NCBI GenBank assembly: GCA_947442255.1
Contig: CANEVO010000030.1
Span: forward strand, 1-38,093
Direction: 5' to 3'
Length of the DNA stretch: 38,093 nucleotides
Origin: Opitutia bacterium
GTDB taxonomy: Bacteria > Verrucomicrobiota > Verrucomicrobiae > Opitutales > Opitutaceae
Shown here in pieces: positions 1 to 38,093 of the stretch. The position numbers and the translations under genes were made by a program. Under the pieces are notes generated by a model. The model worked only from the letters and a program-made list of their open reading frames with translations. It searched no databases and had not been told where the DNA came from. Within the stretch, counting starts at the first letter, position 1; each line of letters opens with the position of its first letter.

Positions 1-546
1 CCGGGTGAGCCACTGGTAGTCGAGGAACCAGCGCAGCTCGGGCCGCAGCTCGCCGACGCGTGCCAACGTGGCGCGCCGCAGGAAGAGCGTGGGCTGGCAG
101 ATGTAGTCGTGGGAAAAATAGAACCGCTCCCGCGTGCAGTCCTCGGTGAAAAGATTGGGTGTGAGGATGGCGTCGTATTCGTCGATTTCCAGCGCATCGC
201 CGTAGACGAAATCGAGCGAGGGATCCGCGGCGAAAGCCGCTTCCACCCGCGCGAAGGCGCCGGGCAGATAGGTGTCGTCGGAGTTCAGCCACGCCACGAT
301 CTCGCCGCGCGCGAGACCGAGCCCCTGGTTGATGGCATCGGCCTGGCCTTTGTCGGGGCGCCGGTGCCAGGTGAGGCGATCGCGATAGCGCTCGAGGATC
401 TGCGGGGTGTCGTCAGTCGAAACCGCGTCCATCACCAGCACCTCCACGTCGGCCACCCCCTGATCGAAGATGCTGCGCAAGGCGGTCTCGATCCACCGGC
501 CGTGGTTGTAGGTCGGGACCACGATGCTGAAACGGGGTACGGTCAT
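1..546 (-). CDS. Family 2 glycosyltransferase, C-terminus beyond window edge
   Basis: The first 182 residues of a GT-A fold inverting glycosyltransferase, which would transfer a nucleotide-activated sugar during surface glycan assembly in the cytoplasm. The N-terminus reads MTVPRFSIVVPTYNHGRW, the typical GT2 opening. It is followed by the nucleotide-binding region with VMDAVSTDDT at about residues 53-62, GQADAINQGLGLARGE, and the metal-binding segment AWLNSDD near residue 100. The reading frame stays open to base 1, so the C-terminal part lies outside the window. The ATG overlaps the stop of the upstream GT4 gene as ATGA, indicating translational coupling at the end of the polysaccharide operon. 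Donor and acceptor cannot be told from the sequence. Confidence 0.9.
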   Translation of the reverse strand, partial: MTVPRFSIVVPTYNHGRWIETALRSIFDQGVADVEVLVMDAVSTDDTPQILERYRDRLTWHRRPDKGQADAINQGLGLARGEIVAWLNSDDTYLPGAFARVEAAFAADPSLDFVYGDALEIDEYDAILTPNLFTEDCTRERFYFSHDYICQPTLFLRRATLARVGELRPELRWFLDYQWLTR

Positions 547-1775
547 GGCGTGACGTGTTCGTAGGTCCGCGGCACGCGCGCGCGGGCCTGGAGCAGGCGC
601 GTGGCGATGCGGGCTTCGCGCGCCGTGAGCTCGGTGCGCGGCCGGAGGGAGCGCGGCAGCCGGATTTTTTCGTTGAGCCAGATGCGGAAGGAGTTGTGCC
701 GTCGGCGGGCCAGAGCGAAGGCGGCGAGATGACCGTCGATCAATTTGCGCACGGTGAACGCCTGCAGGCGGCGGTGGCCCGCCCCGACCAGCTTGGTGCG
801 CAATCCGTCGTCGCCGGCGATGCGGATGATGGCGGTCGCGATGGACGCCGGATTGGCCGCATCGAAATAAAGCGCGGCGTCACGCGCGACGTCGGGCTGG
901 CTGGTGTTATGCCCGCACGCGATCGGGCAGCCCGTCTGCATCGCCTCGAGCAGAGGAATGCCGAAGCCCTCGAACAACGAAGGGAACACCAGGGCGCGGG
1001 CATGGTGATAGAGCCAGCTGATCTCGGCGCGGGAAACTTTCCCCAGGTGCAACACGCGGTCAGCCACTCCGGCGGCGCGCGCGGCTTCCTGCCACTCCGC
1101 ATCGCGGCCCAGCAGGCTGCCGGTACAGACCAGGGCAACGCCGGAACCGCGCGCCGCCACCTGCGTCATCGCGGCGAGCAGCGGCAGATGATTTTTGTGT
1201 TTCCAAAAATTGGCCGGGTAAAAGACGAACGAGCGTCCGTCCATCGCCGTCGGCCAACCGGCGGGCTTTTCCGGCGGCGGCAGGGTGTCGGGCACATGAT
1301 GCACCACCTGGAATTTCCAGCGGGACGCGCCGGCGATCTTTACCGCCATGTCGCGCGTGAAATCCGAGATGGCGATCACGGCGTCGGCCATGCGCAGCGA
1401 CCAGTCGTAGTGGAAGAAGCGTTCCTTGTGTTCCTTCTTCGTGAAGAACTCGGGGTAGAAGCGCTCCTGCATGTCGTGGAATGTAAGGACGGACGGCTTG
1501 CGCACGGGCCGGGGCCAGAGCGTGCCGAAGGGGCAGAAGTAGACGTCGATCTCGTCGAAATGATCGAGGGCCTCCTCCTGGGTTTGCAGACGGATTTCGT
1601 GCCGCCGCGCCTCGGGGGGCAGGGTGGCGAGCAAGGGCTCGTTGTGGGCGAAACTGAAGAGCACCATTTTGTGGTCGGGGGCGTATTCCGGCCAGTGACG
1701 CAGGAGCGTCAGCACATAGTTCGTGACGCCGCCGTTGTCCGGCGCGAGCAGGTTGAGCGCGATCCCGATCCTCAT
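543..1775 (-). CDS. Family 4 glycosyltransferase
   Basis: A 410-residue GT-B retaining glycosyltransferase of normal length for GT4. The N-terminal Rossmann half opens MRIGIALNLLAPDNGGVTNY, including the Gly-rich acceptor loop. The C-terminal donor-binding half contains FVFYPANFWKHKNH (about 183-196) and the E-x7-E motif in FPSLFEGFGIPLLEAM (E269 and E277), which binds the nucleotide-sugar donor. The closest recognisable subgroup is mannosyltransferase-like GT4 enzymes of O-antigen and capsule clusters, but the sugar is not determinable. It is coupled by ATGA overlaps both to the GT9/GT2 gene upstream and to the GT2 gene downstream. Role: addition of a residue to the surface glycan at the cytoplasmic face of the inner membrane. 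Confidence 0.93.
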   Translation of the reverse strand: MRIGIALNLLAPDNGGVTNYVLTLLRHWPEYAPDHKMVLFSFAHNEPLLATLPPEARRHEIRLQTQEEALDHFDEIDVYFCPFGTLWPRPVRKPSVLTFHDMQERFYPEFFTKKEHKERFFHYDWSLRMADAVIAISDFTRDMAVKIAGASRWKFQVVHHVPDTLPPPEKPAGWPTAMDGRSFVFYPANFWKHKNHLPLLAAMTQVAARGSGVALVCTGSLLGRDAEWQEAARAAGVADRVLHLGKVSRAEISWLYHHARALVFPSLFEGFGIPLLEAMQTGCPIACGHNTSQPDVARDAALYFDAANPASIATAIIRIAGDDGLRTKLVGAGHRRLQAFTVRKLIDGHLAAFALARRRHNSFRIWLNEKIRLPRSLRPRTELTAREARIATRLLQARARVPRTYEHVTP

Positions 1776-4099
1776 CGGCGCACCGGATTGGCGAAGTCCT
1801 GCAGCACGGCAAGGGCGTAACGCAGCGCGCCGCGCACGCGCCGGCCGTCATCCCAAGCGGTGAGGGCCGAAACGAACGTCGCATCGCTTTTCGCCCGGAC
1901 GGGCAGGGTCCGATAGCGCCGTTCCTCATGCAGATACTCCTGCCAGTGCCATTCGAGCGACGCCTCGACGACGAGATAGTTCAGCCAGACCCACGGCGCG
2001 CGCAGCCCGAGCGCGCCGCCCTGCTCGCGTTGAAAGTTCAGATTCATCCGCAGATCGCTCCACGTTTTCAGCCAGACCGTCTTGACGCTGAACGGGCAGG
2101 CGCCGCCGTGCGCGGCGAAGAAATAGCGCGCGGCATTCCCGTTGCGCCAGAAATAGCGCAGCATCGTAGCGAAGGTGTCGCGCCGGTGATCGTGGCGGGC
2201 GACCAGGGTGGGCTCGTAGCGCAACCGGTAGCCGGCCGCGGCGATCCGGCGCGTCAAATCGACATCCTCGCCGTTGGGCAGATCGGGATTGAAGCCGCCA
2301 CTGCGCTGGTAGGCCTCGGCCCGCACGAGGAACGCGGCGCTGTAAAGCCAGTCGCGTTCGCCGGCGAGCGGGCTCTGTTGTGCCCAGAAATTCGAAATGT
2401 CGGTGAGGCGCTCGAAGAATCGCCCGCTCTTTCCCGGGAGCCGGAATCCGACGGCGCCCACCGGCGGCGTGGCGCCGTTGGCGAAGGGCGCGGTCGCAAA
2501 AAGCTCCAGCAGCCGCGCGTAACAGTCGGGTGCAAGCTCGATGTCGTCGTCGACGAAGAGGAACCAGTCGCCGGTGGCGCGTTCGACCCCGAGGCAGCGC
2601 GTGCGCGGCGGGAGCTGGTTGGCGGCCAGCGCCACGGGCACGATGGGAAGATGCGGGTGCGCGCGGGCGACGGCCAGGGCCTCGACGCCGACGAGTACGA
2701 TTTCCCAGTTGGCTGGCAGGCGTTGCTGACCAACGAGAGCGGCGAGCGTCGGCGCAATCCGTTCCGGCCGGCCCATGGGAATGATGACGGACAGCCGGGG
2801 CTCAACCGACGGCGGGGCGGACGGTGGTGGTGGCGCCAGCAGGCTCTGGATGATCTGCAGGCGGGCGAAACGATCGGCGTTCAGACTCAGGATTTCCCGC
2901 TGCAAACGTTGTTTAACCGCGGTGGTTTCGCCGTCGGGCGCGCCGGCCAGCGGCGTGGCGAGCGTGACCGCGACGGGCGAAGTGTCGCCGGCGAGCATTT
3001 GGTTGGCAGCGGCGACCACGGCTTCCACCGGGATATCCGCCACGCACACCAACCGGTCCCAAAGGCAATGCCACTGGCATCCGGCGCAGGCGATCTCGCT
3101 CTGCACGATCTTCACGCGTCCCTCCGATGGGTGGAATCGTCCGTGCTGCCCGGCGCCGTAAATTGCCACGGTGGGCACTCCGAGGCCGGCGGCGAGATGA
3201 ACGTAGGCGGTGTCGTGGCACAGCAGCAGATCGCTGTGCGAAAGCGCTGCCACGAGCGTGGCGAGTTCCGTCGCGCTGAAACGCAGGCGCGCCGGTTCCT
3301 CGTCGGGCGGCAGGCCGGCAAAATAGGCCGCATCGCCCGGGCCCTCAATCCAGGTAACCCTCGCGCCGCGGGCGCGCAAGATCGCGGCAACCCGCGCGAA
3401 ATTCGCGATGCCCCATGCGCGGCGGGAGTCCGCCCCGACGCCCGGCGCGATGAAAATGCGCGGCGTGGCGGGGAACCCGGAGGACGGCTGCCACGCCACG
3501 GACGTCCGCCAAACTGGCACCGGGTCGAGGCCGCCCAAGCGCGGCTCGAGCAGGGCGAGCAGATCGCGCAGCTGCGCGGCCTCGGAGCGGGTAAACGACG
3601 GCGACAGCGTGGCGGTGAAGGTCGGGGCGTTCGTTCCGGCCAGCGCGTCGGCCTCGTTGACCAGCGGCTGACGCGCGGCGTTGGCGGCGAACCCGACCCG
3701 CACCGGCGCCGCGGCGACCGCGACGGTGAGGTCGCCCACCCAGTTGCGGTTCACCAACCCGAGGACCGTGGCGTCCCAGGCTCCGGCCCGAATGAAGTCC
3801 GTCCACCATTTGATTCTGCGGCGGAGGTCGGCGCTCCACGCTTCGCCCGGAGAAAGCGGATACGGCACGACGACGAGCGCGCCGCTGTGGGTCGCGAGAC
3901 GCGCGGCCTCGGTTTCGGGCGCGGCCTCGGTTTGAGGAATGAAAACCGTGGCGCCGATCAGCGGTGCGAATACCTCCATGCCCGCCCGGACGTGCCACAC
4001 GATGCGCCAGTCCGGCTGCAAGGGCTGCAGCGCTTGCACGATTCCGGCGGCGATGAACTGGTCGCCGAGCGAGTCCGGCTTGGAAAGCAGCAGCCTCAT
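1772..4099 (-). CDS. Fused heptosyltransferase-like GT9 and GT2 glycosyltransferase
   Basis: A 775-residue two-enzyme fusion. Residues 1 to about 380 are a GT9 (ADP-heptose:LPS heptosyltransferase) unit. It opens with MRLLLSKPDSLGDQFIAAGI, has the donor-phosphate stretch FIAPGVGADSRRAW, and carries the family signature HDTAYVHLAAGLGVPTVAIY followed by the CAGCQWHCLW cysteine cluster. From about residue 435 a GT2 unit begins (LSVIIPMGRPERIAPTLAAL), with the metal-binding VDDDIEL at about 515 and a later GEDVDLTRRI that fits the catalytic-base region. A linker of about 50 residues rich in Pro and Ala separates the halves. The gene starts 37 bases after the double-methyltransferase gene and overlaps the next gene as ATGA. 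It probably adds two successive sugars, one perhaps a heptose, to a lipid-linked glycan. Confidence 0.9.
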   Translation of the reverse strand: MRLLLSKPDSLGDQFIAAGIVQALQPLQPDWRIVWHVRAGMEVFAPLIGATVFIPQTEAAPETEAARLATHSGALVVVPYPLSPGEAWSADLRRRIKWWTDFIRAGAWDATVLGLVNRNWVGDLTVAVAAAPVRVGFAANAARQPLVNEADALAGTNAPTFTATLSPSFTRSEAAQLRDLLALLEPRLGGLDPVPVWRTSVAWQPSSGFPATPRIFIAPGVGADSRRAWGIANFARVAAILRARGARVTWIEGPGDAAYFAGLPPDEEPARLRFSATELATLVAALSHSDLLLCHDTAYVHLAAGLGVPTVAIYGAGQHGRFHPSEGRVKIVQSEIACAGCQWHCLWDRLVCVADIPVEAVVAAANQMLAGDTSPVAVTLATPLAGAPDGETTAVKQRLQREILSLNADRFARLQIIQSLLAPPPPSAPPSVEPRLSVIIPMGRPERIAPTLAALVGQQRLPANWEIVLVGVEALAVARAHPHLPIVPVALAANQLPPRTRCLGVERATGDWFLFVDDDIELAPDCYARLLELFATAPFANGATPPVGAVGFRLPGKSGRFFERLTDISNFWAQQSPLAGERDWLYSAAFLVRAEAYQRSGGFNPDLPNGEDVDLTRRIAAAGYRLRYEPTLVARHDHRRDTFATMLRYFWRNGNAARYFFAAHGGACPFSVKTVWLKTWSDLRMNLNFQREQGGALGLRAPWVWLNYLVVEASLEWHWQEYLHEERRYRTLPVRAKSDATFVSALTAWDDGRRVRGALRYALAVLQDFANPVRR

Positions 4100-4136
4100 A
4101 CGCGTGCGGTGCGGGCCGGGCGGGGGAAGAATGCGA

Positions 4137-5678
4137 TTAACCGGTCCACGGGAAAAATCGGCGCCAACCGGTGGCCGCGCGTTTTTGCAGCAGCGCCGCT
4201 CCCGTCACGTAGTTGTGATGCGGCGCGGTCTGCCGATGCCACCGGAGGAAGGGCGGGATATCCTCGAGATTCCATTCGGGCGCGGCGTCCTGGCCGAATG
4301 CGGGCTGATTCCAAATCGAGCTTTCGAATTCGCCCATCGTCAGCGCGCGGCCGTTCCACTCGGGAAACGTCATGCCGAGCGACGGTTCGCAGATGTCGAA
4401 CGAGAGGCCAAACCGGCCGCCCGGTTTGAGGACGCGGCCGATTTCCGCGGCGGCAAGCGCCTTGTCGGTCTGGTGCTCGATGACGGAGAAACTGGTGACC
4501 ACATCGAACGTGTCCTTGGGAAACGGCAGGCGGCACGAGTCGACGATCTGCCAGTCGACCGCGACGGCGCCGAGCGCGCGCCGGACGGCTGCCCACTGCT
4601 CGATCCAATTGCGGCCGGTCTCGATCAACGTCACGTGGGCGCCCTTGGTGGCGAGCCACCAGGGAAAAGGCGACTGTTCGGACCCGAGATCGAGCACGCG
4701 CTTACCGCGCCAGTCGATCGCGCTCAGGCCGTGGTGCCAGAGCCACGGATACTCCCAGAGCTTGGACCAGTTGGTGAACTGCCGGAGGCCGAGCGGCGCG
4801 GCGAAGGCGTTGAGTTCGTCGATGAAGCCGGTCCAGGCCGGCGAAAACATCTCCGGGAGATTGGCGAGATGGCGGACGGGGCGGGCGGGCCGGTCGAGCC
4901 GGCGGGCGATCACGATCTCGTGCGCGCGGCGCCAGGCGGTGTTGTTTTCGAGCACCTCGAATTCCGCGGTTTCGAGCAAGGTCGCGACCGCTTCGCGCGA
5001 ATAGATGAAAACGTGTTCCTGCGGATCGAAGACCTTTTCGGTCATGTGGCCGAAGTCGGGCTGGGCCGCTTCCATCAGGGGCAATTGCAGGAAGATCAGG
5101 CCGCCGGGCCGCAGCGATGTACGCGCCGCCTGCAGGAAGCGCAACGGATCGGGAACGTGTTCGAGCACGTCGCACGCCACGAACAGGTCGCAGGCCGGGG
5201 CGGGCGTGTCGGGAAATACGCCGGCGCGCACATCCAGGCCGGTGCGTTCGCGGACGCCCGCCGCGGTTTGGGCGTCGGGTTCGATGCCGACGGTGGTCCA
5301 GCCCAGCTTCCGCAGGTGGAGCAACATCGTGCCCTCGGCGCAGCCGGCTTCGACCGCGGTGCCGCGTTGGGTGCCGGCGTGGCGTGCGATCGCGTCGATC
5401 CAGCATTGCACGCGGCCGTCGGCCTCGAGCAATGGCTGGCGCTCCCAAAGGGTGGGGTGCTGCTTGCTCTGCTGGCGCTGCTGCCAGTAGCCCTCGTAGC
5501 TGTAGAATTTTTCGATGCAGTCGGGCTTGAGCCGGCGCGACGCGAAATGGGCGCCGCAGCGCGGGCAGACGCGGTAGTGAGGGGAGTGCGGGCTGACCGT
5601 TTCGCTCCGGCCGCCGCACCAGCATCGTTCGGCCGTTTCGAACCAGGCCTCGTCGACGGACTGGAGGACGGCGTTCAC
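4137..5678 (-). CDS. Double SAM-dependent methyltransferase with zinc-ribbon N-terminus
   Basis: A 513-residue protein with two class I methyltransferase domains in tandem. The GTG start at 5678 is chosen because it forms a GTGA overlap with the sulfotransferase stop and because sequence further upstream is low-complexity Arg-rich shadow. Cys19, Cys21, Cys38 and Cys41 form a probable zinc ribbon. Domain one (about 100-220) has the SAM motif VEAGCAEGTMLLHL and the later CDVLEHVPDPLRFL and LRPGGLIFLQLP. Domain two (about 323-450) has RVLDLGSEQSPFPWWLA and FSVIEHQTDKALA then LKPGGRFGLSF. Both SAM-binding sites look intact. Proteins with the first architecture are common in glycan clusters and methylate sugar hydroxyls. 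Which sugar, and whether both domains act on the same polymer, is unknown. Confidence 0.88.
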   Translation of the reverse strand: MNAVLQSVDEAWFETAERCWCGGRSETVSPHSPHYRVCPRCGAHFASRRLKPDCIEKFYSYEGYWQQRQQSKQHPTLWERQPLLEADGRVQCWIDAIARHAGTQRGTAVEAGCAEGTMLLHLRKLGWTTVGIEPDAQTAAGVRERTGLDVRAGVFPDTPAPACDLFVACDVLEHVPDPLRFLQAARTSLRPGGLIFLQLPLMEAAQPDFGHMTEKVFDPQEHVFIYSREAVATLLETAEFEVLENNTAWRRAHEIVIARRLDRPARPVRHLANLPEMFSPAWTGFIDELNAFAAPLGLRQFTNWSKLWEYPWLWHHGLSAIDWRGKRVLDLGSEQSPFPWWLATKGAHVTLIETGRNWIEQWAAVRRALGAVAVDWQIVDSCRLPFPKDTFDVVTSFSVIEHQTDKALAAAEIGRVLKPGGRFGLSFDICEPSLGMTFPEWNGRALTMGEFESSIWNQPAFGQDAAPEWNLEDIPPFLRWHRQTAPHHNYVTGAALLQKRAATGWRRFFPWTG

Positions 5679-6406
5679 GGGGTCGGGGGATAGCCGTAGC
5701 GGCTGAAATCGCCGGGATCGGCCAGCGTCAGGTCGGCCTGCCAGCCGGCGTCGGTGCTCCATTGGGCGTTGTTGCCCGTGCGATAGAAGGTGCGCGCGCC
5801 CTCGCGGGTCATGCGGTCGAAGTCGGTCCACCAGTGGACGAACGCCGGCGAGAGTTTGGGCTGTACGCCGACAAAGGCCGCGAGGCCCTGCAGGACGGCG
5901 GGATCTTTTTTCAATTCCTCGAAGCGGATCAGGAAAGTGCGCGCCGGGTTGGCCGCCTGCACGGCCAGCGCCTGGTCATAGAACTCCCGATACTGGCGGT
6001 AGGCGTCACGCAGCCAGGCGACGCGGTCGGGAACCTTGGCGCCCCAGCGCTCGGTGGCGGTGTGATACCAACTGTAGATCGTGGGGTGGGGATCGCGGAT
6101 GAGGATGATCGCGGGCCAGTCGCCCCGGGCGGGCGCGCCATGCACGCCCTGCGGGGCGGCATTGATGTAGACCGGTTGATGCGGCACGCCGTCCTCGCGC
6201 AACCGGAGAACATAGAAGGCGTGCGGGTTGAGCTCGTCGACGCGCTGCTTGGCCTCCGGATGATCGACGAAGTCGTTCGGATAGAAAACGAGGTCGAACA
6301 GCCCGGTGAAGCAGGCCCAGAGATAGTGGCTGCCCGTGCGCGGGAACGCGTAGTAGTCGCAGCGCACCGCGAGTCGCGTGCCGAAATGATAGCTTTCCGG
6401 GCTCAT
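5675..6406 (-). CDS. Sulfotransferase-domain protein
   Basis: A 243-residue protein with P-loop sulfotransferase hallmarks. The 5'-phosphosulfate-binding loop is YYAFPRTGSHYLW (about 19-31), comparable to the PKSGTTW type loop. The 3'-phosphate-binding region is IILIRDPHPTIYSWY (about 95-110). RFEELKKDP later matches the conserved segment that follows in this family. It should transfer sulfate from PAPS to a hydroxyl, here most likely on a sugar, in the cytoplasm. The ATG at 6406 is chosen because it makes an ATGA overlap with the upstream methyltransferase gene; the GTG-like extension upstream is not conserved-looking. It is embedded among glycosyltransferases and methyltransferases, which suggests a sulfated surface polysaccharide. 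Acceptor unknown. Confidence 0.85.
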   Translation of the reverse strand: MSPESYHFGTRLAVRCDYYAFPRTGSHYLWACFTGLFDLVFYPNDFVDHPEAKQRVDELNPHAFYVLRLREDGVPHQPVYINAAPQGVHGAPARGDWPAIILIRDPHPTIYSWYHTATERWGAKVPDRVAWLRDAYRQYREFYDQALAVQAANPARTFLIRFEELKKDPAVLQGLAAFVGVQPKLSPAFVHWWTDFDRMTREGARTFYRTGNNAQWSTDAGWQADLTLADPGDFSRYGYPPTP

Positions 6407-7017
6407 AGGATGGAATAGCGCGGGGCCTCGCCGAACTCGGCGCAAACGAAAAAGCTCTCCATCGCGTCGGGACCGTCGTCGCTGCCGACGATCCGGCCGG
6501 CAAGGCGGGTCAGGGTGGACTTGATGATCTCGGGGGTGGGCGCCCATTTATGACCATCACCCACGAAGGGCGATCCCGGCCGCCAGATGCCGCAGGTCTG
6601 GTGAGGCAGGTAGAGGAACAACCGGCCCCCGGGCTTCAGTTTGCCAATCCATTCGCGCAGTGCGGTCTCCCACGCCGTGATGTGTTCCAGACAGTGGGAG
6701 CTGAAAACGAAGTCCTGCGAGCCCGTGGGAAAATCTGCCAGCGTGCGGCCGGCCCCGGGACCGCGCTCCAGATCGACCGCGACGGCGCCCCGCAGCGGCC
6801 AGAGTCCGGCCCCGACATCGAGGCCGTTGCCGGTGCAATACTTCAGCGCGGTGCGTTGAATCGCAAACGAGGCTCCGCCGACAAAAAGATAGTCGGGATA
6901 GAAACGGTTCTCGAATCTCCAGCCACCGGGTTCGCGCTCGACCGAGGGGAACGAAAGCCAGGTGCGGTAGGCGTGGAAGAGGTCGGGAGCGTGAGGATAG
7001 TTCTCGAGCGGAATCAT
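6403..7017 (-). CDS. Class I SAM-dependent methyltransferase
   Basis: A 204-residue protein with a compact Methyltransf_11-like fold. Motif I is reduced to NGLDVGAGLWPLRGA (about 66-80), followed by VDLERGPGAG, which ends the second strand, and then by FVFSSHCLEHITAWETAL, the typical 'D/H-LEH' segment after motif IV. LKPGGRLFLYLPH completes the core. The final stretch mentions HKWAPTP, as seen in methyltransferases of polysaccharide clusters. The ATG at 7017 is preferred over an immediately preceding TTG. The gene is separated by 137 bases from the Wzm-like permease gene upstream and overlaps the sulfotransferase gene as ATGA. Substrate unknown; probable sugar methylation. Confidence 0.85.
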   Translation of the reverse strand: MIPLENYPHAPDLFHAYRTWLSFPSVEREPGGWRFENRFYPDYLFVGGASFAIQRTALKYCTGNGLDVGAGLWPLRGAVAVDLERGPGAGRTLADFPTGSQDFVFSSHCLEHITAWETALREWIGKLKPGGRLFLYLPHQTCGIWRPGSPFVGDGHKWAPTPEIIKSTLTRLAGRIVGSDDGPDAMESFFVCAEFGEAPRYSIL

Positions 7018-7154
7018 CAAAAGGGACGGTGGCCGTCCGGAAGAGAGCTATCGCACCGGAAGGCGCCGGGAGGTTCAAGTCGCATTTACCGCCGGTGCCC
7101 GTGGCGCGCTGAATCCAACCGTTTGGTTGCCAAAAACCGCCGGCGGACAGCGGT

Positions 7155-7985
7155 TCAAATCACATCCGCAAACGCCGGCCGGAGTTTACGGAACGTGAAG
7201 TGGCCGATCAGATAAATCACGATCCCGCAGGCCCACAGGTAGACGATCTTTTTGATTTCGGGCGACTGATGGAAGAGGACGGCGTTGCGCGCGCTGACCA
7301 CGGCCTGCAGGAGCGGATTGGCGAATAAGATTTTTTGCGCCCAGAGGGGCGCATCGAGGAGCCGGGACGTCGGGTAGAATACGGCGCTCATGAACATGAG
7401 AATCTGCATGACGAACGGCATCACGTTCGCGATGTCGCGGATGAACACGCCCAGTGCGGAGAAAAACCACGCGCAGCCGAACGCGATCATGGCGATGGGT
7501 GGCACGATGGCGAAAAGCCAGAGTGCATGCCGGTCGAGCCCGGGGCCGATGATCGCGATGCCGGTCAGCGCGAGCGCAAGGCTGATACCGGCCGAGAACG
7601 CCGCCGCGCCGACGGTTGAGGCGGGCAGCACCTCCAGGGGAAAGACGACCTTTTTCACGAAGTTGGGCTGCGTGACGATTGTCAGCGGGCTCTGGGACAG
7701 TACTTCGCTAAGAAAATTGAAAAGGATGAGCCCGAGAAAGGCGGCGAGCGCGTAGTCGAGGGTGGTTTCCGTTTTCGAATCCGTGAAGCGACCCGTAAAC
7801 ACGAAGCCGAAGATGAAGGTGTAGATCGAGAGCGAGATCATCGGCGCCAGCACGGCCCAAAAGAGGCCGAGGAAACTGCCCCGATGGCGCGCCTCGATGG
7901 CCCGGCGCGCGAACTGCCGCAGCAGGCCGCTGTGGCGGTGCAGCTGCACAAACGGCGTGAGCGGGTTCCAGGCGGACGCGTTCAT
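7155..7985 (-). CDS. wzm: ABC-2 type polysaccharide export permease (Wzm-like)
   Basis: A 276-residue inner-membrane permease of the ABC-2 family (Wzm, TagG, KpsM type), usual length. The N-terminal cytoplasmic helix has [20 protein letters not shown], the conserved amphipathic segment leading to [20 protein letters not shown], the first membrane helix. About six hydrophobic segments follow, with a typical [16 protein letters not shown] stretch between TM4 and TM5 and [13 protein letters not shown] after it. Such permeases pair with the ATPase Wzt to move undecaprenyl-linked O-antigen or lipid-linked glycan to the periplasm. The downstream gene is a methyltransferase, not wzt, and no suitable ATPase is seen in the cluster. 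It is coupled by ATGA to the aminotransferase gene upstream. Confidence 0.92.
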
Positions 7986-9103
7986 GCGGGCCGGGGGAGT
8001 CCGGCAAAGAACGTCCGGATCGCGAGACAGACGTGATCGATCTGCTCTGACGTCAGGTGCGGGCCGATCGGGAGGCTGAGCACCTCACCGGCCAGCTGTT
8101 CGGCGAGGGGAAAATCCCCGCGTTTCCAGCCCGCCGGGCGATAAGCGTTCGAGAGATGGGGTGGAATGGGGTAGTGAATCTGCGTCCCCACGCCCTGGGC
8201 GGTGAGATGCGCTTGCAGCGCGTCGCGGTGCGCGGTCCGAACGACGAAAAGATGCCACACCGGTTCGGCCGACGCCGGCACGAACGGCAGCACGAGATCG
8301 CCTACGCCCTCAAGTTGGGCGAAATAGCGGGCGGCGAGGGCGACGCGGCGGGCGTTCCAGGCGGCGAGGTGCGGAAGCTTCGCGCGCAGGAACGCCGCCT
8401 GCAGCTCGCTGAGGCGCGAGTTGAGGCCGAGGTATTCGTTGTGATATCGGACCTTGGAACCGTAGTTGCGCAGGTGGCGGACCTTGTCGGCAAGGGCGTC
8501 GTCACTGGTGGTGACAGCACCGGCATCCGCGAGCGCGCCGAGGTTCTTGCTCGGGTAGAAACTGACCCCCGCGGCGTTGCCCAGGGCACCGGCGGCGCGG
8601 CCGTGGCAGCGGGCGCCGTGGGATTGCGCGGCGTCTTCCAAGACAAAGAGGCCGTGGCGCCGGGCGATGGCGTTGATCGCCGCCATCTCGGCAGTCTGGC
8701 CGTAGAGATGAATCGGCAGAATTGCCTTCGTGCGCGCCGTGATGAGCGCTTCCAGCCGAGACGGATCGAGATTGTAGGTGCGCGGATCGGGCTCGCAGGG
8801 AACCGGCCGCGCGCCGGTGTGGGTGACCGCCAGCCACGTGGCGATGTAGCCGTGAGAGGGAACGATAACCTCGTCGCCGGGTTTCAGGTCCAGCGCCATC
8901 AACACGAGTTGCATGGCCTCAAGGCCGTTGGCCACGCCGATGCAGTGTTTCGCGCCGATACTGCGGGCGTATTCGGATTCGAAGGCTTCAAGTTCGTGGC
9001 CGAGCAGGAGCCAGCCCGACTCCATGACGCGGTGATAGGCGGCGTCGAGCTCGGTGCGGAGCTCATCGTAGGCGGGCTTGAGGTCGAGGATCGGGACTTG
9101 CAT
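7982..9103 (-). CDS. DegT/DnrJ/EryC1/StrS-family sugar aminotransferase
   Basis: A PLP-dependent aminotransferase of 373 residues that converts a nucleotide-linked keto sugar to an amino sugar, using glutamate as usual for the family. From the ATG at 9103 the protein begins [15 protein letters not shown], the standard start. The cofactor-contacting segment [12 protein letters not shown] contains Asp157, and the Schiff-base lysine is Lys186 in [36 protein letters not shown] is the conserved substrate loop and resembles QdtB/FdtB-type enzymes making dTDP-3-amino sugars. An in-frame GTG at 9145 would make a GTGA overlap with the upstream gene and add 14 residues; it is possible but the extension looks non-conserved. 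It supplies an amino sugar for the glycan of this cluster. Confidence 0.93.
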
Positions 9104-9141
9104 GACGCGGAGCGGAGGAGAATCAGGAAATCCGCGAAAAC

Positions 9142-10560
9142 TCACACGAATTTAATCTTTCGGGCGGCAAACATCACCATGCGCAGCAGCAGCCAGCCGT
9201 GGCGCCAGCGCTGAATGTTGGTCGTGCCGTAGGTGCGCTCGCGGTAGCGGATCGGCACGTCGGCGACTTCAAGGTTCAGTTTCGCGGCGCCAAACAGCAG
9301 GTCGAAATCGCCGAAGGGATCGAAATCGCCGAAGTAGCCGCGGTTGGCGGCGATCCGTTCGTAGTGCGCCCGCGAAAGCACCTTGGTGCCGCAAAGCGTG
9401 TCCTTTACCGGCTGACCCAGGAGCCAGGTGAAGATGAGCCCGAAGGCCTTGTTCGCGCACAGATTCAGAAATTGCATCGCCTCTTCCTCCATCGGGTACA
9501 CCAGTCGGACCCCATTGGCGAATTCGGCGCGACCGCTCGCGATGACGTCGTAGAATTTCGGCAATTCCTCAGGCGGCATCGTGAGATCGGCATCGAGGAT
9601 CATCAAGACGTCGCCGGTCGCGACGGCGAAACCTGCGCGCACGGCGTCGCCCTTGCCGCGTCCGGTTTGCTGCAGGATTTTTATCCGGCGGCCAGGATTT
9701 TGGGCGGCGACCTGCTGGAGCGCGGCCCACGTTTCGTCGCGGGAATGGCCTTCGACGAAAATCAGCTCGGTGCCGGCGCCCATTTCCGGGGTGCGGGCCA
9801 CGGCAGCCGCGATGTTGCCCGCTTCGTTGCGGGCGGGGATGACGACTGAAACGCGGAGCGGCGGCGGGGCGGCGCGCGGCCGGCGGGCCACGATGAAGAC
9901 CGTGAGGCAGAACCACTGGAGCAACGGTCCGAACCAGCGATTGACCCAAGATCCAAGGCCGAGCACGGCAAACGGGATCAGGATCCGGTTGTGCCGAAAG
10001 ACCGGGCTCCAGCCGGCGAGATGTAGCAGGTTCAGCACGTCGGAGGCCGCCAGCCAGCTGTTCTGCGGCTGGGGCGCCTTGAGACCGACCCAGCGGGCCA
10101 GCGTCAGCAACGGACGCCAGAGCGTATTCTGAAAATTGAGGATGAGCCGGGTATCGGCATGGGCGACCGCATGCAGCCGCTCCAACAGGCGCTGCACGTC
10201 GGCGGCGAGATTCAGGGTGTCGGAAACGATGATGATATCGAAGGTGCGGTCCAATTCGAGCAGTTCGCCGGCTTGCGCGAAAAACTCGGCGTCCGGCACG
10301 CGTTGCCGGGCGGCTTCGATTTGTCGGGACGAAAGGTCGATCCCGGTCTTTTGCTTCGCCCGCAGCCGGGCCAGGAGTTCGCCGGAGCTGCAGCCGACTT
10401 CGAGCACGGTCGCGTCGGGCGGAATCAAGAGATTGTAATAGTGGGCGAGCAGTCCCCGGTAGCTGCGGGCGCCGGTCTGGGCCTCCACCGGCGCGCTGTC
10501 GTAGAACGCCCGGACTTGGTCGAGGTGTTCAAGGGCGAGGGAGGAAATGGCGGGTGACAT
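9142..10560 (-). CDS. Fused methyltransferase and DPM1-like GT2 glycosyltransferase
   Basis: A 472-residue bifunctional protein and the first gene of the leftward operon. The N-terminal half is a class I methyltransferase with [15 protein letters not shown] (about 54-68), [14 protein letters not shown] and [18 protein letters not shown] hydrophobic stretch (about 205-228, ending [12 protein letters not shown]) may touch the membrane. From about residue 238 a GT2 domain starts with [15 protein letters not shown]; it has [16 protein letters not shown] and the metal site [11 protein letters not shown]. The later [19 protein letters not shown] and [17 protein letters not shown] are hallmarks of polyprenyl-phosphate sugar transferases (DPM1/dolichol-phosphate mannosyltransferase group). 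The product could be an undecaprenyl-phosphate sugar donor. Both active sites look intact. Confidence 0.9.
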
Positions 10561-10625
10561 GAAGCGGGAGGCGCCCGCGGCTTAACACCACGGCCGGTCG
10601 GGCGTTGAGTTGACGGGGAGCGTTG

Positions 10626-10652
10626 TTGGGTTTTCGCCCCGCGAAAACTCAA
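10626..10652. promoter_or_regulatory. Interrupted palindrome in divergent intergenic region, candidate operator
   Basis: The core GTTTTCGC-CCC-GCGAAAAC (10630-10648) is a perfect 8-base inverted repeat around three bases. It extends outward by a further TTG/CAA match after one mismatch. It lies between the divergent starts of the glycan operon (10560, leftward) and the exporter operon (10737, rightward). The size and symmetry suit a dimeric transcription factor, but I cannot name the regulator. A hairpin role in RNA is less likely because no T-tract follows on either strand. No convincing -35/-10 pair was found next to it. Confidence 0.45.
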
Positions 10653-10736
10653 TTTATTGGATATTTGGGCCGCAATAAGCTTTGCAATCGCCGTGGACAT
10701 CCCGCGGGCTTACCCTTCAATTTTAAGCGCCGATTC

Positions 10737-12143
10737 ATGTTCTTGTCCGGTCTAAGGTCCATGCGTGGCGGGCGTCGCTCGTTCCTCCTGTTGTGTTCGC
10801 TCGGCACGATCGCGCTTGGCGGTGCCCAGCCGGCGGATGTGACCGGAATGATGCCGGAAGCCTATTTCCCGGGGCTGAAGTCGATCTTGCAAACCGCGTG
10901 GAGCCGGTCGCCCGAAAAGATCGAGAAAGAGCTCGAGATCGCCCAGCAGGAGGCGAGATCCTACATCTTGAACGCACAGCGGCTGCCGAATGCCACCGCG
11001 TGGGTCGATCTCGCCCGCAACCAGACGGCGATTTCCGGGGCTGGCCAGTCGCAATCGACCGATACGGGTTTGTTTTACCGGCTGGAGCTGACGCAGTCGA
11101 TTTTCCGCTGGGGCGAGCTGCAAAACCGGAGTGCGCTCGCGCGCTTGGGTGTGCTGATGGCGGAGAAGAGTTTTACCGCGGCGGCCCGCCTGCTGGCGGT
11201 CACGCTGCGCCAGTCCTACCTGCAGCTCATCGTGAAGAAGGCGGCGTTGAAGCAGGTTCGACTGGCCCAACAATTCAGGACCGAGGAGCTGAAGGTTCTG
11301 CGGGATAAGCGAGACCGCGGGCTGGCTTCGACGGCGGACGTGGCCGGGTGGGAACTGGGCTTCAATGAACAGGCGGTCCAGTTGGCCATCGTCGAGGAGG
11401 ATTTTACGGCTGCCCGGCGGCTCTTTGCGCGTCTGGCCGGGCTGCCGGAGTTACCGGAGGAGGAGGTGCCGGATACGATTCCCAAGCCGGCTTATTCCTC
11501 CGCCCTCACGCATTCGCTCCTGGCGGATCTACTCCGGGACGGGGGTAAATTTTCCTTCGAGGCGGAAGTGAATGCCCTGCGGGCCGAGGAGGCGGAGCTC
11601 AACTATCGCATCGCGCGCGTGCGGCTGCTGCCAAAGTTCGACGCGCTGGCGAGCTACGGTTTGCAGAATCTGGCTACGGCGAACAACAACGGGGTGTCCC
11701 AGACGGGCGTCACGATCCAAACCGTCGGACTCCGGGTCACGTGGTCGATCTTTGACGGCCTCGCCACGCGGGGTGAAAAACAGCAGGCGCTGGCGACCAA
11801 ACGCCTCTACGAACGGCGATTCCAAACCGCGGCCGAGGTGGCGCTCGAGGAAGTGCAGAGCCTGGGGCGCAAACTGGACCTCGATGCGCGGATGTTGGAA
11901 TTTGGAGACACGCGCCTCAACGTAGCTGTACTTTCGGAACAGCGTATGAAGGACGAATCCCAACTCGGCAACGTGCCGCAAACCGCGATTGATGCGACGC
12001 GACTCCAGCGTTATCAGGCCGAAGTGAACAACGCGACGGCCCGGGCAAATTTCCTGGGCACGTGGAGCGTTTTCGTGTCGCGCGCCGGACTCGATCCCCT
12101 CCTCAAAACCCTTCCCGCCCGTCATGCCCGAGAAAAACGGTAG
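10737..12143 (+). CDS. TolC-family outer membrane efflux protein
   Basis: A 468-residue outer-membrane factor, the usual length for TolC/OEP proteins, which trimerise to form a channel across outer membrane and periplasm. The signal peptide has the basic RGGRR followed by SFLLLCSLGTIALGGAQPA, with likely cleavage after GGA. Two long helical OEP repeats follow, with the sequences AKSILQ-type amphipathic helices, YRLELTQSIFRWGEL (about 110-125) in the first and VGLRVTWSIFDGLATRGEKQQA in the second; both are the conserved beta-strand/turn signatures. ATG 10737 is used; ATG 10761 (MRGGRRSFLLL) gives an equally good signal peptide and has AAGG just upstream. The gene overlaps the adaptor gene by 20 bases. 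Inferred role: exit duct for the neighbouring ABC exporter. Confidence 0.9.
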   Translation: MFLSGLRSMRGGRRSFLLLCSLGTIALGGAQPADVTGMMPEAYFPGLKSILQTAWSRSPEKIEKELEIAQQEARSYILNAQRLPNATAWVDLARNQTAISGAGQSQSTDTGLFYRLELTQSIFRWGELQNRSALARLGVLMAEKSFTAAARLLAVTLRQSYLQLIVKKAALKQVRLAQQFRTEELKVLRDKRDRGLASTADVAGWELGFNEQAVQLAIVEEDFTAARRLFARLAGLPELPEEEVPDTIPKPAYSSALTHSLLADLLRDGGKFSFEAEVNALRAEEAELNYRIARVRLLPKFDALASYGLQNLATANNNGVSQTGVTIQTVGLRVTWSIFDGLATRGEKQQALATKRLYERRFQTAAEVALEEVQSLGRKLDLDARMLEFGDTRLNVAVLSEQRMKDESQLGNVPQTAIDATRLQRYQAEVNNATARANFLGTWSVFVSRAGLDPLLKTLPARHAREKR

Positions 12144-13389
12144 TCTCAGCCTTGTCGTCAAAGTCGCCGTCGTGCTTGTGCTCGTGGGAGCGGGGCTAGC
12201 GCTGGCGTCTGTGGGATTCCGCACGCTGGCCCGGGTCGAGACCGTGACCCGGGGCAAGGCGGTGGCCGCGGTTTCCGGCAGCGTGGTCGTTTACGCGGAC
12301 GGCAACATCAAGGAGCTGAAAAGCGAGGCCCGTGGAACGGTCGTCTGGTGCGAAGCGCTGGATCTGGGCAAGGGGTTCAAGGAGGGCGAGGTGCTCGTTC
12401 GCCTGGACCCCACGGAACTCGAACGCCAGATCGAGCAATCGAAGCGCGATTTTGAAACGGCGCAGCGGAGAGTCGAAATTCGCTTCGCCAACAATCCCGA
12501 GTGGAAAACGGCGAAGGCAAAGCTGGATGCGGCGCTGAGCCAGGCCTCGGGCGGACCAGCCGCGGCGGCGGAAATCGGACGTTTGCAGACCGAACTCGAT
12601 GCGATTGCGGCGCTCGCCGATCCCCGGCGGATTGCCGCGAAGGAGGCGCTGGCCGAGGCGGAGCGGCTCCAGCAGAATTTTGGCACCGTATCGGCCGAGC
12701 AGGTGAAGCAGGCGCGACGGGTCCTTGAGGCGATCGAGACGGAGATCCGGCTCGCGCAGTTTGACGCCCGCAACCAGCAGGTCGCCCATGAGGTCGACTT
12801 GGCGAACAAGCGTCTCGAATTGGAGAAGATGACGATCAAGGCGCCCCTCGCTGGCGCGGTGAAGGACGCCTTCGTCTGGAAAGGCGCGTTGATCGGGAGC
12901 GGCGCCACCGTGGCGACGATCTATTCGAACGCCCGGATCGTGGTGGCCAAGATCGGCGAGGAGGATTTTGGGCGGGTGAGCCTCGGGCAGAGCGCCCGGG
13001 TCCGCCTGCTGGCCTATCCCAATCAGGAATTCGATGCGAAGGTGATCAAGATCCTGCCGACGGCCGATGAGAGTACGCAGCGCTACACCATCTATCTCGA
13101 CGTGAAGATCGAGGAGCAAAAGCTCATCCCCTACAGCACCGGGGAGGTGACGATCACCGTCGATGCGCACGACAATGTGCCGCTCATCCCGCGGCGAGCG
13201 GTTTTCAACGGGAGTTTTGTCTACGTGGTGAAGGGCGGTCGGGTCGAAAAACGCGAGATTGGGGTGGGCTTGCGGGCGCTGAACATCGTCGAAGTCACCA
13301 AGAACCTGACGCCGGGCGAGCAGGTGATCGTCGAGAACCTCGAGCAGTATCGGGACGGGCAAAGCGTTCGTCCCGCGGCCGTCGAGTAG
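12124..13389 (+). CDS. HlyD/MacA-type periplasmic adaptor protein
   Basis: A 421-residue membrane-fusion protein that bridges an inner-membrane ABC permease and a TolC duct. One N-terminal membrane helix (about 10-32, VVKVAVVLVLVGAGLALASV) is followed by a half lipoyl motif, GTVVWCEALDLGKGFKEGEVLVRLDPTELE (in segments, about 71-100). A long alpha-hairpin of charged, Ala-rich coiled coil runs to about 235. The second lipoyl half is LEKMTIKAPLAGAVKDAFVWKG (read in part). The beta-barrel region has IGEEDFGRVSLGQSARVRLLAYP, and the membrane-proximal end has VPLIPRRAVFNGSFVYVV. It sits between the TolC-like gene and a MacB-type permease, which supports a MacAB-TolC-like assembly. Confidence 0.9.
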   Translation: MPEKNGSLSLVVKVAVVLVLVGAGLALASVGFRTLARVETVTRGKAVAAVSGSVVVYADGNIKELKSEARGTVVWCEALDLGKGFKEGEVLVRLDPTELERQIEQSKRDFETAQRRVEIRFANNPEWKTAKAKLDAALSQASGGPAAAAEIGRLQTELDAIAALADPRRIAAKEALAEAERLQQNFGTVSAEQVKQARRVLEAIETEIRLAQFDARNQQVAHEVDLANKRLELEKMTIKAPLAGAVKDAFVWKGALIGSGATVATIYSNARIVVAKIGEEDFGRVSLGQSARVRLLAYPNQEFDAKVIKILPTADESTQRYTIYLDVKIEEQKLIPYSTGEVTITVDAHDNVPLIPRRAVFNGSFVYVVKGGRVEKREIGVGLRALNIVEVTKNLTPGEQVIVENLEQYRDGQSVRPAAVE

Positions 13390-13419
13390 TCGGATCCGCT
13401 CCACGCCTTACGCCTCGTG

Positions 13420-14661
13420 ATGTCGCCCAACCTTCGCATCGCGTTCCGCTTCCTCACCGCGAAGAAGCGGGCCATGTTGATGAGCCTGTCGTGCACGATT
13501 CTGGGCGTGGGGCTCTTCATTGTCACGCAGGGCACGACGAGCGGCTTCGAAAAGTTTTTCATCCGAACCCTGCTCGGCACGGACGGGGCGATCCGTATTG
13601 AGGATCGTATCCAGGACACGATGCGGAGTCGGAGCGCGGGTGGGGGGAGCGATTTTCAGATCCGCCAGAAGGAGGGCGTCAAATACATCGAGGGCGTCGA
13701 GGAACCGAAGCTCATCATGGATGCCGTGCGCGCCTTCCGGAATGTGCGCGGGGTTTCGGCGGTACTGCGCAGCAACGTGGTCGTCACGAGTGCCTTCAAG
13801 AGCAAGGATGTGCAGGTTTTCGGCATCAACGTCGACGATCACGTGCAGGTTTCCAACCTTGCCCGCCAGATCACGGTGGGGAGCCTCGAAAAGTTTCACG
13901 AATCGGCGTCCGGTGCGCTGGTGGGGCGCGTGATCGCGGATGAACTGCAGTTGGCGGTGAACGACTGGTTTGTGCTCAACGCCCGCGGCGAGACGCGCCG
14001 CTACCGGGTGGCCGCGATCTACGAGACCGGCGTGCGCGACATCGACAAGAGCCGGATCTTTATCGACCTCAACGAGGCGCGGTCGCTCATGAAGAAACCC
14101 ACGGGAGTCACGTTCATCCAGATCAACCTGATCGATCCGGAGCGGGCGGTGGCGGATGCGGCGCACATGGCCGAGGTCCTGCAGCACAGCGCGACACCCT
14201 GGCAGACCCGCGAGAAACCGTGGCTCGAGGCCTTCCGGGCGCTGCGGATTTCGTCGGCGATCACCGTTTCGGTGTTCACGCTCATCGCGAGTCTGGCGAT
14301 GTTCAATACGCTCGCGATGATCGTGCTCGAGAAGACCAAGGATATCGCGATCCTGCGGTCGATGGGCTACGAGCGGAAGGACATCACCCGGATCTTCCTG
14401 TGGCAGGCGGCCATCGTCCTCGCGATCGGCGCGGTCGTTGGCGCGCTGTTTGGCGCGGTGGTGACCTACGCGGTGTCCCGTCTGCCGCTGTCCCTCACAG
14501 GCATCTTCAAGACGGCGACGTTTCAGGTTTCATCCGAGCCGGCGCATTATGTGCAGGCGATCCTGACCGCATTGGTGATGGTGATGATCGCGAGCGTGAT
14601 CCCGGCCCGGCGGGCCGCACGGCTCGAGCCGGGTGACATTGTGCGGGGGACGGCGCAGTAG
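13420..14661 (+). CDS. MacB/LolC-type ABC transporter permease
   Basis: A 413-residue inner-membrane permease of the MacB/FtsX/LolCE class. It has an N-terminal helix after NLRIAFRFLTAKKRAMLM (about 20-42), then a periplasmic domain of about 220 residues that starts with TSGFEKFFIRTLLGTDGAI and contains GALVGRVIADELQLAVNDWF, the MacB-PCD type fold. Three C-terminal helices form the FtsX domain, with the coupling stretch KTKDIAILRSMGYERKDI and the closing VIPARRAARLEPGDIVRG, both strongly typical. ATG 13420 is preferred over a GTG three bases earlier. The ATPase gene lies 41 bases downstream. Substrate is not identifiable; lipoproteins or envelope lipids are possible for the LolC type. Confidence 0.92.
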   Translation: MSPNLRIAFRFLTAKKRAMLMSLSCTILGVGLFIVTQGTTSGFEKFFIRTLLGTDGAIRIEDRIQDTMRSRSAGGGSDFQIRQKEGVKYIEGVEEPKLIMDAVRAFRNVRGVSAVLRSNVVVTSAFKSKDVQVFGINVDDHVQVSNLARQITVGSLEKFHESASGALVGRVIADELQLAVNDWFVLNARGETRRYRVAAIYETGVRDIDKSRIFIDLNEARSLMKKPTGVTFIQINLIDPERAVADAAHMAEVLQHSATPWQTREKPWLEAFRALRISSAITVSVFTLIASLAMFNTLAMIVLEKTKDIAILRSMGYERKDITRIFLWQAAIVLAIGAVVGALFGAVVTYAVSRLPLSLTGIFKTATFQVSSEPAHYVQAILTALVMVMIASVIPARRAARLEPGDIVRGTAQ

Positions 14662-14702
14662 CGCGGCCGATGCAAGCGAGTCGCGAACAGAAACATTGAT
14701 CG

Positions 14703-15428
14703 ATGCCTCCTCCCTCCTCCCTTCTCCCTGCGCCCGCCTCCGTTTCCGCTTCCGGCATCGTCCTGCGCTGCCAGAATCTGCACCGGCACCTCGGAGAGGG
14801 CGAAGGCCGTGTCCATGTGCTGAAGGGCGTGTCGTTTGAGGCCCGGCGCGGACAGATCTACGCGATCGTGGGTCCATCCGGCTGCGGTAAAAGCACTCTG
14901 CTGTATCTGCTCGGGCTGCTCGATCAACCGGACGAGGGCCGGATCGAGATCGATGGCCGGCCGATGTCGAACAGCGACGATCTGGCCCGGACGACAGCCC
15001 GGTGCGAGCACATCGGTTTCGTCTTCCAGTTTCATTTCCTGATGCTGGAGTTCACGGCGCTCGACAACGTGATGATGCCGATGCGCAAGCTGGGCCGGCT
15101 GGCGCCGGAGGCCATGCGCGCCCGGGCCCACGCCCTGCTCGATTCCGTGGGGCTCGGGGCCAAAACCCACCGGCTCGGCACCCAGCTTTCCGGAGGCGAA
15201 CAGCAGCGCGTGGCGATCGCCCGGGCCCTCGCGAACGAGCCTTCGATCATCCTGGCGGATGAGCCGACGGGGAACCTCGACGTCAAGAATTCGGGCCTCG
15301 TGTTCGATCTGCTTACCCGGTTGGCAAAGGAAAACGGCCAAGCGGTGGTTCTGGTGACGCACAATCCGGAGATTGCCCAGCGGTGCGACTTCACCCGGCC
15401 GATGCGCGATGGGGTGTTTGTCTCGTAA
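14703..15428 (+). CDS. LolD/MacB-type ABC transporter ATP-binding protein
   Basis: A 241-residue nucleotide-binding subunit driving the neighbouring permease. Walker A is GPSGCGKST (57-65), the Q-loop region is HIGFVFQFHFLMLEFTALDN, the signature is QLSGGEQQRVAIARALAN, Walker B is IILADEPTGNLD and the switch His is in VVLVTHNPEIA. These match the LolD/MacB-ATPase/FtsE group ('AIARALANEPSIILADEPTGNLD'-like). The first 18 residues are Pro/Ser/Ala-rich and are probably a dispensable leader; the family core starts at VLRCQNLHR. It is the last gene of the exporter operon. There is no clear terminator before the respiratory operon, so limited read-through is possible. Confidence 0.95.
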   Translation: MPPPSSLLPAPASVSASGIVLRCQNLHRHLGEGEGRVHVLKGVSFEARRGQIYAIVGPSGCGKSTLLYLLGLLDQPDEGRIEIDGRPMSNSDDLARTTARCEHIGFVFQFHFLMLEFTALDNVMMPMRKLGRLAPEAMRARAHALLDSVGLGAKTHRLGTQLSGGEQQRVAIARALANEPSIILADEPTGNLDVKNSGLVFDLLTRLAKENGQAVVLVTHNPEIAQRCDFTRPMRDGVFVS

Positions 15429-15453
15429 AAGGCGGCGAGATGGCCCGGTGCGG

Positions 15454-15523
15454 GTTGGTGCAAATAAGGACCAACGAATCGTTCCCGTGGGTGAGCTAAT
15501 TTCCCTCTGCCGGGAAATTCCCG
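15454..15523. promoter_or_regulatory. Clustered inverted repeats upstream of the ACIII operon
   Basis: The 168 bases between the LolD-like gene and the small gene before actA hold several symmetric elements. GTTGGT (15454-15459) pairs with ACCAAC (15470-15475). AATTTCCC (15498-15505) pairs perfectly with GGGAAATT (15512-15519). CGGGAA-A-TTCCCG (15511-15523) is a separate palindrome sharing the same arm. Overlapping alternative dyads of this kind are typical of operators. This is the obvious place for the promoter of the respiratory operon, though I could not pick a convincing -35/-10 pair. The regulator is unknown. Confidence 0.4.
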
Positions 15524-15596
15524 CGGAAAATTTGGTTTACAAGCGAAACTCCGCTCCCTTCTTTCCAAGGCGATTTTCCCTCACTTCACCTCACCT

Positions 15597-15797
15597 GTGC
15601 CTGTGACCCAACATCCATCACGAAAGCAATTTTTCGCCAGACTGTTTGGAATCGGCGTGGCTTTCAGTGTGTTTCCACGGTTGTTTGCCAAGTCGTCCGC
15701 GACGGCGATGACTTCGGGCGACTCCCGGACGTCGTCCCGGGCACTTGAAGTGCGGTCGGAGGCCCGGGCAGTTGCCCGTCGTCCCGACTCGGTCTAA
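15597..15797 (+). CDS. Small protein with Tat-like signal, leader gene of ACIII operon
   Basis: A possible 66-residue protein starting at GTG 15597 (a second GTG at 15603 is equally possible). The N-terminus has HPSRKQFFARLFGIGVAFSV, which looks like an RK-variant twin-arginine signal or a simple membrane anchor: basic n-region, a phenylalanine at the Tat position, then a hydrophobic stretch. The remainder is Ser/Arg-rich with no recognisable domain. It ends 23 bases before actA. No good ribosome-binding site is visible. It may be an accessory of the ACIII operon or a non-coding leader with a chance frame. The rest of the 15429-15820 interval holds only the inverted repeats described separately. 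Confidence 0.4.
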   Translation: MPVTQHPSRKQFFARLFGIGVAFSVFPRLFAKSSATAMTSGDSRTSSRALEVRSEARAVARRPDSV

Positions 15798-15820
15798 CCC
15801 GCGCCCGGCCCCCTCCGCCC

Positions 15821-16474
15821 ATGTCGAAGCTTTTTCCTAAGTCGGCGAACAAGCTCCCGCTCCAGATCGTAATCTACCTTGCGGTGCTCGGCAGCATCGC
15901 GACCGCGGGGGTTACGTATTACATGACGCCGAAATACACCCGCGTCGGGTATGCGCCCGTGCAGCCGGTGCCTTTCAGTCACGCCCAGCACGTCAAGGAG
16001 ATCGGCCTCGATTGCCGTTATTGCCACTCGAACGTCGACAAATCCGGCCATTCCAATGTGCCGACCTCGCAGACGTGCATGAATTGCCACTCGATCATCA
16101 AGGCTAATTCGGCGCTGCTTGCCCCCGTGCGGGAAAGCTTTGCGAAGGGCACCCCGGTGCCGTGGGTTTGGATTCACGCGACGCCCGATTACGCCTTCTT
16201 CAACCACGCCGTCCACGTGAACCGCGGCGTTTCCTGTGTGGAATGCCACGGCAAGGTGAACGAGATGGACACCGTGACCCACATGCAGCCGCTCAGTATG
16301 GGCTTTTGCCTTGAGTGCCATCGTGATCCGGCCTCCCGGCTGCGTGATCCGAAAGACGTGTTTAACCTCGATTCCAAGCGGCTCGTCGACCAGGGCCGCC
16401 AGGCGGACGCGGCGAAGTTCGTCCACGATTGGAAAGTGATGCCTCCCCAGAGTTGCTCCGGCTGCCATCGATGA
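15821..16474 (+). CDS. actA: ACIII subunit ActA, pentahaem cytochrome c
   Basis: A 217-residue multihaem cytochrome that carries electrons on the periplasmic side of alternative complex III. One N-terminal membrane helix (about 14-33, LQIVIYLAVLGSIATAGVTY) anchors it. Five CxxCH motifs are present: CRYCH, CMNCH, CVECH, CLECH and CSGCH, exactly the pentahaem complement known for ActA. Several further histidines (FSHAQHVKEIG, FNHAVHVNRG) fit bis-His ligation. The fold resembles the cytochrome c7/NrfB-like group found in this family. It overlaps actB as ATGA, so the two are translationally coupled. It starts the canonical act operon, whose product oxidises menaquinol or ubiquinol and reduces cytochrome c or an oxidase. 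Confidence 0.96.
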   Translation: MSKLFPKSANKLPLQIVIYLAVLGSIATAGVTYYMTPKYTRVGYAPVQPVPFSHAQHVKEIGLDCRYCHSNVDKSGHSNVPTSQTCMNCHSIIKANSALLAPVRESFAKGTPVPWVWIHATPDYAFFNHAVHVNRGVSCVECHGKVNEMDTVTHMQPLSMGFCLECHRDPASRLRDPKDVFNLDSKRLVDQGRQADAAKFVHDWKVMPPQSCSGCHR

Positions 16475-19400
16475 AACGCAAACTTGAACATCCCGCTCCG
16501 TCGGAACGCGAGCTGTCCGGTCCCAAATACTGGCGCAGCCTCGATGAGCTTGCGGCTACGCCCGGATTCAAGGCGCAGCTGGAACGTGAGTTCCCGGAAG
16601 GCGCGGACGAGCTGACCGGTTTTGACCGCCGCCACTTCATGAAGCTGATGGCGGCTTCGTTTGCCCTCGGTGGCGTGGGTCTGGCCGGCTGTCGCCGTCC
16701 GGAAAAGAACATTCTGCCCTACGGCAAATCGGTGGAAGGCGTGATCCCGGGCCTGCCGCAATATTACGCCACGGCGATGCCGTTGCGGAAGAGCGCGATC
16801 CCGTTGCTGGCGGAAACGCATCAGGGCCGCCCCACCAAGCTCGAAGGGAACCCAACCTATGCGCCGCACGGTGGCGCGGCCTCGCTGATGGCGCAGGCGT
16901 CCATCCTCGATCTATACGATCCGGATCGCGCCACGGCTCACACCAAGGGCGGCGCGGTTTTGAAGGCGGAAGCCGTCAATCAGCTGCTGGCCGGCATCAG
17001 CCAGAATTTCGGCGGCAATCAGGGATCCGGGCTGGCATTTCTAGCCGAGGAATCCGCCTCGCCGACGCGGGCGCGCGTGGTCGCGGCCCTGCGCCGCAAG
17101 TTCCCCCGGGCAGTCTGGGCGGAATATGAGCCGGTGATCGACGAGGCTCCGGCCGCTGCGGCTCAGGCCGTGTTTGGGGCGATTGTAAAGCCACTCTACC
17201 ATTTTGATAAGGCCCGCCGGATCGTTTCGATCGACGCGGATTTCCTGCAATCCGAGTCGGGCAGCCTTTACCACGCGCGGGCCTTTTCGAAGGGCCGCCG
17301 CGTGGCGAAGAAGGACGACCCGATGAACCGCCTCTACGTGGCGGAAAGCGGTCTGACGATTACCGGCAGCATGGCCGATCACCGCTTGCGGCTCGCGAGC
17401 AGCCACATGCTGGCCTTCGCCGCCGCCCTTGCGGTTGAGACGGTCGACGGTGCCCGTGAGATGCTTCAGTCTTTCGCACAGGGACTCGATGCCAGCCCGA
17501 AGTGGATCGAGGAATGTGCCACGGATCTGAAGGCCCATCGCGGGGAGTGTCTGGTGGTGGCCGGGGCGCATCTCCCGGTGCAGGTTCACGCGATCGTTTA
17601 TTCGATCAACGCGCTCTTGGGAAATATCGGCCGGACGGTCGATTTTGTTGCCGTTGATCCCTCCGGCGCCGCGGCAATTTCGGATCTCGCCGCGGTCATC
17701 AAAGGCGGGTCCGTCAAGACGCTTGTAATCTTGGGCGGCAACCCCGCCTACAACGCCCCGGCCGATCTCGACTGGCCGGCTTTGCAACGCTCGGTCGGTG
17801 AAGTCGTGCGTTTTGGCTATTATGCCGACGAGACGTCCGCGCTGGGTGGGACGCACCTCGCCGCGGCGCATTATCTCGAATCATGGGGCGATGCCCGGAC
17901 CGTCGATGGAACGATTGTTCCGGTGCAGCCGATGATCCTGCCGCTGTTTGGCGGACTGACGGAAATCGAAGTGCTGGCGCGTCTGGCCGGGGAAGAAAAA
18001 ACCGACCCCTACGAACTCGTGCGCACCACGATCAGCGGGTTGGCCGGCGGCGATGGCGACCGGGCGATGAGTCGCTTTCTGCACGACGGCGTGCTGGCGA
18101 AGTCCGCCTATTCCCCGGCACAGGTGGCGTTCAACCGCCAGTCGATGAGCACCCTGTTTCGGCAGCCCGCGACGGCGACGGCGGTGGCGCTCAGTGCCAA
18201 GAATCTCGAAGTTCGTTTCGTCGCCGATCACAAGATGGACGACGGCCGTTTCGCCAACAACGGCTGGCTGCAGGAATGCCCCGACCCCATCACGAAGATC
18301 TCGTGGGATAACGCGATTCTGGTCAGCCCGAAGCTGGCACGTGAACTCGGCATCGATCCCAAGGGAGCCCTCATCCAGGTGGCGCGGAAAGAGGAAGCGG
18401 AATTCTCGATGGGCAAGGAAAACGCGTTCGTCTTTGAGCTTTCGATCGGTGGGCGCAAGATCCGCGGCCCGGTGCATATCCAGCCCGGTCTTTCGAATTA
18501 CACGGTGATCGTGCCGCTCGGTTACGGCCGCACGCAAGTCGGTCACGTGGGCAAAGGGGCCGGCTTCAGCGCCTATCCGCTTCGCACCGCGGCCGCGATG
18601 CACGTGGCGACCGGTGCGACGCTGACGAAGACCGCAGCCCGCATGTTCCTGGCGAACACGCAGGAGCACTGGTCGATGGAAGGCCGTGAGATCATCCGCG
18701 AGGCGAATTTCGAAAAATCCGGGAAGAGCAACGGTAACAGTTACCAGGAAAATCCCGCCTTCGTGAATACGTTCGGGATGGAGTCGCATTCGCCGACGAT
18801 CCTGGGCGAATACGGCGAGAAAATGTCGCCCCAGCAGCGGGCCACGCTCGTCCCGCGCGGCAATTCGCTCTACGAGACCCCCACCTTTGATGGGCTTCAC
18901 CAGTGGGGCATGTCGATCGATCTCAACACCTGCATTGGCTGCAATGCGTGCGTGGTCGCCTGTCAGGCGGAAAACAACGTTCCGATTGTCGGCAAGGACC
19001 AGGTGCTGCGCGGCCGTGAGATGCACTGGCTGCGTATCGACCGTTACTATTCCACCGGCACCGCCGATGGCGGTGCCTTTGGCGGGGAAGGCAACCGCGA
19101 GTTGCCCGAGGATCCGCAGGTTTCGCTGCAGCCGATGGCCTGTGTCCATTGTGAACTTGCGCCGTGTGAAACGGTGTGCCCGGTCAACGCGACCGTGCAC
19201 GATGAGGAAGGCCTGAACGTCATGGCCTACAACCGTTGCATCGGCACCCGCTATTGCGCGAACAATTGTCCCTACAAGGTCCGCCGCTTCAATTTCTTCG
19301 ACTGGAATCAGCGTTCGCTTGATCAGCTTTACATGGGCCAGCTGGCGTCCTTCGGCATGCCGGAGCTCGTCAAGATGGTAAAGAATCCCGAGGTCTCCGT

Positions 19401-19851
19401 GCGCATGCGCGGGGTGATGGAAAAGTGCACCTATTGCGTGCAACGGATCCAGAACGGGAAGATCCAGCACAAGGTGAAGATGGCGCAGGCCGGAACGCCT
19501 GGTGACGTCATCGTCCCGGATGGCGCGATCCGGACCGCCTGCGAGCAGACCTGTCCCGTCGGTGCGATCACCTTTGGTAACATTCTTGATAAGGAAAGTG
19601 CCGTGATGAAGGCCAAGGATCGGGCACAAGACTACGCGGTGTTGGGGTATCTCAACACCCGTCCGCGCACGACTTATTCCGGCAAGCTGCGTAACCCGAA
19701 TCCGGCGATGCCCGATTACGAGTCGCTGCCGCTGAGCCGCATCGAATACAACAAGAAGAACGTTCCCGCCGGTCACGGTGCGGCCGCCGGACACGGCGCG
19801 GCCGGACCTGGCGCTCCGGCGCATGGTGCGGAAAAGAAGGGTGGGCACTAA
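16471..19851 (+). CDS. actB: ACIII subunit ActB, molybdopterin-oxidoreductase-like plus iron-sulfur protein
   Basis: A 1126-residue fusion typical of ActB. The start is ATG 16471, coupled to actA. A Tat-type signal follows an N-terminal extension: [18 protein letters not shown], then LAGC with a lipobox Cys74, so the protein is probably lipidated at the periplasmic face. Residues about 80-780 are a molybdopterin-oxidoreductase-like domain; ActB proteins of known structure lack the cofactor. The C-terminal part is a ferredoxin-like domain. Its motifs are [12 protein letters not shown] (from C821), [14 protein letters not shown] (from C891), [14 protein letters not shown] and [12 protein letters not shown] (from C986) with [10 protein letters not shown]. 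The Thr in CIGTRYC replaces a fourth Cys, consistent with three 4Fe-4S clusters and one 3Fe-4S cluster. The C-terminal tail is Gly/His/Ala-rich. Confidence 0.96.
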
Positions 19852-19914
19852 GCATGAATTCCCGCGCAATGCTTCCTGACGGTTGCGGCCTTGGGGCCGA
19901 ATCGCTTCACTTTA

Positions 19915-19949
19915 CCGGGCCGATAGGCCAAAACGCGCGCCCGGCTTTT
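19915..19949 (+). other. Possible attenuator hairpin between actB and actC
   Basis: In the 124-base gap between actB and actC, CCGGGC (19915-19920) can pair with GCCCGG (19939-19944), followed by CTTTT. A smaller hairpin, CGGCC-TTGG-GGCCG, lies just upstream at 19886-19899. The stem is only six base pairs and the T-tract short, so it would be a leaky terminator at best, or an mRNA-processing or stability element. actC carries its own strong GGAGG (19962-19966) nine bases before its ATG. Confidence 0.25.
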
Positions 19950-19975
19950 CCCCCTGTTTCCGGAGGACTTAGCTG

Positions 19976-21421
19976 ATGGCCCACACTTCTGAAAATGCAA
20001 TGGCGGCTCCGGCGATCTTGAACGAGGTCAACCCGGCGGTTTTACCGCGGGCGGTGCTGGTCCATAATAACCGCAGTTTCTCGTGGATCACCGAAAAAAT
20101 CTGCGGGATCATCGAAGGCAAGACCCCGGCTTGGTGGTGGGTATGCTTCGTTCTGGCGTGTTTCATCGCTTCTTTCACGGTTGGGGGCATCACCTACTTG
20201 GTGACCACGGGCGTCGGCGTGTGGGGCCATGCCAATCCGGTCAACTGGGCGTGGGACATCGTCAACTTCGTTTTCTGGATCGGTATCGGCCATGCCGGCA
20301 CATTGATTTCCGCCATCCTGTGTCTGCTGCGCCAGAAATGGCGCACCTCGATCAACCGTGCCGCCGAGGCCATGACCATCTTCGCGGTGGTCTGCGCCGC
20401 GATCTTTCCGGTCTTTCACGTCGGTCGTATTTGGTATGCGTGGTATCTCTTCCCGATTCCCAACTCGAATGTCATCTGGCAGAACTTCCGTTCCCCGCTC
20501 GAGTGGGACGTGTTTGCCGTTTCGACCTACGGCACGGTTTCAGTATTGTTCTGGTATATCGGGCTGATTCCCGACCTGGCGGTGTTGCGTGATCGCTTCT
20601 TCACGGCCGGTAACAAGTTTCGCTCCTTCCTCTACGGATTGTTCGCAATGGGTTGGCGCGGATCCAACCGCCACTGGAGCAATTACGAGATGGCCTACCT
20701 GATCCTGGCCGGCGTCTCGACGCCGCTGGTGCTCTCGGTGCACACGATCGTTTCGTTCGACTTCGCCGTCTCCCTGCTCCCCGGCTGGCATACGACGATC
20801 TTCCCGCCTTACTTCGTCGCCGGCGCCATTTTCTCCGGTTTCGGCATGGTGCTCACGCTCATGTTGCCGCTGCGCGCGATCTACCGCCTCGAGGACCTGA
20901 TCACGCAGTATCACATCGACTGCATGTGCAAGGTGACCTTGGCGACCGGCACGATCGTGGGCTACGCCTACGGTATCGAGTTCTTCATCGCGTGGTATGG
21001 CGCGAATCCCTACGAGGGTTTTGCGTTCATCAATCGCGCCTTCGGCCATTACGCGTGGGCTTACTGGATCATGATTTCGTGCAACGTGATCACGCCACAG
21101 TTCTTCTGGTTCAAGGCCGTGCGGGAAAATACCACGCTGGTTTGGGTGCTCTCCATTTTCGTGAATGTCGGCATGTGGTTCGAGCGCTTTGTGATCATCG
21201 TCACGTCGCTGGCCCGCGATTTCCTGCCTTCGAGCTGGGGTTACTATTCCCCGAGTGTGGTCGAGATCTTCACCTTCTTCGGCACCTTCGGCGTCTTTTC
21301 GGTGCTCTTCCTTCTGTTTATCCGTTTCCTCCCCATCATGCCGATGGCCGAGCTCAAAGCGGTGACTCCACAGGCGGACGTCCACGGTGGCCAAGACGCG
21401 AGCGTGGCGCACAAACACTGA
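19976..21421 (+). CDS. actC: ACIII subunit ActC, NrfD-like integral membrane protein
   Basis: A 481-residue polytopic membrane protein of the NrfD/PsrC family, expected to have ten helices and to carry the quinol site of ACIII. Typical segments include [47 protein letters not shown] (in parts), [20 protein letters not shown] and [31 protein letters not shown] and [15 protein letters not shown] are also strongly conserved in ActC. The start is decided by GGAGG nine bases upstream. The N-terminal cytoplasmic region includes [22 protein letters not shown]. It is followed six bases later by actD. ActC contacts the iron-sulfur domain of ActB in the known complexes. Confidence 0.96.
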
Positions 21422-21427
21422 TCGACC

Positions 21428-21961
21428 ATGGCTGCACCTTCCCACGGCCTGATCGCCACCTTCAACACGGCTCCCGAGCTGTACCACGCCGCGGAAAAAA
21501 TCCGCGACGCCGGTTACCGCCACTGGGACTGCATCACGCCCTTTCCCGTGCACGGGCTCGACAAAGCCATGGGGCTGCGGCGTTCGATTGTGCCGCGGAT
21601 CTCCCTGGCCGGCGGCATCGCCGGATTTTTCACCGGAATGACGATGATCTGGTGGACGGGTGCCTACGACTACAAGCTGATCGTTGGCGGCAAACCGCTG
21701 TTCAGCCCGATGTTCGCCTTCCCGGTGAGCTACGAGCTCACGATTTTGTTCACCGCCTTTGCGACGATCATCGGCATGTTCATCGTGAACGGACTGCCGA
21801 TGCACTATCATCCCGTGCTCAAGTATGACCAGATCCGGCGAGGGATGGACGACACCTTCTTCATCGTGATCGAGGCGCGTGACCCGCGTTTCAATTCCGC
21901 CAACACCAAGGCCCTGCTCGAAACGGTCGGCGGGACCAACATCTCGGAGCTCGAGGCCTGA
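21428..21961 (+). CDS. actD: ACIII subunit ActD (DUF3341)
   Basis: A 177-residue two-helix membrane subunit. The N-terminal cytoplasmic domain opens with HGLIATFNTAPELYHAAEKI, then RHWDCITPFPVHGLDKAMGL, the DUF3341 hallmark. Two hydrophobic helices follow (about 60-80 and 100-125), separated by the conserved loop GGKPLFSPMFAFPVSYELT. The C-terminal part has DDTFFIVIEARDPRFN, again characteristic. ActD is a structural subunit beside ActC and ActF with no cofactor. It sits in its canonical position, six bases after actC and three bases before actE. Confidence 0.95.
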   Translation: MAAPSHGLIATFNTAPELYHAAEKIRDAGYRHWDCITPFPVHGLDKAMGLRRSIVPRISLAGGIAGFFTGMTMIWWTGAYDYKLIVGGKPLFSPMFAFPVSYELTILFTAFATIIGMFIVNGLPMHYHPVLKYDQIRRGMDDTFFIVIEARDPRFNSANTKALLETVGGTNISELEA

Positions 21962-21964
21962 GCC

Positions 21965-22603
21965 ATGCGCAACGTCTACCTCGTCACCCTGTTCGTTTGC
22001 GTGCTGCTGGTCTCGATTCTGGGCCTGCGGGGCCGGATTTTCACCGCGCCGCCAATGGATGTTTTCCCGGAGTGGGCCTTTCCCGGCATGAAGTATCAGC
22101 CGAAGTTGCGCCCGCAGTCGCACAGCGACTTTTTCGCCGATGGCCGCGCGGACCGGATGCCGGTCGCGCGCACCGTCGCCCGCGGCATGCTCCGCGAGGA
22201 CGATGGACTTTACGCGGGCAAGGATTCCTCCGGCCAGTTTGCCCGTGGATTTCCCGTGGCGATCACGGTCGACTCCAAGCTGCTGGAACGCGGGCGTGAC
22301 CGCTTTGAAATCTATTGTGCGCCTTGTCACGGGGCACTCGGCGACGGCAATGGCATCACCAAGCGCTACGGCATGGGCGCGACGCCGTCTTATCACGACG
22401 ACCGGATTCGCAATCTACCGGAAGGTGACATTTTCAATACGATCACGAACGGCAAGAACACCATGATGCCTTACGCCGACATGCTCGTGCCCGAGGATCG
22501 CTGGGCCGTGGTCGCCTACGTGCGGGCCCTTCAGCGGGCACAACAAGGCAAGCCCGGAGACGTCACGGACGCCGCGGCGCGTCAGAAACTTGGCATTCAA
22601 TGA
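21965..22603 (+). CDS. actE: ACIII subunit ActE, monohaem cytochrome c
   Basis: A 212-residue membrane-anchored monohaem cytochrome c that takes electrons from ActA and passes them on to an oxidase or soluble carrier. The N-terminal hydrophobic stretch YLVTLFVCVLLVSILGL serves as anchor or signal; I see no clear lipobox. DVFPEWAFPGMKYQPKLRPQ is the typical ActE segment after the anchor. The single haem motif is CAPCH in the middle of the protein, and the axial methionine is likely in NTMMPYADM. DRWAVVAYVRALQ is the usual C-terminal cytochrome c helix. The stop overlaps the actF start as ATGA. Confidence 0.95.
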   Translation: MRNVYLVTLFVCVLLVSILGLRGRIFTAPPMDVFPEWAFPGMKYQPKLRPQSHSDFFADGRADRMPVARTVARGMLREDDGLYAGKDSSGQFARGFPVAITVDSKLLERGRDRFEIYCAPCHGALGDGNGITKRYGMGATPSYHDDRIRNLPEGDIFNTITNGKNTMMPYADMLVPEDRWAVVAYVRALQRAQQGKPGDVTDAAARQKLGIQ

Positions 22604-23880
22604 GCTCTCACGCTGCAACTGTATCCGCTGCCGGCGTCCCCGCCGAGCAATCGTCCGCCGCTCTGGCGGGCAAGGCGCTCACCATTGGCTTCGTGGGTCT
22701 CGCCCTGACCGCGGTCGGGCTCTTCGTTTCCGGAGCTTCGGCGGTCGCTTTGTCCTACCTCGTGGGACTCACCTATTGGACGGCGATCGCGATCGGCATG
22801 CTTCTGCTGATCTTCATCCACCACATCCTTGATGCCTCGTGGTCCGTGGTGATCCGCCGCCAGTGGGAACACGGCCTCGCCGCCTTCAAGTGGCTCGGGA
22901 TCCTGTTCCTCCCTCTGATTCTCGCCTCACTGTTTTACCAGCGCGACCTCATCTGGCCTTGGATGAATCCGGGCCACGAAATCCACGGTGGGCATACGGT
23001 CGGACAGGATCCACTCTATTTGAAGAAGGAGGGATTTCTGAACCTTAACGCCTTCGTCATCAGCACGGCGGCCTTTTTCCTCCTGTGGATGTGGTTGTCG
23101 GCGCGCCTGCGGAAAGCCTCGTTTTCCCAAGACAGTGACGGCGAATTGAAGTGGACGACGATGAACCGCAAGACCGCCGCGTTCGGCATTCCGATTGCAG
23201 CGCTCACGCTGACGGCGGCGGCAATTTTCTGGGTCAAGAGTCTCGAATACCACTGGTTCTCCACCATGTACGGGGTGTGGTTTTTCGCCAACTGCGTCCG
23301 CGGGGCGTTGGGTTGTGGCGTCTTGATCATGGTCTGGCTTTGGGGCCGCGGTGACTACAAGGGCATACTCAACAAGAATCACTTTCACAGCATCGGGATG
23401 CTGATGCTCGCCTTCACCGTGTTCTGGGCCTACGTGACCTTTTCGCAGTATTTCCTGATCTGGAATGCGAACGTTCCCGAGGAAACTTTTTGGTACAACC
23501 TCCGCGAAGTGAATCACGACGGTTCGCCCAACCAGTGGAAATGGGTCGGCATCTACGGCATCCTTTTCGGTCATTTCTTCATCCCGTTCTTTGCCCTGCT
23601 CTCCTACCGGTACAAGGTAACGCCGCACATCATCCGCCGGATCGCACTCTGGATTCTGTCGATCATCCTGCTCGACATGTGCTACAACATCCTGCCGGCG
23701 CTGAAGGATGCGCACGGTGACTCCCTGCCTTTCCTTTCGATCAATTTGCTCTGGGTAGCGACCTCGGTGGTCGGAGTGGGGGGCGTTTGCGTTTGGGCCT
23801 ACCTCCGCAGCTTCCCGACGGCGAAACTCATTCCGATCCGTGACCCGCGCATCGGCGAAAGCCTCACGCACCATGAGTGA
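22600..23880 (+). CDS. actF: ACIII subunit ActF, NrfD-related integral membrane protein
   Basis: A 426-residue polytopic membrane protein, homologous to ActC and expected to have about ten helices. Family markers are GLTYWTAIAIGMLLLIFIHH, WSVVIRRQWEHGLAAFKWLG, DLIWPWMNPGHEIHGGH and KEGFLNLNAFVISTAAFFLL. HSIGMLMLAFTVFWAYVTFS and QYFLIWNANVPEETFWY form the highly conserved core. ActF is thought to help build the quinol-side or proton-conducting half of ACIII. It overlaps actE at its start (ATGA) and the next small gene by eight bases at its end. No frame or length anomaly. Confidence 0.95.
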   Translation: MSSHAATVSAAGVPAEQSSAALAGKALTIGFVGLALTAVGLFVSGASAVALSYLVGLTYWTAIAIGMLLLIFIHHILDASWSVVIRRQWEHGLAAFKWLGILFLPLILASLFYQRDLIWPWMNPGHEIHGGHTVGQDPLYLKKEGFLNLNAFVISTAAFFLLWMWLSARLRKASFSQDSDGELKWTTMNRKTAAFGIPIAALTLTAAAIFWVKSLEYHWFSTMYGVWFFANCVRGALGCGVLIMVWLWGRGDYKGILNKNHFHSIGMLMLAFTVFWAYVTFSQYFLIWNANVPEETFWYNLREVNHDGSPNQWKWVGIYGILFGHFFIPFFALLSYRYKVTPHIIRRIALWILSIILLDMCYNILPALKDAHGDSLPFLSINLLWVATSVVGVGGVCVWAYLRSFPTAKLIPIRDPRIGESLTHHE

Positions 23881-24202
23881 TCCGACCGCCAGTTCGCCTC
23901 GCCCGGTTTCGTTGCTCACGACCCTCTTCGTCCTCGCGCTCTTCGCCGCGTTCTTCTTCGTCGTGCGCCACTATTATCAGCCGGCCGGCACGGCGGCTTT
24001 TGTCGCGACTCCCGAGAACCTGACGAAGGAACTCGAATGGAAGGCCTCGCGGGCTTCGCGCCAAAAAACGCTTCAGGAGGCGCGCCAAACCGAAGCGGAT
24101 CGTGCCCGTGCTTATGGCTGGGTCGACCAAAAATCCGGCATCGTGCAACTGCCGATCGAGCGGGCGATGGAACTGACCGCGCAGCAACACGGCAAAAAAT
24201 AG
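23873..24202 (+). CDS. Small one-TM protein of the ACIII operon
   Basis: A 109-residue protein with one membrane helix (about 12-34, VSLLTTLFVLALFAAFFFVV) and a soluble tail. The tail has the charged stretch ARQTEADRARAYGWVDQKSG followed by IVQLPIERAMELTAQQ. This 'YGWVD...(G)(V)(V)xxPIxRAMEL' pattern recurs in small proteins encoded beside ACIII and caa3/cbb3 genes. It may stabilise the complex or tie it to an oxidase, comparable in position to the extra small subunit seen in some ACIII preparations. ATG 23873 is used because it overlaps the actF stop by eight bases and drops a non-hydrophobic extension. Function unproven. Confidence 0.75.
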   Translation: MSDPTASSPRPVSLLTTLFVLALFAAFFFVVRHYYQPAGTAAFVATPENLTKELEWKASRASRQKTLQEARQTEADRARAYGWVDQKSGIVQLPIERAMELTAQQHGKK

Positions 24203-24230
24203 CGATAACGCGCCTCCAATTTATCCCGAG

Positions 24231-25655
24231 ATGATCAACGCTCCGACCAATGGCGCTTCGGCCGAAGTTACCGCCGTCGACACCACCGCCCGCTGGCCCC
24301 TGCTCTTTTTGATCGGGTCCGGCATCGTCTGGCTGCTCGTCAGCGGTGTTCTCGCGCTCATCACTTCGATCCAATTGCATTCGCCCCAATTCATGGCGGA
24401 CTGTTCCTGGCTGACCCACGGCCGCGCCGTGGCGGAGCGTGAAACGGCCTTCGTTTACGGCTGGGCGGCGAACGCCGGGATCGCGATCGCGCTTTGGGTG
24501 CTGGCCCGGCTGGGCGGATCGCCGCTGCGAGGGACGAACTGGCTCTTCATCGGGACGCTGTTTTGGAATCTGGGTGTGGCGATTGGCCTCGTCGGCATCG
24601 CGACCGGAGACATGACGACCTTTGCGTTCCTGCAGCTTCCCGCCTACGTGCAGCCGCTGATGCTTTTTTCCTACGGTGCGATGGCGGTGGCCGGCGTGCT
24701 CGCCTGGTCGGGCCGCCGGGCGGATGGCACTTATGCCGCTCAATGGTATGCGGTGGCGGCGCTGTTCCTCTTTCCGTGGCTCTTCTCCGCGGCTCAGGTC
24801 GTTCTTCTGTGGGCGCCGGTTCGCGGAACGGTGCAGGCCGTAGCCGCCGGCTGGTTTGCGCAGGGGGCTTGGACGCTCTGGCTCGCCCCGCTCGCGCTGG
24901 CGGGTGCCTACTATGTTGTGCCCAAGGTCAGTGGGCGCGCGCTTCGCAGTTACGACTTCGCCTCTCTGGGATTTTGGACGCTGATTACGGTTGGCGCCTG
25001 GTCGGGTGGACGGCACCTGATCGGTGGACCGGTGCCCGCTTGGGTCGCCACCATGGCGGTGGCGAGTTGCTCGCTCCTCGTTGGGCACTACTTGATTGTA
25101 TTTCTCAATTTGCGCGGCGCCGTTGGAGCTGGTGGCACGGCGCTCAACTTCATCACGTTCGGATTGGTCGCTTACACCCTGGGCGGCCTGCTCGACTCGA
25201 TCACGGCATTCCGTGAAATCGCGCTGCAAACCCAGTTTACGCTGGTCTCCAGCGCCCAGCAGGAACTCGCGCTCCACGGCGCCCTATCGATGATGCTGTT
25301 CGGCACGATCTACTACATGGTGCCCCGTCTCACCGACCGGCCATGGGCCTCGGCCGGATTTATCGGGGCACACCGTTGGCTCGCCACCGGCGGCGTGCTT
25401 CTGCTCGTCCTCGCGCTGGCGATTGGCGGCTGGATGCAGGGGGCCGACCTGCTGGCGCCCAAGACGTCCTTCGCCGCCATTCATGGCCATTTGAAACTTC
25501 CCCTGCTCGCGGTCACGGCCGCCTATGGCTTGCTGCTGGCGGGCAACATCCTGTTGTTGGTTAATTTCCTCCGGAGCGCGTGCGTCGGTGGCTCGACCAC
25601 GGTAACGGTCACGCCCTTCCGCCAGCCCTTGAACATGGAAGCGACTGCGCCATGA
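24231..25655 (+). CDS. CcoN-like subunit lacking most haem and CuB ligands
   Basis: A 474-residue polytopic protein that aligns along its length with CcoN, the catalytic subunit of cbb3 oxidase: AYYVVPKVSGRALRSYDFAS matches the segment after TM6, FWTLITVGAWSGGRHL matches TM7, and IYYMVPRL follows TM10. Against Pseudomonas stutzeri CcoN, recalled from memory, the ligands are replaced. His60 becomes Arg70 (HGRAVAERETAFVYGWAANA), His207 becomes Gln211 (WFAQGAW), Tyr251 becomes Gly255, and His257 becomes Arg261; only the His258 equivalent, His262, remains. The HxH pair 345/347 becomes Gln343/Glu345 in an ungapped match. Canonical haem b, b3 and CuB binding is therefore not possible. The gene is otherwise intact, begins 28 bases after the previous gene and is coupled by ATGA to the CcoO-like gene. 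I infer a structural or electron-conduit partner of ACIII. Confidence 0.88.
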   Translation: MINAPTNGASAEVTAVDTTARWPLLFLIGSGIVWLLVSGVLALITSIQLHSPQFMADCSWLTHGRAVAERETAFVYGWAANAGIAIALWVLARLGGSPLRGTNWLFIGTLFWNLGVAIGLVGIATGDMTTFAFLQLPAYVQPLMLFSYGAMAVAGVLAWSGRRADGTYAAQWYAVAALFLFPWLFSAAQVVLLWAPVRGTVQAVAAGWFAQGAWTLWLAPLALAGAYYVVPKVSGRALRSYDFASLGFWTLITVGAWSGGRHLIGGPVPAWVATMAVASCSLLVGHYLIVFLNLRGAVGAGGTALNFITFGLVAYTLGGLLDSITAFREIALQTQFTLVSSAQQELALHGALSMMLFGTIYYMVPRLTDRPWASAGFIGAHRWLATGGVLLLVLALAIGGWMQGADLLAPKTSFAAIHGHLKLPLLAVTAAYGLLLAGNILLLVNFLRSACVGGSTTVTVTPFRQPLNMEATAP

Positions 25656-26338
25656 AAAACGGACCGCTTTTTCTGATCGGCCTCTTTATCGCGCTCGTGC
25701 TTTCATGGGCGGGCTTGGTGCTGGGCTCCCATGTCCAGTTCGGCGCCTTGACGCCTTATTATGATGACACCGAGGGCGCGTCGTTTCCCTCGCGTTCGTC
25801 CGGCATCGCCGCCCGCGGCCAGTTTGTTTACGCTGATCTGGGGTGCGCCGCCTGCCATACCCAGCAGGTGCGCCGGCCCGATTTTGGCAGCGATCAGGCC
25901 CGGGGTTGGGGCGAACGCCAAAGTGTCGCCCGTGACTACATCTTCCAATCCCGGCCGCAACTGGGGGCATCGCGCCTCGGGCCGGATCTGACCAATCTCG
26001 CCGGTCGCAAGCCCTCCGCGCCCGATGCCGAGGATCTGATGAAGCTGCTTTACGCCGGTTCCGGACTCCACCCGGCCTACAAATTCCTGTTCGATGAACG
26101 TGAAATCGTCGGGCAGCGGTCCGACAAAGCACTGACTCTTTCCGGTAAACTTGCCCCGCCGGCCGGCCGGGAAATTGTCGCCACGGAGCGCGCCCAGAGT
26201 CTCGTCGCCTATTTGCTGAGTTTGAACAACGGCTACGACTATCCAGAATCCCGTCCGCTGCCGAAACCCGCCGCTGGCGGCCATGGTGGTACGACGGCAA
26301 AGCATGGTGAAACGAAGATGCCGGAGGGAAAGAAATGA
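25652..26338 (+). CDS. CcoO-like membrane-anchored monohaem cytochrome c
   Basis: A 228-residue homologue of CcoO (FixO), the monohaem subunit of cbb3 oxidase. It has an N-terminal membrane anchor (about 5-25, PLFLIGLFIALVLSWAGLVL). The haem motif is CAACH (Cys65, Cys68, His69) in GCAACHTQQVRRPDFGSDQ, and SVARDYIFQSRPQLGASRLG with PDLTNLAGR matches the CcoO core. In CcoO the sixth ligand is the Met of a ..SxMPxYxWL segment. Here that segment reads GSGLHPAYKFLF, with His140 in the Met position, so the haem may be bis-His and of lower potential. The tail is Gly/His/Lys-rich. ATG 25652 is chosen for its ATGA overlap with the CcoN-like stop. It also overlaps the next gene by four bases. Confidence 0.88.
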   Translation: MKNGPLFLIGLFIALVLSWAGLVLGSHVQFGALTPYYDDTEGASFPSRSSGIAARGQFVYADLGCAACHTQQVRRPDFGSDQARGWGERQSVARDYIFQSRPQLGASRLGPDLTNLAGRKPSAPDAEDLMKLLYAGSGLHPAYKFLFDEREIVGQRSDKALTLSGKLAPPAGREIVATERAQSLVAYLLSLNNGYDYPESRPLPKPAAGGHGGTTAKHGETKMPEGKK

Positions 26339-27003
26339 GCACGCCCCCGAATTCCGATCCTCGGCTCGATCAAGCGGCTGTCACCGACGACAGTCTGCTT
26401 GCGGCGCACGAAAAACTCGCTGGCAAGCAGCCCGATGAGCAGGGGCGCTACCGTTTGATGCCGCTGAGCCTGCTGTTCATTTTTAGCGGGCTCATTTTTT
26501 TCGCCGGCACGTACCTCGGGCATTACTCGGGCGATTTTGATGCGCATGTCTTCGATGAGCATGGCCACGCCAGCAAGGGCGGCGCGGCCGCCGCTCCCGC
26601 CGCCAATCCGATCGAGGTTGGGAAAAAGGCGTTCAACAACGCTTCCTGTAACACCTGTCACCAATCGACCGGATTGGGCGCACCGGGAGCGATTCCTCCC
26701 CTTGTGGCCTCGGAATGGGTCACGGGTTCGGAAGAACGCCTGATTCGCATCGTGCTTTATGGGTTGCAGGGCCCCATCAAGGTCAACGGAACCGATTATA
26801 ACTCGGCCATGCCGGCCTTCGGCAAGGTGGCCGGTTCAGGCTTTAATTGGACGGACGATCGGATCGCCGCGACCCTGACCTATATTCGGCAGGAATGGGG
26901 CAACCAGGCTGGACCGGTCACCCCACAAAAAGTCACCGAGATCCGCACCAAGGAAGGCGACCGCAAGGCCTTCACCGCCGAAGAACTCCTCAAGCTTCCC
27001 TGA
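26335..27003 (+). CDS. Membrane-anchored monohaem cytochrome c (CcoP-like position)
   Basis: A 222-residue c-type cytochrome, third gene of the CcoNO-like group and last gene of the operon. A cytoplasmic N-terminus with GKQPDEQGRYRLMPLSLLFI leads into one membrane helix (about 43-61). A Gly/Ala-rich linker follows, then a single cytochrome domain with CNTCH (Cys105, Cys108, His109) and axial Met159 in NSAMPAFG. WTDDRIAATLTYIRQEWGN is the typical C-terminal helix. True CcoP has two haems, so this is half of one in cofactor content. It could receive electrons from ActE or the CcoO-like protein and hand them to a terminal oxidase. It starts with an ATGA overlap and is followed by a strong terminator. 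Confidence 0.9.
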   Translation: MSTPPNSDPRLDQAAVTDDSLLAAHEKLAGKQPDEQGRYRLMPLSLLFIFSGLIFFAGTYLGHYSGDFDAHVFDEHGHASKGGAAAAPAANPIEVGKKAFNNASCNTCHQSTGLGAPGAIPPLVASEWVTGSEERLIRIVLYGLQGPIKVNGTDYNSAMPAFGKVAGSGFNWTDDRIAATLTYIRQEWGNQAGPVTPQKVTEIRTKEGDRKAFTAEELLKLP

Positions 27004-27030
27004 TCGCCCGCCCTCCGGGGTTCATTTCCA

Positions 27031-27058
27031 GCCGCGATCTACGGATCGCGGCTTTTTT
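27031..27058 (+). terminator. Rho-independent terminator of the respiratory operon
   Basis: GCCGCGATC (27031-27039) pairs perfectly with GATCGCGGC (27044-27052) around the loop TACG, followed by six T residues (27053-27058). In RNA the loop is C(UACG)G, the extra-stable UNCG tetraloop. It lies 28 bases after the stop of the last cytochrome gene and ends transcription before the convergent hldD gene. Confidence 0.93.
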
Positions 27059-27093
27059 GTTCCGCCTCGGTCTGCCGGCCGGCGCCGCGGGCT

Positions 27094-28140
27094 TCATTCG
27101 CCAAGTTTTTTTCCAGGCACCATGTAATTTTGCACGTAGTCACGCACGGCGTCGGCCAGTGGGGTCATCGGGCGTCGGTAGCCGGTGCTCCGGAGCTTTG
27201 CGATATCGGCGCGGGTGAAATACTGGTATTTGCCGCGCAGCACCTCGGGCATGTCGATGAAATCGACGAGGGGATCGCGGCCAAGCGCGGCGAAGATCGC
27301 GCGAGTGAGAGTCAGCCACGTGTTGGCTTCGCCACTGCCGAGGTTGAAGAGGCCACCGGCCTCCACGCCCTGCGGATGCTCGGCGAAATGCAGGGTCATT
27401 TCGATCGCGTCCTTCACGTAGAGAAAGTCGCGCATCTGTTCGCCGTCCTTGAACTCGGGCTTGTGGCTCTTAAACAGCTGCACGCGGCCGGCCGTGAGGA
27501 TTTGCTGGTAGGCCTTGTTCACGAGCGAGCGCATGTCGCCCTTGTGATCCTCGTTCGGGCCAAAGACGTTGAAGTATTTCACGCCAACGATCCGCGACAG
27601 CCAGCCCTCGCGCTGGGCGAGGACATCGAAGTCCTGTTTTGACTGGCCGTAGAGATTGAGCGGATGCAGGCGGGCGAGGTTGTCGTCGCGGTCGTCCATG
27701 CCGGCCGTGCCGTCGCCGTAGGTCGCGGCCGAGGAGGCGTAGATGTAGCGGGCGCCCTGTGCGAGCGACCACGCCGCAAGCTGGCGGGTATACTCGACGT
27801 TGATGTCCTCAAGAAATTGCCGATTCGACTCGGTGGTCGACGAACAGGCGCCCAGATGGAAGACCGCGGAAAATTTCCCGAAGGCCGCCGGACTCGCTTG
27901 GATCTTCGCGCGAAAAATATCCGCTTCGACAAACTCGCCGAATTTCAGTGGCTGCAGGTTCTTCCTTTTCTGTTCGGCACTCGAGCCCAGCGGGACGGTG
28001 CCACGCCAGCGTTTCGTGGGCTCCAGAAAATCGGTGACCGCGATATCGCTAAAGCCGCGCCGGTTGAGCGCCCAGATCAGCGCGCTACCGATGAAACCGG
28101 CGCCGCCCGTGACGAGGATGCGTCCGTTGAGGAAACTCAT
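27094..28140 (-). CDS. hldD: ADP-L-glycero-D-manno-heptose 6-epimerase
   Basis: A 348-residue extended short-chain dehydrogenase that inverts C6 of ADP-D-glycero-D-manno-heptose to give the L,D-heptose donor for LPS core. The NAD-binding loop is LVTGGAGFIGSALI (9-22). The HldD-typical FHLGACSSTTESN (about 94-106) and SSAATYGDG precede the catalytic YxxxK as Y164-GQS-K168. NVFGPNEDHKGDMRSLV and FKDGEQMRDFLYVKDA are also highly diagnostic, as is GLFNLGSGEANTWLTL. Length is somewhat over the about 310 residues of the enterobacterial enzyme. It shows that this cell makes heptose, which fits the GT9 heptosyltransferase domain at 1772-4099. It converges with the respiratory operon. Confidence 0.95.
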   Translation of the reverse strand: MSFLNGRILVTGGAGFIGSALIWALNRRGFSDIAVTDFLEPTKRWRGTVPLGSSAEQKRKNLQPLKFGEFVEADIFRAKIQASPAAFGKFSAVFHLGACSSTTESNRQFLEDINVEYTRQLAAWSLAQGARYIYASSAATYGDGTAGMDDRDDNLARLHPLNLYGQSKQDFDVLAQREGWLSRIVGVKYFNVFGPNEDHKGDMRSLVNKAYQQILTAGRVQLFKSHKPEFKDGEQMRDFLYVKDAIEMTLHFAEHPQGVEAGGLFNLGSGEANTWLTLTRAIFAALGRDPLVDFIDMPEVLRGKYQYFTRADIAKLRSTGYRRPMTPLADAVRDYVQNYMVPGKKLGE

Positions 28141-28154
28141 ATCGGAATTTAATC

Positions 28155-28214
28155 GCGGAAGCGCGGAAGGGCGGAAGCACGAAATCAGATTTTCAGCGGT
28201 TCCGCCCTTCCGCG
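28155..28214. repeat. Intergenic inverted repeat with iterated GCGGAA units
   Basis: CGCGGAAGGGCGGAA (28162-28176) is perfectly complementary to TTCCGCCCTTCCGCG (28200-28214), with a 23-base loop. Just before it, another CGCGGAA at 28154-28160 can pair with the same right arm, and the left side contains three GCGGAA units in a row. It lies between proC and hldD on the minus strand, one base beyond the proC stop. There is no T-tract, so it looks more like a REP-like or mRNA-stabilising element than an intrinsic terminator. Confidence 0.6.
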
Positions 28215-28215
28215 A

Positions 28216-29022
28216 TCAACCGTCTTTTGAGAGCTCCTGCGAGCGCGCGGTCGCGGCCAGGACCGACTCCTTGATGAGGCCGCGGAAATCGCGCGCCTGC
28301 ATCCGCTGCAGCCCGGCGAACGTGGTGCCGTTGGGCGAGGTGACCTGATCGCGCAGGAATTCGGGTTCGGTGCCGGTGCGAGCCATGAGGCGCGCGGAGC
28401 CGAGCACGGTTTCCATCGCGAGCTTCCAGGCGATGTCGCGGGGCAGTCCGGCGGCAACACCGGCGTCGCGCAGCGCTGCGGTGAATTCGAACACGTAGGC
28501 CGGGCCGCTGCCGCTCAGGCCCGTGACGGCGTCGAGCTGCGGCTCGGCGATTTCGACCACTTGGCCGAGCGCACCGAGAATGGCGTCGACGATCGTGCGA
28601 TCGGCGGGCGTCAGCAGGCGGGAAGCGGACCAGGCGGTGATGCCGGCGCCAATCTGCCCGGGAGTGTTCGGCATCGCCCGGACAATCGCGCGCGCGTTGG
28701 GAAAGGCCTCCGTGAGGCGGGCGAGGCGTTTGCCGGCGAGGATGGAAAGCACCAGTTTCCCATCAGTAAGGGCGGCAACACTTGGGTCGAGGGTCGCGAG
28801 TTGCTGGGGTTTGCAGGCCAGCACGATGGTATCGGCAGGACTTAACAGGGAGGCGAGGTCGGCCGCCACGCTGATGCCGGTGCGCGCGGCGAGAATGCGG
28901 GCCGTGTCGTCGCCGCCGTCGGTGCAGGCGAGATCGAGGGGGGCGCGGACGTTTTGGGCGAGAAGGCCGTCGACAATGGCCGAGGCCATGCGGCCGGCGC
29001 CGAGGAATGCAATCTTGGACAT
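28216..29022 (-). CDS. proC: Pyrroline-5-carboxylate reductase
   Basis: A 268-residue NAD(P)H-dependent enzyme for the last step of proline synthesis, reducing 1-pyrroline-5-carboxylate to L-proline in the cytoplasm. The dinucleotide fold opens with KIAFLGAGRMASAIVDGLL, and VLACKPQQLATL and VRAMPNTPGQIGAGITAW (about 113-130) are family hallmarks. The C-terminal dimerisation domain carries LDAVTGLSGSGPAYVFEF and DQVTSPNGTTFAGL, the conserved ProC signature. Full length and apparently intact. The truncated receiver/kinase gene ends 46 bases upstream; there is no overlap, so co-transcription is possible but not shown. Confidence 0.96.
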   Translation of the reverse strand: MSKIAFLGAGRMASAIVDGLLAQNVRAPLDLACTDGGDDTARILAARTGISVAADLASLLSPADTIVLACKPQQLATLDPSVAALTDGKLVLSILAGKRLARLTEAFPNARAIVRAMPNTPGQIGAGITAWSASRLLTPADRTIVDAILGALGQVVEIAEPQLDAVTGLSGSGPAYVFEFTAALRDAGVAAGLPRDIAWKLAMETVLGSARLMARTGTEPEFLRDQVTSPNGTTFAGLQRMQARDFRGLIKESVLAATARSQELSKDG

Positions 29023-29067
29023 GGAAGGTCGTAAGGGCGGACCGGGGGAAGGTGGATCGACGGCAGG

Positions 29068-29451
29068 TTACTCCTCGATGTGCCGCTTTTTCTTTTCCAC
29101 CGGATGCATCAACAGCGCCGTGGCCCCTCCGCCCGGTGTATCCGTCATCGTGACCTCGCCCCCGAGGTTGCGCAAAGCATGGCGGGCGACGGTGAGCCCC
29201 ATTCCCACTCCCACGGTGTTCTTCGTGCTGTCCTCGTTGGCCTGGAGTCGCTGACAGACTTCAATGCCGTCCATATCAGGCATCATCACGTCGAGGAGGA
29301 TCAGGTCGGGCTGGCTCTTTTTGACCGCGTCCAATGCCTCCAGGCCATTGTAGGCGGCGGTGGCCCGGATGCCCTCGCGCTCCAATTTACGCTTCAAGAG
29401 CTGGACGTTGATGGGTTGGTCATCGACGACCAGAATGGAGGGAGCGGCCAT
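29068..29451 (-). CDS. Receiver domain fused to a kinase C-terminus (internally deleted hybrid)
   Basis: A 127-residue protein built of two incomplete pieces. Residues 1-75 are the first half of a CheY-like receiver: SILVVDDQPINVQLLKRKLE with acidic Asp10/Asp11, and the phospho-acceptor Asp54 in ILLDVMMPDMDGIEVCQRLQ. The receiver then stops before beta-4, so the conserved Thr/Ser and Lys are missing. From about residue 76 the sequence TKNTVGVGMGLTVARHALRN followed by LGGEVTMTDTPGGGATALL is the G2 box and last strands of a histidine-kinase ATPase. The middle of a receiver-HisKA-HATPase protein seems to have been lost in frame. It is unlikely to phosphorylate or to bind ATP; whether it is a functional remnant is unclear. 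No terminator is evident. Confidence 0.8.
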   Translation of the reverse strand: MAAPSILVVDDQPINVQLLKRKLEREGIRATAAYNGLEALDAVKKSQPDLILLDVMMPDMDGIEVCQRLQANEDSTKNTVGVGMGLTVARHALRNLGGEVTMTDTPGGGATALLMHPVEKKKRHIEE

Positions 29452-29547
29452 TGCCTTGCGAAGAAAGCGGCTGGTGGTGGCGGGCGCAAGTATTGGTGGT
29501 GCGGACCGCGCTTGGGGCCGGAATCCGATACCCGCCGGGCAGCCGCT

Positions 29548-30423
29548 CTACAAGCCCGGGTTCAACCGGTACGCCTTGACGGTGTTCTTCATCAACATGG
29601 CGACCGTCATGGGGCCAACGCCGCCGGGCACGGGCGTGATCAGGGAGCAGTGCGGGGCCACCTCGGAAAACTTCACGTCGCCGGTCAGGCGATAGCCGGA
29701 TTTTTTGGTAGCATCGGGCACGCGATTGATACCCACGTCGATCACGACGGCTCCCGGCTTCACCATCGCCCCCGTGACGAATTCGGGCCGGCCGATGGCG
29801 GCGACGAGCACATCGGCTTGCCGGGTCAGGCTGGGAAGGTCGGCGGTGCCGGAGTGGCAGATGGTCACAGTGCCGTTGGCGCCAGCTTTTTTCTGGAGAG
29901 CAAGCAGAGCCAGGGGTTTGCCGACGATGAGCGAACGCCCCACCACGACCACGTGCTTGCCTTTCAGATCCACGTTGGATCGGGCGAGCAATTCCATGAT
30001 GCCGGCGGGAGTGCAGGCCACGAATCCGGTTTCGTCCTCCTGGGCCACCTTGCCGAGGTTGATCGTGTTGAAGCCGTCCACGTCCTTGTGGGGTGCGACC
30101 CGGCGAAACACCGCCACTTCGTCGATGTGCCTTGGCAGCGGCGATTGCACGAGAATGCCGTCCACTCCGGGATCAGCGTTCAGTTCGTCGATCAACTGGA
30201 AAAGCTCGGTTTGAGAAATCGAAATGGGCGGAAGAATTACGCGGCTGGTCACCCCGATCGTGGCGGCGGTCTTCTCCTTTTTGGTCACGTAGGAAACGGA
30301 GGCGGGGTCCTCGCCGACGCGCACCAGCGCAAGACAGGGCTTCCGGCCGGCGATGCCCGCGACTTCGGCCTGCAATTCGGCAATGATACTGGCGGCGATT
30401 TTGTTTCCGTCGATGAGGTCCAT
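29548..30423 (-). CDS. folD: Bifunctional methylenetetrahydrofolate dehydrogenase/cyclohydrolase
   Basis: A 291-residue cytoplasmic enzyme interconverting 5,10-methylene-, methenyl- and 10-formyl-tetrahydrofolate with NADP. The folate-site segment [20 protein letters not shown] contains the catalytic Lys of the Y-x-x-x-K pattern. [15 protein letters not shown] and [13 protein letters not shown] are FolD signatures. The NADP-binding motif is [19 protein letters not shown] (about 159-177) and the C-terminus has [19 protein letters not shown]. The length is standard. A terminator separates it from the SH3-like gene upstream, so it should have its own promoter in the short gap. It feeds one-carbon units to purine and formyl-Met synthesis. 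Confidence 0.97.
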
Positions 30424-30444
30424 GAAAACGTGCGAGGAGGAGGA

Positions 30445-30495
30445 AAAGAAAAACGGCGCGACGTGCGCGATGCGGCCGTCCTGAGGAGTCGCGCC
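30445..30495 (-). terminator. Terminator after the SH3-like protein gene
   Basis: On the minus strand GGCGCGAC (plus-strand complement at 30488-30495) pairs with GTCGCGCC (plus-strand complement at 30455-30462), followed by GTTTTTCTTTT (30444-30454 read backwards). The arms are perfect over eight bases; the loop of 25 bases is long, which lowers certainty. It lies 10 bases beyond the stop of the upstream gene. Confidence 0.65.
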
Positions 30496-30504
30496 CGTTA
30501 CCGG

Positions 30505-31362
30505 CTATTTCAGCTGCAGCGTCTCAACCTCGATCACGATATCCCGGCCGTCCGGGGCGCTTTTCGCGGCGCCAAAGACCACGACCTGACGGCCGGCGTA
30601 CTTTTCGATCTGATCGGTCAGCAGAAGTTTCGAGACATCCAGGTAGGCGTAACGTTTGCCGGCGTCGTCGTTGAGCGCCCAATCGAACGGACGCCGCGGC
30701 GAAAAAAGCCGGCGAGTCGTGGCGAATTTTCCCGCAAACTGGCGCGGCAACGAGCTGCCCCCGCCGTCACCGAGGTTGACCATCGGCGCGGGCTGCCCGG
30801 CGCTCGCGACGCCATAGGCAGCGGGCGCCACGGGTGCCGGAGCCATCGCCCCGCCGCCGCCGCTTCCCGCGGCGGGAGTGCGAGCGGCGGGTGCGTTCGC
30901 GATCGGCGGAACGTAACCCGGGGCGCCACCGACCTGGATAAACCCGGTGAGCTTCTTATCGAGGCTGATTTGAGTCCACTTGCCCCGCAGACCGGTGATG
31001 GTGCTTTTGTCGTTCGGTTCAGCGGCGGCGAGAATTCCGGCATCGGCCTTGGGTGCGAGGCGGAGCGCGGCGCCCGGCTTTACGTCGAGGCCCTTCGTGA
31101 GGTCCTTGTTTTCGACGTAGGCTTCGAACGGTCCGGCCACTTCCACGGCCATCCAGCCGGCCGGAGTTCCGGCCATCGCGCCCGGAACGGCGACGGGTTC
31201 CGCGCCCGCTTTCAAATAGGTGATGGTGGGGGCCGTGCGGTCCGGCTTGGTGTGCACCGCCGTGGTCTCGGACAATGGCGCCGCGGTCAGGCTGGACGTC
31301 AAGCCAAGGGCCGTGAGGAGGATTCCGGCAAACGAAACGGAACGGGAGGGATTAAGTTTCAT
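30505..31362 (-). CDS. Exported SH3-like protein of unknown function
   Basis: A 285-residue exported protein that I cannot assign to a named function. It begins MKLNPSRSVSFAGILLTALG with a clear signal peptide ending near SLTAAPLSE. Two bacterial SH3-like segments follow: TAVHTKPDRTAPTITYLKAG with WMAVEVAGPFEAYVENKDL, and GAALRLAPKADAGILAAAEP with GKWTQISLDKKLTGFIQVGG. A Pro/Ala/Gly-rich linker (about 150-205) leads to a C-terminal domain with RYAYLDVSKLLLTDQIEKYA and GRDIVIEVETLQL, which resembles an OB-like beta domain. ATG 31362 is used because it starts the signal peptide; it overlaps the end of the pseudouridine synthase gene by 11 bases. SH3-like domains of this kind often bind cell-wall peptides. 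It is followed by a terminator. Confidence 0.8.
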   Translation of the reverse strand: MKLNPSRSVSFAGILLTALGLTSSLTAAPLSETTAVHTKPDRTAPTITYLKAGAEPVAVPGAMAGTPAGWMAVEVAGPFEAYVENKDLTKGLDVKPGAALRLAPKADAGILAAAEPNDKSTITGLRGKWTQISLDKKLTGFIQVGGAPGYVPPIANAPAARTPAAGSGGGGAMAPAPVAPAAYGVASAGQPAPMVNLGDGGGSSLPRQFAGKFATTRRLFSPRRPFDWALNDDAGKRYAYLDVSKLLLTDQIEKYAGRQVVVFGAAKSAPDGRDIVIEVETLQLK

Positions 31363-32155
31363 CGGAAAAATGGGCGGGCTTCTTGGTGGATGCTTCAAAC
31401 GCGGCACGCGGCGTGCGCGGGTTGCGAAACAGGAGTTCGACTTCCTTCGCAGAAAGGACTTTCCCGGCCCGCAACGGGATTCCCTTCAACTGCAATGCGC
31501 CGATTTGGTAGCGGCGGAGGCGTTTTACGTCGAAACCAAGGCCGGTGAAAAGTTGCCGGATCTCGCGCTTCTTGCCGTGATGCATATGGACGTCCAAGTC
31601 GGTCGAACCTTCATCCGCCTTCGCGTTGATGAGGGCGGCGCGCTCCACCTTCATCCGCTCGCCCTCCAAGGTGATGCCCCGCACCAGCTGCACCAAACGC
31701 GAGGCGGGAAACGGCCGTTTCAGCGTCACGTGGTAGCGTTTCACCACCACATTGGACGGATGCATCAACCGGTGGGCGAGGTCGCCGTCGGTGGTGAGGA
31801 TGACGAGGCCTTCGCTGTCGAGATCGAGCCGGCCGGCGCAGAAAAAGCGGAGCTTGGAAAACTCCCGTGGCAGTAGCTCGAAAACAGTAGCGGCGTGATG
31901 GGGATCGTCGTTCGAACAAACGAGCCCGCGGGGTTTGTGCACGACGACGGTGATCCTTGGCTGGGCGGTCGTTCGTACCGACTTGCCGCTGACGGTGACC
32001 CGGTCGACGCCCGGGGTGATTTTCTGACCGAGGGTGGCCGCGGCACCGTTGACCCATACCTCACCCTGTGCGATCAGCGCTTCCGCCGACCGGCGCGAGC
32101 AAACTCCCGCATCGGCGATGAATTTTTGCAGACGAATCGATTCGGGACTGGCCAT
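31352..32155 (-). CDS. RsuA/RluB-family 16S/23S rRNA pseudouridine synthase
   Basis: A 267-residue RNA-modifying enzyme. The N-terminal S4 RNA-binding domain is MASPESIRLQKFIADAGVCS then RRSAEALIAQGEVWVNG. The catalytic domain has VVHKPRGLVCSNDDPHH (about 71-87) and the catalytic aspartate 111 in AGRLDLDSEGLVILTTDGD. Family-specific KRYHVTLKRPF and HHGKKREIRQLFTGLGFDV come later. ATG 32155 is chosen since the S4 domain starts there; a longer frame upstream to 32338 is Pro-rich and not conserved-looking. It is more like RluB/RluE (23S) or RsuA (16S) than RluA types; the exact site cannot be told. It overlaps the SH3-like gene by 11 bases and diverges from the flavoprotein gene across 181 bases. 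Confidence 0.93.
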   Translation of the reverse strand: MASPESIRLQKFIADAGVCSRRSAEALIAQGEVWVNGAAATLGQKITPGVDRVTVSGKSVRTTAQPRITVVVHKPRGLVCSNDDPHHAATVFELLPREFSKLRFFCAGRLDLDSEGLVILTTDGDLAHRLMHPSNVVVKRYHVTLKRPFPASRLVQLVRGITLEGERMKVERAALINAKADEGSTDLDVHMHHGKKREIRQLFTGLGFDVKRLRRYQIGALQLKGIPLRAGKVLSAKEVELLFRNPRTPRAAFEASTKKPAHFSDET

Positions 32156-32336
32156 GGTTGGGGTGAGGGTGTCTGCGAAGGCCAGGGTGGCGCAAGCTTC
32201 CGCATGTGGCGCGCGGATCCACGGCAAACTTCCCTCCGGTTCTGGCGAAGGAGGCCGGCCGACCGCGACCAGATCGCACGGCACCCGTAAACCGACTTGC
32301 CTGCGGTCGTAAGGCGGGGCTTGATCGGGATAGTTC

Positions 32337-33506
32337 ATGTCCGCGCATCCCCCTGCCCAAGCTTACCACAAGGATCATCCGTTTCTCGCGAAACTCACGG
32401 AAATCCGGCTGCTTAACAAGCCGGGGTCCGCGAAGGAAACGCGCCACCTGGTCGTCAATCTTGCCGGCAGTGGCCTGACCTATACCACCGGCGATTCCCT
32501 CGGGGTTTTTCCCGTCAATCGGCCTGCGGAGGTGGAGGAAATTTTGCAACGGCTCGGCGCGACGGGAGCGGAGCTGGTTTCACCGGTGGCCCTGCGGCTG
32601 CCGGAACCGATAGCGCTGCGGCAAGCCCTCGAGGCTCGATTGGCCCTGTCCAAGCCGACGCGCAAAGTCATTGAGGTGCTTGCCACCAAGGTCACGGATC
32701 CGGCCGGGAGCGCGAAATTGGCGGGTTTACTCGCGCCTGAGGCCAAGGACTTGCTCACGTCATTCCTCGAGCAACGGGAATTTGTGGATCTGCTGACGGA
32801 GTTTCCGGGAGCGCATTTTGCGCCCCAGGAATTCGTCGACTTACTCCGCAAATTGATGCCGCGGCTCTACTCGATCGCGTCGGCTCCGCAGGTGCATCCC
32901 GCCGACGTTCACCTCACCGTGGCGATCGTCCGCTACCAGACGAATCATCGTGATCGCGTCGGAGTCTGCTCGAGTTTTCTCTCGGATCGGGCGCCGGTTG
33001 GCCAGCCGGTCGTGCCGGTTTTCGTGTCGCACTCCCATTTCGGTCCGCCCGAAGACGGAGCGAAAGACTGCATCATGGTCGGGCCGGGAACCGGGATCGC
33101 GCCGTTTCGCGCCTACTTGCAGGAGCGGGTGGCTACGGGCGCGACCGGCCGCAACTGGATCTTTTTTGGCGATCAGCGGCGGGGGACCGATTTCCTCTAC
33201 GAGGAGGAGTGGCAGCGTTATCTGGCCAACGGCCAGCTGGCGCGCATCGACTCGGCATTTTCCCGCGATCAGCTGCTCAAGGTCTACGTGCAGGACCGCA
33301 TGCGCGAAAATGCCGCCGAACTCTGGGCGTGGCTCCAGGGCGGAGCTTATTTTTACGTCTGCGGCGATGCGAAGCGGATGGCGAAGGATGTCGATGTGGC
33401 GCTACACGAAATTATCGCGAAGCAGGGCGGAATGACGCCGGAACAGGCGGTCGAATACGTGAAGCAACTCAAAAAAGATAAGCGCTATCAGCGCGACGTG
33501 TATTGA
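32337..33506 (+). CDS. CysJ-like FAD/NADPH reductase without flavodoxin domain
   Basis: A 389-residue member of the diflavin reductase family reduced to its FAD and NADP parts, resembling the C-terminal two-thirds of sulfite reductase flavoprotein CysJ. The FAD-binding RxYS is PRLYSIASAPQ (R176 to S179), with GVCSSFL (209-215) as the pyrophosphate loop. NADP binding is at MVGPGTGIAPFRAYLQER (247-264) and FFGDQRRGTDFLYEEEW; YFYVCGDAKRMAKDVDVAL is the late NADP motif, and the protein ends in an aromatic Tyr. The FMN-binding flavodoxin domain is missing at the N-terminus, where the residue SAHPPAQAYHKDHPFLAKLT leads directly into the linker. Electrons would go to a separate protein, perhaps a flavodoxin or a sulfite reductase subunit; none is in the window. 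It diverges from the pseudouridine synthase gene. Confidence 0.9.
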   Translation: MSAHPPAQAYHKDHPFLAKLTEIRLLNKPGSAKETRHLVVNLAGSGLTYTTGDSLGVFPVNRPAEVEEILQRLGATGAELVSPVALRLPEPIALRQALEARLALSKPTRKVIEVLATKVTDPAGSAKLAGLLAPEAKDLLTSFLEQREFVDLLTEFPGAHFAPQEFVDLLRKLMPRLYSIASAPQVHPADVHLTVAIVRYQTNHRDRVGVCSSFLSDRAPVGQPVVPVFVSHSHFGPPEDGAKDCIMVGPGTGIAPFRAYLQERVATGATGRNWIFFGDQRRGTDFLYEEEWQRYLANGQLARIDSAFSRDQLLKVYVQDRMRENAAELWAWLQGGAYFYVCGDAKRMAKDVDVALHEIIAKQGGMTPEQAVEYVKQLKKDKRYQRDVY

Positions 33507-33601
33507 GCGGAAACGGCGGACGGAACGCAGCACGAGTGTGCCGGCCCGGCTGAATTTTCTCCTCGCAACGCGCCGTCGGCTACCCGCAATTTTTCGTCTG
33601 C

Positions 33602-34351
33602 ATGCTCACCTTTAACAATCGTACCGCCCTCGTCACCGGTGCCGGCCGGGGTATCGGGAAGGCCATCGCCGAAACGCTCGCCCGGCATGGCGTGACTGTC
33701 ATCTGTGTCTCGAAATCCGCCGATTCGTGCGGAGCGGCGGCGGCGGCGATCAATGCTGGCGGCGGAAAAGCCAGGGCGCTGGCCGTCGACGTGGCGGATG
33801 GGGCGGCGATCGCGCAGGCGGCCGAACAACTGCTCAAGGAATTTCCCGCCATCGACATCCTCGTGAACAATGCGGGCATCACGCGCGATGGCCTGCTGTT
33901 TCGGATGAGCGATGTCGATTGGAACGATGTCATTGCCACGAACCTGACGAGCTGCTTCCACTGGACGAAACTGCTTGGCCGGCCCATGACCCGTGCGCGT
34001 TGGGGCCGAATCGTTAATATCACCTCGGTTAGCGGAATCATGGGTAACGCGGGTCAGGCTAACTATTCGGCGGCGAAGGCGGGAATGATTGGTCTGACGA
34101 AGACGCTGGCGCGTGAGTTCGCGGGGCGAACCGTCACCGTCAACGCCGTGGCGCCGGGCTTCATCAAGACAGACATGACGACTGAGTTCGTGAACAATCC
34201 GGAAGTATCGGCCAAGATTCTGGAGGCGGTGCCGCTCAAGCGTTTTGGAGAGGCCGCCGATATCGCCAACGCGACCGCCTTTCTCTGCTCCGAGGAAGCA
34301 GGATACATCACCGGACAGGTTTTTTCCGTTGACGGCGGCATGGCGATGTGA
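33602..34351 (+). CDS. fabG: 3-oxoacyl-[acyl-carrier-protein] reductase
   Basis: A 249-residue short-chain dehydrogenase of the fatty-acid elongation cycle, reducing 3-oxoacyl-ACP with NADPH. The cofactor loop is VTGAGRGIGKAIAETLA (11-27), then DILVNNAGITRDGLLFRM (85-102). The catalytic triad is Ser142 in NITSVSGIMGN, Tyr155 and Lys159 in YSAAKAGMIG. AVAPGFIKTDMT and ITGQVFSVDGGMAM are FabG-typical. It is followed 39 bases later by acpP, and then fabF, a common fatty-acid synthesis order (fabG-acpP-fabF). No anomalies. Confidence 0.97.
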   Translation: MLTFNNRTALVTGAGRGIGKAIAETLARHGVTVICVSKSADSCGAAAAAINAGGGKARALAVDVADGAAIAQAAEQLLKEFPAIDILVNNAGITRDGLLFRMSDVDWNDVIATNLTSCFHWTKLLGRPMTRARWGRIVNITSVSGIMGNAGQANYSAAKAGMIGLTKTLAREFAGRTVTVNAVAPGFIKTDMTTEFVNNPEVSAKILEAVPLKRFGEAADIANATAFLCSEEAGYITGQVFSVDGGMAM

Positions 34352-34390
34352 AGACTTCGCACGAACACCTTTCCGTTCCCTTCCCGTAAA

Positions 34391-34654
34391 ATGGACGATC
34401 AAAAAACCATCGAACAACGCGTCAAAGAGATCATTGTCAATCAGCTCAGCGTCAACGAAGAGCAGATTACTCCGACCGCCTCTTTTCTCGACGATCTCGG
34501 CGCTGATTCGCTTGATACGGTCGAGTTGATCATGGCTTTTGAGGAAGAATTTAAGGACGAGATCAAAGGCGAGATTCCCGAATCCGACGCGGAAAAGCTT
34601 CAAACCGTCGGCCAAGTCATCGAGTACATCAAGGCCAAGGCGGGTCCGGCTTAA
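34391..34654 (+). CDS. acpP: Acyl carrier protein
   Basis: An 87-residue acidic helical protein carrying the growing acyl chain on a 4'-phosphopantetheine arm. The attachment serine is Ser40 in [20 protein letters not shown], the signature helix-II motif. [20 protein letters not shown] starts helix I, and [16 protein letters not shown] is the usual C-terminal helix. The length is normal (about 78-90). Located between fabG and fabF. A strong terminator directly follows, which may allow high ACP output independent of fabF. Confidence 0.98.
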
Positions 34655-34672
34655 CTCCCGGTTGTTTCGTTT

Positions 34673-34721
34673 GGCGTTCTGCCCGTTTCCCTCGTGGAAA
34701 TGTCTGGCAGAACGCCTTTTT
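34673..34721 (+). terminator. Strong terminator between acpP and fabF
   Basis: GGCGTTCTGCC (34673-34683) pairs perfectly with GGCAGAACGCC (34706-34716); inside, TTTCC (34686-34690) pairs with GGAAA (34696-34700) around CTCGT. Five T residues follow (34717-34721). It ends the fabG-acpP transcript 19 bases after the acpP stop and only 33 bases before the fabF start codon. Confidence 0.92.
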
Positions 34722-34754
34722 GTTTTCTGAGATTGGTGTCTTTAATCCTTGTTT

Positions 34755-36005
34755 ATGGAAACCCTCTCGTCCTCCCGCCGTGTGGTAGTCACCGGCCTCG
34801 GAGTGGTGACTTCAATCGGTCATGACGTCGATTCGTTCTGGGCTGGGTTGCTCGCGGGCCGGTCCGGCGTGAAACGCGTAACGCTTTTTGATCCGAAGGA
34901 CTACGCCAGTCAGATCGGGGCCGAGGTCCGGGACTGGGATCCGGCGCAGCACATGGACCCCAAAGAGGTGCGGCGCAACGACCGCTATACTCATTTTGGC
35001 TTCGTGGCGGCGAAGCAAGCTGTGGTGGATTCGGGCTTGGAAATGGCGCGGGAAGACGGGGATCGCGTCGGTGTGATCATCGGGTCTGGCATTGGTGGTA
35101 TGTACACCTACGAGTCGCAGTTGAAAGTGCTGGCCGAGCGCGGGTCGCGGCGGGTGTCGCCGTTCACGATCCCGGCCCTCATCGGCAACATTTGCGGCGG
35201 GCTGGTGGCGATCGAATTTGGGGCGCGCGGACCGAATTTTGGCGTGGTTTCGGCGTGTGCGACCGGCACGCATGCGCTGGGCGAAGCCGCGCACGCGATT
35301 CGCCGGGGCGATGCCGACGTCATGATTGCGGGGGGCAGCGAGGCGGCAATCACGCCGTTTGCCTACGCGAGCTTCTGTGCGATGAAGGCCATGAGCACGC
35401 ACAACGCCGCACCGGGAAAAGCGAGCCGGCCTTTCGACCGGAATCGCGACGGTTTCATCATGGGTGAGGGGGCCGGAGTCGTGGTGCTGGAGTCGCTGGA
35501 GCACGCCCGTGCCCGCGGCGCCCGGATTTATTGTGAACTCGCGGGCTACGCAGCGACGTGTGACGCCTTTCACATCACCCAGCCCGATCCCGAGGGGAAG
35601 GGACTGTCGATGGCGATGAAGCGCGCCCTCGCCAGCGCGGCGGTCGGGCCGGAACAGATCAACTACATCAACGCGCACGGCACCTCGACTCCCTACAACG
35701 ATAAATTTGAAACGCTCGCGATCAAGAAGGTGTTTGGCTCGCATGCCCGCACCGTTCCGATCAGCTCCACAAAATCCATGACGGGGCATCTACTCGGCGC
35801 GGCCGGCGGCATAGAATCGGTGATCTGTGTGAAAACGATCCAGTCGCAGATGATCGCCCCGACGATCAACCTCGAAGAGCCTGATCCCGACTGCGACCTC
35901 GACTACGTGCCGAACGTTGCGCGGTCGGCGCCGGTCCGGACCGTTTTGAGCAACAATCTTGGATTTGGCGGACAGAATGCGGCGATCGTATTTCGGGCGC
36001 TGTAG
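34755..36005 (+). CDS. fabF: 3-oxoacyl-[acyl-carrier-protein] synthase II
   Basis: A 416-residue condensing enzyme (KAS II) that elongates acyl-ACP with malonyl-ACP. The N-terminus RRVVVTGLGVVTSIGHDVDS is the FabF opening. The catalytic triad is Cys168 in VSACATGTHALGEAAH, His308 in NAHGTSTPYND and His345 in KSMTGHLLGAAGG, all present. GGSEAAITPFAYASFCAMKA and FDRNRDGFIMGEGAGVVVLE match FabF rather than FabB. ATG 34755 is preferred over the TTG at 34749. No obvious ribosome-binding site. It lies just downstream of the acpP terminator and is followed by another terminator-like hairpin at 36159. Confidence 0.97.
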   Translation: METLSSSRRVVVTGLGVVTSIGHDVDSFWAGLLAGRSGVKRVTLFDPKDYASQIGAEVRDWDPAQHMDPKEVRRNDRYTHFGFVAAKQAVVDSGLEMAREDGDRVGVIIGSGIGGMYTYESQLKVLAERGSRRVSPFTIPALIGNICGGLVAIEFGARGPNFGVVSACATGTHALGEAAHAIRRGDADVMIAGGSEAAITPFAYASFCAMKAMSTHNAAPGKASRPFDRNRDGFIMGEGAGVVVLESLEHARARGARIYCELAGYAATCDAFHITQPDPEGKGLSMAMKRALASAAVGPEQINYINAHGTSTPYNDKFETLAIKKVFGSHARTVPISSTKSMTGHLLGAAGGIESVICVKTIQSQMIAPTINLEEPDPDCDLDYVPNVARSAPVRTVLSNNLGFGGQNAAIVFRAL

Positions 36006-36094
36006 CCCGACCGCCCGGAGTTAATCCTCCGTTCCCGCCTGCGGGCGCGCTTGCCGTGGCTGGCGTCAGAAGGCCCGAAGGGTAAAAACGGTGG

Positions 36095-36670
36095 ATGAAA
36101 TCGACGCGCGAGTTCACGGGATTCCCGCTGGCCTGTCCCTCGAACTCCGCCATCCTCGGCCGGGTAAGCCGGCTTTTTTATGTGCTGTTGCTCGGTGGTT
36201 TTCTCGGATGTGGTCGTCGCGAGGGGATGGTTCGCAATGGCGTGCAACCCACCCGGGACGAGATCTGGTCCGCGATCCAGCCGCCAAGCACGGCGCTATC
36301 AGATGGAGCCGGCGTTCATCAATACTTTGGTCGCGGCTGAATCGAATTTCGAGGCTTGGGCGTAAAACGGCGAGGCGCGCGGGCTCATGCAGCCAAAGCC
36401 CGGCGCATGGCGGGCGGTTTCGGCCGCCCCTTACGAGACCGCCGTATGGGATTGGCGGCAAAATATCGAGGTGGGCGTAGACTATCTGGCCTACTGCCGC
36501 AGTTATCTGCACCGGAAAACGACGTTTTCCTGCCCTCGGCTGCTCCCGGCCTTTCACTACGGGATAAGCTATCTCGAAGCCCGTGATTTCGATGTGCGCC
36601 GCGCGCCGGTTCCGGACAACGAGATCTATCGCGCGCTTTGGCGGGGAAATCTTGCGCCCGGTGCCGCCAC
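36095..36670 (+). pseudogene. Decayed lytic transglycosylase lipoprotein gene
   Basis: The remains of a soluble lytic murein transglycosylase (SLT family). A first frame gives a lipoprotein signal (RLFYVLLLGGFLGCGRREG, lipobox Cys) and TRDEIWSAIQPP. One extra A at about 36286-36287 shifts the frame. In the new frame RRYQMEPAFINTLVAAESNF contains the catalytic Glu in AAESNF. A TAA at 36363-36365 interrupts it, and the same frame continues NGEARGLMQPKPGAWRAVS, TAVWDWRQNIEVGVDYLAYC, AFHYGISYLEARDFDV and DNEIYRALWRGNL. These are clear SLT-family matches. So one single-base insertion and one nonsense change inactivate the gene unless they are sequencing errors. It lies between fabF and the convergent ctaG gene; a trailing open frame runs past its end. 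Confidence 0.85.
36159..36179 (+). terminator. Terminator-like hairpin downstream of fabF
   Basis: GCCGG (36159-36163) pairs with CCGGC (36169-36173) around GTAAG, followed by six T residues (36174-36179). It sits 154 bases after the fabF stop and inside the leader part of the lytic transglycosylase pseudogene. It may end the fabF transcript. The stem is short, so moderate strength only. Confidence 0.6.
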
Positions 36671-36775
36671 CTCGCTCATCTGCGCCGTAGCACCTCGGGC
36701 GCGACCAGATCAATCGCCTGGCCCTCCGGCGATCGCGCTTGCGGCGAAGTGTGCCGAAAGGGCCGAACTCGCGGA

Positions 36776-37582
36776 TCAACTCTGCTTCCGCTCCGCATGG
36801 CCGGGCCGGCTATCGGACTGGTACCAACGGTAGAAAATAATCGCGAATGCAACCCCGGTAACGCCGATACCGACGAGTTTCATGGCGGAGCCGGCGAGCA
36901 GCTGGTCATCGGCCGCGGAGAAGTTCGCAAACAGCCGGGGCGCGAATTCGTAGGTGGGGTAGAGGATATCGCTTGAAAACGTGATGTAGGCAAAGACCGG
37001 GGTCATCGCGATCACCATCCCGGTGAGGTAGAGCATCTGTGCGCCGAAGCGGACGGGAGGAAATACGCGGGACGGGCTCAGCAACGGCCACCAATAGAAG
37101 AGGGCGGCAGTGAAGAAGCTCACATGCTCGGCGACATGCACGAGCTTGTTCTGGAGTGCCAGGTCGTAGGCGCTGGGCACGTGCCAAAGACTGATGCTGA
37201 GAGTATAGACCAATCCGCAGATGAGCGGGTGTGCAAGAAATCGACCCGGTCCGCGCAAGCCCGGCCGGTCGAGCGCGGCATCGACCATCCATTGGGGCAG
37301 CCCGAGGAGAAAAAGGATGGCGGCGGGGTAGATCAGCAACTGGTGCTGCAGCATGTGGGCGCTGAAAAGAAAACGTTCGCCGATCTGGTCCAGCGGCGAG
37401 CCTACCGCCAGATAAAAGACAAGGAGCGACCCGTAGAAATACCACGCCTGCCGACGGGGGTAGCACGACGCCGGTGCCAGTCGTGAACGCAAGGGCCCGG
37501 CCAGCACGGCCCAGAGCCAGCCGAGAAAAACCAGCCCGCCGACAAGGTACGGCTCGTTGTGCCAATGGCGCCAGTCAATCAT
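36776..37582 (-). CDS. ctaG: CtaG-type cytochrome c oxidase assembly protein
   Basis: A 268-residue polytopic membrane protein of the Caa3_CtaG family (PF09678 type), needed for maturation of caa3 oxidase, probably copper insertion into subunit I. Typical segments are AWYFYGSLLVFYLAVGSPLD, FSAHMLQHQLLIYPAAILFL and GLPQWMVDAAL. WHVPSAYDLALQNKLVHVAE and HVSFFTAALFYWWPLL are the conserved His-containing helices, followed by TPVFAYITFSSDILYPTYE and DDQLLAGSAMKLVG. About seven helices are expected. It is transcribed leftwards and is separated from the subunit IV gene by a terminator, so it should have its own promoter in the 37583-37656 stretch. Its end overlaps the trailing open frame beyond the pseudogene, without conflict. 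Confidence 0.92.
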   Translation of the reverse strand: MIDWRHWHNEPYLVGGLVFLGWLWAVLAGPLRSRLAPASCYPRRQAWYFYGSLLVFYLAVGSPLDQIGERFLFSAHMLQHQLLIYPAAILFLLGLPQWMVDAALDRPGLRGPGRFLAHPLICGLVYTLSISLWHVPSAYDLALQNKLVHVAEHVSFFTAALFYWWPLLSPSRVFPPVRFGAQMLYLTGMVIAMTPVFAYITFSSDILYPTYEFAPRLFANFSAADDQLLAGSAMKLVGIGVTGVAFAIIFYRWYQSDSRPGHAERKQS

Positions 37583-37656
37583 GAAGCGGGAAGGCTAACC
37601 CGGAGACGAATCCGGATAAACAAAGATCGTGGTCGGATCCGTGGGCGGGCGTTGTA

Positions 37657-37685
37657 AACAAAAACGGCGGCCGAGGTGGCCGCCG
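37657..37685 (-). terminator. Terminator after oxidase subunit IV gene
   Basis: On the plus strand CGGCGGCC (37665-37672) and GGCCGCCG (37678-37685) form a perfect eight-base inverted repeat around GAGGT. Read leftwards it is followed by GTTTTTGTTT (complement of 37655-37664), a good T-tract. It lies 27 bases beyond the subunit IV stop codon and ends the oxidase transcript before ctaG. Confidence 0.9.
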
Positions 37686-37712
37686 GGTGCAGGAGGGAGA
37701 TCGACGCGACGC

Positions 37713-38054
37713 TCAGGTGGGGAGCGGCAGGCTGGCTTCGGCTGCGAAGAGGGCGAGCAGGGCCCACATCGTGCCACCGGCGAGAATCAGACCGATGAAA
37801 AACAGGATGGTGCAGAACGGTTTGTCCCACCGCAGATGCATGAAGTAAAAAATAACGAACATGAATTTAACCGTGGAAAGAACGACCAGCGCGGTTACGA
37901 GAATCCATTTCGCGAACGGGACGTAAACGATGACGATCTCGATACCGGTGATGACCGCGAGGAGCATCGCAATCTGCACGTAGATTTGGAATTTGCTCTC
38001 GTCGTGACCGTGATGGTCGGCGTGAGCTGAAATAGCGGAGGCGGGTGCGCTCAT
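37713..38054 (-). CDS. Cytochrome c oxidase subunit IV (CoxD/CyoD-like)
   Basis: A 113-residue protein of the prokaryotic cytochrome c oxidase subunit IV family (COX4_pro), a small three-helix subunit of aa3, caa3 or bo3 enzymes. After a His-rich N-terminus (HADHHGHDESKFQ), helix one is IAMLLAVITGIEIVIVYV, helix two is WILVTALVVLSTVKFMFVIF with the diagnostic YFMHLRWDKP, and helix three is ILFFIGLILAGGTMWALLAL. It probably ends an operon whose catalytic genes (subunits I to III) lie just beyond base 38054, because this gene usually follows coxC. Together with ctaG it implies a real caa3-type oxidase near the ACIII operon. Confidence 0.92.
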   Translation of the reverse strand: MSAPASAISAHADHHGHDESKFQIYVQIAMLLAVITGIEIVIVYVPFAKWILVTALVVLSTVKFMFVIFYFMHLRWDKPFCTILFFIGLILAGGTMWALLALFAAEASLPLPT

Positions 38055-38093
38055 GGATGGCAGGGGCTGGAAAAGGCTGGGAGAATAAAATCC

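What the first reader, a model, noticed from the sequence alone, without database searches (positions are those of the whole stretch)
24231..25655. A CcoN homologue that has lost the haem and copper ligands
The protein keeps CcoN's fold signature but the ligand set is gone: Arg70 for low-spin haem His60, Gln211 for CuB His207, Gly255 for the cross-linked Tyr251, Arg261 for CuB His257, and no HxH motif where His345/His347 should be (Gln343/Glu345 ungapped). Only the His258 equivalent, His262, is left. His349 lies one turn further on and is the only nearby alternative. The frame is open over 474 residues, translationally coupled, and its partner cytochromes keep their haem motifs, so this is a maintained gene and not decay. 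A haem-copper oxidase scaffold repurposed without metal, inside an ACIII operon, would be a new kind of respiratory subunit. I know of no characterised example.
Basis: partly seen in the sequence, partly recalled or inferred. Interest (0 to 1): 0.92.

Follow-up and report, generated by a model that had tools for sequence, protein, structure and literature searches.

The report
Ligandless oxidase subunit in ACIII operon
A membrane protein shaped like the oxygen-reducing core of cbb3 oxidase, but without the residues that hold its haems and copper, is kept in a respiratory operon of many Verrucomicrobiota, including methane-eating species for which it has been counted as a working high-affinity oxidase.

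Summary

Most likely (inferred) it is a structural subunit that holds CcoO and a cytochrome c on ACIII for hand-over to another oxidase. New points: the window's CcoO has His where intact relatives have the axial Met; and the ACIII-adjacent 'cbb3' of Methylacidiphilum kamchatkense Kam1, held in print to fit high O2 affinity, is ligandless too. A ligandless COX1-like protein is on record in Acetobacter, so this is a new variant of a known kind.

The parts
15821..16474 (+). ActA, pentahaem c-type cytochrome of ACIII
   Evidence: 5 CXXCH; Cytochrome_C7/QrcA-like; same order in relatives
16429..19851 (+). ActB, Fe-S/molybdopterin-like subunit (mechanical TTG start; true start not determined)
   Evidence: Fer4 domains, QrcC/QrcB-like
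19976..21421 (+). ActC, NrfD-like membrane subunit
   Evidence: PF03916 4.5e-22
21428..21961 (+). ActD
   Evidence: PF11821 4.4e-64
21965..22603 (+). ActE, monohaem cytochrome c
   Evidence: PF13442 1.2e-13, one CXXCH
22600..23880 (+). ActF (named by position and conservation; no Pfam hit)
   Evidence: operon order in relatives
23873..24202 (+). small protein of about 109 aa (orf7); weakly similar proteins follow ActF in some ACIII operons that lack CcoN
24231..25655 (+). ligandless CcoN-type subunit (pseudo-CcoN)
24438..24440 (+). Arg70, position of low-spin haem ligand His60
24861..24863 (+). Gln211, position of CuB ligand His207
24993..24995 (+). Gly255, position of cross-linked Tyr251
25011..25016 (+). 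Arg261-His262, positions of CuB ligands His257-His258; only the second is kept
25257..25265 (+). Gln343 and Glu345, positions of haem b3 ligand His345 and low-spin haem ligand His347
25652..26338 (+). CcoO-like membrane cytochrome c, ATGA overlap with pseudo-CcoN
   Evidence: PF02433 2.7e-9
25844..25858 (+). CXXCH of the CcoO-like protein (residues 65-69)
26069..26071 (+). His140 of the CcoO-like protein, in the column of the axial Met
26335..27003 (+). monohaem cytochrome c, ATGA overlap; CXXCH and Met159 in the axial column kept
   Evidence: PF00034 4.7e-8

Best explanation
It is a catalytically dead subunit I of an ACIII-linked cbb3-type oxidase, kept as a structural subunit. Shown: CcoN fold, loss of the ligand set, common origin with intact CcoN in the same operon slot, recurrent loss, purifying selection, linkage to CcoO (all loci) and to a cytochrome c (nearly all). 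Inferred: the ancestral ACIII-cbb3 assembly docked subunit I on the ACIII membrane arm; after the O2 chemistry passed to another oxidase (in one clade an aa3-type oxidase encoded directly downstream, in the window's group one encoded elsewhere) the twelve-helix body stayed as platform and anchor for CcoO and the cytochrome c, so that electrons leave ACIII through the c-haems to that other oxidase and not through haem b into the pseudo-CcoN. The cytochrome c, which keeps its Met, is the likelier exit; in the window CcoO's haem is probably retuned, with His in place of the axial Met.
Against: No physical association, expression or haem content was measured. The residual selection could serve another role (ion conduction, assembly). 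In the window and its relatives L045-L053 no cox gene lies in the stretch read, so bridging there would be to a partner encoded elsewhere. Axial Met of CcoO is kept in 26 of 42 lost loci, so loss of the CcoN site does not force its replacement. Pseudo-CcoN evolves faster than intact CcoN (0.05-0.29 against 0.01-0.08 in the 4 of 7 intact pairs with measurable dS), so constraint is partly relaxed. ACIII operons without CcoN show that ACIII in this phylum can do without it. Some partner genes look split or short in the frames read (ActF in L055, ActC in L115, ActA in L097).
Confidence: 0.6

Rival explanations
1. Cofactor-free ion-translocating module: the CcoN body, like the NrfD-type subunits of ACIII, moves protons by conformational coupling although it carries no haem.
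For: ACIII membrane subunits ActC/ActF are proposed to conduct protons without cofactors (PMC5928083, passages). Tyr227 is kept in all four lost groups examined and Tyr228, Pro231 and Trp249 in three of four.
Against: The methanotroph group keeps only 10 of the 40 columns fixed in intact CcoN; kept residues may be structural. No proton path was traced.
Confidence: 0.12
2. Assembly or maturation factor: pseudo-CcoN stabilises or matures CcoO or another oxidase, as proposed for the ligandless COX1-like protein beside CtaB in Acetobacter.
For: Published precedent kept beside an assembly gene (PMC10715153, passages); cox genes directly downstream in 20 of 43 lost loci.
Against: Constant position between act genes and CcoO and translational coupling to CcoO suggest a stoichiometric subunit; no CtaB/UbiA-type family among the 20 window frames scanned, though not every window gene was scanned.
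Confidence: 0.13
3. Still a metal-dependent oxidase or haem protein using new ligands (His262, His286, His349, His381 or others).
For: His262 in 113 of 121, His286 and His381 in 121 of 121 close relatives.
Against: His381 is shared by most intact CcoN; His286 stands where intact CcoN has Pro and outside the window's group (L045-L053) it is not His; His349 is Tyr in 113 of 121. Methylacidiphilum copies have 5-6 His in the whole protein and no HH or HxH.
Confidence: 0.04
4. Decaying pseudogene or assembly error.
For: Raised dN/dS against intact copies and some long branches.
Against: All 66 CcoN frames are open; the same substitutions are fixed across large groups; dN/dS well under 1; a named complete genome (Kam1) carries it.
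Confidence: 0.02

Closest known systems
CcoN of C-type (cbb3) haem-copper oxidase, P. stutzeri 3MK7
   Same: Fold, length, partner CcoO; sequence recognised (about 20% identity).
   Different: Six of seven haem/CuB/Tyr residues absent; third gene here encodes a monohaem cytochrome, not dihaem CcoP.
Intact ACIII-linked CcoN of other Verrucomicrobiota (L060, L063-L080, L082, L089)
   Same: Same operon slot, same partners; the nine aligned are 32-38% identical to the window protein.
   Different: All seven residues present; axial Met of CcoO present in all 21.
ACIII-(c)aa3 operons and supercomplexes (Flavobacterium johnsoniae, Rhodothermus marinus; PMC8552683 and PMC5928083, passages)
   Same: ACIII genes followed by oxidase genes; oxidase associated with ACIII.
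   Different: Those oxidases are catalytic aa3/caa3; no CcoN-type subunit is mentioned in the passages seen.
Deranged COX1-like protein of Acetobacter (PMC10715153, passages)
   Same: Oxidase subunit I homologue lacking all metal-binding residues, kept in a respiratory gene cluster, structural role proposed.
   Different: Linked to CtaB, not ACIII; described as COX1-like, not CcoN; its sequence was not compared here.

Membership tests
Haem-copper oxidase superfamily, fold (PF00115) | 12-helix subunit I fold and profile match | tested here: met
Haem-copper oxidase, functional | six His ligands of two haems and CuB | tested here: not met
   one of six kept
Haem-copper oxidase, functional | cross-linked active-site Tyr | tested here: not met
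   Gly255, invariant in 121 of 121 close relatives
C-type (cbb3) oxidase | NCBIfam TIGR00780 ccoN equivalog cut-off 583 bits | tested here: not met
   81.9 bits. Weak test: an intact ACIII-linked CcoN (L060) also fails it (239.5)
C-type (cbb3) oxidase | CcoO partner (PF02433) | tested here: met
   37.3 bits over 29.6
C-type (cbb3) oxidase | dihaem CcoP | tested here: not met
   third gene has one CXXCH; so has it in the 19 intact loci where it was detected
ACIII subunit | constant place in the act operon | tested here: met
   65 of 66 loci have act genes in the stretch; L117's stretch ends before them, with ActD about 9 kb off in that genome; L086-L088 show only ActE/ActF
ACIII subunit | physical presence in the complex | not testable with these tools
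   needs purification or cryo-EM
Acetobacter-type deranged COX1-like protein | linkage to CtaB | tested here: inconclusive
   no such family among 20 window frames scanned; other window genes and other loci were not scanned for it
Pseudogene | disrupted frame or neutral evolution | tested here: not met
   open frames, dN/dS 0.05-0.29 in 12 pairs

The most novel reading that the evidence does not exclude
A metal-free oxidase body is a standing structural subunit of ACIII in much of the Verrucomicrobiota: it evolved repeatedly from an ACIII-bound cbb3 oxidase, and now holds c-cytochromes that bridge ACIII to a different, true oxidase (ACIII - pseudo-complex IV - complex IV assembly), with the CcoO haem retuned by axial ligand exchange.
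Probability: 0.4. Interest if true: 0.88.

Novelty: new variant of a known kind. Interest (0 to 1): 0.76.

Why it matters
It is a series from intact through partly to fully ligandless oxidase subunit within one operon position, so the order and consequences of losing a respiratory active site can be tested directly. It also bears on published physiology: the Kam1 genome paper notes a cbb3-type oxidase beside ACIII and finds this in line with high oxygen affinity (PMC6688271, passages), and a review lists a cbb3-type oxidase for verrucomicrobial methanotrophs and says that only they and Opitutaceae have a C-type oxidase with ACIII (PMC8498564, section 14). Kam1's ACIII-adjacent copy keeps only the His258 equivalent, and in one close relative (G045), where all six PF00115 proteins were read, no other C-type subunit I was found. 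Source names for such proteins, where given, are mostly 'cbb3-type subunit I', so trait predictions from annotation may count a working high-affinity oxidase that is not there.

Tried and rejected
Active oxidase with shifted ligands: rejected on conservation. Pseudogene: rejected. One ancestral loss: rejected on the CcoN data (p-AU 0.003 for all 44 non-intact rows, 0.012 for a 21-row subset including L061). The AU groups were named after the tree was seen, so p is optimistic, and long branches (L081, L090, L091, L104) are unsure.

The two trees disagree. The CcoN tree (ligand columns left out) needs 3 changes between intact and not intact; the ActB+C+D tree needs 8, of which starred branches force 7 (a quick tree without the mixture model; 61 rows; L086-L088 left out for lack of these genes, and L117 and L138 not in it). 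Convergence, exchange of the CcoN-CcoO block, or long-branch pull could each explain it; I claim only 'at least three'. On the CcoN tree L051/L052 group with the window's group, on the Act tree with intact rows; not resolved.

Dead ends: no genome is held for the window. A viral-contig scan with a proteobacterial relative found nothing and had little purpose. A residue-level structural superposition was not available; columns were read from profile and multiple alignments. Haem content, co-purification and expression could not be tested. Absence of a published report rests on the searches (open-access papers only); Refojo et al. 2010, cited for C-type oxidases beside ACIII, was not seen and is known only through PMC8498564. 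A classifier paper states that it discarded sequences lacking the six His (PMC3084760, passages), a likely reason why such proteins are missing from surveys.

Counts left out or limited: of 961 and 975 protein hits only the best 120 each are listed, ranked by likeness to mostly ligandless queries, so their 212-of-214 ligandless share is no estimate of frequency. Of 24 strong-ActD genomes without a CcoN found by the first search, 18 loci were opened; 1 (L138) proved to hold a ligandless CcoN; 6 were not opened (G041, G096, G129, G160, G177, G209). In the 17 others absence of CcoO and the cytochrome rests on searches with the window's own proteins; L145 ends at a contig end after ActF; L136 holds an intact CcoN on the other strand. 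13 further genomes with weak ActD matches (E 4e-9 to 1e-19) were not followed. Of the 42 lost genomes, 39 were searched for other PF00115 proteins and G002; G075 and G268 were not. Ligands of those other proteins were read only for some. Reading frames in scripts ran from stop to stop, so some carry upstream residues (for example L057, L062), and ActF of L055 was compared on one of two pieces. The 12 lost pairs are not independent (L113-L115, L086-L088, L054-L056 and the window recur).

Full report
WHAT IS IN THE WINDOW. The + strand from 15821 to 27003 reads ActA, ActB, ActC, ActD, ActE, ActF, a small protein, a CcoN-type protein, a CcoO-like cytochrome and a monohaem cytochrome c. ActD is named by Pfam (PF11821, 4.4e-64); ActA has five CXXCH; ActF is named by position. 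The CcoN-type protein (24231-25655, 474 aa) matches PF00115 at 108.6 bits and NCBIfam ccoN at 81.9 bits, far under that model's cut-off of 583. That low score alone says little, since a relative with all ligands (L060) scores 239.5.

A FAMILY WITH A GRADED LOSS. A profile search of 288 genomes from the phylum of an Opitutaceae MAG gave 60 strong matches; 4 methanotroph loci among the weaker ones and one locus found later (L138) bring it to 65 genomes, and the window makes 66 loci. Sixty-five of the 66 show act genes in the fetched stretch. The exception is L117, whose stretch ends before them; ActD of the same genome lies about 9 kb away. In L086-L088 only ActE and ActF are in the stretch. Twenty-one loci keep all seven residues, two (L083, L084) keep only the H60/H347 pair, and 42 lost more; the window adds a 43rd lost case. 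As controls, 17 of 17 other CcoN-type proteins in the alignment keep all seven; act genes were not seen beside 16 of these in stretches of 5 to 15 kb, and L006 was not checked. The lost group is itself graded: L086-L088 and L092-L103 keep H60 and four of these H207 too; L054-L056 and L059 keep H207; the window's group (window, L045-L053; named members are Opitutaceae) mostly keeps H258.

HOW OFTEN. On the CcoN tree, ligand columns left out, intact against not intact needs three changes and starred branches force three. Holding all 44 non-intact rows as one clade is rejected (p-AU 0.003). The ActB+C+D tree suggests more (8), with the caveats given under Tried and rejected. Since CcoN-type proteins outside this operon are intact here, I read the direction as loss; the tree itself does not tell it.

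NOT DECAY. Twelve pairs of lost copies give dN/dS 0.05-0.29, the low-spin-pair copies 0.11; ActF in the same twelve pairs gives 0.08-0.39. Intact copies give 0.01-0.08 in the 4 of 7 pairs whose dS could be measured. So constraint is relaxed a few-fold, yet strong. Of 40 columns fixed (95% or more) in intact CcoN, the window's group keeps 19, L054-L057, L059 and L062 23, L086-L088 and L092-L103 21, the methanotrophs 10.

THE PARTNERS. CXXCH is kept in 65 of 65 CcoO-like proteins and in 63 of 63 detected third cytochromes. The column of the CcoO axial Met is Met in 21 of 21 intact and 2 of 2 low-spin-pair loci and in 26 of 42 lost loci; in the other 16 it is His (window, L046, L047), Arg (L051, L052), Lys (L059), Cys (L093-L098, L100-L102) or Ala (L103). 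That this Met is the sixth haem ligand is general knowledge of CcoO. The third cytochrome keeps its Met in 62 of 63 (L084 is cut short there). So after the CcoN site was lost the CcoO haem was free to lose its usual ligand while the third cytochrome was not, which fits electrons no longer going from CcoO into CcoN.

THE NEIGHBOURING OXIDASE. In 19 of 42 lost loci a COX1 gene starts 1.4-2.3 kb after the CcoN frame, with COX3 and COX2 in 18 of the 19 and COX2 alone in L104 (families); L138 makes it 20 of 43. L085 has COX2 alone. The one of these COX1 proteins typed by NCBIfam (L114) fits CtaD/CoxA best (540 bits, under the cut-off of 671), hence 'aa3-type'. One intact locus (L089) has such genes too; the two low-spin-pair loci do not. 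The 19 lie in one 23-row clade (L083-L088, L092-L104, L113-L115, L117; support 92/90, not starred); L138 was not placed. In the window's group no cox gene is near. All 41 searched genomes with a degenerate copy (39 lost, 2 low-spin pair) have another PF00115 protein; 2 of 21 intact genomes, both small, have none, so there the ACIII-linked CcoN may be the only haem-copper oxidase. Genome completeness is unknown. Of 88 genomes with a strong ActD, 24 had no CcoN beside it by the first search; 18 were opened, one had a ligandless CcoN, and in the other 17 neither CcoN, CcoO nor the third cytochrome was found in the operon, 14 of them having COX1 after ActF (limits under Tried and rejected). The three genes seem to come and go as a block.

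METHANOTROPHS. Four of 13 genomes tested carry pmoB, and these four have a ligandless ACIII-linked copy (S, E, S, S, H, F, V). One is Methylacidiphilum kamchatkense Kam1: the database protein of that name sits on a 2,202,032-base contig, the length of G155:C1, and lies letter for letter in that locus. 'Ca. M. infernorum' has the same pattern (P0216). These proteins have 5-6 His, no HH and no HxH. In G045, a close relative, the other five PF00115 proteins are two of CtaD type, two shorter ones with HH and HFH motifs and one with HH and HGH; none scores as ccoN beyond 26 bits. The Kam1 genome paper says the ACIII genes lie beside a cbb3-type oxidase and finds this in line with high oxygen affinity (PMC6688271, passages); a review says the same of gene order (PMC8498564, section 14 read); PMC11102522 (passages) reports aa3- and cbb3-type genes beside ACIII in strain IT6. 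On sequence, that subunit I cannot hold the haems or CuB in the usual way in Kam1. SolV and IT6 copies were not read by name.

MECHANISM. Shown: fold, loss, recurrence, constraint, linkage. Inferred: the CcoN body is a platform that holds CcoO and cytochrome c on ACIII for delivery to a different oxidase. In R. marinus the fitted oxidase subunit I lies next to ActC (PMC5928083, passages), which makes a retained docking body plausible. Rivals and tests are listed in their sections.

KNOWN OR NEW. A ligandless COX1-like protein in Acetobacter, with a proposed structural role, is in print (PMC10715153, passages), so 'no example known' is too strong. A ligandless CcoN in ACIII operons, with its graded and repeated origin, was not found in the searches made. 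I rate it a new variant of a known kind.

Noticed in passing
L115 / G155 (Kam1), L113, L114, L117; P0215-P0217: The ACIII-adjacent 'cbb3-type' subunit I of verrucomicrobial methanotrophs lacks the haem and copper ligands although papers count it as an oxidase.
   Followed up: yes
window 26069-26071; L046, L047, L051, L052, L059, L093-L098, L100-L103: Axial Met of the CcoO-like haem replaced by His, Arg, Lys, Cys or Ala, only in loci whose CcoN is ligandless.
   Followed up: partly
L083, L084: CcoN that keeps the low-spin haem pair (H60, H347) but loses the CuB/b3/Tyr residues: a possible electron-transfer-only intermediate.
   Followed up: no
window 23873-24202: Small protein of about 109 aa between ActF and CcoN, with no firm family; weakly similar proteins follow ActF in some operons without CcoN (L140, L141, L146, L150).
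   Followed up: no
G149, G004 (L066, L067): Small genomes (1.3 and 1.7 Mb) whose only PF00115 match is the intact ACIII-linked CcoN.
   Followed up: partly
L086-L088 (G202, G190, G193): ActE/ActF, CcoN, CcoO, cytochrome c and cox genes are together, while ActD lies on another contig: the ACIII operon is split.
   Followed up: no
G045, G057, G075, G155, G268: A second ActD match lies inside a long frame of about 700-790 aa, a possible fused ACIII-like protein.
   Followed up: no
L115 (Kam1) ActC; L055 ActF; L097 ActA: ActC and ActF are read in two pieces and ActA is short in these stretches: frameshifts, sequencing errors or stretch effects, not examined.
   Followed up: no
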